Origin: Panopea generosa
Lineage: Eukaryota > Mollusca > Bivalvia > Adapedonta > Hiatellidae
Length of the DNA: 64,000 nucleotides
Direction: 5' to 3'
Assembly (NCBI GenBank): GCA_029582155.1
Contig: CM055899.1
Coordinates: 82,057,556-82,121,555 of the forward strand
Shown one piece after another: positions 1 to 64,000 of the stretch. The stretch's first letter is position 1. Each line of letters begins with the position of its first letter. The notes under the pieces are model-generated. The model saw nothing but the letters and a program-made list of their open reading frames with translations. It had not been told where the DNA came from and ran no database searches. The position numbers and the translations under genes were made by a program.

Positions 1-625
1 CATAATTATTAAATAAAGATTTGAGGTTGATAGAAGCCTATATGTTATGCAATGGTAAGTTATTTTCATGTTGCGTGCGACCCATTAGTTAGTGCAAATA
101 GAACTGAAAAAGGTTTCCAATACAATAAATACATCAATTGATACTTAATGATGACTTAATATCGTACAGGAATTATTTTGTATGAATGACTTAATATCGT
201 ACTGTAATTGTTTTGAATTTAAATTATATGACGGTGTTTAATTGCATTACATTGCAACTATCAATCCAACCTTTTCATCACTAACTTTTTTAAGTTAACC
301 TTTTTTTCAAAGCAGGTTCAAAATGATTGATATCTTCGAAATTAGCATTTGTGAAATGTCTTAATATTTAAATATAGACTAAAGTTGATCGTGTTTAACT
401 CTTGTAAGTTAACATGGATGTCTATTGATCTGAGGTGATGTTGTTTTTCTTGTTTTTGTGATTGTGTTTGTAATTCAATGATCCTTGGAAATATTATAAA
501 TAATAAATCCAATTCTGCCATTTTATTTACTGAACGCAACTTACTGTGTTTCAATGGGACCATATTGTTTCATATATGTTGTCAGAAACATGTTACTTCA
601 TCAACATAAATTGATATGTTGCAAT

Positions 626-677
<52 letters not shown>

Positions 678-2135
678 ATTACAGAGACAGATTAGTTAAA
701 TATTTATATGTGTTTACATGACCAAACTGGTAACAATTCAAATTGTATAACAAATTGCAAAATTAATTATATCATATATAGCTTTATTGGTAATAATTAA
801 TATGGTTATATTTATGAAAGTAAAACAAGCAGCTACGTTTACACACACATACACTTAGATTAGGTAACAATGTTTAAATACATACGAATATGACTTTTTG
901 ATTACACCCATCAGATGACCAAACATAGTTACAAGTAAGAAGTACAATAGGAAATATATATACAGTATGATAACAAAATAAAGACTGATAACAGATATTT
1001 CGACACGTACAACTACATGCAATAGTTCAATAAATAAAGAAAAAAAACAAATGGACAATCCTGCGCTTGAGAAACATTATACCATACATTGACAACATAA
1101 TTATCGTTTGGCGTGACAATGCCGGTTGTTGTGTTGCAACGTTTTAGGTAAAATGTTACAAAACAATACCATGTCTGGAAACTTTCCGTCATGAGATTGC
1201 AATGTTATACCAGAAAAACCCTGGCAAAGGATTGTCAGATGAATTTAGAGAATAAAATGTCTCTCAAACAGTAAAAACGGAAGCTAAAGTCTTTAATCTG
1301 TTGAGTATAGAAGCAACGAAAAACAGCGAAATGGTATTGTGTGCATTTAGAAAACGCATTTGTTATATGAATATCGATGTTTCTCTTTATAACACAAGCA
1401 TCGCAACTTTTATGTCATGCAATATTTTCAAAACTATGGAAAAAATGTAGGAATAACTATGCAAAACTATACGTTAGTCATTCTGATGGTTTAATTCATC
1501 GAAAATAAGGACGTTTCTCTTGAAAAGGATCGATATATTTGACCATATGTCTATATATCGTTATCTTTTTCAAGAGAAGTGGATTACTAAATTTACCGAT
1601 CAGTCATCAAGTCAAGGTCATTGGGATATCAACGTCTCATATAAACAGTTTAAAACCAATTCGTGCATCATGATAATGAAACTGTCTAGAAGTAATGAGT
1701 GATATAAGACATTTGGAAACCCAACTATACTTCACTTGCGGAATCAAATGCATGAAGAACTGTGTCTTATGTTTATTTATTGTTTAATTAAAACAGTTCC
1801 TCTTTTTATATTTTATGATACAAAAGCAAACCTGAATATATCAAGCGTATTTTCACATTAGTTTGCGTTTTGTTAATTATCTTAATACACAGTATTAAAA
1901 GTTCTCTTTCAAACGGAATATTTATTTAATTTATTTTGTCAACAGATATTTTTTGTCTGTTCCTGTTTACTGTCAAGATGACTTCAATGACCGGCTGTAG
2001 CCCTAACTACCGATGAATGTCCCTGTAGACGAAATTAATTTAGTCGCAGTGCCAGGAACATTTGTTTCCAGTTTTCATGCGCAGGTGTTTTTTCTCAACT
2101 ATTTATGATCAAGTGATCAAGTTAAACCCTTATCC
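1..2135. other. gene-free AT-rich DNA
   Basis: No gene is recognised on either strand. The short open frames have AT-driven composition, no domain-like patterns and no neighbouring splice signals that form a model. The only structured element is the dinucleotide run annotated separately. Confidence 0.6.
629..676. repeat. (AG)n microsatellite
   Basis: An uninterrupted AG dinucleotide run of about 48 bases, the kind of length-variable simple repeat common in animal intergenic DNA. Confidence 0.97.
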
Positions 2136-2715
2136 TCACTTAATATCTTTAAACACTTTATGAGTGTTTATATCCGTCTGCCTCAAAGCTCTTTCCAGTT
2201 CCCTAAATGTCGCAGTTGTCTCACTGTTTTCCAGCCACTTTATCAGAATAGTGATGCCCAGATCCACTACTCTGTGAGGATGGTCCGCCTGAGCCTGTTC
2301 AAAGTCCGCTTGAGACAACCCCAACTCAAGTGTCAGCTGCAGCCATTTGCTTCCAATCCTGTTCGCTATTGTGGCTAATTCCTTTTCATTTGGGACCCTA
2401 TCCAGCGTTTGTTCAGAGAGGACTGAAGTATCTGTAATAAAGTGTTAATACAAAGTAACCATGAAGACATGAATTCAATATTTCGACAATTTAAAGTTGA
2501 ATTAAATATAAACAAGGCACCCAACATGAAGAATTCGTCTAAATGTGTATTCATCAGTACACCGCATGAAAGAATCAAGTAAATGTTTGTTGTCTCAACG
2601 GAGCCGAAGACTCACAAGTAAACTTTTGTGATCGCCATGTGACCGTCGTTTGAACCGTCTGTCCTTCTCAATTTCTTAAGAATCGACCAAATTGTTTCAT
2701 AGTTGGTATACAAAC
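2100..2715 (-). repeat. duplicated death-domain segment, copy 1
   Basis: About 600 bases here match 32935-33530 in the same orientation. The match covers the death-domain exon, the splice acceptor and roughly 270 bases of flanking DNA on its upstream side. That flank includes a recognisable stretch around 2600-2700. Similarity ends near 2710 and 33530, where the two copies continue differently. This is a dispersed segmental duplication about 30.8 kb apart, not a tandem array. Confidence 0.9.
2136..2431 (-). CDS. death-domain exon, intact copy
   Basis: The exon encodes about 97 residues forming a complete death domain, the six-helix adaptor fold used in apoptosis and innate signalling. Visible landmarks are the IGSKWLQL helix, GLSQADFEQAQADHP, then the ILIKWLEN and TFRELERALRQT helices. 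These match the usual pattern in which a tryptophan-containing helix is followed by a short charged final helix. An acceptor (ttattacag) lies just before 2431. The frame must start with the last two bases of a split codon, so an upstream exon ending in phase 1 is required. That is exactly the phase in which the COR exon at 36175 ends. The frame stops at TGA (2136-2138), but the same bases form GTGAGG, a possible splice donor. No COR exon was found between here and 32.9 kb. It is therefore either an orphan exon of a second gene copy or a remote alternative last exon of the COR gene. Confidence 0.75.
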
Positions 2716-3183
2716 TGAAAACAATGATAACAAACTATGTGTGTATTGTTATATATGATATACTTTTTTTTCTCACTTGAAAATGTTGACATGTTTTTTT
2801 GTGTGCAATTGAAGCTTTGGATTGCTTGTGAGCTCAATAACAATGACAATGTAACTGTTGGCTGTATTGAAAATAAATATTTTCATAAAAAATGTTTTTG
2901 TGATCAGGTTCAGCATCAATTTGGGGTTTAAGAATTGTCGATAATATATTCGTATGTTTGTCATCCCCATCGTCAATCTTTAAATTCAGAGAGCAAGAAT
3001 GAACAATCATTTTTCTGTATTGTACACATCTGTAATAGAGTAATAGAGCCGTGGTTTTCGTTTAATGTTACCAGTACGTATCTGAGCTTGTAAGAAATGA
3101 TATACTCTTATATAACCATTTGAGGAAAGGGGACTTGGAAAAAATCATACTTTCTCTTAAAGCAAGTTTAGATCAAGTGAATA

Positions 3184-3400
3184 ATGAACAATAGCACAGG
3201 TGTGGGGAAAGAAATATACTTAAATCAATTAAAACATTATGGCGGTAGCCTAATTTTTGAATGTGATATAAATTGTACTGATATAAATAACTTATTTTCA
3301 AAAAACGCTTTTCTCCAAAATATTTTTACTGCATGGAGGACAATATGCAAAAATAATGGAGACTGTATGTGGTGTCAATGGTTTTCCTGATGGCAGTGCA
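3184..3400 (+). pseudogene. LINE ORF2 C-terminal fragment (L1/Tx1-like)
   Basis: The frame contains STGVGKEIYLNQLKHYGG, then FECDIN, CTDINNLFSKNAFLQ and a following FTAWRTI. I recognise this as the poorly conserved region after the reverse transcriptase in L1/Tx1-type non-LTR retrotransposons. It runs 68 codons before a stop and has no reverse transcriptase core, endonuclease or 3' tail, so it is a truncated, inactive relic. The clade assignment rests on pattern memory rather than alignment. Confidence 0.6.
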
Positions 3401-3504
3401 CTTAGTAGGGTTGAAGCTCATCTGCTATCTGCTGGCCCGCTTTGTTTTCAACGACTATTCTACTAAGACTCCAGGATGTATATCCAATATGCTAAAATAA
3501 CTCA

Positions 3505-3655
3505 ACTAAGAGCCTCTTGAACAGCGTCGAAAACACAGCCGGCTCTCCATGATGTACAAGATCTGCAACATTCTTGTAGACATCAACGGAGACAAGTTCC
3601 TCCAAAGCGGCGACACGAGTACCAGAGGACAACATCGTCCTGCATTGTGACTTTG
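3505..3655 (+). pseudogene. second LINE fragment, end of ORF2
   Basis: One frame reads EQRRKHSRLSMMYKI followed by NILVDIN and DTSTRGQHRP, then a stop. This is typical of the C-terminal tail of animal non-LTR retrotransposons that precedes the final SFFPRT-type motif. That motif is missing here. The fragment is a different family from the one about 100 bases upstream. Its far end runs into the right arm of the 90-bp inverted repeat. Confidence 0.6.
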
Positions 3656-3749
3656 TCATTGTTATTGAGCTCACAAGCAATCCCAAGCTTCAATGTCACA
3701 TAAAGAACTTGTCAACATGTTCAAGTGAGAAAAACAAGTATACCATAAA

Positions 3750-4495
3750 TAGCAATTGTACACACAGTTTATTATCATTGACCATCTCAGCGATTTAATT
3801 ATCAAGCACAGAAGAATACACAGTACTGTTGTGAATAATTATAAGGATTGATTTGACGACTTCGTTACAAGTAAACCAAACATGGATACCATTATAAGGG
3901 TCATACTAATGTATTCTGGTATACAAACTATTAATACATTTACTTCATCACTCAAAAAATATTGATTAACATGAACTTACTACGCTTTTCGTTGTCATAT
4001 TGTGATGGACCTGAAACAAATTTAAAATCCATACTGGTGAAACGTTCACAATTGCAATTAAATATTTATAGTCATTCGAACACAAATATGATTTGCATAT
4101 TCTTAACGTGTTAGTTCTACTGTTAGAAATAAAAGCTTGACTTTCTTCATATAATCATATTAAAAACATTAACGATATATTCTGGCATTATTTCAACACA
4201 AATAAAGAAACAATATACCACATGAACATGTAATTTTAGATAAAATTTGTGTATTTGTATTCATCTTAATGCATCGAGACTGCAGGAGAAAACAAATTTA
4301 TTTTAAGAAATTAAGACATTTAAAATCACAGATGGTGTAGTAGTAATGTTTAAAATAAATGTTACTTTAATATGTATACAAGTATTTATTTTACAAATAT
4401 ATCAAAGTAATACTTTTTAAAATGTATAAGTGAACAGATTGCAATTGCCATCAAAACTACCTTTATCGAAGTACATGTGAAAATCCTACGATTTC
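3750..4495. other. gene-free stretch
   Basis: AT-rich DNA in which I see no coding frame, structured RNA or repeat unit worth naming. Confidence 0.5.
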
Positions 4496-4499
4496 AAAC

Positions 4500-4690
4500 G
4501 GGGCTGTACTGTAGCGGATGGTCGGGAAGATAGTGTAGTATATATAGTGTTGACCACTCATGCCGTATGCTGCGGGTTCGATTCCCAGCTTGATTCGATG
4601 CATCTTAGAGCAACACTCAGTTCTGGTTCTATCCAAGAACAGACTATAAAGCGGTTCATATAAATTCTGATTTACAAAACATCCATATTA
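4500..4690 (+). mobile_element. tRNA-derived SINE, family 1
   Basis: A polymerase III head with a B box (GGGTTCGATTC) is followed by a shared body (CAACACTCAGTTCTGGTTCTA...) ending near AAGCGGTT-TATATAA. The same head and body recur at 42950-43130, and a head-only copy lies at 63715-63790. The shared non-tRNA body identifies it as a SINE rather than a tRNA gene. Confidence 0.75.
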
Positions 4691-4694
4691 GTAC

Positions 4695-5460
4695 AGTATA
4701 ATACATGTACCAACAGTTTGTAACGGAAAACGAATAAACATGTATAACCCCGGGAATAAATGCAAGGCGGTGAACGATGTTTGTTTATAATTTACAATTT
4801 ATGTTAATCCGAGTATGTTGCATGTTCGTAGCAACAGTGCCGGCCATTTACAGTTAATAATTTAATCTGAGCTTATTTAGACTATAAATAAATGTGTCCA
4901 TTTAATATATGTTATTGTACCATTAATTTCATACAATGTATTCTGTTTGCGAGCGAAACATTCTTAAAAAAAAGTACCACGTATGACCAAATATGCTTAA
5001 ATTTAAAAGCGTATGAACATATCAGATAAAGTTCAGTATAAAACAAAATGTGAGTTTATCTAACTGAAAATCAGTGATAACTATTTTCTCAAAATATGTA
5101 TATTTCTGTGTGTACATGCATATGGGTATGTCTTGTATGTGTACATATATGTGTACTTATATGAACAGTATAATAATACCTCGGATGTTTACATTTCATG
5201 GAACTCTCCAACTAAATTTTGGAAAAGTATTAACAAATATTAATATGCATCGCTTAACAAAACATTACAGCTACTAACCACCTTATTATATATGAGCCTT
5301 AACATATTTGTAATGATGCATCTCCTCATTGTGTCATGTTTTATGGTCTGTGTGAATAAACATATTGTTATTGTTATTGTTGTTGTTGTTGTTGTTATTG
5401 TAAATGAACTCTTATGTTTATTTTTTTTTTAAACACTTTATTGTACAACTTGTATGGACA
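4695..5460. other. gene-free stretch with GTT/ATT run
   Basis: No gene is recognised. A short trinucleotide-like run (GTT and ATT mixtures) sits at about 5366-5400. The rest is ordinary AT-rich sequence. Confidence 0.5.
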
Positions 5461-5700
5461 ACTGTTAGGAATAGACTGTCGTACAAGGGATACTTTTGGA
5501 GATTTGTTATCTATCTTCGGCGAGATGTATCAACCAATCAAATCGAGTGATGACCCCGGGATAGTAATATTTAAGTGGTTTAACACAATCGGTCATTTTT
5601 TCAAACGACTGCCGAAGTGCACCTCTACTCCAATATTTAGAAGTGAGTCAGCGTCGTCTGTGATACACGTGGTAAAGGCGATAAAATAGGTATAGCCCTC
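5461..5700. other. higher-GC block, unidentified
   Basis: This block is richer in G+C than its surroundings. It is open on the plus strand as the end of a 91-codon frame (TGA-free from 5414 to the stop at 5689). It also reads as protein-like on the minus strand (for example IPGSSLDLIG) with two stops. I recognise no family. It may be a repeat relic or a lost exon; the strand is undecided. Confidence 0.3.
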
Positions 5701-5896
5701 TACAACACGTCGATTATCACGATTATCAATGTTGGATGAGACGTTCTAAATCTAAATAAGTTCATAACGTGGCCCTAGACAGGATTTTTTTTTATGTCAA
5801 CCAACGTATCAAAAACCTGCGGTGAACAATACGGCATTTTGGCCATACTCACCTTCGGAGTTCAGCGGGAATTGGAAATATCATTAATCACCATAC

Positions 5897-7010
5897 ATTA
5901 AGAATCAACGACTTAAATAATCATCGACTACAAAAATCGCCGACTTAAATAATCATATAATCATCGACTACAAGAATCAAGGACTTAAATAACCATCGAC
6001 TACAAAATTCGACGACTTAAATAATTATCGACTGCACTCATCAATGACTTAAATAATCATCGACTTCATGAATCAACGACTTAAATAATCATTGACTACA
6101 AAAATCGACAACTTAAATAAACATCAACTACAAATATTCACGACTTAACTAATCATCGACTACACGAATCAGTTACTTAAATATTCATTGACTACAAAAA
6201 TTAACGACTTAAATAATCATCGACTACAAATATCGACGACTTAAATAATCATCATCTACACGAATCAGTTACTTAAATAATCATCGACTACATAAATCAA
6301 TGACTTAAATAATCATCGTCTTCACGAATCAACGACTTAAATAATCATCGATTACAACATCGACGACTTAAATAATCATCTGCTACACGAATCAGTTACT
6401 TAAATAATGATCGATTACACAAATCAATGACTTAAATAATCATCGACTTCACGCATCAACGACTTAAATAATCATCGTCTTCAACATCGACGACTTAAAT
6501 AAACATCGACTACAACATCGACAACTTAAATAATCATTGACTACACAAATCAATGACTTAATTAATCATCGACTTCACGCATCAACGACTTAAATAATCA
6601 TCGTCTTCAACATCGACCACTTAAATAAACATCGACTACAACATCGACGACTTAAATAATCATCGACTACACGAATCAATGGCTTAAATAGTCATCGACT
6701 TCAACAGCGACGACTTAAATAATCATCGACTACAACATCGACCACTTAAATAATCATCGACTACACGAATAAATGACTTAAATAGTCATCGACTTCAACA
6801 GCGACGACTTAAATAATCATCGACTACAACATCGACGACTTAGATAATCATCGACTACAAGAATCAGTTACTTAAATAATCATCGACTTCACAAATCAAC
6901 GACTTGAATAATCATCGACTACAACATCGACGACTTAAATAATCATCGACTACACGAATCAATGTCTTAAATAATCAACGACTACAAGAATAAATGTCTA
7001 TAACAATAAT
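5897..7010. repeat. 32-bp minisatellite, about 34 copies
   Basis: A 32-bp unit built from CGACTTAAATAATCATCGAC plus a variable CTACA(N)GAATCAA half repeats in register, as seen in successive GACTTAA starts at 6014, 6046 and 6078. Copies differ by point changes and by one- to four-base indels, and the last units near 7000 decay. The array is contiguous without unique spacers, so it is not a CRISPR-type array. Confidence 0.95.
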
Positions 7011-7494
7011 GAATAACTTGAATAACCATCGAATTCAAAATAAGCGAATTTAATAATCAACGACAATAAGAAATCTACACTATTTCAAATCCACAACTAC
7101 AATATACGACGAATCAATCTAGTCGACGAATCTACGTAAGAACTTATTCAAACCAGTGTTGCAGCATCAGGAGAGCGACTCTGTCGATGCTGCCAGGTGG
7201 ATAACTAATTATATAGTGATGCTTTAAATTCCTAGAGCAAAGTTGCAAGGGTAAACACAAACTTTAAACAAAATAACAACCAATAATTAGCTTCAAATAC
7301 TGGGAAAAAGGTAAAAATTTGAACGTTATTGCTAACTATGTTTTTGTGTTTGAGGAAGTAAAGTTTAATTATCACTTAATATACTGTTGACATCTAGCTG
7401 ATTAGAAATACGTTATCAGTTTTTTAAATCTGAACAATTAAAAAATGACTAATGGCATTAGTAGGGAAAATGCACGTGAAGGCAACGGTAGGTA

Positions 7495-7900
7495 GAAACT
7501 AAGGTTACTATATTAAACTGAATATAAAGTTGAAGATTATGTTAAATATGCAATGTTTTGATCTCTTCGAAGAGCTAAATTAAAATTTCGATGCGGAGGA
7601 GCTCCAATTCGTATAGAAACTGGACGTTATGAACGATTACCCACTAAAGAGAGAAAATGTAAATACTATTGCAAATGTAGAACATTTATTACTATCCTGT
7701 CTAATATATGATGATATAAGCCAACAATGATTTGATAAAACAAGTAAGGAAAACACTGATATTAAAAGTTTAACGACAGTGTAACAAATGTAATATAATT
7801 ATGTTAATCTGTCAATACGACATAGAGATCTTACTTTTTTATATTCTGCTACTTTGCAAGGATATCCATCAATCCCATCAAATGATAAATCTTAATTATA
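7495..7900 (+). pseudogene. LINE ORF2 tail fragment
   Basis: The frame around 7555-7660 reads FRCGGAPIRIETGRYERL followed by a cysteine-rich CKYYCKC. A one-base shift then gives NVEHLLLSCLIYDDI. This is the zinc-knuckle-like end of ORF2 in L1/Tx1-related non-LTR elements, where a C-x-x-C...H...C pattern follows the GRYERLP motif. There is an in-frame stop shortly before and a frameshift inside the cysteine cluster. Decaying homology may continue to about 7900. It is a dead fragment with no upstream reverse transcriptase. Confidence 0.65.
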
Positions 7901-10900
7901 TTTCAGTATCTTAAGACAGAACTTAAATTCATTTTCTTGATATTTTAAAATGTATCTTAAATAGAAATTAGATGAATAATCCAGTTTAGTCTAATTGACT
8001 GCTGAAATTATGTTTTGATTTGAATATAATGTTATTGATTCTAGTTGTATTATTATGGAAAAAATAGCAATCAATACATCATAGCTCTGTAAAAAGCATC
8101 TCTTTTTTTTCACTATTTATGTTTGTAAATGTATTATATATTTATATGTGTAATGTGATAGAGGTTAGACTACATATATGCGTTATAGTATGTTATATTA
8201 TGCAACTATTGACCTCTGTACGCGACAGTCAGAGCCAGTGTCACAAAATGTAATTATAGCTGATATATGTCAATAAGAGGGTATGATGATGAATATGGTT
8301 TGAAATAAAAATATATTAAAATAACGTCTCCAACAGTTATGTTTGAATGCCTCTATCTAGCTAAGACTAATTTGCGACTGGAGAAAATAAATCCAAAAAC
8401 TGGCTTTACAAAATATTTAAAGCTCAAGTAGTTAGAGCTCACGTATCATAATTATAGAATCATATATATGATATATATTCTAGTAACTCCAGGCGATATC
8501 AAAGCTGGGCTAAGATATGTTTTGTTATAGCTCTTGAAATGTTTCTGTCATTTTTTCTCCTGATTGTACCGCGTGACTTTTTTTCAGAAAAGCATACTTT
8601 GTTTTACACATACTACTGCAATGACATGGTGACACGAACGTGTAATATTCACCAAATGAGACAAAATCGGATATGAACACTACACGACTACTTGCCTACG
8701 AATTATTAGCTTGGTCGGGTTTTCTGTAGTGGAATAAGCATTTTTAAATATTGATAGTGGCTTCCTATCCAGGGTCAATGACCTAGGTTAATGAACCAAA
8801 ATACCTATACAATATCTTTAAGACGTATTCATCAATGTTCAGAGAAAGCTCGGACTATCTATGAGCAAATGAATAGAAAACAACACAATGGCAATTATCC
8901 ATAAAAAAATACGACAAATATGTACAAAGACATACAAACAGTGCATACGTGTTTGGGAAGTGATATGTGCATTAAATATTGAGTTTAGCAAGATGGTCGC
9001 AATGACCATAATGTAGAATAACTTATATCATACAATTTATTGTATTATGTAACTAATTATATATCTATCTTCCATAAATGCCAATTGGGGATCTAGGTAT
9101 GCGTCGTCATACCGACAAAGACTGTCAGTACTTTACTAGTCCAATAAATGGGCTCCAATGGACCATGTTCCCTTTATTTAAACAAATTCAAAGTGAGTAT
9201 TTATTCAAAAAACATCTTTGGCAAGTAGAAATTGGACGGGCATATTCACACATTGATAAAAAAAGCATTAAATGATTCATGATTGGGATTCTTACTGACC
9301 ATCATAACCCGCCATTTGGTCAAACGATTTTTTTACAGATATGGTCTCAGTCAAGTTGTATTATTCTCCTTTTTTGTAATCTTCCTGATATAATATTGTT
9401 CAACCTGGAAGTAGAAAAAAAACAACTTCATGAATGATAATCTTATCAATATGAAACTTACAGTATAGCAGAGAACGACAATTATTGTACTAATCAGTAA
9501 CATCGCCTTGTAGTTTATCATACCAGTGTCCAATACGGTTGCATTTTTAACAAGTCTTTATATACTGACCGTAACAGCTAACCGTTCACTTTTGTTTTCC
9601 AATAACTTCGTCAAAATATGTAGAAGCGCTATTAAAAGTAATATATGCCATTAACAGACAATGTATTTTAACATAGTCTAAACAGCTTTGCTACTTTTGA
9701 GAAAATATATAAAATGGCAAGTACGTAAAATGTCTGGTGGCGAGCTAGCTGTTCGGTTCAGTACATTTGTCGTGACTATATTGTTTTTGTTGTTGTATAC
9801 GATCTGAGAAAGACAGTCAAGTAACACAGACAAGAATCGATAGCTTTATATATTGACATCTGTGTGACACTTCTGAGTGATAAGTTTCAGATAAACGTGC
9901 TTCATATGTAAATGTACGTTTTATAATATGAAGCAACTGATTCTGCAATCTGTTTATAAAAATATATGGACTATTGGCACTATTAACTCGAAACAAAAAT
10001 ACAAATAAATACTGAAATATAGGCGGAACCGTAGCATTTTATACGAAGAAATACGGATACTGCATAATCGCCCGACGGATCACGTTAACTCGGTCATTTG
10101 ATTTCAATTTTAGGATCATTTAACAAAATGGTATCAATGTGATAATTAAAACGAATGGCAATGTTACATTTATTAAATTTCAGTTTACTTCTGGTATCTG
10201 TTTTGATTGATATTTTCACGGGTGCGAGTAACCGCGAACCGGATCATCCCCTGTGATAAAGTATCACAGTAGTGTGTCAACTCTTGCTTTTCGTGATGTA
10301 TAATTCCTCTATATATGTTTTAATGTCATTTTTACATTATCTCGTTTCTATAGATACACGATTACTTCTGTTTCGGTGAGATTTTCTGGAGTTTCCACAT
10401 GGAATTGTTTATAAATACTCTTCCTTTTCCGCATCAGTTTTGTAATATATACCATATATGCTGTGGAATTCCTTCTGAACCAGCTAGGAACACGATATCA
10501 TCGTGATATAGTAAAGCTGATAGTATACAATTGTGGAATTGAACCCAAAAGTCAAAATTGTGTACATATCGACATTATCACTTCACTCATGTTTCACAAT
10601 TAAACGACTTTGTTACGTTGTCAATTATCCGTACACAGTTGATCGAACTAGTAGACTAAATAAGAAGAGTAATTAATATTAAACATGTCTTTGTCTACAA
10701 AGTGAAAAGCTTTATTGATATTGAAAACAACATAACCTATTCATTATGATAAATTATACTGTGCATGTTCCCTCCCTACTCCAACCGTTAATGGCGAGGA
10801 TAAAAACAACAGGCGTTGGGGTTTGCCTTTAACAGTCAATGACAAAAAGTCACAGCAGGGCCTACTTATCTGAGTGGTTGTTTCAGCCCACAACAGTTTG

Positions 10901-11204
10901 CTTTTTATAAACACAATTTTAGTAATTTAATCATGTAAATAGATTAGAAAAAAAATCCATCTGTATAAGTGGTAAATAAAAACTTATCACTTACCAGTCT
11001 AGTTAAACTACTTTTACAACAATAAAATGTACGAGCAAAGTCAAACACATCATACATTGAGATATTTTGTAACACATTCTGAATTGCGTATACTGTAACA
11101 TGAACATTTAGTGAACAACCGAGTTAATCATAAATTGCCATATGTGGTATATCTAATAATTTACTTGATAAAGTATTTGTTCAGTGCTTTGTGGAAACCT
11201 TTGT
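7901..11204. other. gene-free AT-rich DNA
   Basis: I see no supported gene, RNA or repeat array across about 3.3 kb. Open frames such as those near 9078-9275 and 9351-9533 look random. Confidence 0.5.
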
Positions 11205-11660
11205 GACAAAAACCTTTAGTGTAACAAAATCAATTTTGTTCATAACAGCAACCATTAGTGTAACAAAATCAATTTTGTTCATAACAGCAACCATTATTGT
11301 AACAAAATCAATTTTGTTCATAACCGCAATTATTAGTGTAACAACATCAATTTTGTTCATAACCGCAACCATTAGTGTAACAACATTAATTTTGTTCATA
11401 ACAGCAACCATAAGTGTAACAACATCAATTTTGTTCATAACAGCAACCATTAGTGTAACGAAATCAATTTTGTTCATAACCGCAACCATTAGTGTAACAA
11501 CATCAATTTTGTTCATAACGCAACCATTAGTGTAACAAAATCAATTTTGTTCATAACAGCAACCATTAGTGTAACAAAATCAGTTTTGTTCATAACCGCA
11601 ACCATTAGTGTAACAACATCAATTTTGTTCATAACCGCAACCATTAGTGAAACAAAATTA
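11205..11660. repeat. 39-bp minisatellite with internal dyad
   Basis: About eleven and a half copies of a 39-bp unit (GTAACAAAATCAATTTTGTT, then CATAACMGCAACCATTAGT) lie head to tail. Each unit contains an 8-bp dyad, AACAAAAT-CA-ATTTTGTT. Because 39 is divisible by three, open frames of about 110 codons exist on both strands as 13-residue repeats; these are by-products of the repeat rather than evidence of genes. The unit's TTAGTGTAAC piece recurs singly near 12080 and 12545. Confidence 0.95.
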
Positions 11661-14032
11661 AGTTTACATACTTGATTTGTCATTCACCACTTGTTATTTC
11701 CTTTTCTCAGATTTTTAACTCTTTACAGTGACATAGCCAAATCTTGTTTTATTTTGGTTCTAAAACTATGCTTCATTTTATCAACATCGTTACAAAAGCA
11801 TTGATTTAAAGATAGGTTGACGTTGCAATTGATTATCACATTTATTGTTCCATTTTGTTACCATGGAACATTACTTATAACATTATTACTTAGTGTTTGA
11901 TAAACAAAAAACATTATTGTAAAATAAGTAGACATTTATCATCTCAAACACTTCTTAAAAACCAGTAAATAAAAGCAATCTGATATAAAATTATGAATCA
12001 TATTTAAATTTATTTTACTTCTTATCTCTGACGAGGTATATTTTTTTTATTATATTTAGGGTTATTTCTAACACCAACTGTTAGTGTAACGAAATAAGTT
12101 TGATGTGGATATAATTTTGGGCAGAAAAATAAACAATAGCAAATAAACAAAACATTAACTGAAACATCGGTAGCGGTAAAATTCTACTTTTGTAATGATG
12201 ACATTGACCTTGACCCAAAAAACTCGTGATACGCAAACGCATACGAAGTATCTCTGTTCCGAACATCTGTGAGAAGTTTTATCAACTTGAATCGGATGGA
12301 AAAAGACGCTGGTAGAGTGTTGACAGCTAATTGATACGTTTAGTAACGGTGACACGGACGAACAGACGGTACGACGGTAGCACTGTATACCCCATTTAAT
12401 GGCACTTGCATAAACAACATAAAACTCTCATATAATGATAAAGTGTATAAATTGTGTAATTTGCCATCATATGTAAAGATATTATAGAGAAGTTGATTTC
12501 TGAAATGTAGTTACATATTGCAACAATATGTCATATATTACCCCTTAGTGTAACAAAACGGCTGCGATTGCAACACAGTGCTTATATCAGTTGTAATTGT
12601 GTAAATAACGATAACTATACTCTTTGCAATGCATTACAAGGCCAATGATTTTATATATCAACGCTTGATATATTGCGCTTGCCAAAAGACAGCATGACAT
12701 CATATAAGCGTTCGACTATTTATTTCGCAGGTAATCCGTTTAGTTATTGTCTACAATTCTAATAATGTAATTAAAACTTAGATGTCTGTTAACTCAAATT
12801 TGACAAACAATATTATTTAGATTGAAACAGTTTGATTTAAGAAATAAAGTTAATTACACATTCTGATTTAAAAAAATACAAAACAAACAAGGTCGATATG
12901 TTTCACAGCAATCGCACCGACACGAATGAAAACGACATAATTTTTGTTTAAACGATCACCTATCATAAATCTTCATGTCATATTAATGGAGATGACACAA
13001 ACTTTATTGTTGTAATACTATCGTGATAAAACACCTAGCATTTCTTACTATAGACAAGTGGCATGTACAAATCAAGTAAATTAAAATGTTCGAAAAAAAG
13101 TCAAGCTGCTAACAGTGCTGTTTTACATTAATTATCAAAGGATACCACTCAAGCATGTCATTGTTGGTAAAATGTGTTACGAATAGGTGGATAATATTAC
13201 AAAGGGAGTTTTCTTTCTAAAATTGCGACATAAACCAAGTCTACCAAAGATAAATTTGTCAGTTATTTTATATACTGTAACAATGTAAGTACGAATGATA
13301 AGCAGGGTATTATGTAAATACTCAAATAGGATTTATAGAATATGTATTTAATTCAATGACTAAACTCGACATTATTTCTACGACTATACCAGAATTTGAG
13401 CGAGATCTTATGATTATATAATTATTTTGTATATTTTGGTGATTTTATCATTTGACCTGTTCAAGAACACGTCCAAGCTATTATGGTTATACAACTTCCT
13501 TATGTAGAAAAACATTCTGAGATACATCATGCATACTGGTGACTTTATAGTGTTATACTTGTATCCAGTCTATCGTCAATGTGTAGTATTCAATATGGTA
13601 GCATATGTATTTTTAATTGTATTTACTCAACTATAGTATTTAAAACATTAAAAAAAAAACATAACGTTAAGTTCAAATCTTTGAAAAGTCGAGCTAAAAT
13701 GACACAGAACTGTCACATATAAATAAAATCAGAATACATGAAAACGAAAATAATGGCAATTTGACAAAACTACTATTAACACATTATTAGAAATAAAATA
13801 TATAATAAAAATATATGTAAATTTAAATAAGAATAAGAATGTACACACTAGTACAAATCGGATTACATACACTTTAAATCATGGCATTATGTTAAGCTAT
13901 TCTTTGTTCATTTGTAAACGAAAATCAAGTTAAAGGGTTATCTATAAATCAGTCGGTCGCTTCAATGATTTTCAATATTTAAACCCAAATAGTATGTAAA
14001 CAAGACAAATAACTTGTATTATCTTCCTGTAA
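11661..14032. other. gene-free stretch with a dispersed repeat relic
   Basis: No gene is recognised. At about 12200-12410 there is a sequence beginning GACATTGACCTTGACCC and ending in a run of ACGGACGAACAGACGGTACG followed by TATACCCC. I associate this form with a dispersed molluscan repeat. The remainder is AT-rich DNA without visible structure. Confidence 0.45.
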
Positions 14033-14054
14033 CCCCCCCCCCCCCCCCCCCCCC
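14033..14054. repeat. poly-C tract (22)
   Basis: An uninterrupted run of 22 cytosines. Long C or G runs recur in this window (also 26577 and 54800). Their exact length is likely to be unreliable in any assembly. Confidence 0.9.
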
Positions 14055-14892
14055 ACTCTCCCACCGTTGTGACAAGAGGACAAGAGGGATGGGGAATAGG
14101 TTTAGATACTACTTAAAGCGCAAACCAACGAGCCAACGAGCCAAAGAGCCACAGGTACTGAATTATATTTGTAAGTTCGTTATGAGGACAGCTGGGCTCC
14201 CTAAGACCCCCTATATCACCATTCTCTCAATGTGTTGTGGAAGTGTGGGAGTTTATTTTGAAGTAACAATCAATTGATATCACAGAGCCTTGAAATCTTA
14301 AAAAAATGTCCAAGCTGTGTTTTTTTTGTTTATAAAAGTAGGAACATGAAAAACGGAACGGAAGATTAAAAATGTTACACATAAATTAATACTTATATAT
14401 GGAAAAATATACTAATGAAAATAAACCACTATAAACATATGTTTAAACATGTAATAGACAATTTAAATCAGCTCAAACATTATACTAAGAACAATTGATG
14501 TTTAAGAACCTCGACAACTTTATGTACACAGTAACACAAACCGAAACTTAGCACGAATAAATATCATTTATGTACTGTATATGCTATACACGTTTCCATT
14601 TTTAAAAAAATCAGTAAATGAAATAAATACTTACACTTTAAAACAGATGCCACACACTGTATTAAAATATGTGACACTCTGTCGGTTGAGTACGTTGCTG
14701 TAAATAAATTCTAGTATTTACGACAGGGAAGTTAAAAAATGCGTAGCTGAAGATCGATACGGGACAAGTCTATTTTACGGCTTAGTCGTATATTCTGCGT
14801 GTTGAAATGCGGCTACTTACAAATAATATCGTTTCAGGCGCCTGCATGTGTGCTATTGAAAATAGTATTTTGGGGTATACTGTCAATGGTAG
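14055..14892. other. gene-free stretch
   Basis: No gene is recognised. Around 14130 a short GAGCCAAC-type tandem occurs three times. Confidence 0.45.
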
Positions 14893-15436
14893 TTAGGCCT
14901 AAAAAAAAAAGATGTTTGTTTCCGGTTACCCGACCGACCCTGTATTTTATCTGCCGACTCAAAAGTTTGTATGTCCAAAAAATCGGCATCGGATTTCGCG
15001 CTCTTTTTGGTGATTTTCACAACGAAGTAATTCTTACGCACCGGCGCGCTGCGTCGTTTAGACGCTCGTCATCTCATTATAAAATAATCACTGCATACGC
15101 CTAGACGATATAGACTCACAGAAACGGTGCAAGTTATAATTTTTGCGAATACAGTATAGCCTATATCAAACATCTTGCTCGGTTTATTATAGCCACTTCA
15201 GATTTCAGATTCATATCTGAAATTGAGTACTATTTAAAAGATATATTACTTTTACACCACTACCCCCAAAATGACATATATAATCATGTAATAGAAACTA
15301 ACAAACTCATTCATTTTGATGTTCCATTTAATAAAGGAGTGTGGTAACGACAAAAAAAACAACAAAAAAAACCTACCTACCGACCCATATTTTTTTGGGC
15401 ATGTAACAGGAAACAAACCTTTTTTTTTTAGGCCTT
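14893..15436. mobile_element. MITE-like element with terminal inverted repeats
   Basis: The left end reads AGGCCTAAAAAAAAAAG, then TTTGTTTCCGGTTAC and CGACCGACC. The right end is its reverse complement with a few differences, closing in TTTTTTTTTAGGCC. The roughly 45-bp terminal repeats enclose about 450 bases without a transposase-like frame. This is the structure of a non-autonomous DNA transposon. A clean target duplication is not visible (TA-like on the left, TT-like on the right). Confidence 0.7.
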
Positions 15437-15804
15437 ATGCTGAAATTACTTAATGTGATATACGTGCATGGAATATATGATAAATTTACTATTTGGCAGA
15501 ATTTATGAAAGAAAGAAATGTATATATTTAATAACACTATTTTCAATTCGGAAGTAATACGAAAGTACACTTTGTAATTGCAATGAGTGTTTAAATTCTT
15601 CCTTTCGTTGTAACACAGCGTATATAATAGCATTAACACAACCATGATATACAAACAAAACAACAACAATCATAATAATCTACTTCACTTTGTTTTTCAC
15701 ACACCGGCCCCTTACGTTAATATGTAATTAACGGGTTTTAATAACACTATAATAAATTTATAACAGTGAGTTGTTAGTTGTGAGTGGAACTGAAAAAAAC
15801 AACA
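15437..15804. other. gene-free stretch
   Basis: Nothing beyond AT-rich sequence is seen between the MITE-like element and the 69-bp satellite. Confidence 0.45.
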
Positions 15805-16272
15805 TGTATAAGAGGGCACATGAGTATTTGATTACTAGACTGTGATCATCAAAGCTGTAGTAATACAAAACATTTATATGAGGGCACATGAGTATTTGAT
15901 CACTAGACTGTGATCATCAAAGCTGTAGCAATGAAAAACATGTATACATGTATGAGGGCACATGAGTATTTGATCACTAGACTGTGATCATCAAAGCTGT
16001 AGTAATACAAAACATTTATATGAGAGCACATGAGTATTTGATTACTAGACTGTGATCATCAAAGCTGTAGCAATGAAAAACATGTATTCGAGGGTACATG
16101 AGTATTTGATCACTAGACTGTGATCATCAAAGTTGTAGCAATGGAAAACATGTATATGAGTGCACATGAGTATTTGATCACTACGCTGTGATCATCAAAG
16201 CTGTAGCAATGAAAAACATGTATATTAGGACACATGAGTATTTGATCACTAGACTGTGATCAACAAAGCTGT
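15805..16272. repeat. 69-bp minisatellite, seven copies
   Basis: Successive GGCACATGAGTATTTGAT starts at 15814, 15883 and 15957 show a period near 69 bases, with one unit lengthened by about five bases. Each unit contains a dyad, GATCAC-TAGACT-GTGATC, able to form a 6-bp stem. Copies alternate between two subtypes (TAATACAAAACATTTATA and CAATGAAAAACATGTAT), so the array probably grew as a two-unit block. Confidence 0.95.
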
Positions 16273-16489
16273 ACCATGCACAATCATATTCTGATCGATT
16301 TCTAAAAAAATGGACAACATCACTTATAGATAGGGAATATTTCATATCTTCCAGTTTCGTTAACAGTGTGAATGCATTATAAACTACAATTTATATACAT
16401 GTGCACAGACAAAAGGCAATACTCATGTTACAGTCATAATATAACTTTCTTCAAACACTGTATAACTTTAAACTGACTTCCTAATAATT

Positions 16490-16620
16490 ATCTTTTCCAG
16501 AATATTAAATCTTGATATGGATGGACATCACTACCACAGTAGTCGCAATATGACGTAAAATCATTTGAAAGCGACGCTAAACACCATATAACATCAAACA
16601 CATAACCTTGACATTAAAGC
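16490..16620 (+). mobile_element. SINE tail fragment, family 2
   Basis: It contains GTCGCAATATGACG followed by TTGAAAGCGACGCTAAACAC and CATATAACATCAAAC. This matches the 3' end of the SINE copies at 19735-20068 and 44826-45120. The tRNA-like head is missing. Confidence 0.6.
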
Positions 16621-16626
16621 TACTGT

Positions 16627-16794
16627 CTATTCGACGGTAATGCGGTATTGTTTTGAATATTTAGCACCGGTATTATGCCATAGAGACCTAACAGACAAAC
16701 AGTTATAATCATCTAACCACTTTTTCCAGGGATCCCAGAAGGTTAAACAATACTCGAGCTCTCCCATCTCTAAAAGTGACTGTTGACATTCCCA
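16627..16794 (-). pseudogene. unidentified coding relic or exon
   Basis: This minus-strand frame of 55 codons begins with a possible acceptor (GATTCAAG) and ends in TAG. It contains WECQQSLLEMGELEYC, FWDPWKKWLDDYN and SLWHNTGAKYSKQYR. The tryptophan-rich, charged composition is far from what random AT-rich DNA produces. I cannot name the family; it may be a transposon-derived exon. No partner exons were found nearby. Confidence 0.3.
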
Positions 16795-16799
16795 CTTGA

Positions 16800-17650
16800 A
16801 TCAACTATGAAAGACGAATGTCAATGATACGCATAGTAGTATATCAATAATCACGAATACTGTATAGTTGTCTGATAGAGCACAAATGATGCATACATGT
16901 ATATATGAGAAAACGCCTCATCATTCCAAACATATCTAAAGTAACCACAACTTTATAACATGTGAAAAAATAGTTTGAGTTTGCGGTAGTATATACAAAA
17001 TGAGACATACGGCGATGTTGAACGCGATTTATATTTATGCTCGTACATTTATTCAATCCTTACAACAATAAATGTTATCAGTTAAACATATTCATCTCTA
17101 TAAATTAGTGTCTGAGGCTTTATATTAAACAAATACTATATACACAAAATGGTGGTAATGTCACGCTCGATTTCTGAATATGAGTGAAAAGTCTTTAAAA
17201 ATACGAATTCGTGTCTTTTTACCATTTTCGGTATAGTACTGAACGGAATTATTGTATACAATTATTTTACATTATATGTGTATAATAATAGTGTTTGTTA
17301 TAGACTATAGGAATTTAACCATTATATGACACGCAATTACACATGAGTGTGCATATTTACAGGGCATATTTCATCATGCAGCTAATATAAAGTTAAAATG
17401 CATCGGTTTCTCCTCGTACTTATGTCACATGTGCTATCATTATGTTATTTTTACTGTAACAGTGTCTGTATTCATTTTATAAGTTAGACTGTGCTACTTC
17501 CCCGTGTTATAATAATACCAAAAAAGTGATTTCTCGTTCTTAAGTTGTAACTACAACTATTATATTTCTACATAATGTGTATTACATTAGTGTAATTTAA
17601 TTTCATATTTTCACATCTCTTTCCTTTCACTGCATATTGTATTTTTGTTT
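16800..17650. other. gene-free stretch
   Basis: No gene or notable repeat is recognised. Confidence 0.45.
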
Positions 17651-17654
17651 ATTT

Positions 17655-17745
17655 GTAATGGGGTCCTTCGATGCAGAGTGGTATAATGCGCCGTCTAAAT
17701 ATCACTTAACTATCGTCGTTAAGGTCATAGGTTCGAGTCCCGTTG
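17655..17745 (+). mobile_element. tRNA-like SINE head
   Basis: An A-box-like GCAGAGTGGTATAATGC and a B-box-like ATAGGTTCGAGTCCCG lie about 40 bases apart, followed by TTGTCTTTAATAAAC instead of a CCA-proximal acceptor strand. The likely acceptor halves do not pair, so a tRNA-derived SINE is more plausible than a tRNA gene. Confidence 0.5.
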
Positions 17746-17869
17746 TCTTTAATAAACTTTATGTGAGAAAGTTTGCCAGTTACTTGCGAAAAGACAGTGG
17801 TTGTACTCAGATTCATTCAGAGATCTTCTTACACTTAAGCTGGATATGCAATGTGTAATCTGAAATATG

Positions 17870-18819
17870 ATGAAAATGGAGATAAATATTTGTAATGTTG
17901 GGATGCGTATAAATGTATTCTATTTGAAACGGTACATTTTACTTTTCATTGCCCTGAATTATTTCAATACCAGGTTTCAGAAAGAGGAAACATTTGTTTA
18001 GAAACTGATGTTTCCATATATCTGTTTATGTCCAGCAGTGTTAAAAATGAAGATTAATTTAATAAATTTGATTATAATATTGTCGTATTTTAGACTGACT
18101 ATCCGTATATCTACTTCAAGCTGTATAACGATTAAAAAATAAACACTAAATCAGTAATATATTACAAGTACTATGTAAACATGTCCCTCCAATGGTTTAA
18201 AGCATAATAGACTAATAACGTCTTACTACACGGCTCCCCTCCTTTTGTAACAGTAGCATGCTTCTTGTGCTAAATAGAGTCCTATGTAACTGAGTTCAAA
18301 ATATAGTCAAAACGGTTAATAATGGCTGGGATTTCTTGCTTCAATAGTGAATTTTTCAGTCATATCGCGACAGTGTCTACTTAAGGCAGTATTCTTAGCG
18401 CTGTCACACTGAAGTATCATGCCGCAGACACATGGTATGATACATCAACCTGTTTGAAGACTTAACTTTCTTTATAATCGAGATCGCCTCATACCCGGCA
18501 TGAGCTATCGACTATGGCCACGCATTGAATCAATCTGAATTGAACTATATCATAATTACAACTTTGAGTGTTAACTAATAGTAATGTAAAATTAGTTTAT
18601 GTGACGCCTTCCCTGGATAGTTAATAACTGTGTCTAGAACTTTTGATTTATATCGATAATGTCCATTTAATACTTAAATATTATATATTCAGTAGATAGC
18701 ATTAACGTTCAATCTATTGAGACAAAGTGTCGCACGTAAGATCCAGACCCTAGAACCTCTAGGTGTAATTTGAAATTACGAAAAGAAGGCGGGAAATTCA
18801 TGAAGTGTTTTGCTTATAG
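17870..18819. other. gene-free stretch with reversed SINE tail
   Basis: No gene is recognised. At about 18395-18545 a minus-strand piece of the family 2 SINE body is visible (GTATCATGCCGCAGACACAT and neighbouring bases), lacking its tRNA-like head. Confidence 0.5.
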
Positions 18820-18896
18820 GCATACATGTAGTGCCGCCATTGGAAAAATGGAAAAAGGAAATGCTTTCGTGGAAAAATCGCATAATGGCGGTTTTA
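18820..18896 (-). mobile_element. end fragment of the 470-bp MITE family
   Basis: The sequence GGCATACATGTAGTGCCGCC ATTGG... to CGCATAATGGCGGTTTTAAA matches one end of the repeats at 34633-35092, 48158-48650 and 49183-49655. It ends exactly where the long inverted-repeat element begins, so it is either an older neighbour or a part of that element's left end. Confidence 0.65.
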
Positions 18897-20330
18897 AATA
18901 GAAATCAATAATTTACAGAGCTAATAGATACACCACAGCTTTTTTTTTGTGCATATAGGTATTGCTTTCATTGACATTTAGTTCATCAATCACTAATTGT
19001 TTCGAGTCACAGCTTGTACAGTGTGACCATATTCTGCAAGTCTAAATATAGCAGGTCTAACCCATCACTACTATTATCAAGGTGAGAAACTCAGAAAACA
19101 CAAGTGAATGTGCTTTCTTTTCTCAATATAGTTGTACATCCTTCTGCTTTTTTAATTGTTAATATATAAGTAAGTCCTCTTCTTTATGTACAAAGCTGTC
19201 AGCAAGAATAACGATAGTGATTGAGCCACAACAGCTCCGCCACTAAGTTTTACCAAATGTTTTCCATAATTTAGATGTTTGGAACATTCTGAAGTTCACT
19301 CAATATTCTCTCAAGCTGCATTGGCATAGGCTGTCTTCAGATGTTCGAGATGTTCGAGACTATTCTAAAGATGTGTATAAATCTTTTCACTCATCCAAAA
19401 CTATATTCGCATCATGTCCGGCTTGTAATCTGGCAGGGTTATGTACTGTCATTCAACTAATACACTTCAATCTTGCTGGTACCATTCCTTCATCGGCAAA
19501 TACTGATTGCAAACAGTAGAGGTGTACATCACACTTCGTGGCATCTGAAATATTAAACACGAAAAACAATAAATAAATAATTGTAACTCAAACACATCAT
19601 AAAATTTGTTGTCAAATTATCATAAGTTTATACTTTTATATTCTGAATTCTGAACATGGATAAAGAAACAAATGAAATTGAAAATTTGTCTCTCTTAACA
19701 ACATAAACGGACATCAAATTAACAAATTTAAACAGACCGCAGTAAGTTCTAGTGGTAGAGGTTCGCCTCGCATGCGGAAGGTTGTGGGTTATTTTCCCCG
19801 ACCGGGTCATACCAAAGACTTAAAAAATTGTATCAACAGTTTCTTCGCTGGATGCTCAGCATTTAGAGGAGAGTTTAAGTCTGGTCATATAATATGACTG
19901 GGTGGGGTATCATACCGTTTGTCTGCGGCATGATACTTCAGTGTGAAAGCACTCAGAATATTGTTTCAAGCAGACATCGTCACGATATGATTGAACAGTT
20001 GTTGAAAGCGATGCTAAACACTATACAACAACAACAACATTATTCACTGCTATTGTTATTGGGTATTTCTTTTTGTTAACACAAGGTTTTACTATTTTCA
20101 ATTGATAAAAGAATGTCATACTAACCTAAACACTTCAAAAACATGCAGGTATGTTCATACTAACAAAACAAATTTTCATGGGGGAAAAACACTGACAATG
20201 TCATGGGTTTTCACCATTTTTTATAATTATAAAAAATATGAACATATATGTTACTATGAAAAATATTATCAAAGCATAGATGTAAAGAAATGCATTTCAT
20301 AACAAAAAAAAAAACCTGTAAATTAGTCAT
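18897..20330 (+). repeat. left inverted arm, interrupted
   Basis: The outer part 18897-19046 and the inner part 20069-20330 together match the reverse complement of 21826-22241. The break falls after CTGCAAGTCTAA and resumes at GTTAACACAAGG, which are adjacent (apart from a short A/T run) in the right arm. Confidence 0.9.
19047..20068 (+). mobile_element. insertion splitting the left arm, carrying a family 2 SINE
   Basis: This segment is absent from the otherwise matching right arm, so it entered after the arms were formed or homogenised. Its right third (about 19735-20040) is a full tRNA-derived SINE. It has a head with AGTGGTAGAGGTTCGCCTCG and a damaged B box (GTGGGTTATTTTCCC), a body with GACTGGGTGGGGTATCATAC, and a tail with CGATGCTAAACACTATACAA CAACAACAACA. 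Related copies lie at 44826-45120 and 53608-53910. The left two thirds are unidentified. Confidence 0.75.
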
Positions 20331-20370
20331 CGTCTGTGCACGTTGTTGATTGGTTGCTGTTATGGTGATT

Positions 20371-21216
20371 TTAAACGTTAGGTTCATGTATCTCGCGAAG
20401 TTCGGTCGACTGAATGGGCAATTGATCGTTGCGTGAGCAGTTATCACTATCGGTTATCGTCGTAACAGTTTCAAATTCATCGGCTAATTGGCCCTCCATT
20501 ATATCGGCTGCGTAGTCACCATACACGTTTTTAACGGGACATTCCTTTTGTTTGTGACCTACATTTTTACAGAAAAAGCAAATCACATTGTTTGGGCAAT
20601 CACTTTTCTCATGCTCTGTACTTTTACAGGTTCAGCATAGTTTTTGGTTTGTAGGTTTTTGGTTGTTCGGACATTTGAAGTAGGGATGGGTCGTAATGCC
20701 GCAGTGTTTACACGGTGTGCGGTTATTGTTCGCAAAAACTCTCAGAGTAAATCTCCCTATCTCAACAGTTAGAGGCAATACTGGAACACAGTTCAGGATT
20801 TTTACGTAACGGGTTCCGTTTTCGATATCCGTTCCTTTGATATTTGCTCTTGATATGCTTCCAGCAATGATGTCCCCATATTGTGACATTTGGTTCAAAT
20901 TAGTAGTGTTGGGCATCTCGAACGGGGCATCTTTTATTGTGATGTTTGTAATAATGTTTTCCACGTCCGTGATGTTTACAATTCTGTTTTGAATAGGAAT
21001 GTCCGCTATGATTAATTTGGTTTTTGACTGGTCATTGTTGACAGCTATTATACTCTCTTTTTCGGTGATCTGGATCGCTTTTATGTCAGTCGTGGTAATT
21101 ATTCCATCCAAGGCTGTAATTACCTTATCATGTGATAAGCGTTTAAGAAATTTAGTACTAAAGTGTACTGACAGCGGTCTAGTTAAAATGGACGCCATTA
21201 CGGCCGTTCCACACAA
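20371..21216 (-). pseudogene. gag-like / ORF1-type zinc-knuckle protein, one in-frame stop
   Basis: One frame of about 281 codons is interrupted only by a TGA at 20632-20634. The first 150 or so residues include QYGDIIAGSISR...KGTDIENGTRYVKI, a signature of ORF1 (gag-like, RRM-related) proteins of animal non-LTR retrotransposons. Three CCHC knuckles of the form C-x2-C-x4-H-x4-C follow: CKHCGITTHPYFKC, a middle one containing CKSTEHEKSDC, and CFFCKNVGHKQKEC. The stop falls inside the middle knuckle, between its first two cysteines. An acidic tail ends the protein. Such proteins bind single-stranded nucleic acid and package element RNA. With the stop respected, only the first 194 residues and one knuckle would be made. 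No ORF2 accompanies it; the flanks are inverted arms. Confidence 0.7.
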
Positions 21217-21825
21217 AGGAAATTTGGCGGGCTTCTTGTAACAGTTAATAAAACTGACCTTTTGTGGTTAAAGATCCAAGTTTCTTCCAATCCTACAAGG
21301 TAACCACACTCATATTCCTTATAGAACAAAGTTTAATCCAATCAAGACAATAGAACAGTTAATATTAGAAAAATACAGATTTCCTGACTTCACAAGGAAA
21401 AAAACACAACCGGCGCCATTTAACAAGGGCAGATAAACACCCGTACACATGTTACTAAAACTAGGGAAAATTAGTCATATCCACATCTGCAAGCTTTAGC
21501 CTGTAACGTATTATTTCATTGGTCCTCCTTTTGAAATTCAACCAATCATATTGTCGCTTACATGAAATGGCAGTTATAACTCTTAGTAAACACGAGTGTT
21601 TTGAAATTGAAATTGCTTTCCTGTTGTGTAGTAATAGTAAAGATTTTGTGATTTTGGATACAGCAAAGACCCCATACATACACTCCAAATGAACCAGCTG
21701 TATCTGCTGATAAACTATCCAAAGGTCAAGAAAGTGTCACTGTTTACAGATCTAATTTATACCAGCAGCAGATACAAACGTGTAATGATGTCTCGCAACC
21801 ACCAGGGAAGAAATACATGCATCAC
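21217..21825. other. core of inverted-repeat element, no recognised gene
   Basis: Between the gag-like frame and the right arm there is a 75-codon minus-strand frame (21461-21688) without recognisable motifs. It may hold the 5' leader of the gag-like frame. Confidence 0.4.
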
Positions 21826-22241
21826 ATGACTAATTTACAGGTTTTTTTTGTTAGAAATGCATTTGTTTACATCTATGCTTTGATAATATTTTTCATAGTA
21901 ACATATATGTTCATATTTTTTATAATTATAAAAAATGGTGAAAACCCATGACATTGTCAGTGTTTTTCCCCCATGAAAATTTGTTTTGTTAGTATGAACA
22001 TACCTGCATGTTTTTGAAGTGTTTAGGTTAGTATGACATTCTTTTATCAATTGAAAATAGTAAAACCTTGTGTTAACAAAAAAAAATAGTTTAGACTTGC
22101 AGAATATGGTCACACTGTACAAGCTGTGACTCGAAACAATTAGTGATTGATGAACTAAATGTCAATGAAAGCAATACCTATATGCACAAAAAAAAGCTGT
22201 GGTGTATCTATTAGCTCTGTAAACTATTGATTTCTTATTTA
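21826..22241 (-). repeat. right inverted arm, uninterrupted
   Basis: It is the reverse complement of the two parts of the left arm with very few differences. A 66-codon frame occurs in both arms, but only because the arms are copies; it reads through AT-rich DNA and has no domain pattern. Confidence 0.9.
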
Positions 22242-22685
22242 GTTTGCATTGTAGTTAAGTACAGTTTACACTGAATTGAATTGATTTAATTTGGTAAACT
22301 AATGATATAACTTTACATATGAATGACAACAGAAACACTCTGTCCAAAAGCCATGTAATTAGTCCATAATATTATGGGAAATTTACTAACAAAGTGGGAA
22401 GGGGGCATCTGACTGAGTTTGAAAGTTTGCGAGAGAAACTGTTGAATTAACACTTGAAAATGAAAATAATTTGTAAATGATATTCATAAGCATTTTTGTT
22501 GTCATTCTTGTATTATTCTAATTTAGTTTCATTACGATAATATAGTTTCATTACAAAGTGAGTTTGTAAACTAATAGATGTTGGAGATCAACAATATAGA
22601 AATGTATGCTTAACATAAATATATAAATGCAAAATTTAATGCATAACTTTATCTGATTTTGCTTTTATACATGTAATGTCTATAA
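22242..22685. other. gene-free stretch
   Basis: No gene or notable repeat is recognised. Confidence 0.45.
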
Positions 22686-22689
22686 CGTT

Positions 22690-22991
22690 GAATGAATGAA
22701 TGAATAGCGTTTTACGGCGTTCCAACACATTATAGGTTATTCGACGCCAAGGAAGGAAGATTCCAGGTTCACTCTACATGTATAAAAACAACAAATTAAC
22801 ATACAGATTAAAACGAATACATCAAAGAATGAATATGCAGAATAAACCTAGAACCTTGTTACCTGCAGAACTGCAGAGTTTCAGCAAATTCTATCGTATT
22901 ATTCAAATTGTCGCTCCTTACGACATGCATAAGCCACAGTGATCCTATTCTTGCCATCGCTCATATTGCTCCCTGGAACCACACAGGGGTT
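22690..22991 (-). mobile_element. dispersed molluscan repeat relics
   Basis: Two pieces lie close together. At 22690-22770 a GAATGAATGAATGAAT run leads into GCGTTTTACGGCGTTCCAAC. At 22881-22991 the minus strand reads GAGCGATGGCAAGAATAGGA and CTTATGCATGTCGTAAGGAG. I recognise both as pieces of widespread molluscan repeats, the second resembling a SINE body. A lectin-like reading of the second piece was rejected. Confidence 0.5.
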
Positions 22992-23762
22992 GATAATTTA
23001 ACTACAATTATATTATAGTGAAGATGACAAAAAATGATAAAATGAACATGGTATCCATTCGGAGGATTCCTACCCCTCTACTGAGATCGACAGTGATTTT
23101 ATTCTTAGCCGGAACCACACGGGCTCTATAACGTTGAACCAATGTTTTTGAAAAAGCAATATGACCAGCTGTGGGTGTCATAATAATACTTCTGACAAAA
23201 CTTTGTGACACCTCAGATAAAGTTTTGAAAGTATTTATACTTGTATAACGTAGTAGCACAGCTGTTCTGTATTCATTTTGTAGAAAATTACTACTACTAA
23301 CATGCGGACTGTCAGGGAGATTACTTTTTATTGAATTTGATTCATTTTAGGAGGGCAGTGACTATATTTCTAAAGTCCCCATTCAACATTTTTGCGATGC
23401 TGCAAGCTAATTTATCACAATTATCTCCATTGAAACGACTGTAGTTCCTTTTGACAAGCATGGTCAATAAACATGGACAAGTAATTTAATTACAAAAAAA
23501 GTGAGCATAAAGTAAGCTCTCATAGATAGAGTCCATATACAACAGAAAATTGACCTTCTTGAAAGATGTCTGAAAAGCACCTTCGTCTCTACATTTGTGC
23601 AAATTTTTTATAAAAAGCGATCATATACATCTTTAAAAATCGATTGATTTTAGAACAATCTACAATTTACTGGAGTTAAAGTTGCGTTTAGAGTCAGAGT
23701 GTGGTTATCGATTGATGTGTACGCTATTAAAATAAAATTGACACGAAATTGAAGTCAAGTTG
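22992..23762. other. gene-free stretch
   Basis: An 83-codon minus-strand frame (23008-23259) is open but unrecognised. It lacks splice context and its last part is hydrophobic because of AT-rich codons. No other feature is seen. Confidence 0.4.
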
Positions 23763-23835
23763 CGGTTGTGTAGCGGTGAGCATAGTGGACTGATAATCAA
23801 AAGTTCAGAGTTCGATCCTCGAATGTGCCAGGCCT
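23763..23835 (+). mobile_element. tRNA-like SINE head
   Basis: GTGTAGCGGTGAGCATAGTGG followed by CAGAGTTCGATCCTCG has the spacing of polymerase III A and B boxes. The acceptor ends do not pair well and the sequence runs on without a terminator, so it is treated as a SINE head. Confidence 0.5.
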
Positions 23836-23942
23836 TATTTTCGTGTTTTACAGTTTTAACTTTTAAATTATGGTTGGTTCGCGCTCCGCCATATGGTTCT
23901 TAAATGTGATAACGTTTCTTACGGAGGATAGGGGTAAGAAAT

Positions 23943-25202
23943 CTAAGAACGATGGTTAGGCAAATTGCCCGTCTGTATATGACTGAAAGTTTGTTGAGAA
24001 ACAAGCGTTGAACTCCTAACAAACAAACAATAAATTACGCCCCTACAGTAGTGAAGAAGACTTCCATATTTGGTTTTTCCCGTCTGTCCGCCCGTCCATC
24101 CTAGCGTCAGGTCGGATTGTTTTGCCTTGCATATCTTGACCAGTGTCGTCACAGAGTCCAAATCAGTACTGTCTCGTTCTAAGTTCATCAAATCGTGTAC
24201 GTCACTCCAGTCACAAACAAGATTAAAAATATTCGCGCCTACATCAAGAGACAATCCTTCCAAACCATCAACATTGTATTTCTCGTTTGTGAGTTCTTTG
24301 ACATAGACACTCGTTACACTTTTGTCTCTTTCCCTCAACAATTCCTTGTCCCTATGACTATTGACCAAAGCTCCGTCCAAGATGTCGTTGCTTAAGAACC
24401 TGTAGTACTTTACTGGAATGATGTTCCGAATTCTAGTATACGGCGGTTTCGAAAACTCCTCGCACTCCACAACTAGGACTGGGATGAAATGGTCGCCTGT
24501 GTTCTGGATAAAAACTGCCCTGGAGTTGACACCGTCATCAGACAATGGTTTATATTTTAACCACTTCCAGCTTTCTCCATATCTCGAATACACATAAACA
24601 ATGGTTCGTGTTATTGTTGCAAATGCGTAAATCTCAACTTCAGTTCCCCATGTATCATCAGTGACTGACCGAGATAATGATCCACTGGATCACGCATAAC
24701 ACTAATCATTAAATTATCAATTTTCTTTCATGAACTCAACAAAGACACGTTAGAGTAATATATGCATTGATTGCACACCAAACACGATGTAGCTGAATGT
24801 TATAAACAGACAATTACCCTCTCCACGCATTAAAACAGTATATGTTGATTTTGCGCCGCGCGATATGTACCTGACCTGGCCAGTATTGTATGAATTCTTC
24901 ACCTTCGCATGAAATACTTTGGACATTTGTTCTTTCCAATCCTTATCCACAGGCTTAAATTGGACCGATTCATTGGCACTTTCGTTAATAACAGTTACAT
25001 TACCGACATCCGAAACCTTTCTCTTTTTAAGAGGGAGTTGACGCTCGTCCTTACTTTTTGTGTTCACATTTTGCTCCTCAAAACCTACATCATGCTTCGT
25101 TTCTGTCGCACACACTTTCTGAAAATCTCCTTCTGCTGCACTTCTATCATCTTCATCCTCGCCTGTCCTGTTAAACGTAAGTCTGCTTCCAATTAAAGAC
25201 AT
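23943..25202 (-). pseudogene. decayed OTU-type cysteine protease region
   Basis: The first block (25202-24750, 150 residues) has a basic patch, LPLKKRK at residues 57-63, and ends with MRGEGNCLF and FSYIVFGVQ. This is the start of an OTU deubiquitinase fold, with the nucleophile cysteine at residue 131. The usual DGNC is EGNC here, so the catalytic aspartate position is changed. The frame then stops, and fragments of the same fold continue in other frames (VFVEFMKEN; RDPVDHYLG) down to about 24610. The last block (to 23943) has TDDTWGTEVEIYAFAT and TGDHFIPVLV, the latter carrying the expected catalytic histidine. Stops and shifts rule out an intact protein. It lies directly downstream of integrase remains on the same strand with only tens of bases between, so it was probably the C-terminal part of one transposon-type polyprotein. 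Confidence 0.65.
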
Positions 25203-25959
25203 CTTAAGCTCTTCTAAGAAGTATATTCCTTTCCCACTTACTTTAGTAAGTTATGGTCCTTTCCACTTTGTTTCAATCTTCCCTGGTCGCCGACACAAAA
25301 CGTGTCCATCGATATGGAAAAGTAAAACTGTTTCTGTTTTGACTGTGCCGTTTTTATGTTTGATGATACATGCTAACTCTATGAAAGAGTCACATCTTTG
25401 CCTGAGTAATGTTTCATAGTCCTGAATTTCACCATCTTCCGTTTGTGGAATGTTTAATTAATTCAATGGGCAACCGAACTTGTCTACCATACACAAGATA
25501 AAAGGGGTTTTGCTTTGTAGACACATGTTTTGACGTTCTGTATGCAAATAATACACAGGGTAACTTAACATCCCAGTCATTATGGGCTGGGTTGACGTAG
25601 TTGATAAGCATGCTACATAAAGTAATATTAAAACTTTCCGTGTGACCCTCAGTCTGTGGATGATACGCTGATGCTATTCGGTGATCTATCCCAAATTATT
25701 GGCATATTCTGTTGTTCATTACTTTGCAAAATTCCCTCCCTTGGTCCAATATCAGAACCGTCGGGCATCCATGAGTAGCCATACATTTTTGTCATAACCT
25801 GTTCAGCTGATTTGTCCGGAATTGTCTCTATTTATCCATTTCGTGAAAAAGTCTGTAATAATCACGATGAACTTGTTACCTGAAAAGCAGATTAGAAAAA
25901 AGTTTTCAACTTGACACCAACTTTTACCAGCAACATTTATGCGCTCGTTCTTGCTAAGG

Positions 25960-26225
25960 TGTGCTAGACGTCTTATCCACAGTCAACATCACATTGATCT
26001 ACACACGGCAATACAACCAACCATGCAACCATACATGCATACATGCAACCATACATACACTCAGCCAGCGCTCTAGCCATGCATACACACATACATACAT
26101 GCATGAACTCAGGCATACATACATGCATAAATACATGCATATAGCCAGCCAGTCAGCCCAGCCAGCCAGCCCAGCCATGCATACACGCATACAACCATGC
26201 ATGTTATCATGCATGCGTATACATT
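25960..26225. repeat. CATA/CATGCATA-rich simple repeat
   Basis: Irregular runs of CATACATGCATA and CCAGCCAGCC-type units interrupt the integrase remains. Open frames on both strands here are repeat artefacts. Confidence 0.9.
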
Positions 26226-26576
26226 AAATATACGTATATCAAATGTATTGTATACATAATCTACATTATTATAGTATACATATTTTGTCGTTCCACAGCT
26301 GTTGTACAGTTCTTATATATTAATGTTCTTACCCGAATGCCTCAAGAATACAATATTTGTATAAAAATAAATAAAAATAAAACGTGACACAAGTGGTGAC
26401 AAGTTTCAATGCTATATTTGGTGATAATGGGTGCTTTTGGGACATATTTATTGTTTATGAGGATATGTACACACAGTGTAATTTGACATCGATTTAATCT
26501 TATTTATTTCCATAATATCCCTTTGCAGAAGCAATAAGCAATTTCAACAAGAGGGGTTGAGTAATATCACGCGGTT

Positions 26577-26594
26577 GGGGGGGGGGGGGGGGGG
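26577..26594. repeat. poly-G tract (18)
   Basis: An uninterrupted G run inside the block that separates the integrase zinc-binding part from its core. Confidence 0.9.
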
Positions 26595-26849
26595 TGCAGT
26601 TGGGGGCCGCTGCTGTGACGGAATGCTAAGACACAAATAAATTAAAGTGAGTCAATACCTTATATAGTTAATACTGGTATCGACCGTAGCGGTTTCTTTG
26701 CTTTTTTTCAGGTCAGCTTTCCGTTGACACTTGTCACAGCTTTTGATAAATTTCTTAATCTTCTCAAAGCAGCCTTTCCAGTAAAATCTTTCGGCAATTT
26801 TTCTCCCATCCGAAAGAAGTAAAAACAAACTTTGTTGGTCAAACACTTT

Positions 26850-29800
26850 GCATTCTTATGAATTCAAATCTCAATCTCATTGTGCATACAAGAATGGGTT
26901 ATTGTGTGCACGCAAGTTTAATTTAATTGGAATAGAAGAACTTTAACCTAAACAAAAACCTAATAATTTGCGACAGACGGACGGGCTGACCCGCGATGTG
27001 ATAATATTATACCCAGTAGTCATGTGCATTATCTTATTTTCCATAGACTCATACAGAATATCACTGGATTAAAATTATACTGACGCAAAAAGAAACCATG
27101 CACTTTAACTGACAGAGCTGCGTCACGCAATCTTTTGCACGTGTATGTCAAGCGACGTGTTTTACACGTTTTATTTGTTAAAGTTCCATAGGGCTTTTAA
27201 TTTTATTTTAAAAAACAGGTGAAACTATGATTTGCTGAATAAGTTCCTAAACTTGCCTAATCGGATAATTAATGTCAGAGTTATGTCCATTGACGCATGA
27301 AAAATTGTCCTATATTATGAAAAGGGATTTTGCCTGCATTTTTCACTGGATATCTTATACAGCTGTATATTTATAACCATAATATACCTAACACGTTCTT
27401 GAGTTTGCAAAATAGGATAATCAAGTTTCGAATTGATTGTACTTAATTAAATATTGTACTCTGGAACATGTATTTATAATCAACTCTTGACCAAATTTAC
27501 ATAATAGTTACAAAATAACAAAATAAATTGTGTAACATTTTAAACAACACTAATCCATTAATAGCTATCCGGCTCTTGATTTATAAAAAGTATGGTATTC
27601 TTAATCCCTATGGAGCGATTTAAGACCAATGCGGCTATTTTGCTTATCATTCAAATGATAGGCTCCATACAAAAGGAAACCATGTGTAGTTTATCGTATT
27701 CTGCACGTTAAACACAGAATGAATTCTAATCTCCAGAATGTATTTATGAGAAACGAATAAGTATAGAGTACAAAGGGTCATGTTACACTAGGGTTATTCA
27801 ACCACAAAATCAATTATCTCAGGCACGCTTTTCATCAAATCTCATTAACAAGTTATAATCAAAACGAATGTTTCGTAGCGTTTGTACATAGACAGTCTAT
27901 CTAGATTTTTCAGCTTTACTCGGTGTTGGATTTATAACGGAACTGAATTAAGCAGGCAAGACATAGTTTTCCTATATACTATTATTAAGTTAATGTTTTA
28001 CAAATTACTGGCAATTCATATTTGCCTTTGTCGTTATGTGTATTGGAATATATTTTCATATAGTTGAAATTGTTTCAAATATATGAACTAAAAACATACC
28101 ATCAAAATGTGGCTTATACAGAGTAGCTACAGTAAAATACAATAAAGTCGTGAAATATTTCAAATTGCATATATTTAAGTTTTTTTGCATAAATAACATA
28201 AGTAATAATTATAATATTTTTTATAGTTCTAAGATAAATGTTTATATATTTGGTTTAAAGGTCATCATTTATCATGGCTGGCAATTACATTCAATGATAC
28301 TAAAAGAACGAAAAAACAAATATTATGCTATCTCTGTCGTCGTTGTCGATATGTACATATGTACGCATAGTTTAACATTATCAGAATGTATTTAGAGGTT
28401 AATGAGTGTTAACATGTCATCAACCTATATGTTTTATGTATGCCACTGACGTCCAAAGGAAAGATCTGCTATTTTCTAAATGTGTTCTAGTGCAGAACCT
28501 CACATTTTTACAAACCGATGTTGTTAAACGGACTATAATGTAAGAAAGATAAAATCTTAAGAAAGGGTGATGTTTTGTCCCGGAAAAAAAGTATAAACTT
28601 TTGCAGATTCGAATGAAACTGTATTCAAAAGATAACACCGCATGGTGGCTTGAGTGAATTTCAAATTGAAATTGAATTGCATTAACAAGTACAAAAACAC
28701 ATTCAATATTTCGTATTGCAACCAAATTTTGTAATTGGTATTACAATGTATTATATATCAACTTTACGCCAGTATATTCGTTATCAGCAACGCTGCAACC
28801 GTATCGGATATTATAGCTTAAGATGTAAGTATACCACATTGTTGAACATACTGTATATTATCGTATATCAATTATACGTGTCTTCCAAACGTATCCATTC
28901 CCGGAATTGCTTCTTGTGTTTATATTCTTTCGATTGTTATCGCCCGTAACTACAGCTGGTGAACATTCACATTCCATTGTTATATATTACAAGTGTATAT
29001 ATAGTATTATCAAATATATTCCCTAAATATGTAATCTACGTGTGTTCTGTTCCAAAACATCTAGCGTTGGTGTATTGGTCATTAAATGTATCGTCACGTT
29101 GATTTAATACAAGATAATGGATTCATTGTATCACAGAACTATCTACGCCCAAATAGAGCCTTTTACGGAATTAAGATACGCTTGTGTCTGCATATCCGTT
29201 GTCTGAAATAATAGAGGTCACATTCCATCTTGTCAATGATTTCTCTTTTAATAACTTTTACGTGTTCCTATTAAGTCATGAACATAAAAATTATATTCCG
29301 AAAAAAAGTGCATATTAGTGAACATACATGTAATTCATAGATTTCTAGAGTCACATTTACTTGACATGTCAAACGTATTGGATCCTTAAGGTTTGCTCGT
29401 TCCTTGGATACATGCCTCTCCGGGTGTATCTCCTTGGATACATGCCTCTCTGCGTGTATCCATTATTTATTGTGAGAACCCCCTGGGGGCAGTTTCAATT
29501 AAACTCTGTCTGAAGTATTATCCGATGATCGCTTTACTGTTACCCTGATTATACTCTGCGTAAATGCTGCTTGTCCCCGTAGCGTAGTGGTGGTGTAAAT
29601 TGTAGCATCTTATGAGGTATTAAGTAGATATAGATAAAGATTTGTGTTTTGTATTTTATTGAAAATACTTTGTATCAAATGCACTACGGTAATTCTCTGT
29701 AGTTGAGAATATGAATACACGTATTTCAGTTTCATTCATCTCTCGTTAACAGCAATACTATGTAATGTTAATTACCAGTCATTATAATGAATATTAGCTA

Positions 29801-30990
29801 ATACTTTACTATAGAATATATGTGTCATGTTATTTATGAAAATAGTATTACATATATGCAATTATTATATATCAACATGAATGCTTCAATATGGTTGAAA
29901 CCCGAACTAATCGGGTCAAATAAAAAAAAACTATTGATCACTTATTCTGTCGAAACCGGTTTCATCCGGTTACCGAGTCAATAGTTCAAACGAAACGTTC
30001 TTCCGTTTTCATGCTGATAGTCCATTCAAACTCCATTTGCTCTACTCGATAAAACAACGAACTGTTTATTATATTCCGTAAATTAAAACTGACACTGACG
30101 TACCACTTTTTTAACGCTAAAATACAATAAGACCATTTCCCACATCTGATATGTTTATATAATGACGTCAGGTTGTATACGTATTGGCGTTGATGATGTA
30201 ATTTTTATCAAGAGCGGATCCAGCATGTTGCTTAATACTAGTAACATTGTACTCTGAATATTTTAAGCCGGAGAATATATGAAGGTTAGGAATATACCCC
30301 TAATAGTTGAATTTGTTACTTGAGAACAGGCATACAAAGGCTACGAAAAAAAATGCTTTCACACCTCTGTTTAAAAACGCAGCGAAAGTATGAATGAATT
30401 GAGGTGAACAACGTCTAATACATTTGTATGTAAAACAACTTCTTGACTTACCTTTTTTATTGTTATTCAATATAATAAACAACTACATGTATCAACCTTT
30501 TTAGCGGGCAATGGTTAAAATAATTTATCCTCGGAAAATGATTATTGACGTAAGAGTTTTTTACGTTACCCCGTTTAAGGCTCCTTTTTATAACGATGTT
30601 TATGTCTTGTAGCATGTCTCTTTATATACTTAGATGAAAAAGCACTGCAATACATAAATACTTGAGCCTAACCATTATGCTTTCTTCTTGAAAAAGTTAC
30701 CTGTATCCTTTTAACTATTATAGTGAAACAATATATAAACAAGTATTATATCAGCATGGATTTGAATATATATTAATAATTATTCCTAATTCTACTCATC
30801 GAACCATTTAAAAATACAATTTTGCTGAAACCCTTATTTATTTGACTTTAAAGATTCATTTCATTCTTTTCGAAAAGTATTGTGCCATTTTTGCCACTTA
30901 TGTTCTTGACTTAATGTGTATCTTATAATCGTATAGGAATATAACTAACGTATGTTAACTATAGTTCAACCAGTTACAGACGTATAACCT
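26850..30990. other. gene-free stretch with one short tandem duplication
   Basis: About 4 kb without a supported gene. A 30-base unit (CTCCTTGGATACATGCCTCT plus about 10 bases) is present twice in tandem at about 29402-29461. At about 29572 a tRNA-like A-box sequence (CCCCGTAGCGTAGTGGTGG) occurs without a B box. Open frames near 28420-28725 and 28716-28949 show no domain pattern. Confidence 0.5.
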
Positions 30991-30995
30991 TAGCA

Positions 30996-31166
30996 ATGGA
31001 CACAAAGTCGGAACTCATTCAAGGACTACAATCCAGCCCAAAGTATCGACCTATATGGTACCGTTATGACAAGATTGGGTCCAGTTACAATGACCGATGT
31101 CTAGCAGAGAGTGACGTATACTACTTTCATAAATCTGAAATAAGCTGCATTTCCGACAATGTTACG
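30996..31166 (+). CDS. candidate coding exon, unknown product
   Basis: From an ATG at 30996 the frame gives 57 codons and reaches a consensus donor (ACG|GTAAGT) in phase 0. The peptide is balanced in composition (SPKYRPIWYRYDKIG, CLAESDVYYFHK), unlike the lysine/asparagine/isoleucine-rich random frames around it. A possible acceptor (AACCTTAG) just before the ATG means it could also be an internal exon. The downstream DNA is a 63-bp satellite that would form the start of its intron. No family is recognised and no partner exon was found. Confidence 0.4.
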
Positions 31167-31261
31167 GTAAGTCTAAGCTTTATTATCGGCAATGTAACTG
31201 TTGAATAAACATTGTTTCCGAAAGAGTAACGGAAATTGTTCAATAAGTTTTACTACGCAAA

Positions 31262-31865
31262 TGTACTACTTATAGCACAGGTGTTTATAGAGTAAACTAT
31301 TTTTTCATGTATTTCCTTTCCAAATTTACTAACTATAGCACAGGTGTGTGTACAGTAAAGTAATTTTTCATCTATTTCCTTTCCAAATGTACTACCTATA
31401 GCACAGGTGTGTGTAGAGTAAACTATTTTTTCATCTATTTCCTTTCCAAATGTACTACCTATAGCACAGGTGTGTATAGAGTAAACTATTTTTTCATCTA
31501 TTTCCTTTCCAAATGTACTACCTATAGCACAGGTGTGTATAGAGTAAACTATTTTTTCATCTATTTCCTTTCCAAATGTACTACTTATAGCATAGGTGTG
31601 TATAGAGTAAACTATTTATTTCATGTATTTCCTTTTCAAATGTACTACTTATAGCATTGGTGTATATAGAGTAAACAATTTGTTCATCTATTTCGTTTCC
31701 AAATGTAATACCAATAGCACAGGTGTTTATAGAGTAAACTATTTTCATGTATTTCTTTTCCAAATATACTACTTATAGCATTGGTGTGTATAGAGTAAAC
31801 TATTTTTTCATCTATTTCCTTTCCAAATGTATTACCTTAGCATAGGTGTGTATAGAGTAAACTAA
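31262..31865. repeat. 63-bp minisatellite, about ten copies
   Basis: The unit begins TTTCCAAATGTACTACCTAT, continues with AGCACAGGTGTGTATAGAGT, and repeats at 31381, 31444 and 31507. Its length is divisible by three, so frames of 60-81 codons appear on both strands as repeat by-products. Confidence 0.95.
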
Positions 31866-32934
31866 TTTTGTCCGTCGACTATTATTGCTTAAATTGCCAG
31901 CACAATTATTCGTCACAATTTATACATGTTATAGTTTTGCAACAATTAATGGTGTAAACGGCAACTTTGATTTTCACTTATCATTATTCTAAAAGGGATA
32001 TGTTTTTATGTTGCAAACGTTGCACTAAACACCCTAACAATTATACAAATCATTAATTGAATTACTCTCAATTTCGATTTTAATTAATATAATTGTTGTT
32101 ATTATTGATCTGTAAAGGATAGAAGCATTATACATTCATTTATGCTGAGTAAAAATTGTTATTGTTGGTGTTATTGTTGTTGTTGTTGTTGCATAGGAGT
32201 AAATTTTACATCGAATACGATTTATTAACGAAACTAAAATAAGTAATGTTGTGAAAATTATCTGATGATTTAAAATATTTACAAAGCATTTTCGAACAAT
32301 ATGTCAATACGCAAGGTAAACACATGGTTATTTCCAGCATAAAATTAAAGCATGACACACATTTTATCACATATTAAACTATTATATAAAGAAATATTAA
32401 ACACACATACCGCGATATCGTTCCACTAGACTATTGACCAGTACTTTATACATCTCATATTTACAAGTGCCTATTTCCCACATATTCAGAGGTGGGAGAT
32501 GCATGGCTGTAGAACCAAGTACATGACTAACTGGTATGGAGACTTTTGCCTTGTGACGATTCGAACTCACGATCTCTAGATTGACAGTCAGACGCGTTAA
32601 CAACTATATTGTAACTAAGTATCACGAAAACATGGTTCTACTTTAAACTAAAAGAAATGCATACTACAATATTACTGTTTGTATATCTTTGTAAGAAAAC
32701 AATTGTCACACAATTATGAACAAAACAAATTAAGTACAGTGGCATAGCAAACAGATAGTTTACACACGACTTCACATATCCGGGTACTTGATCGCGATCT
32801 CCATTTTGAGGGTCTATTTGTAATGTATTCTCCTTTTTTGTAAACATTTCTAGTTGTTTTACGATAATATATAAAAGTAAAGTACTCTGTTTTTTTAAAT
32901 CATCTGCAGAACGACGATATCCTGCATAGTGATC
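31866..32934. other. gene-free stretch
   Basis: No gene is recognised. A GTT trinucleotide run lies near 32165-32192. A possible tRNA-like remnant on the minus strand near 32530-32600 (TCGTGAGTTCGAATCG) may be a worn SINE head. Confidence 0.4.
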
Positions 32935-33530
32935 AAGTTCAACCCTTATCCTCACCTAATACCTTTAAACACTTCCATAGTGTCTATATTCGTCTGTCTC
33001 ATGGCACTTTCCAGTTCCCTAAATGTCGCAGTTGTCTTACTGTTTTTCACCCACTTTATCAGAATATTGATGCCCTGGTCCACTACGCTGTAAGGACTGT
33101 TCGCCTGAGCCTGTTCAAAATCCGCTTGAGACAACCCCACTTTTAGTGTCAGTTGCTGCCATTTGTTTCCAATCCTATTTCCTATTGTGACTATTTCCTT
33201 TTAACTTGGGACCCTATCCAGGGTTTGATCAGAGAGGACAGAAGTATCTGAAATAAAGTGTTAATACAATGTAACCATGAAGACATTAATTCAATATTTG
33301 GACAATATAAAGTGAAATTCAATATAAACAAGGCACCCAACATATAGAATTCGTCTTAATGTGTATTCATCAGTACACCACATGAACGAATCAAGTAAAT
33401 GTTTGTTATTTCAACGGAGCCGAAGACTCACAAGTAAACTTTTGTGATCGCCATGTGACCTTCGTTTGAACCGTCTGTCCTTCTCAATTTCTTAAGAATC
33501 GACCATATGTTTTCATATTTGGTATACATA
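32935..33530 (-). repeat. duplicated death-domain segment, copy 2
   Basis: It matches 2100-2715 over exon, acceptor and upstream flank, with scattered substitutions outside the exon as well as inside it. Confidence 0.9.
32952..33247 (-). pseudogene. death-domain exon of the COR gene, one premature stop
   Basis: This is the second copy of the death-domain exon. The acceptor (TTATTTCAG) precedes 33247. The exon opens with two bases that complete a GAT codon with the single base left by the COR exon ending at 36175, so the phases agree. Domain landmarks are NRIGNKWQQLTL, VGLSQADFEQAQANSP, ILIKWVKN and TFRELESAMRQT. A TAA at about residue 13 (between VPS and KE) replaces the GAA found in the copy at 2.1-2.4 kb. 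Translation would therefore end before the first helix is complete. The TGA at 32952-32954 again overlaps a GTGAGG. It is a pseudo-exon unless the stop is a sequence error. Confidence 0.75.
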
Positions 33531-33534
33531 ATCC

Positions 33535-34630
33535 TGTGAGTAGGGGTTTATATTCTCGAGGTCAAGATAGGGGACTTTTATATAGAATTACTACGAGAAA
33601 CAGGAAATTCAATTTTTCTCTCATCTATCTTCGTTTCCAAATCAATCATTTTGAAGTTTGAAGCATATTTGACAAAGCAGTTAATATTGGGTCTTTTAAA
33701 GGGGATTTAATATCAATAACGGATCAGGAACTAATAAGCCAATTATTTCATAAATGGAAATAATCTAGCCTACTTTGGTACCAGTAATGGTGCTTTGATA
33801 TGTAAATACAGTGCATACTACGAGAAAACAGAAAAATCTCCCACCCCGTTTCAAGTATTTTCAATAGTGTTTTCAGTCATAGCTGTTGAGACCGTATCTA
33901 TAAAAGGATATTAATATCGACAAGTGTCCAGTACGTGACGAAAAAGCATACAACTATGAATTAAAAAATAGCTCAGCCAAACATTCGTTCATATGTAAAA
34001 CACATTATCTCTCTGCGTAGGGGTTTCATTTTTGTTCAATTTAAAACTGACTATGATTTATTTATGCTTAGTAAGGGACTTTGATTTTTACACAGCAATG
34101 ATATGGGAAGTTTTTTTTCCCCATCTATTTCAAGAACTAATTTCATCATATTGAGATTTGGACTCATTTCAGTCATTAAAGTTGAGATTGAAGGGGTTGG
34201 GTATGGTAATAACCATAAGGAGTCAATACGTACACAAATAGAGATACAACTGTGAATTTTAAAAATTCTTCTTCTCAAAAACAGATCAACCAAATTATCT
34301 TATTCATTACAAAATATTCATTAAATTTGCTTTCAAGTTTGTTCAAATAACATAGCTAGAGTTAATTTCGAATTGGGTGACTTTGAAATTTACATAGAAA
34401 TACTATGGGAAAACATATACTTCTATAAGTTCTTCATAGGCCTAGGTGAAATAAGGTGATCAACATAGGCCCTCTTAAGCCTGTTATTCTTAATGCGTTG
34501 TTAAACGGAGATAATACCGATAAATCACCATACAAATTGACCGGTCTCTTATATTCATGAAAGGATGAGACTAACAGAAGCATTTTAACCTCAGATACTG
34601 GTAGCAGAGTTTCTGTCATTGATTATCTGA
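33535..34630. other. intron-like DNA, nothing recognised
   Basis: This lies within the putative intron between the COR exon and the death-domain exon. The 80- and 61-codon minus-strand frames here have no motif. Confidence 0.4.
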
Positions 34631-34632
34631 TA

Positions 34633-35092
34633 AGGCACAGTACACCATTGGAAACAGAATGCACTTCTGTGAGGTAGTCGAAAAATGGCGGTTATAAATA
34701 ATCATTGTTTCTTCTTCTTTAAAAATGCATTTTTCTTATTGTATTGCTATTTATTTTATTTGAAAGGCATTACTGATGTTTTTTTAAACAATTTGAAGGC
34801 ATTGTCATTTTTGAATAGAGAATTTAGAAAAAAATGATGCTTGGAAATTGGGATATGAATACATGATATCGGAAGTCTACTTTGTAATCAGTGTGCACAC
34901 TGAGCAGCAAAAAAAAAAATTATATGACCCATGACCCCTACTTTTTCATCATATTTTGGTAGTTGACAAACAGTAAAATGTCAATTTCACTTTTTTCATT
35001 GGGTCTCTATATGAATAATCAAACTTTTATTATCTACCACAGAATAAAGAAAAATCTATGGTGAGCTTACACCCTATTAGGAAAACTGTGCT
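34633..35092 (-). mobile_element. MITE copy, 470-bp family, inverted
   Basis: The reverse complement of this stretch matches the repeats at 48158 and 49183 over nearly their whole length with many substitutions and small indels. Its ends read TACACCATTGG on one side and GGTGAGCTTACACC on the other. It is the most diverged of the three long copies, so probably the oldest. It lies inside the putative COR-gene intron. Confidence 0.8.
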
Positions 35093-35099
35093 ACATGCA

Positions 35100-35620
35100 T
35101 AGATCGTGGACACCATATCAATTAAAGTTCTTTTTTTTTCAAAAATAAATACAGCACACAATAAATGCACAAAATATTTGGTCTTAATGTCAGACGTATA
35201 TTCTCCTTCGTACATCCTATCGATATCAGAAAAATGGTTAATACCAAGAATGCTACTCCTAATCGATTTGATTATGTTATTGGAACGTTTGATTTGCAAT
35301 CATCGATTTTTACAAAGAAATTGGTCCGAGGATGTATTCAAGGAGAACCTCTATCACCGTATATTTTTATATTATACGCGGAGTTCTTTACTGTTTTGCT
35401 TCGAGTTTATCCAAATATAAAGATTAATATAAGAGAAAAGTAATGCCAATATGTTTTAATGTTGTATACTGATATGTCCGGTTTAACTAAAAATGTCGAT
35501 AAAACTAAAACTGTATACTATTAGACTGTATCAATGGAAAATACAAATCAAAAGTTCTGTGAGCATCAAAAGTTCTCAACAAGAGTTATTCCTGAAAGTT
35601 GTTATAACTTTTGCTGTGTG
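35100..35620 (+). pseudogene. LINE reverse transcriptase fragment (L1/Tx1-like)
   Basis: The frame at 35165-35443 contains FDYVIGTFDLQ and then GCIQGEPLSPYIFILYAEFF. The latter is the RQGDPLSPYLF motif B of L1-type reverse transcriptases with Q-G-E-P-L-S-P preserved. After a stop, a shifted frame has NVDKTKTV, and another shift gives NQKFCEHQKFS, both expected slightly downstream in the same family. The YADD box region is lost. It is a short, frameshifted relic abutting the MITE copy, inside the putative intron. Confidence 0.65.
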
Positions 35621-36174
35621 CGTAATATTAAGGTCGGAAATGCAAGCGTTGTCATCATTGGGCTCAAAAGGAAAAATATTGGAAAACAATTTAATAATTT
35701 AACAAGGCGATTTTCATTTAATAGCAGAATTTGAAAATCAGTATATATAACTTTTTAAGAATTTGAAGGTATATAGGCATATTAAAGACATTCAACTCAA
35801 CATAAAAAAGAGCATTCGTTCTAAGTCAAGAAGAATGTTGACTTTTTGGATGATTTAAGCGTACTAACATGTAAACGCAGTTCGAGTGCATCTGACTTTA
35901 TTAACTCTCTTGAAATTCATAATAGTATTGCACTGGTTAGTTCGATGTTGAACATACGCTCAGTTTGCACACTTTTTTTAAAAGTTATACGAATGCACAC
36001 GATACTATTATTTTAATATATATTAACATGTTTTATTATAAGCATTTTACGCGGGGCGATAAAATCCAGGAACAGCCATTGCATTTGGCAATGCAACAGA
36101 GAAACATCAATGAGAACATAATAAATAATAACGAATCAATATTTCAGTTTAAGACTATCAAAAACATATAATAC

Positions 36175-36770
36175 CTTTCTGCCCAGTTGCACCAGAGTCA
36201 TCACCACGGTAATCCCAGACCGATAACATCTCTGAAAACGTCAGAACATGCATTTCGTCGTGCGAACTGCATGGACACTCGCCATTCGTCAAGAACTCAC
36301 TCAACATTAGCAACCCGCTTCTTACTCCTGTAACATGCGGGCATTGGACATATGCTTCAATCCTGCTACTTTTGACCCAAGTGTTGTGTTATTTGTTGTA
36401 ACGTCTGTTCCACAAACTGTCTCACCTCTGCACATACAGACACATCTGGATCAGTTGTTTTCCGACCATATTGCGTAACCCATATCTGGATGACATTTTC
36501 CAGGAAGTATATGGTTACTCGATGAGTTTTGTTGATGTCAAAAACTCCACACCCGCAGAATATCAGATGTTTATCCTTCTGTGTTGATATTGACCACTTC
36601 GTGAGGCAAGCGGCCAGTAGTCGGTGGTATATTGAGGAATGTAAAAATGTAGTGGAATCAGTAAAACACAGAATGGATGTTGACTTGGAGTCGGCTGTTT
36701 GAGAAGGAATCAGATATTTTGATGGTACCGTTTCTTTGCGGACACTTCGTGCATAGAAGTAATCGAGAAC
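36175..36770 (-). pseudogene. COR-domain exon (C-terminal half), one frameshift
   Basis: An acceptor (ACACATTGTAG) precedes 36770 and a donor (AAAG|GTATTA) follows 36175. The first 145 codons read VLDYFYARSVRKETVPSKYL, FTDSTTFLHSSIYHRLLAAC, LIFCGCGVFDINKTHRVTIY and FLENVIQIWVTQYG. This is the second half of a COR (C-terminal of Roc) domain, the dimerisation module of ROCO proteins. After HLGQK the frame is lost by one extra base (about 36330). It resumes as RIEAYVQCPHVTGVRSGLLM and ECPCSSHDEMHV to the donor, where it ends in phase 1. Everything else about the exon, including both splice sites and their phases, looks normal. The break is either a recent mutation or a sequencing/assembly error. 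Confidence 0.8.
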
Positions 36771-36944
36771 CTACAATGTGTTAATACACTTTATTATTCA
36801 ATTTGGTTAAATACATTGTATTAGGCCACTTAATTGGGATTTCAAATAAATATATTACTAGTATTCACATTTATCACCTAAACAGCACGAGAATTAAAGC
36901 AAGGACAAATGTATTTAACAATACTTCAGAGTATAACCTGAAAC

Positions 36945-37060
36945 AGTGGAGCGCGTGGTCCAGTGGTAGAGCATTGGAAGATGTTTGGTTCGATCCTCCG
37001 CCACGGTTATACATGTATGTGTTGTCATTTCGCAAGACACAGGAAAATTTCTCAATCGAA
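36945..37060 (+). mobile_element. tRNA-like SINE head, family 3
   Basis: GCGTGGTCCAGTGGTAGAGC and TTGGTTCGATCCTCCGCC resemble polymerase III boxes. A reversed piece with the same B-box sequence (GGCTTTGATTCTCCGCCACG) lies at about 37570-37640 on the minus strand. Both sit in the putative COR-gene intron. Confidence 0.5.
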
Positions 37061-37829
37061 GTCATAAAATACAAATGTAAATGTATTAAATAAAACTCAG
37101 ATTGTTCGGATCGAATGATTACAGTAATTAAAATCAACCTAAACCGAGTTAGTGTTTGTTTCTCTTTGAGCAAGTCTGAACAAAGATTTGTTCAACGTTC
37201 CAGAATGTTACTCTCTATTAACATGATGATACATGCATAAGTAAAAACCGATGAATGTTATTTCCTAGATAGCATAATATGGCTACGTAATTTATAAACA
37301 CATTATGTTTAAATGTGTATTCATTAATGGTATATAAATTTAAAATGATATTCATTATTTATGTTATATTAAACATCGATAGAAAAATGTTAACTTGTCC
37401 TTAATAGTATAAATTTTAGATCCGTATGTATTCAATAAGTCATAGTATAAAAATTAACAGTCGCTTAATCACATGTAATAACATAGTATATGTGTATGAC
37501 TTTTATTATGAATCAAGTTTCAACAACTAAGACAAATCATGCTCAAAGTGTTATTGAATAGACCAAGTTCTAAGCTCATGCTGATAAAGTATCTTGCTCA
37601 AGGACAGAACCGTGGCGGAGAATCAAAGCCACAACACCATCTCCCTCTCTCCCCCTCCCCCAACACACACCCTTCATACACTCCACCATCAGGTATCTGA
37701 GCTCAGTAAGAAAGATGTTTTCTAAAATTAATATAATGTCACTTTTGACAAAATCTCCTCAGCAAACCGTAAAATATGTAGCTAATTAGTAAGACTCAAT
37801 TTCCTGACATTTCCTACATTTGTTTCACC

Positions 37830-38065
37830 ATACATGGATAGACAAGTATCAACAGTATGACTTACATGTAATGATCAATTATATAAAATACATTTGTTAG
37901 ACCAGATATGGATAGACAAGTATCAACAGTATGACTTACATGTAATGATCGATAAATGATATTAAATACATTTGTTAGACCATACATAGATAGACAAGTA
38001 TCAACAGTATGACTTACATGTAATGATTGAAAAATGATATAAAATACATTTCGAATATCTGGATC
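37830..38065. repeat. 77-bp minisatellite, three copies
   Basis: The unit carries GATAGACAAGTATCAACAGT followed by ATGACTTACATGTAATGATC and ATACATTTGTTAGACCA. It lies just downstream (minus-strand sense) of COR exon 38199-38326, in the next intron. Confidence 0.9.
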
Positions 38066-38198
38066 GAACAAGGTAGTTAAAGTGTTAGTTGATAAAATAG
38101 CTACCATGTCGATAAATTGATTAAATATATACTAAGTTCGTAACATAGTTAATTTGCAATTGTCTGATAAAAGAGAGGCAAAACAAAACAAAACACAC

Positions 38199-38326
38199 CA
38201 CAACTTCAGTCATGTCTTCATTGAATGTACGTGGCTTGGCAATGATGTCCAATTTCTCCATCAATCTAATCAAGTAATGGCGATGTTCATAAAAACTTTC
38301 ATTCTCTTCGTTTTTCCATATAGAGT
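38199..38326 (-). CDS. COR-domain exon, middle part
   Basis: This exon is too short to stand out by length. It is flanked by an acceptor (TTATCTACAG) and a donor (GTG|GTGTGT) and encodes 42 full codons plus two leading bases. Landmarks are SIWKNEENESFYEHRHYL, RLMEKLDIIAKPR and DMTEVV. In ROCO proteins this segment follows the WQEFN...KKDLV strand and leads into the VLDYFYAR part. The two leading bases complete a GAC codon with the G left by the exon at 40418, and the phase 0 end joins the next exon's GTT CTC. Finding the expected sequence in the right order, strand and phase is strong evidence for the gene model. The exon itself is undamaged. Confidence 0.8.
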
Positions 38327-38399
38327 CTGTAGATAATGACTAGGACAAAAGAATATTATTGTTACACGTACGTAAGTTCTCGATAGGCAGCAAGATTCA

Positions 38400-38990
38400 C
38401 GCCCCGCTGTCCAGAACGAATTTTAACAATCAGAATGTAAGATGCTGGAAGATTACTAAACTGTCTTCCTATATTTGAGCATTTAAATCATTCATACTTT
38501 TATTGTAAGAACGCGTGTTAATGTCATCTAGATAATAAATATATAAAAAAGATAACACTTTATAGTGCTACGTTTTCTGAGTATAATATAATTAGAAAGC
38601 ACAAAACATTGTTTTATAACGTTTTGACCACTACCCATACACCAAGACTACCATGAATCTTCATACAAGTGTTCACTGCCATAAAGTGGACAGTGTGCGA
38701 TAACTTAGTTTTGATTTTAGGTAGAATTAATGGCGATTTCACGTTGAGACATTTCGTTTCTGAGACTTGCTAAAAAATTATTTTCAATATTAATAAATTT
38801 TCACGTGTGTGTCCAATGTCATAAAACGCACTCACGATCCCCATCAAGTGGAATACCGTCATTTTGAATTAAGGAGTTTTCATTTCGGTTAAATTGTTAC
38901 CATTTACAACATTTTTATTGGATAATACATGTATTCTTCATTGGACTTATCATAATTTAACTTGACATATTACTACTATCATTTATTTAA
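38400..38990. other. intron-like DNA, nothing recognised
   Basis: AT-rich sequence between the middle COR exon and the 40-bp satellite. Confidence 0.4.
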
Positions 38991-38994
38991 TCGG

Positions 38995-40245
38995 GTCAAC
39001 CTTTACAACGTTATTGCCCCTGACAAATTATTGGGTCAACCATTACAAAATTATTACCCCTGACAAAACGTCGCGTCAACCATTTCAACAAAATAAAGGG
39101 TCAACCATAAAACGTTATTGTCACTGACAAAGACTAGGGTCAATCATTACAACGTTATTGCCGTTGACAAAGAACATGGTCAACCATAAAACGTTATTGC
39201 CCCTGACAAAGAAAAGGGTCAATTATTATAACGTTATTGCCCCTGACAAAATATCGGATAAACCATTGCAACGTTATTGCCCCTGACAAAATATCGGATC
39301 AACCATTATAACGTTATTGCCCTTAACAAAATATAGGATCAATCATAAGAACGTTATTGCCCCTGACAAAGTATAGGGTCAACAATTACAACGATATTGC
39401 CCCTGACAAAATATAGGGTCAATCATTACAGCGTTATTGCCCCTGACAAAATATATGGTCAACAATTACAACGGTATTGCTCCTGACAAAAAATAGGGTC
39501 AACCTTTACATCATTATTGCCCCTGACAAATTATGAGATCAACCATTACAACGTTTTTGCCCCTGACAAAATATCGGGTCAAACATTGTTACGTTATTGC
39601 CCCTAACAAAATATCGGGTCAAACATTTCAACGGTTTTGCTCCTGACAACATATCGGGTCAACCATTACAACGTCATTGCATCTGACAAAATATAGGGTC
39701 AACCATTACAATGATGTTGTCCCTGACAAAATAAAGGGTCACCCATTACAACGTCATTGTCCTTGATAAAATATCGGGTCAACCATTACAACGTTAAAGC
39801 CCCTGGCAAAATATAGAGTCAACCATTACAACGTTATTGCCCCTGACTAAATATAGGTTCAACAATTACAACGTTATTGCACCTGACAAAATATAGGGTC
39901 AACCATTATAATGTTGTTGCCCTTAACACAATATCGGGTCAATCATTACAAAGTTATTGCTCCTGATAAAATATCGTGTCAACCATTACAATGTTATGCC
40001 CCTGACAAAATATAGGGTCAACCATTACAATGATGTTGCCCCTGACAAATAAAGGCTAACCTATTACAACGTTATTGCCCCTGACAAAATATAGGGTCAA
40101 CCATTACAACGTTATTGCATCTGACCAAATAAAGGGTCAATCATATCAATGTTATTACCCCTGACAAAATATAGGTTCAACCAATACAACGTCATTGCCC
40201 CTGAAAAAATACCGGTCAACCATTACAACGTTATTGCCCCTGAAA
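38995..40245. repeat. 40-bp minisatellite, about 31 copies
   Basis: The unit is GGGTCAACCATTACAACGTT followed by ATTGCCCCTGACAAAATATA. Copies vary mainly by point changes. The array lies wholly between two COR exons (38326 and 40418), so it fills much of that intron. Confidence 0.95.
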
Positions 40246-40417
40246 AATGTCAATTTTCACCAATTCAAGTGCAATAATTCTAGAGTAAACGAAATGAAGA
40301 TATCTGGTCATTCTTGTAGTGGTATATACTACTATTGGGATGAAGATGTGTTGGTGACAAAAGCTAAAATATATTCGAGCTTATTAAACTGATATATACT
40401 AGATTATATTCACCTAC

Positions 40418-40575
40418 CAACAAGATCCTTCTTTAAAATGCCTTTCCTGTTGAATTCCTGCCAATCTTTGAAAATCGTTGGTTTCTTACAAAACCTTTTG
40501 GCTGTTATAAGACACTTAAAAGCGTCAATTGTCCACTGGGGATCAATTAAGACGTGCATGTTTAGACCTTCGTCA
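40418..40575 (-). CDS. COR-domain exon, N-terminal part
   Basis: An acceptor (TATTGAATTTCAG) precedes 40575. The donor G|GTAGGT after 40418 is the one that keeps phase with the next exon; a GTGAAT four bases further would break it. The exon encodes DEGLNMHVLIDPQWTIDAF, KCLITAKRFC and FKDWQEFNRKGILKKDLV. The stretch with an aspartate-proline-tryptophan core and a following DAF is a hallmark of the COR-A half in ROCO proteins. These act downstream of the Roc GTPase domain. No Roc exon or P-loop was found further upstream in the window, so the N-terminal part is missing, unrecognised, or interrupted by repeats. No damage is visible in this exon. Confidence 0.8.
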
Positions 40576-40629
40576 CTGAAATTCAATAGTATCGTTTTTA
40601 GTAACATGTCCGTGAAATTAGAATTCTGA

Positions 40630-41080
40630 TGATTAACAACAACGTTCTAAGTTATAAATAATTGTACAAGGAAATATATCAAATAGTTCATAGAGTTATA
40701 GAATAAGTGTTTTAAACGAGATTAAACATATCAACAACCGATGAAATCAAGTACATGTAGCTACACGCATTTGTAACTCAAACAATTACTGAATAGCACA
40801 AAACAATATATGGGAAGGCTGAGAGATACTTGGCGCTATCTCCGGTTGTTGAAAATAGACAAGCACTTACATGGCGGTTGAAATGTAGACAACTTTTCAG
40901 AATTTAACAACAGTATCACCTATCACATTTTCTCATGTTCATTATTGGCACACACTGGCAAATACGTCTTGGTTAATCACACATACTTATCTCCATATAT
41001 ATATCATGCATTGTGGGTGAGCATCAAGAGATCCCAAAAATCGTAAATTCCGTTGTTGTGAATTTAATTATCTCCCCCTT
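40630..41080. other. gene-free stretch
   Basis: Nothing is recognised upstream of the first visible COR exon. Confidence 0.4.
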
Positions 41081-41083
41081 TAG

Positions 41084-41134
41084 ATATATATATATATATA
41101 TATATTTATTAGGACTATGTTAAAGTTAAAACTT

Positions 41135-41190
<56 letters not shown>

Positions 41191-41194
41191 TATA
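41084..41194. repeat. (TA)n microsatellite, two blocks
   Basis: Two TA runs (about 41084-41105 and 41138-41194) are separated by some 30 bases. Confidence 0.95.
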
Positions 41195-41199
41195 AGTAT

Positions 41200-41362
41200 T
41201 TAGACTTTCTTGCTCGACACTCGACTTTGTTACTGGACACTTTACTTTCTTACTCGATATTCAATTTTCTTACTAAACAATCGACGTTTTTACTCGACAC
41301 TCGACTTTTTTCTCGATTGTCTTTACTCGACACTCAATTTTCTTACTCGACACTCGACAGTT
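41200..41362. repeat. short tandem repeat of about 20 bp
   Basis: Irregular repeats of CTTACTCGACACTCGACTTT, about eight copies with variable T-run length. Confidence 0.85.
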
Positions 41363-41364
41363 AG

Positions 41365-42945
41365 AAAGCATCTTTCCCATTTATGGTATAAACAAACTAT
41401 ATCATTGTAATTTCAATGATCTTCTTTTTAGTTAAATTTTATTCTAATGTCCATTGTTTTATCAATAAATTGGGTCCTCCTTGGTCGAGCGATCCAAGGC
41501 ACTGCCGTCCAATGACCGAAATGTCTTGTGATGCATTCCTCCAATAGCAAGACTGGATATACCATTTATTATTATGTTATGTGTTGAAAAGAACAGTGTC
41601 TTATGTTTTTTGTGGTATATATATATATAAATTACTTTTCATTACCCTTGCAGTGTACAGGAAGGTATAGTTCTCACAAAACACCGTTGAAGAAGAATGA
41701 CAGGTGGAGCGTTCGGTACCGGCAAACATATGTTAGGTCTTTGGTTGATGATATGCTTATTATGTTAGATTGGAAATGCTAACCACATGAACGCTGCAAT
41801 TCACATATTATGACGTCAAATATAAAATCGATATAATTAATAAATATAAACTTATTAGGCCTCTGGCGTATTGACCAATACGATAGTCCAAGATCAAATA
41901 TCAATGTTAATATGTGCTGCGCTGCACTGCACTGCACTGCACTGCACTGCCCTTCCAATTCTTTAATACGGCCCGACAGTGAATCAAAAACACGACCTTT
42001 CGCATGGTTTCTGTTTTGCAAGAGTTTCATCCTTTTAAATAAAATGATCTTTTAATCCTATTTGTAAGTGTCCTTCTTCACTCTTGTTATTTGTGTATGT
42101 ATCCTTTTCATAGCCATTCAAGGTCCTTATTCACAATTACTATATGCATTTTAACAATCAATAATCAATGGAATAATGTTAAAGTAAATAAATAAGCAAA
42201 AAGCGAAATAAAAACAATTGTATTAAAAGTGTTACCTGATTTAAAGTTTAAACTCAAATCAAATTTAGCTTTAAAACAATCAAAGGATGCATATAAAACT
42301 GTTGTTAAGATCTATATTGCCCCATATTTGCCCTCTGTCATCTGTCCAATAATAAATAATATACTCTATCACAGCTATATATTTTTGATATTTAAGAGGA
42401 TTGTTTCAGATGTTCGTGGGCTTACGTCATAACTTATAATTCTCGACGTAACTACCCTAATTAAACCTATTACGATAGTATATGATTATTATACAGTTCA
42501 ATGTACCATATGGATTTTAATTATACGAGTCAATGTTGGAATGAAAACCTGTATTTGAAGAGATCAATTTAATTGATGACACATTAAATCTCCGAAACGG
42601 TCGTTTTATAGTTTTAATTCAATTCAGTTTTACTCTTCCAGATGATAGATTATATGTTTATTTGATCACTAAGAAATTTTGCAAACGAAAAAATAAATCT
42701 TGAGTGCATTATTAGGAACGGATTTTGTCTCCAAATTAATGTTCGTCTCTTTTCGATAAACACCTTCGGCAGAAAACGGGAAGTCATTCGTATTCTATTT
42801 TCATAATCATGTACATGGTTTTTGTCACTTGTGCAATTGATGAAATTAAGATCATTGGATGTGAGTAAATCACAAACTAAACCAACATTCAAAATAGTTT
42901 CATTGGTCATCATATTCTTTGTTGCATGTGGATTTTCACTTGTTT
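41365..42945. other. gene-free stretch with SINE scraps
   Basis: No gene is recognised. A tRNA-like piece (CTTGGTCGAGCGATCCAAGG) lies near 41480. A GCACT run repeated about five times sits near 41925-41950, next to a reversed tRNA-like piece (to about 42010). The 87-codon minus-strand frame at 42650-42913 has no motif. Confidence 0.45.
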
Positions 42946-42949
42946 ACAT

Positions 42950-43130
42950 TCTTTCTACTTTGGGACGGTAATCTAATGAATAGAATGTTGACCGCTCACG
43001 CCAGAGGTTGCGGGTTCGATCCTCAGCTCGACCCGTTAGCTCTCAGAAAACAACACTCAGTACTGGTTCTACCCAGGAAGCGGACTCGAAAGCGGTTTAT
43101 ATAAGTTCTGAACTGTATTGAAGAACCCGC
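42950..43130 (+). mobile_element. tRNA-derived SINE, family 1
   Basis: The head has GAATGTTGACCGCTCACGCC and TTGCGGGTTCGATCCTCAGC. The body has CAACACTCAGTACTGGTTCT and AAGCGGTTTATATAAGTTCT. It matches the copy at 4500-4690 and has a better-preserved B box. Confidence 0.8.
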
Positions 43131-43260
43131 ATGCAAATAATTTAAACATCACGTGACACATTTGATTGGCTGATTGGAATATCGCTGTGTGTTGTGGAAC
43201 CCGTATGCATAAATATAGACATCACGTGACGAGGTCAGCACCTTTGATTTGTTGCTTGAA
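43120..43260 (+). promoter_or_regulatory. duplicated E-box / octamer-like block
   Basis: Two similar units lie about 73 bases apart. The first carries ATGCAAAT (an octamer-like site) then ACATCACGTGAC; the second carries ATGCATAAAT then ACATCACGTGAC. The shared CACGTG is a palindromic E-box core. No gene starts clearly beside it, so a regulatory role is only suggested. Confidence 0.3.
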
Positions 43261-43285
43261 ATTCCGTACAAAATTGGTTGTAGTG

Positions 43286-43338
43286 TGGTACCCTGCCCAA
43301 CTTCATTCTGTAACGGAATGAAGTTGGGCAGGGTACCA
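43286..43338. other. perfect inverted repeat (hairpin)
   Basis: Two 22-base arms (43287-43308 and 43316-43337) are exactly complementary, extendable by one T-A pair, around a 7-base loop TGTAACG. The arms are G+C-rich for the region (GGTACCCTGCCC...). It has no T-run on either side and no coding frame. Confidence 0.85.
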
Positions 43339-44088
43339 AAATAAATTTGTTGGGACTAGCTAGTATATTGACTTTCTAGATATTTGGAGAGCAAATACTT
43401 GCGTTGATCTTTTTGTTTTAAACACAACTTTAAATATGTAGTAAGAACTAACGTATTATGTTCGAACCTGTTATAATGGCGAATGAATAAGTTTTTCAAG
43501 CCCTAATTTTAATTTTTGATCTCTTGATTATTCAACTTTCGATCCCTTGATTTGTCTAAGGTACTTATCATTACAAAAAAGTATTTAACCTTCAAAATAA
43601 ACTATTAAAAAAAAAGTTTCCTACATACAACTGAAAATACAATATATACAGTTAATGTACTTGGAAATTTTCCACCAAACTTATAATATTACATTTTGCA
43701 TATCCAAATTAATGAATTCTTACAACAGCCTCTGCAATACTGTTACACAACCCAATGCTCAAAGAAGCATTCCTGCTGGACCCCGCCTCATGGCGGCGCC
43801 CAATTATGCTGACTACGCTCATGAAAACGATACATTTTTATCGCAGACATCAATTTGAATTTTAAAAAACACAAAAAAGCTCTATAACGATGCATAATGT
43901 TAGTCATTATAGTCTTGTTAATGGACCCTTTATGTAAGGTCTTAATCCGCACACTACCAGAACATTTTGCTTATTCTAAAAAACGGTACGTCGCTTCAAT
44001 ATATAACGCTTCAGTATGCCTGATATGTGTAATAACAAATATGCATTGGGTGTAAAGTTGTTTTGTTTTCTATCATTGTAATGTTATA

Positions 44089-44325
44089 ATGCCAAAAAAA
44101 GTGATGTTTTCTAAATCTAAGATTCTGGATTATGTGCGCATTAAATTTTTTGTATTGCTGTGTGAACTCTCGAACATCGGCGGCAAACAATCGTCGATAT
44201 TTGTAAACAAAGACCTCACAAACGAGTGGATCGCTCGTTTAAGAAATACACGCTACAATCGAGGTTATTTATTTTTGCACGTATTTAAGAAGCAGTCCAT
44301 TAGAGGTTTACGTATAGTAATATAG
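44089..44325 (+). other. open frame of 78 codons, unidentified
   Basis: The frame starts MPKKVMFSKSKILDY, includes NKDLTNEWIARLRNTRYNRG and ends in TAG. Its composition is less AT-biased than random frames nearby, but no family, splice partner or promoter is recognised. It may be a repeat-derived relic. Confidence 0.2.
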
Positions 44326-44577
44326 ATAACCATCAAATGAACGCATTGTATAGCCAGATCGATACCGAGGGATTCCTCTACCTGGTAATACTATTTGAAG
44401 ACATATTTATAATCTAATATGATAATATGAAAGAATAGCTTTAAACTTCAAACAAATTACACTTTTAAATTAATTAATTCATTTTATAAAGTGATAACTT
44501 CAAATGTCATAAAATTAATATCTATTTGATAGTTCGACAACAATTTCATTTATAGGTTGAATTTACTCTGGCGATCT

Positions 44578-44648
44578 TCATTCATCTTGGATATAATTCC
44601 ATGCGGATATAACTTCATTCTTAGACTGACCTTGACCAGTCGCTGCAT
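44578..44648 (-). other. candidate last exon of a small unknown gene
   Basis: The acceptor TTTTAAATTAG precedes 44648. One frame reads DAATGQGQSKNEVISAWNYI followed by QDE and a stop. It could be spliced to the candidate exon ending at 46009. No family is recognised, and another frame is also open. Confidence 0.2.
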
Positions 44649-44825
44649 CTAATTTAAAACACAATAAACATTATTGTAGGCATCATTGAAGCTAAAAGAA
44701 ATACATCTAGATAAGCATTAAGTTTAAATTCTTCAAAATTAGAACGTACATGTCGTTATTTATTCAACAGTACGTATAGAAGTCAAAGGGAACATCAGTT
44801 AAACTAGCATAAATACAATAGGGAA

Positions 44826-45120
44826 CCTTAGCAGTGGTCTAGGGGTACAGCTTCTGCCTCGCATGTGGAAGGTCGTGGGTTCGATCCCCGGACGGGTCAA
44901 ACCAAAGACTTAAAAAAAGTAGAAGCTATCTCGCTTGGCGCTGATGATTTAGTGGATAGTTTTATGTCTTGTTGTCCCAGTGGCAGTATAATGAGACTGG
45001 GTGGGATATCACGGCATGCGGCATGATACTCGAGTGTATGTCTCATAAAGTAGACACCGTCACGATATAACTGAAAAAAATGTTGAAAGTGACTCTAAAC
45101 ACCTTACAACAACAACTACA
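44826..45120 (+). mobile_element. tRNA-derived SINE, family 2, complete
   Basis: The head has AGTGGTCTAGGGGTACAGC and an intact B box GTGGGTTCGATCCCCGG. The body has AACCAAAGACTTAAAAAA and GAGACTGGGTGGGATATCAC. The tail has AGTGACTCTAAACACCTTAC and CAACAACAACT. It is the best-preserved family 2 copy in the window. Confidence 0.85.
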
Positions 45121-45479
45121 ACTGGGAAAGTTTTACCTCAGAATATAGGCAGTGCAATTTGACGTCCATTAACACAGATAATCTATGCCGAATATCCAGT
45201 TTTCGCCAAACCAAAGCATGCAAAAAACAACAAAACAGTGCAGGGTTTTCAGTTACTAAAATGCTGAACACTTTAGGACGAACACATGCAACTTAATTTT
45301 GTTCATGTTTTTATCCATCGAGCAATTGAAATTTCGTGTCGTTTAACCGCGAAACCATGGTTAACGTTTGCTGATTATGATATCCAAACATTACTTTGTG
45401 TGTTTATTCAATTATTCCATTGGTTGGATACTTTATATACGGGTAAAATTGTGAACGCCGTGCTTGCAATTTAAAGATA

Positions 45480-45670
45480 GCTGTAATTGTTGTTGCTGTA
45501 TGGCGTTAAGCGTCGCTTTTAATATTTTAAGTCTTGTCGTGACGTTTTCTTCTTAAGACATTCTTGGTACTACCACACTGTAGCATCAAGTCGCAGACGC
45601 ATTGGATGATACCCTTGCCAGTCAAATTATACTAATAACTGGCCAACTAGAACTATCCTCTAAATGATGA
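45480..45670 (-). mobile_element. reversed SINE, family 2, body and tail
   Basis: On the minus strand it carries the AGCGACGCTTAACGCCATAC-type tail and the ATCCAATGCGTCTGCGACTT body. The tRNA-like head is absent or worn. Confidence 0.65.
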
Positions 45671-46008
45671 TGACGCTTCTAGTACCCTAAATCAAGTATT
45701 TTCTAGATAGAGCTTGACATCCTGGTAATATTATTTACAGGAAAGACTTGGACTGAAACCTCATAATATAATATCATAGAACTTCTGATAGGTCCTATAT
45801 ACCATGATTTTTGAATATAATAACCAACACTCATTTATGTTGCCATACCCGTGTGATCTTTTTCTCTTCAACTTTTCTTTTTGGAAAATATATCAAGATG
45901 TTTTTCTCCAGAATTAATATTTTACACCCATGAGTGTGTATCGAATATTCGTTACATTGCTTGACAACGTATTGGACGTCAAAAAGTTACAGAATAACGT
46001 TTGTATAC

Positions 46009-46098
46009 CTCTTCTAATGTAAGCCGCCAGCCCGTTGCCACTTCAATATTGTCATCCAACTGTTCGACTGACGATTCGACCGTATTGACAATAATTAA
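46009..46098 (-). other. candidate internal exon, unknown product
   Basis: The minus-strand frame contains VESSVEQLDDNIEVATGWRL followed by TLEE and a donor (GAAGAG|GTATAC). The sequence is acidic, balanced and protein-like within AT-rich surroundings. The acceptor is ambiguous. I cannot name the family. Confidence 0.25.
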
Positions 46099-46374
46099 TT
46101 AAACACCTAATAAATAGACACACAAACAAATAAGTACATTAATATAATATATATGTTTGGTAACAAGTGGATAATTAAATAAAAGAATAAATAAGAGAAT
46201 AAATTAACGGAGGACAGAAAGGATGAACATTTATTTATGATTGGATAATAAGAAAAACATATTACAAAACTATACGACGACTTTGTCTGAAGAGTGTGTA
46301 CACATGTAATCTTAGGATAGGACAGTAAACGTATCAAACGAGAAGTATCATATACATATATTTGAGTATGTTTG

Positions 46375-46447
46375 AATATACACTTTATTGCAGACATGTT
46401 TGAATGTACAATTTATTGCAGACATGTTTGAATGTACAATTTATTGC
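46375..46447. repeat. 28-bp tandem repeat
   Basis: The unit GCAGACATGTTTGAATGTAC plus AATTTATT is present two and a half times. Confidence 0.9.
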
Positions 46448-46449
46448 TA

Positions 46450-48155
46450 ACACATTTAAATCCTCGCATTAAAACTTGCATAAAGAACATTTTTCTTTGT
46501 CGTCATAGTTTTTGATTAGAGAAAACACTATTTGATGTTTAAGGGCTAAGTCATATGACTGGCGTTGCGTAAACATGGGTGACACTAAGGAACTATTTTA
46601 TGTCTAAGTGGAACTGTTGCGTATGTCATAGCTGTGAAACCCTACATAAACATACGTATTTACAAGAATTAAAAGAAAACAATAAATAATTTATGCGTAA
46701 AATGTTCAATAGTTTAAATTCTTGACATGACATTATTACTTTCGTTCATATTCCATTGGTGTATACCAGTGAACGGTCAATTCTAACCTCGGACATATTT
46801 TACGATACAAACTGTGTTACTGAAATATTACGATAGGTTATGACGAATTTGGTTCCGATTCCTACCGGAGCGATTCAACCTCATTGTCATGGACACAATG
46901 CAAACAGGCAAGAATTGCAGTTTTGTTACCCTGCTTAAAATACGGATAAAACAATTATATATTTAGTATGCAAATTACTAGAACTATGTAATCATGTTCT
47001 GTACTGTTAATAAATAAAACATATATATTAGTCTGGTAATTTTTCCCCCAAAAATCATCGCATGAGGTACAGAATGTTCATAGAAGTCTGTTGTAATCGA
47101 AATTGAATTTAGATTATACTTGTCCATGTTCCGTCGGTTGACAAGAACAAAAAATATATTATAAACGCATAAATTGTAGTCAAAGAGCACTTGGTGCAAA
47201 AAAGTTAATATTTTGAATATCTCGATGTTTCTGATATACTCAAACACTAGATATTGCATTTGAGTATTTATTTCATTGTAATACATATATTTGCTTATTA
47301 TAAATACCATTATCTTGCAAAGTTATCTTTATATGGGATTTTTGAAACACAAAACAAAATAATCAAAGTATCAGAAGTTCTTTCGAAAATTGGATTTAAA
47401 TATTATGGATTTTCAACAAAATAGTTGCTATGCAGAGTTTAAACGAACATAATCATATCATAATAATTATGTGTATGTTCTTCAAGCCAAACTTAACAAA
47501 CTTAACAAATATATTTTAACAAACACATTTTAATTATCTGGCAATTTAACATATACAAAATGAGTGTTGACTTGAGAGTTTAATTCCTTTATAATATACA
47601 CTAGCAATAATACCGATACATAGCTTGAGTATATTAATGTCTTTAATGTCATTTCCAATGATATAATTATAACTATATTCACAGTTTTTGGTGTTTTCCT
47701 TATAAGTATTTAAAAAACAAATGTTTAGCTGGAATTTTAATTTAATGGCAAAGTCTTGTTATGTCGGCGTAACGAAGCTTGACAAACCACCAAATTGATT
47801 TTTTGCGATAGATATTTATTTCTGTATTTTAATAAAACAATAAAATATATTATCGACGTTGTTTAATGTCATCTTTAAAAATGTTGCATAAAATAAACCA
47901 AACTTTATAAAAATAAGGCGAATGAATATTTGTCAAACATATCAATATTGTAATATAATAGCAACTTATATTTTATGTTCACGAAAATAAAACTCATTGT
48001 GAATAAGATGTTCAATAAAAAAAAGTAAATATGTATTTCAATATTGTTTTTATTTTATCACATATATTTTTTCATTAGTATTTAAATAAAAAAAAAACAG
48101 TGATTGGAAGTTTTAAAGGAATTTATTGAGTTTGTGCCTTTGAAACACTCAAATA
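46450..48155. other. gene-free stretch with one weak first-exon candidate
   Basis: Near 47050-47130, minus strand, an ATG is followed by DKYNLNSISITTDFYEHSVP. This could be a first exon for the candidates at 46009 and 44578, but no good donor is evident. Nothing else is recognised. Confidence 0.3.
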
Positions 48156-48157
48156 AT

Positions 48158-48650
48158 ATTAAGGTGTAACCCCACCATTGATTTTTGTTCTTTATTCTAT
48201 AGTTAATAATAAAAGTTTGAAGGCTTGTCATTCATAGAGGATCCCAAATGAAAGAAGTGAAACCTACATTTTACTGTTTGTCAACCTCTGCACTATCAAA
48301 ATATGATGAGAAAAGTAGGGGTCATGTGTCATATAAGAGTTTTTTCTGCTCAGTGTGCACACTGGTGACAAAGTGAAAGTAGACTTCCGAAATCATGAAT
48401 TCATACCCCAATTTCCAAGCATCATTTTTTTTTTCTAAATTCACAATTCAAACATGACAATGCTATCAAAATGTTCAAAATACATCAATAATGCCATTCA
48501 AATAAAAAAATGAGCATTAAAATAAGGAAAATGCATTTTTAAAGAAGAAGAATTGAGGATAATTTATAACCGCCATTATGCGACTACCCCACGGAAGCAC
48601 TTCCTTTTTGCAATGGTGGCACTATGCCTATAAGGAAACTCTTTATTTTT
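48158..48650 (+). mobile_element. MITE copy, 470-bp family (first of a direct pair)
   Basis: The element runs from GGTGTAACCCCACCATTG to GCAATGGTGGCACTATGCC. The outer ends are imperfect inverted repeats sharing CCACCATTG. It contains no open frame. It is almost identical to 49183-49655. Confidence 0.85.
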
Positions 48651-49182
48651 TAATTTCATAATTACCTCATTTTTACTAAGTACTACCAATTTGAAGTTAT
48701 ACTGCCAAGTTGCAGGCATTAAATACTGAAACTTTTGTCAAAATACCACTTTTTACATGATCATTATATACAGGCGCGAGATGTTGACCGACATGCAATT
48801 TTGATGTGTTTGACTAATTTTACCAAAAAAAATTTTTTTTTACCTAATTCCATTAAAATTTTTACACCAAAATAGTCTCATGATACACTGAAGACATTAT
48901 CTTACCAAAATACATTATTCAATACAATGTTTATGCTAAAAATTGCACATTTAAATCATCCAAAATAAAAAATCTTCAAAATTTTGTGATTTTTCATGAA
49001 ATTTCAATGTAAATATGCACATATATGCTTTATTTGAGGCATACACTTGCCAAAATGTGTTTTTTTATGAAGCAAATGTCTCCAATTTGTCATTTAATAC
49101 TATGAGAGTGTAAAAAAGAGGTTATTTTACCTACAATTAACATTTTGGAAAATCACCCCCATTTCACTCAAGTCTCTCTTAT
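48651..49182. other. spacer between the two MITE copies
   Basis: About 530 bases of very AT-rich DNA with no frame, primer-binding site or polypurine tract. It therefore does not look like the interior of an LTR element. Confidence 0.6.
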
Positions 49183-49655
49183 AGGTGTAACCCCACCATT
49201 GATTTTTGTTCTTTATTCTATAGTAAATAATAAAAGTTTGAAGGCTTGTCATTCATAGAGGGTCCCAAATGAAAGAAGTGAAACCTACATTTTACTGTTT
49301 GTCAACCTCTGCACTATCAAAATATGATGAGAAAAGTAGGGGTTATGTGTCATACAAGAGATTTTTTTTCTGCTCAGTGTGCACACTGGTGACAAAGTGA
49401 AAGCAGACTTCCGAAATCATGAATTCATACCTCAATTTCCAAGCATCATTTTTTTTTTCTAAATTCACAATTCAAACATGACAATGCTATCAAAATGTTC
49501 AAAATACATCAATAATGCCATTCAAATAAAAAAATGAGCATTAAAATAAGGAAAATGCATTTTTAAAGAAGAGGAATTGAGGATTATTTATAACCGCCAT
49601 TATGCGACTACCCCACGGAAGCACTTCATTTTTGCAATGGTGGCACTATGCCTTA
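49183..49655 (+). mobile_element. MITE copy, 470-bp family (second of a direct pair)
   Basis: It matches 48158-48650 with only a handful of differences (for example GGTCCC for GATCCC, and two extra T in a T run). The pair is either a recent local duplication or two insertions of the same young subfamily. Confidence 0.85.
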
Positions 49656-49659
49656 AAAT

Positions 49660-51230
49660 TATGAAATTATTTGTTTGTTGATTTCATAATTGTTTTGGTT
49701 AGTGTATTTTTGTGGTAACACATTGTTTCAAAAGGGAGACAATTGCAGGATGCTTATGACAAGTATACATATATCAGTATTTTTTCCATAGCAGGAAGTA
49801 TCCGCACATAAAAATGCATAATTATTGGTAGACTGTTTTTTAAAGACAGTGCAGTGACACCATAAGATCTTTTTTTGAAAAGAATGCCCACCAATACAAT
49901 CATATGTTGAACTCTGTTTTTATCGAAAGTCACGGATCGAATTAAATATAAACATATAAGGTCATATAAAAGTAAAAACTATACAAATGGATTATATGTA
50001 TAATGTATTAACAAATATGAAAATAAATTTCCGATTGGAAACATAGCATTGGATGGGCATTGATGCTCGAGTGAATATAGTACCCCGTAAGCCGTGTTAT
50101 AGGATATAAGTAGTGTCGCATTACCCCTTCAGAACAGATCTGAATAAAACTGAGTTTTCCCCTCTATTTGCGTTCTGTATTTCCAGGCGATATTTTCATC
50201 GTAACTACATAATTCTTCCCATTGATCAATTCTATAGTTCTGTGGTTCTAGGCTGTAATGTAGAGTTTGTTAAGTTCACAGGGCACATATGAACCCATTT
50301 TCAGGTCAAGTGCCTCCCCCAAGATTACGAGTTACAATGGTGGTCTTGCTCCGTCATGCGTGTAAGTCCACCATAAAATATAATTGAACTACGTTGTCAT
50401 TTATTTGAAAAATGTATTTATTTGCAATTCATTACTAAAGATTATATGTCCGAATTGTTGACGAATACCAATGTAAATATTGTGCATATTATGTTTCGTC
50501 ATAATTATATAATTTATTAACTATATTTCAATAAATTTCAACTCGATTAAACTTTCATTACGGCAATACATCATTGCATATGAGTTTGTTTGTTGAAATA
50601 GTGCATTATGAAACAATTCTCGTGGTGTGTCATTGCCTTCTCCTAAGCAGTATTCTATTTCAACAAATTATTACGATGTTGTCTATGTGTCCAAGAAACC
50701 AGAAATAAAACCTTATAACATTATTGACTACGCCTTATTCAAGGGTTCTAACAGTATTGACTAAAGTAATTTTCTCAAGCCAGAGTTTGTTAATAATGAT
50801 TCTACATTATGACATTGGCATTCATTCGTGAATATATTTGAATCCCGATTGTTTTTGTCTTGTTATTCTGAAAATGAAATTGCCCATACACGTTGAAAGT
50901 TATGTCTTCATTAATCCATAGTTATCGATGTTTTGTTAGTTGACAGTTATAGAACCGCACACAGTCACAATACCAACAATGTGACAAAGTACAATGCTAC
51001 ATATTATGCCGACAATCGTAGGACTGCTGTCAAACAGTACTTTGAGCATTCGTTTAACATTGCTTTTTGTTTTAAAAAAATAATTGGAATTTATTGTAAA
51101 TTAATAAACCTGTAATCAAAATACCAAGATTTCCACGACATCTGTAATACCATAGTATGTGAATTTTAAAATATCAACCTGTACCGAATTAAAATACATG
51201 TTCGTTGCTATGGACACATGATAAATTCTT
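49660..51230. other. gene-free stretch
   Basis: No gene is recognised; the terminal part may contain the 3' untranslated region of the cGAS-like gene at 51233-52501, though no clear AATAAA was seen on the minus strand close to its stop. Confidence 0.45.
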
Positions 51231-51232
51231 TA

Positions 51233-52501
51233 TCATCCATCATGTTTCAGCTTTAAAAGATATCTGCGTCGCCTTAAATGTCTCACGAATGTGTCAAATG
51301 TGTCATAACAGCGTTCAAAGGAAATGTCCTCGTTATCTTCTTTCTTTTTAATATCTTCCAATTGTTTGATAATAGAATTGAGACCATTTATAATCGCGCC
51401 ACAATCATGACCGTCATACAAATCGGTTGAGACGTAATTCGACTTCATAAAAATACACCGAACATCCGTGTGTATTGCGTTACGATGCTGATAATCGGAA
51501 TTTTTGTATAAAGTTCCGAAGCTGGCTAACATAGCCATGATGATGCCACATGTACACCTAAGTACGTCACTGTCATCTCTACAAAATGCTGCATGGCGCA
51601 ACACAAATGTCTTTGTCATATACGATGAAAACACTTTGCTGTGTATTCTAATCTGAAGAATGTATTTAAGGAGTCTATAACATGTTTTATGGTTAACAGA
51701 CATGCCTCTTATCAAACTCACTTCTGTATTTGTGAAGGTAAACAGAAAGCATTTGTGAGCAAGTTTCCCTGGAATGACGAGATATTTATTATCTGAAATC
51801 AATCGATCGTTGTATGCCCTTAACTCAGGATCTAAATCCCCAGTGTTTATTCCGAGCAACTCGATAGCAGGTACAAGATCAACAGAAATATCTAACACCA
51901 GAGATTTTGCATTCAACGGTGTCCATCGCAATGCGAAAGTAGAAGCACTGCCTTCGGTCGGTTTATCTGCAGTGTCTATTGACAGAACTCCAGTTCGTCG
52001 TTTGACAGGCGAAAGTGATTTGAAGGCTTTGACTACGTGTTTATTGAAACTAAGATTTAAATCAAAATTCCCGAAGTAACCATTTGTTACACAAAACGAA
52101 AACATTTTTGTCACATTAGAGCTCAGTGCTCTGATATGTGCATGTATATGTTTATAAACATGTCTCAGTGACGTAGGCAATATGTTTGAGCTAACTATAG
52201 GATCTATATAGCAGTCTTCATTTTCAATCATCACTTTTTCTACTCCTATAGCACCTGGGGAAGACAAGTGTCTCAACACCAACAAAACGTCAAATTCGTT
52301 AGGCTCATTAATACTTGTACCTTCCGCCATACTTCCAGCTAAATACTTATGAGATATTTCGAATGCATGTTCTTGTTGTCCAATTCTTGCTGCAATAGTT
52401 TCAACAACCTCATGAACTGCTTCTTTTATATCTTTGACCTCAAAATCTGAACGTTGGTACTTCAGTTTTCTCTCATGGAGTTCATGCAAAAATGTGCTCA
52501 T
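51233..52501 (-). CDS. cGAS-like receptor / Mab-21 family nucleotidyltransferase
   Basis: This intact single-exon frame of 422 residues encodes a Mab-21/cGAS-like protein. Enzymes of this family sense foreign nucleic acid and make cyclic dinucleotides that activate STING; others in the family are non-catalytic. A helical N-terminus (about 1-50) leads to LAGSMAEGTS at 54-63, the nucleotide-binding G-S motif. NEFDVLLVL at 68-76 supplies acidic residues E69 and D71, and LDISVDLVPAIEL at 203-215 supplies the third acid, D208. A LAHKCFLFTFT segment and SYMTKTFVL (293-301) belong to the helical Mab-21 C-terminal lobe, and a basic RRRRYLLKLKHDG closes the protein. The cGAS-type zinc thumb (H-x5-C-C-x6-C) is not evident. 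Nothing is broken. The start is the first ATG of the frame and sits directly before the conserved helix. Activity is inferred from the complete acidic triad; ligand and product cannot be read from sequence. Confidence 0.85.
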   Translation of the reverse strand: MSTFLHELHERKLKYQRSDFEVKDIKEAVHEVVETIAARIGQQEHAFEISHKYLAGSMAEGTSINEPNEFDVLLVLRHLSSPGAIGVEKVMIENEDCYIDPIVSSNILPTSLRHVYKHIHAHIRALSSNVTKMFSFCVTNGYFGNFDLNLSFNKHVVKAFKSLSPVKRRTGVLSIDTADKPTEGSASTFALRWTPLNAKSLVLDISVDLVPAIELLGINTGDLDPELRAYNDRLISDNKYLVIPGKLAHKCFLFTFTNTEVSLIRGMSVNHKTCYRLLKYILQIRIHSKVFSSYMTKTFVLRHAAFCRDDSDVLRCTCGIIMAMLASFGTLYKNSDYQHRNAIHTDVRCIFMKSNYVSTDLYDGHDCGAIINGLNSIIKQLEDIKKKEDNEDISFERCYDTFDTFVRHLRRRRYLLKLKHDG

Positions 52502-53600
52502 TCTGATTCCCTTGATGTGTTACTTTAAATGAAAATTGATCTGAAAAATAAAATTGGATGGAACAGAATTAGGAAATGGTCATTTGAAAACATTATATTC
52601 TGCATATCTTAATTAGTACATGCACGTATCTTTACTGTGAATAAATATCGTACAATAGTATTTTTAAAACTATCATTCGTCGTAAGTATGAATTTGATGT
52701 AAGTATATTAAATACTATAGTTACAAAAAAACTCTCCTGACCAAGACGCTCATGAATGACCAGTATCAAAACATAAAGTTGTACAATAAATTACAATTGA
52801 ATTGTAAAGTGGTTCAACTACTAGTTTAAAAAATATAACTTACAGTTTTCCCAGATGCATTGACATATATATTCAAATAAAAGTGACGACAAAATAAACA
52901 TTACAGGTGCAAATATTGATCCATTCTTCAGATGCATTTGCTTCTTGCTATAACATTTTTATATCAGAAACACATCAAAATTTCGATTCTTTCTTAGTTA
53001 CCATTCAATTATTGGCATGCTTTTTGATTACCGTTAGGGACATAACCTAAAAATCAATATTCATAAAACATTTTTGTGGCAACGGCCTGTGTATATGTTT
53101 TAATGTTGATGCATGCACAAATATTTTCGGAAATACGAAGCTATGTTCGGAATGTTTGTGATACAATGTGTATCCTTGTTGTTTTTTTACTTGCAATTTG
53201 TCAAGATGTGATGAAATGAAAAACATAGTATGTGTTTCACAAATCAGAAATTTATGGGGGAAAATGAGAAAAATAACCAAAGCAATTATTCTTGGCAATT
53301 GTATATATAAAAGCAAACCATGTTCAAAACGACAATAAACGTAAAGTAATCTGTACGTGTAAACACAGGATAAAGGGTATAAAAATGTAGATGACTGCAT
53401 AAAACAGGAAATAGAAATATGCTTCAGTTCTTACAATTGTGATATCCCCACCCACTAAAGCACAAAGTGCAACATAAAAACCATGGCAATTCCCCCACTA
53501 CCCTGGACGTATCCATATTAATGTCGTATGCATGCTGAATGTTATTATGACCATTATCTTGAGTCTCGTACCAAATACAAATCATGTAATGTTTTTGACA
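52502..53600. other. upstream region of the cGAS-like gene
   Basis: This must hold its promoter and perhaps a 5' untranslated exon. No unambiguous TATA box or initiator could be assigned in the AT-rich sequence. The 117-codon minus-strand frame at 53047-53400 has no motif. Confidence 0.4.
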
Positions 53601-53607
53601 TCTATAA

Positions 53608-53910
53608 TGCGGTGGTCTAGGGGTAAAGCGTCCGCCATGCATGTGGAAAGTCGTAGGTATAACCCCCGGTCGAGGCATGCCAAATGGTACTAGAAGTTTC
53701 CTTGTTTGGCACTTAACATTTAGAGAATGGTTCTGTGTCTGGTGGCCTTGATGCCGTTATAATGTCACGTGGTAAGGTATTATACTATGTGTCTGCGGTA
53801 TGATACTCCCGTGGCAGTGCTAAGAATACTGTATTTAGTAGACAAAGTCGCTATATAATTAAAAATTGTTGAAAGTGACGTAAAACATCATGCAACAACA
53901 ATAACATTTA
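53608..53910 (+). mobile_element. tRNA-derived SINE, family 2
   Basis: The head has GCGGTGGTCTAGGGGTAAAG with a damaged B box (GTAGGTATAACCCCCGG). The body has TGATGCCGTTATAATG and GTCTGCGGTATGATACTC. The tail has AAAGTGACGTAAAACATCAT and GCAACAACAATAAC. It is more diverged than the 44826 copy. Confidence 0.75.
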
Positions 53911-54795
53911 TAATTCATCAGTTCTTAATTAACCGTTTTTTTGTACAACTCTGTCATAAAAATAAATATAAAAGTGAAAGAAACAATTAGAACAACTTAC
54001 TTTTCCAAAAAATATGTCTGTTTAACTGTCGCTGTATGCACACTTTATCCACCTTTATACTTTGACAAAAGCATTTAATATGTGAAATATGAACAACAGC
54101 AACTTAACACACATTTCAATAGTTTGTTCTGTTCCTATCCTATCAGTATGCACGAATCCTAGTTGTACATATATCGATATGAATTTTATCCCATTCACAT
54201 ATGTATAATTACTTGACGTTTCCGCTTAAAATATAAGTTTATTTTGTGTTAACTCATTCATGCTGAATACATTTATGTATACTCTCACATCTGCTAGTTG
54301 TTGCTTTACATGCCCTTGGCTATTTACACTCGATACACCAACTTTAAAACACGCGGGTTTGTTACATATATTTACATATATTAACATATACTATGCGTTT
54401 GCTCACAACGGCATAAAGCAAAAATACATATATAAGATGTCACCGTGTTTGATTGTATACGTTGTAAGAATTAGTTTCGCAATTGAAAAGAAATAAATGA
54501 GTTGGAATTGAAAAATGTCTTTAAACCTACCTTGCATATAATACTAACATTTGTTTATTAAAAAAGGGCATGAAATCCGACCTCTATCGATTATCCAACG
54601 AAAAAGTCTAAAACTTATTTTATGAAATGACATTATTTATTTATAACGGATGACTACCCCAAAGAAACTAAACAATTCCTGATTAAAAGGTAAAACACAT
54701 CTTTCAGTATACGCTACGATTTATTAATATAATATATATTGTGTTGTAGAATATGTTGTTGGTTTTTGTTTCTTTGTTGTTGTTGTTTTTGTTTT
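53911..54795. other. gene-free stretch
   Basis: No gene or notable repeat is recognised. Confidence 0.45.
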
Positions 54796-54799
54796 TTTT

Positions 54800-54817
54800 G
54801 GGGGGGGGGGGGGGGGG
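54800..54817. repeat. poly-G tract (18)
   Basis: An uninterrupted G run preceded by T-rich sequence. A 65-codon frame spans it but is hydrophobic low-complexity sequence. Confidence 0.9.
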
Positions 54818-54819
54818 TA

Positions 54820-55670
54820 TTTTGTTTATGTCGACTACTCTTGTAATACTGTGTATACTGTACAGTTATCTATCATTAACTATATTATTACTATTTTGGT
54901 GTTCATGTCGCTATAATAACTGTTGCGCACTAGATCGCGGGCAAGACTAGTTAGCTATTTGATAAATATATACTAGAAAATGGCAGTACATAGTAAGTAA
55001 GTACAATTGTATTTGTAGAGGGTGACTCAATTAACAAATCTCGTCCCTGAGGTCATAAAGGCACGATGAACATAACGAGTTGGTATATGTTTATATATAA
55101 TTTACATGAAAAGGAAATGATTGTTAAAATGTATTTCATACAGTTTCCGAGATTTCTTGGAGGCATATAGAACAAACCCGTCGTTCTATCATGATAGGTA
55201 CGTTGCATGCCTGCATGCCACGGAATCATGTTTCCCAAAGTTTGTTTTCGCAGACATCGTTGTACTTCAGTGTTTCTTATGCGTTGATAAGCTAACTTGC
55301 TATTGAAATGTCAAATGTCCATTAATATTGTATTTTATTACTTGTCCCTTTGGGTAAGGGTTAGGGTAGGAGTGTTTGACGAATTTGCACCTTTGAATTG
55401 CCCCTCTTGTCCGTACATTGGCTAAAATTGTCAAGTGATCTTTGAATTGATTGGGTTAGGGTTATGGTTAGGACTATATACGAAACATGAGCATTTTCTG
55501 ACGAGCATTCTCCGCCCACTTCCTCATACTGTAATGTGACGTCATCTGTCAGTCAATCTGTTAATGTTTTAAACGAATATATTTTACATCGACTATGATA
55601 CAAGTCCTTACAGCTTTAATCACGTATGTGTGTTTGCGCGCGTGCGCGTCTTTGCGCGTCTTTGCGCGCT
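54820..55670. other. gene-free stretch
   Basis: No gene is recognised. Short TTAGGG-containing pieces occur near 55360 and 55450. A TGACGTCA site (CRE-like) lies near 55540 without a clear target gene. Confidence 0.45.
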
Positions 55671-55671
55671 C

Positions 55672-55673
<2 letters not shown>

Positions 55674-55709
<36 letters not shown>

Positions 55710-55730
55710 TGTGTGTGTGTGTGTGTGTGT
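55674..55730. repeat. (TG)n microsatellite
   Basis: A TG run with one interruption, preceded by a GCGCGCGTGCGCG-type alternating purine-pyrimidine stretch from about 55635. Such sequence can adopt left-handed DNA. Confidence 0.95.
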
Positions 55731-55741
55731 CTTTCTGTCTG

Positions 55742-56107
55742 TTTTGAATAGGATTCCACCAAGTACGAGCCCCTATGACCCTGCTATATAACCATATGAT
55801 ATATAGGTAGGTAGGTATGGGTACTGACTACAATTTGATACCATGGTAGAGAGGCATGGTTGGCTTAAGAAGTCAGGGTGTGCCATAGAAGGTGACCAAG
55901 CAGGGTTCGAACATAAAAATATCATTATTTTGACCTTTTTGAATAGGTTTTACACATAATTCGAGCACCTATGACCCAAATATATACCCATATGATATAT
56001 TGGTAGGTAGGTATGGATACTGACTACAATTTAGGACCATGGTTGAGAGCCTGGGTTGGCCTAAGGGGTCAGCGCGGGCCATAGAAGGTGGCCAAGCAGG
56101 GTTCTTT
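55742..56107 (+). repeat. 195-bp tandem duplication
   Basis: Two diverged copies (55742-55912 and 55937-56107) share ATATGATATATAGGTAGGTA, ACTGACTACAATTT, ACCATGG and a CATAGAAGGTG-CCAAGCAGGGTT end. They look like a dispersed repeat rather than exons, since neither strand stays open in both copies. Confidence 0.8.
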
Positions 56108-56720
56108 GATTTTTAGTCATTTTGCGGCTATTTTTAACCAAAAAAGGTACAAGTTCAGCGCTAAAGTACGATCAGACGGACAAACATATAGTTATTATAT
56201 TTTTATATTCCTTTAGACATTATTCTACTCTATAGTATAAAAAAGAGTTCAATTTAATATTTTATTCCAAACGATTTTTTACATTAAGTTGAAGTTAATG
56301 AAAAACGCATATATTTTCAGTATGCAAAAGTACGCCTATACCCCTTTAACCCTAAATCACGCACAGACGAACGAACAGATGTGCATTATTTTACCTGGAA
56401 CTTTTACATATCGTTATATACTATAAAAAGAAGTGTTTATTTAAATCCATTAATACAAATTTAACATTTTATAAGTGATTTTTTAGTCATTTTACGGCTA
56501 TTATTTAACATAAAAAGGTACAAAGTTCAGTGCTGAAGTACGAACAGACGGACGAACATAAGTCATTATAATTTTATATTCCTTTAGACATTAATCTAAA
56601 CTATAATATAAAAAAGAGTTCGACCTTATATCTTATTCCAAACGATTTCTACATTAAGTTGAAGATAATGAAAAACTCGTATATTTTCAGTATGCGAAAG
56701 TACGCGTATAGCCCTTTCAC
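56108..56720 (+). repeat. second tandem duplication, period about 368 bp
   Basis: The first copy begins near 56110 (TTTTTAGTCATTTTGCGGCT) and the second near 56480 (TTTTTAGTCATTTTACGGCT). Both continue through CAGACGGACRAACATA to a CAGTATGC-AAAGTACGC end over about 240 bases. This sits immediately after the 195-bp pair and was probably part of the same dispersed element. Confidence 0.85.
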
Positions 56721-57460
56721 GTCTAAAACACCAATTAATTTTGTACTGTTCTACATTCATTATCAACTATGAATAGAACCCTTACAAATTGAGGCATCTA
56801 TTAAGCATATATTAAATTCCAATACTATTTTGTTCATTTTAACAATCTAAATAGCTAATGAAAGTAAAGTGTGCATGAAACTCACTATAAAGAAAGAAAA
56901 TCAATCAATGAATGAAAATGAGACATAATATGGATACAGTATATTTGGCTAGACCGATAAGCACATTGCGAAAAGACGGTTTGCTAAAGCGCGTCTCTTT
57001 CCGACAAATTAGTTTGAAATAAATATATCGAAGAATATTGCAAAAGGAAATACTTATCGCGAGATGTATCGTTACTTTTCAGATTTTCCAAAACTGTCAG
57101 CAAAAAATGGGTCATTAAAATAGAGTTGTTGCAATAATTATACGAAAATTAGAAATTGTTTCGCATCTTTTCTAAAATGTCGCAATTTATCATCTACCAG
57201 AATGTCCAAGAGTAGGTAGATACTGTGTATTAGCCAGACCCATCTGCATAAATATCAACAATAAAGAGAAAAGGTGACAGAAAAACAAAAATGCCAGTTA
57301 TACGCATACCAATAAAATGAAACGCGACAGTTTGGCGGTCGGTTTATCAAAAGCTGAATACAGAGCTGTTGATAACAAATATCAATGACAAAACAATGGA
57401 ACAGGAAAATTCTCCATAATTCATGATCAACATAATATTAATTATTAAACAGCGACATAA
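56721..57460. other. gene-free stretch
   Basis: No gene or repeat array is recognised. Confidence 0.45.
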
Positions 57461-57464
57461 AAAC

Positions 57465-58150
57465 GACATTTTGTAAAAGTGAGGTTGAAACTGAGCTACA
57501 TGCAAGGTTAAAATATAGAAATTTTGTAAAAGTGAGATTGAAATTGAGCTACATGCACGGTTGAAATTAAGATATTTTGTAAAAGTGAGGTTGAAACTTA
57601 GCTACATGCATGGTTACAATGTAGACATTTTGTAAATGTGCGGTTAAAACTGAGCTTCATGCACTGTTGAAATGTAGACATTTTGTAAAATTGAGGTTGA
57701 AACTGAGCTACATGCACGTTTACAATGTAGACATTTTGTAAAAGTGAGGTTGAAACTGACCAACATGCAAGGTTAACATGACAACATTCTGTAAAAGTGA
57801 GGTTAAAACTGAGCTAAATGCACTGTTTAAATGTTGACATTTTGTAAAAGTGAGGTTGTAGCTGAGCTACATGAACGGACGAAATGTAGACATTTTGTAA
57901 AAGTGAGTTTGAAACTGAGCTACATGCACGGCTTAAATGGAGACATTTTATAAAAGTGAGGTTGTAACTGAGCTACATGCAAGTTGAAATGTAGACATTT
58001 TGTAAAAGTGAGGTTGTAACTGAGCTCCATACACTAATGAAATAGTTTATGTTTTATGAAAGTAAGATTGAAACTGAGCTATATCAACGGTTAAAATGTA
58101 GCCATTGTGTAAATATGAGGTTTTAACGGAGCTACATACACAATTACAAT
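57465..58150. repeat. 53-bp minisatellite, about 13 copies
   Basis: The unit is built from ACATTTTGTAAAAGTGAGGT, TGAAACTGAGCTACATGCAC and GGTTGAAATGTAG, with starts about 53 bases apart (57471, 57524, 57577). Copies decay at the right end, where the LINE sequence begins almost at once. Confidence 0.95.
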
Positions 58151-58159
58151 GCAGACTTT

Positions 58160-61100
58160 TTGCAGTAACCATCCCATTGAAAGCTATAGGAATTATATTG
58201 ATAAGCTTTTCAATTGATGGAGTTTATATTCAGAAAATGGTTTTGTTATATTTATGGGCGACTTCAATGCAACCTGTTCAAAATTCCAAAGTAATAGCAG
58301 AGATCAATCATTCACACAGTTCTTGAATGGTACTTATATGATCTCTGCTAATACATTGGATATGTGTACCGGTGCTTCATCATCCTTTGTATCCTACGAT
58401 GGAAAGTGTGAATCGCTTATTGATTTCATCATTTTGCCAGTTGAGAAAACAGATTGTATTACTCATTGTGTAATAGTAGAAGACGATTTTCTAAATGTTT
58501 CAAGACATAAACCTATTAAATGTAGTCTGAGTATGCCTTCGACTGGTTATAATGACGATGTGTCGAATGTAAATATTTCGCAATCATATAATATTAACTG
58601 GAAAAAAGTAAGACAAGTTGATATTACATCCTATCAAAACATGCTCAATGCATCAGAAGATTTGATAAAAGCACAAAATTGTACGTTAAAATGTCCTGCT
58701 GAAATTGATAATATGTATAAAATTTTAAGCGAGACTGTTGTTTCTTGCTCAGATAAGTGTTTTCGCAAGACGAGATTTAAGCACTTTTTAAAACCGTATT
58801 GGAATTCAGAGTTATCTAATTTACATAAAGTCATGTTAGAAAAACGGAAAATCTGGATTCAAAATGATAGACCAAGAGATCGATGACATTATTCTTATAA
58901 AAGTTATAAAACAGCAAAATGTTATTTCAGAAAAACACACAGGTATTTTGCCAATGAGTATTTAAAAAATCTTGATGAAGAAATTGAAACAACCGCTGAA
59001 CTTGATAAAGAACAATTTTGGAAATTAGTGAATTTGCGAAGAAAACGGTCATCAAGTAGAGCAGGCGCTGAAATAAAATTCAATGGCGTAATGTATAGGG
59101 ATAACGACAGTATTACAGAGCAATGGAAACACTATTTTGAATTGTTATATACCCCGTCAATTGATAGTAATTATGATAATATTTGGAAAGCTTCTGTTGG
59201 CGAAAAAATAAATTCTGTTATATCGCAGTCTAGATTTTGTATTGATGACGTCATTAATGTGTCACAGGAAGAAGTAAGAACCTCAATTGCATCGTGTAAA
59301 CGCGGCAAAGCCAGTGGGATCGATAATGTTTCTTACGAACATTACATTTTTGGCGGAAATATAGTTATTAATACACTAGCAAAACTGTATACAGCTATGC
59401 TGTCCCAAAGTTACATTCCACCAAACATGAACAAAGGCGTCATTATAACATTACATAAAGGCGGAGGTAAACGTAAGGATGATCCCAATAATTATAGAGC
59501 AATCACATTAACTCCTACTGCTCTTAAACTATATGGAAATATACTTCTTTCACGTTCCAAACAAAAACTTCTTTCTAATTTAAGTAACCAACAAGGGGGG
59601 TTTCAGGAAGGACTCGGTTGTTTGATGACTTCCTTCGCACTAAAAGAATGTATTTTATATGGCAGAGAGCACAAGAGCAAGGTTTTTGTTTGCTTTTTAG
59701 ATGCTCGTCAAGCTTTTGATAGGGTGTGGCATAATGGACTTATGCTCAAATTGTTTGATAGCGGCGTTACAAACTATATATTTATGTTATTCTTTAATAT
59801 GTATCGTAATATGTAAAGCTGCGTACGAAACCAAGGGTCGATTTCTGAGTGGATCAATGTTCTTCAAGGAACAAGACAAGGGGGTAAAAGTTCATCAATA
59901 TTATATCTTCTTTTCATTGATGGTCTGATAAAAGACATAGAAAGTAGCGGTCTTGGGTTGTATATTTTTAACTTGAAGGTTGGTACCCCTACCGTTGCGG
60001 ATGATATGGTTCTTGTATCGTATTCAAAGTCAGGTTTAGACAAAATGCTAGATATTTGCTACAAATATTCCATAAAATGGAGATATGATTATAATCCATT
60101 AAAATGCGCTATTGTTGTTTTTAATGAATCCAAACATAACTTTGATAAAAACTGCAGATCATGGAAACTAGGATCTAGTAACATTATTTATGAAACAGAA
60201 AATTATACACATCTAGGAATTATATGTGACAAATATATGTGTATTAGTGATCATATTCGACAGTCAAATAATAAGTTACGTGGACTTTTTTTAAGTCTTA
60301 TTAATAGTGGCTTACATCCGCATGGTCTTAATCCCTTGACAACATTAACAATATATAAGTCAATCGTTATACCAAAATCCCTATATGGTTGTGAATTATG
60401 GAATTCATTAACCAAATCAAATATTATACAACTAGAACGAGGACATAGAATCTGTATAAAATTTATCCAAAATATCCCACAATATGTAAATACGGATTTT
60501 GCTTTAAGCTTTATTAGTGTAACTTCACTTGAAACGGAAATCGACTACAGGAAGCTACAATTCTTTGGTCAATTATGCAGACTCCCGAATAAGTATATTG
60601 CTAAGCAATTATTTGTTAATCGTCTGTTAAGATATCTTAGTGATGATAAACAAACATTAGGTTTTATTCCTGACATCTATAGAATATTAACGAAGTATGA
60701 TCTATATAATTATTTGGTTAATTATTCTAAAACGGCAATATTTCCATCTAAATATGCATGGAAATATATTCTTAGACAAAGAGTGCTAATACATTACTCA
60801 AATACAATGTTAATGAGGTTAGGTGACAAGATGGGTCCATCATATGTCATGAATATGTTTAGCATAAATAGGCCTTGCTTCCTATGGCAATTAAGTAGGA
60901 AAAATCAGTATGTAAAAGCACAGTGTTTTACAGCAGTGTCACTACTAAGTAAACTGCAATCGTTTACAGCTGTACAGCTATGTAGCAAATGTAATACGCT
61001 TGTAGATAATTAAGTACTACATATTGTTCATTTTTGTATTGCAAACACTGTCGAAAGAAATAAGCTTTGGGACGCAGTTATAACGACTTGTGGTCTTCAG

Positions 61101-61244
61101 GTCTTTAATTCATTTATTAAAAAGACGCCTAAAGATCAAATTTATGCACTGCTTTCCGGGCTTAATGAATATTTATATGACATTGAACAGATTGAAGATA
61201 TATTATTGTTCAATATTGGGATACTTCACAGTATGTTAAAGTAA
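58160..61244 (+). pseudogene. LINE (non-LTR retrotransposon) ORF2, four in-frame stops
   Basis: One continuous frame runs from about 58160 to TAA at 61242-61244, with no frameshift but four internal stops: TGA 58215, TGA 58884, TAA 59814 and TAA 61011. The first part is the C-terminal half of an AP-type endonuclease (VIFMGDFNA, then SLIDFI and SRHKPI). The reverse transcriptase follows: GKASGIDNVSYE near 59310, NNYRAITLTPT near 59500, QQGGFQEGLGC near 59590, and motif A with FLDARQAFDRVWH near 59694. Motif B is GTRQGGKSSSILYLLF near 59873 and motif C is VADDMVLVS near 59992. A C-terminal region ends in ILLFNIGILHSMLK. The 5' half of the endonuclease and any ORF1 are absent, as expected of 5' truncation during target-primed reverse transcription. 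The clade is not certain; CR1/Jockey-group and related lineages are possible. Confidence 0.9.
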
Positions 61245-61675
61245 CTTTTATCGATACTGATAATGTTTACTGTTTGTTACTCAGTGTATGATTTCTTACA
61301 TTTCGTTTCGGTAAGATACAAAAGGTTCATCGTTGTCATTAGTCTATCACTGGGTCTTGCATTTTATTTCGGTAAGATTCATTATAGATGGACAATGTTA
61401 TTATTTCACTTATATTAGTGTAAGGTACACTATATGACAGTTAAAAAGCTATACTGATTTTTATAAAATCATAATTTATTTAGTTATTTTAACAAATCCA
61501 TCATGTTATGAATACTCTTACAATATGACATCATATTAGGCGTATCGTATGTTCATTCTTTACTTGTCACTCATTGTATATTGTTCATTTATATGTTATT
61601 ATTTACTGCAATTTTTATATATGTTATTATATGCTCTCCAATTATGGAGGAAATAAAGAATATATCTATTCATTG
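61245..61675 (+). other. probable LINE 3' untranslated region
   Basis: AT-rich sequence after the ORF2 stop. It has two similar pieces (CATTTCGTTTCGGTAAGAT near 61300 and CATTTTATTTCGGTAAGATTC near 61361) and ends in AATAAAGAATATATCTATTC ATTG. The end directly meets the 94-bp satellite. Confidence 0.5.
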
Positions 61676-61679
61676 TAAT

Positions 61680-62835
61680 TTACCGGTCAAGCAAAACATC
61701 AACGCAATACATGGATTGACACAAGCTCCTGTAAATACCATACAATAATAAGTGTCATATCTTCCATTGTAACATGGAGGTCAAACAAAACATCAACGCA
61801 ATACATGGATTGACACAAGCACATGTAAATACGAAATAATGATAATGGCATATCTTCCATTGTAATATGCCGGTCAAACAAAACATCAAACTAATTCACG
61901 AACTGACACAAGCCACTATAAATACGATACAACGATAATGGCATATCTTCCATTGTAATATGCCGGTCAAACAAAACATCAACGCAATACACGTATTGCC
62001 ACAAGCACCTGTAAATAAGATACAATAACAATGGCCATCTCTTCCATTATAATATGCCGGTCAAACAAAACATCAAACAGATTCACGAATTGACACAAGC
62101 CACTGTAAATACGATACAGAAATAATGCCATATCTCCCATTGTAATATGCCGGTCAAACAAAACATCAATGCAATAATCGAATTGACACAAGCCCCTGTT
62201 AAAAACATTACAATAAAAATGGCCATATCTTCCATTGTAATTTACCGGTCAAACAAAACATCAAATAATACACTGAATGACACAAGCGCCTGTAAATAAG
62301 ATATACTGACCATATCTCCCATTGCATATGCCGGTCAAACAAAACATCAAAGTAATAAACGGATTGACACAAGCACCTGTAAATAAGATATACTATTAAT
62401 GACAATATCTTCCATTGTAATATGTCGGTCAGACAAAACATCAAAGTAATACACGGAATGACACAAGCGCCTGTAAATAAGATATACTAATAATGACCAT
62501 ATCTCCCATTGCAATATGCCGGTCAAACAAAACATCAAAGTTATAAACGGATTGACACAAGCACCTGTATATAAGATATACTATTAATGACCATATCTTC
62601 CATTGTAATATGCCGGTCAAACAAAACATCAAAGTAATACACGGAATGACACAAGCGTCTGTAAATAAGATAAAAATTATAATAATAATGACCATATCTT
62701 CCATTGTAATTTACCGGTCAAACAAAACATCAAAGTAATACACGGATTGACACAAGCACCATATCTTCTTTTGTAATACGCGGTCAAACAAACCATCAAC
62801 TCAATACAAGGATTAGCGTATGCGCCTGTAAAGGA
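61680..62835. repeat. 94-bp minisatellite, about 12 copies
   Basis: The unit contains ATATCTTCCATTGTAATATG, CCGGTCAAACAAAACATCAA, GGATTGACACAAGC and CTGTAAATAAGATA. Spacing is about 94-95 bases with length variation of up to ten. Minus-strand frames of 60-87 codons through it are repeat by-products. Confidence 0.95.
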
Positions 62836-63710
62836 AATAAAAGAATTGACGACAGGTACTTCTGACATAAAAATGAACAAGAAACAAAGCAATTGAGATT
62901 AAGATAAATGAATATGCTAATTTTAGGTATCGTTTTATTTCTGATTGCTTGGAACCATGGAGCTTAATATGTAATGTTCTAAAACGGATTTTATTTTGTC
63001 GGTTGCCTCTTCAGCTTTGAACGAAAGCAATGCGTTAAAGAGATAAATAATATGCACATTTTAAAAGATGACTGTAGTTAAGAGCATTGCTCTTTCATGA
63101 GATGACATCATTCAAAACTGAAATAATACTTTTACAAATCATACCTTTTAACCAATAAAGCAAGAAATAAACACTTGCAAATATTGGTCATTTCACAGTG
63201 AGTACAGAATACCTACCAGAGGCGTTAAAGCCACAGTATACAGCTAAGCCCAAGCCCACACCCGAAGCCGGTGCTCTACCGGGAAACGAGCTTGCAGTGC
63301 GATACGTCAACACTGATTGAACCCCAGAGGCATACACAAACAACTGTAACACTTAAAGAACGGATATCATCTAAACATCTAATGCTTTTCCTTTTTATTG
63401 AAAATTGGTTAAGCACATTTATTTATTCCAATTTACATATTTGGTATAATTATTGATAAGAACGGAAGATAAAATTTGAAGAGCAGTTCGTGAAATTATT
63501 TTATCGCTTTTAAGGCATACGAAAAACATTTTTAATAATCAATTTATTGGCATTACATTAACTGCATAATGACGAGTGTATTACATATGTGTATTCGTTT
63601 GATACCATACTGATAAATACTGATGTAATAAAATTCCAATAACTTTTATTGCCAACGGTATGTCATTGAGTCATTTGGCATAGTAAGAATAATTTAACTA
63701 ATTGATTATG
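62836..63710. other. gene-free stretch
   Basis: No gene is recognised. A moderately G+C-rich patch at 63220-63320 (AAGCCCAAGCCCACACCCG) has no coding pattern. Confidence 0.4.
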
Positions 63711-63714
63711 TTAA

Positions 63715-63790
63715 GCGTGACGGTAGCGCACGGTAGATAGAGTGTCGACCGCTCATGTTAGAGATCTTGGGTTCGATACCATATTTCAGC
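63715..63790 (+). mobile_element. tRNA-derived SINE head, family 1
   Basis: It has GAGTGTCGACCGCTCATGTT and CTTGGGTTCGATACC, which align with the heads at 4500 and 42950. The body that identifies family 1 is not present, so this is a head-only fragment. Confidence 0.55.
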
Positions 63791-64000
63791 AATCGAATAA
63801 ATAAAATTTGTATATAAGATTAAATTATCAAGATATATAAAAAAGTAAGTATGTTCAGCGTTTTTAATTTACTTTGTTTAGTTAGCCTTTATCTCTAAGC
63901 TATATGGGATTCGACACGGTTATATATTTAAGTAACCTGCATTGCAAAAAATAACAAATAACATAAGCTATTTTACATTTACTAAACTGTGGTGTCAATT
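63791..64000. other. gene-free window end
   Basis: AT-rich sequence with no recognised feature. Confidence 0.4.

Follow-up and report, generated by a model that had tools for sequence, protein, structure and literature searches.

The gene and its surroundings

The 64,000-nucleotide stretch of the Panopea generosa genome analysed here (the window) carries, on its minus strand at 51233..52501, a coding sequence for a 422-aa Mab-21/cGAS-like nucleotidyltransferase of the cGAS-like receptor (cGLR) type, an assignment based upon its open frame, profile and fold searches, and dN/dS. A first-pass annotation had placed a 422-residue frame at these positions without naming a strand and had read from it the motifs LAGSMAEG, NEFDVLLVL and ISVDLVPAIEL together with the acids E69, D71 and D208; translation from ATG to stop bears out the frame, all three motifs and the numbering. 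The gene is also the longest open stretch of the window, with 428 codons from stop to stop, whereas in 30 equally long random sequences drawn from the same first-order chain, the longest open stretches spanned 115–198 codons. This difference, together with the presence of an open, 87% identical copy on another contig (C14), which is its closest relative in the genome, and a dN/dS of 0.27 between the two, rules out a chance frame.

Candidate transcript signals accompany the coding sequence. A probable 5′-UTR splice acceptor, read by eye, is located 39 nt upstream of the ATG (52541..52553, minus strand). It is pyrimidine-rich, its TTTTCAG is retained in the C14 copy, and on this evidence the 5′ UTR probably contains an intron. 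Since an in-frame TAA (52520-52522) lies between the acceptor and the ATG, the annotated ATG is the likely start. On the other side, an AATAAA found by simple pattern at 51090..51095 (minus strand), 137 nt past the stop and one of four such within 1500 nt, is a possible poly(A) signal. For the encoded protein, a pI of 8.4 is calculated, and its N-terminal 50 residues are net-acidic; a pI above 8.5 is reported for nucleic-acid-sensing cGLRs in a preprint available in part (PMC9980059).

The surrounding sequence had been called repeat-dense, which is a fair description, as tandem arrays occupy 6754 of the 64000 bases and a LINE-type reverse transcriptase is present as well. The latter belongs to an element at 58218-61013 (plus strand), in which Pfam detects an endonuclease (below its cut-off) and the reverse transcriptase over three successive frames. 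The gene had also been described as the best-preserved host gene of the window; among ten other long frames scanned, the three of the LINE were the only ones with a Pfam match (E up to 0.01). Rfam gave no match over the window at gathering scores, and tblastn (E <0.05) found no further related stretch within the 64 kb. Two adjoining long frames also occur at 23943-25250 (minus strand), one of them with a GEGNCLF motif reminiscent of OTU proteases; neither frame matched Pfam or NCBIfam, and the second, the one searched against the PDB, had no significant match there.

Family assignment and catalytic centre

The Pfam Mab-21 profile (PF03281) aligns with residues 59-216 of the window protein at an E of 6.6e-5 and 23.5 bits, against a curated cut-off of 24.1, while its closest relative in protein searches (P0001; 50% identity over 99%) scores 25.7. 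The next relative, P0002, is 34% identical over 73%, and the others are more distant; the family is sparsely represented in the collection searched, with 4 relatives retrieved by the first protein search and 10 and 11 by profile searches. P0001 comes from another source, has the same motif and the same four H/C residues discussed below, and falls into one group with the C14 copy and the window gene, supported at 100/100. A scan of viral contigs for relatives yielded 17 pattern matches, none of which was confirmed. P0007 and P0008 are distinct in that the same nucleotidyltransferase is followed by a long hydrophobic tail, apparently multi-pass membrane when judged by eye.

Among solved structures, the top matches by sequence are cGAS, with the designed variant 7lz3 (7.7e-4) followed by wild-type mouse cGAS (4o6a, 0.0014). 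Profiles built from the relatives improved the best cGAS match to 2.5e-8 in one search and 4.9e-12 in another, and solved cGLR1 chains came after cGAS (8gjy, 3.6e-9; 8gjw, 1.1e-7). When the predicted structure was submitted to two fold searches, all 50 matches listed for each were cGAS, with the structural match covering residues 1-407 at 19-21% identity. The profile alignment to cGAS likewise consists of two stretches, one in the N-terminal core and the other in the C-terminal helix bundle. The same fold could conceivably serve an oligonucleotide cyclase or a non-cyclic, OAS-like 2′-5′ polymerase, as sequence alone cannot give the product, a weak NCBIfam match to a CBASS cyclase exists (0.0015, 17.8 bits versus a cut-off of 200), and certain cGLRs in the literature yield cyclic products of unidentified nature (PMC9980059). 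However, the closest folds and sequences are those of cGAS, and we consider such an activity highly improbable.

The published definition of cGLRs combines the motif h[QT]GS [X8-20] [DE]h[DE]h [X50-90] h[DE]h with homology in both lobes and a predicted structure (PMC9980059). In the window protein, the acid pair E69-F-D71-V follows GS 56-57 by 11 residues, the third acid lies in V207-D208-L, homology extends from the N-terminal core into the C-terminal helix bundle, and the predicted structure resembles known cGLR/CD-NTase structures. Two features fall outside the motif: L54-A55 takes the place of h[QT] directly before GS, and 134 residues rather than 50-90 separate the acid pair from the third acid. 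Neither appears disqualifying, because two QGS relatives in the same genome (L051 and L055) have spacings of 135 and 117 residues, the solved cGLR1 8gjw reads KSGS, and LVGS stands at this point in 7lz3, a structure whose title names a designed, constitutively active cGAS. According to a review available in part, designed cGAS variants work without dsDNA (PMC12934549). From its sequence and predicted fold, the window protein is a cGLR and likely a working one, albeit outside the strict published motif. With the animal cGLRs covered by the available part of the preprint, it has in common a predicted two-lobed nucleotidyltransferase fold, the GS and acidic triad, a C-lobe helix bundle, the lack of an added domain and the presence of several copies per genome; it differs from them by A55 and the 134-residue spacing, and perhaps also by the set H271/H303/C307/C316 (PMC9980059).

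By alignment, the catalytic centre comprises the GS motif G56-S57 (52331..52336), preceded by A55 and not Q/T, the first two triad acids in E69-F70-D71 (52289..52297) and the third acid D208 (51878..51880), all on the minus strand. The donor-nucleotide side can be traced on the same strand through E260 (51722..51724), K279 (51665..51667) and the SYxxK segment S293-Y294-M-T-K297 (51611..51625), where E260, K279, Y294 and K297 are the equivalents of hscGAS E383, K414, Y436 and K439; their role, as well as all cGAS and MAB21L1 numbering used here, derives from PMC4897736, a source available in part. This donor-side set of four is complete, and S293 stands just before Y294. The guanine contacts of hscGAS (T211/R376/S378/S380) are replaced by A55/L253/T255/T257, equivalents located by counting from the GS motif and E260. 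To judge from these residues, guanine recognition of the cGAS kind is not preserved, and hence the product need not be 2′3′-cGAMP. The distance from E260 to K279 is 19 residues, compared to 31 between E383 and K414 of hscGAS and 17 between E238 and K255 of MAB21L1 (PMC4897736 numbering). The short spacing indicates that the zinc thumb is missing, which agrees with the earlier remark that none was evident. Relative to vertebrate cGAS, the protein thus differs by the lack of this insertion and by guanine contacts that are now A, L, T and T, all within an overall identity of 19-21%.

The EDD triad is found in 31 of 32 aligned rows, a figure that is not a census, since the motif or MAB21L1-like character guided the choice of 9 rows out of 40 fetched Mab-21 loci. 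The exception, L028, has N at the third acid; it is the best Mab-21 match of the genome (155 bits) and is presumably MAB21L1-like. It had been claimed that many Mab-21 paralogues have lost the triad, but complete triads are common in this genome. All 14 stop-free frames that cover the three positions retain it (L001, L002, L004-L009, L011-L013, L019-L021), and L017 and L018 keep it spread over two separate frames each. Stop-bearing relatives vary: L014 has lost G56, S57 and D208, L016 has lost G56 and E69, L015 keeps E69/D71 with the third acid outside its coverage, and L003 and L010 keep the triad. Because the latter two combine stops with a full triad, triad retention alone is no proof of catalysis. 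These tallies were taken from aligned columns; a regular expression for the third acid, run over the 40 PF03281 loci, was too strict and missed D208 of the window itself, and the 28 of 40 loci found by its first part include evident chance matches (L028, L030 and L066), so the counts of neither were used.

The protein might instead be a Mab-21-fold scaffold or signalling adaptor, in which the acids were kept for nucleotide or metal binding and no cyclic dinucleotide is made. The retention of the triad and donor residues while the acceptor site varies, as in an enzyme changing substrate, argues against this, as does the absence of the third acid from L028, which we take to be the MAB21L1-like protein of the same genome. 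Conversely, the guanine contacts are not conserved, [QT] is missing before GS, and shrimp Mab21 proteins are reported to activate IKK-epsilon outside the canonical nucleic-acid sensing paradigm (PMC12928593, available in part). The Mab-21 domain and the missing zinc thumb are also common to the window protein and MAB21L1/MAB21L2, whereas the third acid position, where a non-acidic residue would mark the candidate non-catalytic MAB21L1/2 type, is Q169 in MAB21L1 (PMC4897736), N in L028 and D208 in the window gene. On balance, an adaptor role seems unlikely. From the cGAS-type fold and sequence matches, the intact triad and donor residues, and the constraint upon the gene, we favour the reading first proposed, of a cGLR that lacks the zinc thumb and is probably catalytic.

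Duplication, constraint and relatives in the genome

The host assembly (1.47 Gb in 39 contigs) contains at least 33 stretches that match the window protein, not all of them separate genes. The relationship to the C14 copy extends beyond the coding sequence, as the block at 51157..52733 (minus strand) is duplicated there at 88.1% identity in the alignment, upstream non-coding DNA included. The upstream non-coding DNA and splice acceptor sequence common to both loci indicate that the copy arose by genomic duplication and rule out a retrocopy. Between the two genes, dN is 0.060 and dS 0.221, from which the ratio of 0.27 is obtained; its bootstrap 95% range is 0.18-0.41, and 1 of 500 replicates reached 0.5 and none of the 500 reached 1. 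A ratio clearly below 0.5 implies that both copies, and not one alone, are probably under constraint. Change within the pair is faster in the C-terminal part, with a dN of 0.117 and a dS of 0.344 for codons 331-420, compared with 0.045 and 0.194 for the codons before them.

Several relatives in the genome contain stops and the window is rich in repeats, both of which would be in keeping with a recent or decaying, unexpressed duplicate whose open frame is simply young and not maintained. This is quite improbable, given the dN/dS and its bootstrap range, the preservation of the frame by P0001 over 99% of its length at 50% identity, and the conserved acceptor sequence. The description of the gene as intact is thus upheld by its open frame and by its divergence from the C14 copy.

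Pfam Mab-21 matches of all kinds number at least 93 in the genome, 45 of which are on C6, the contig of the window; the list is incomplete, as the window gene is itself missing from it. Forty of the 93 loci were fetched, 13 of them from C6, and eight of these 13 (L031, L046, L050, L053, L056, L057, L058 and L065) encode SDxD after a motif of the FGSx(C/S/R)EGTT type, mostly in frames of 710-760 codons. Among them, L050, L057 and L065 exemplify expanded Mab-21 proteins of ~715 codons with the motif FGSxCEGTTTPGLxSDxD. An expanding immune family had been proposed for the window gene, and the family is indeed expanded, but the largest Mab-21 expansion seen belongs to this other subfamily on C6. 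Moreover, expansion within bivalves was already known, since more than 200 cGLRs are reported for some species (PMC9980059). The sequence evidence taken together argues that the window gene is an intact, constrained and probably catalytic cGLR of an already known, expanded immune family.

Probable function and a candidate metal site

In other animals, cGAS-like receptors make an alarm molecule upon infection. By analogy, and with reasonably good confidence, we propose that the window gene encodes a functional cGAS-like receptor whose cyclic nucleotide product signals through STING-type receptors; its catalysis, its cyclic product, a nucleic-acid or other ligand and an immune role are all inferred from sequence. 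A ligand would bind the spine and C-lobe surface and thereby arrange E69, D71 and D208 around two metal ions, with the donor NTP held by E260, K279, S293/Y294 and K297. The cyclic nucleotide so made would then signal through STING-type receptors of the host. As to possible ligands, the 15 enzymes characterised in PMC9980059 include two from oyster with a response to dsDNA and seven, from diverse species, with a response to dsRNA.

A search of the genome for the STING ligand domain at 1e-3 gave no match, and its controls were silent too. With a loosened threshold, ten weak matches were obtained (best E 0.0016), one of which exceeded the cut-off (27.3 versus 27 bits); none of 14 control genomes matched. 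Eight of the ten are located on one strand of C14:45948893-46215214 (~270 kb) and correspond to different parts of the profile, two of the eight containing stops. These weak exon-fragment matches suggest a tandem STING array on C14.

The region in which cGAS carries its zinc thumb is occupied in the window protein by residues that may constitute a metal site of another kind. The candidate ligands, placed by alignment on the minus strand, are H271 (51689..51691), H303-x3-C307 (51581..51595) and C316 (51554..51556). H271 lies at the beginning of the MKY helix (269-285), where the profile alignment shows the zinc-thumb insertion of cGAS and where its zinc-thumb ligands presumably reside, H303 lies at the end of the helix that follows (293-306), C307 comes directly behind, and C316 is at the start of a third helix (313-333). 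Such helix ends would come together in an antiparallel hairpin, which makes a four-ligand metal site plausible.

All four residues are present in 22 of the 32 aligned rows, and the other ten rows have at most one of the four each. C274 is conserved more widely, being I in L019 and L020 and V in L023; despite this change, L019 and L023 keep all four, and L020 keeps H271, H303 and C307 with position 316 not covered. The 32 rows of the tree and alignment leave out L003, L014-L018, L020, L022-L025, P0010, P0011 and 31 of the 40 PF03281 loci. Outside them, all four occur in L014 (7 stops) and L003 (3 stops), L022 keeps H303, C307 and C316 but is gapped at 271, and L017 and L018 have H271 and no coverage past 279. 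On the tree, the set requires two changes, as L021, a long branch without it, falls inside, although the AU test does not reject a tree in which the set forms one group (p-AU 0.178). None of 500 shuffles gave a value as low, but this clustering demonstrates only that the four residues follow descent, since the group is defined by the trait itself and most rows were found through likeness to the window protein.

H271/H303/C307/C316 may form a metal site of the branch's own in place of the cGAS zinc thumb. The more specific proposal, a compact site that would anchor the MKY helix, at its start, to the end of the helix that follows and to where the third begins, is tentative and stands somewhat below even chances. 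In one alignment of relatives, the four fall in the 17 nearly invariant columns, next to 19 that are fully invariant; as they are not the most conserved positions, they could instead belong to a helix-packing core. The words “zinc” and “ribbon” are absent from the main text of PMC9980059. If the metal site exists, it would construct the ligand-binding platform differently; together with the altered guanine pocket, this could couple sensing to another ligand and another product.

With its catalytic centre kept, its guanine pocket altered, no zinc thumb and a shared H/H/C/C set, the branch allows a direct test of whether remodelling of the zinc-thumb region gives rise to new ligands and products. 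For a ready comparison, it offers two close copies, on C6 and C14, whose frames are open and which are jointly under constraint. Elsewhere, on C8, the neighbouring and closely similar Mab-21 genes L036 and L039 have 47 residues between the E and K of the zinc-thumb region, with few Cys/His.
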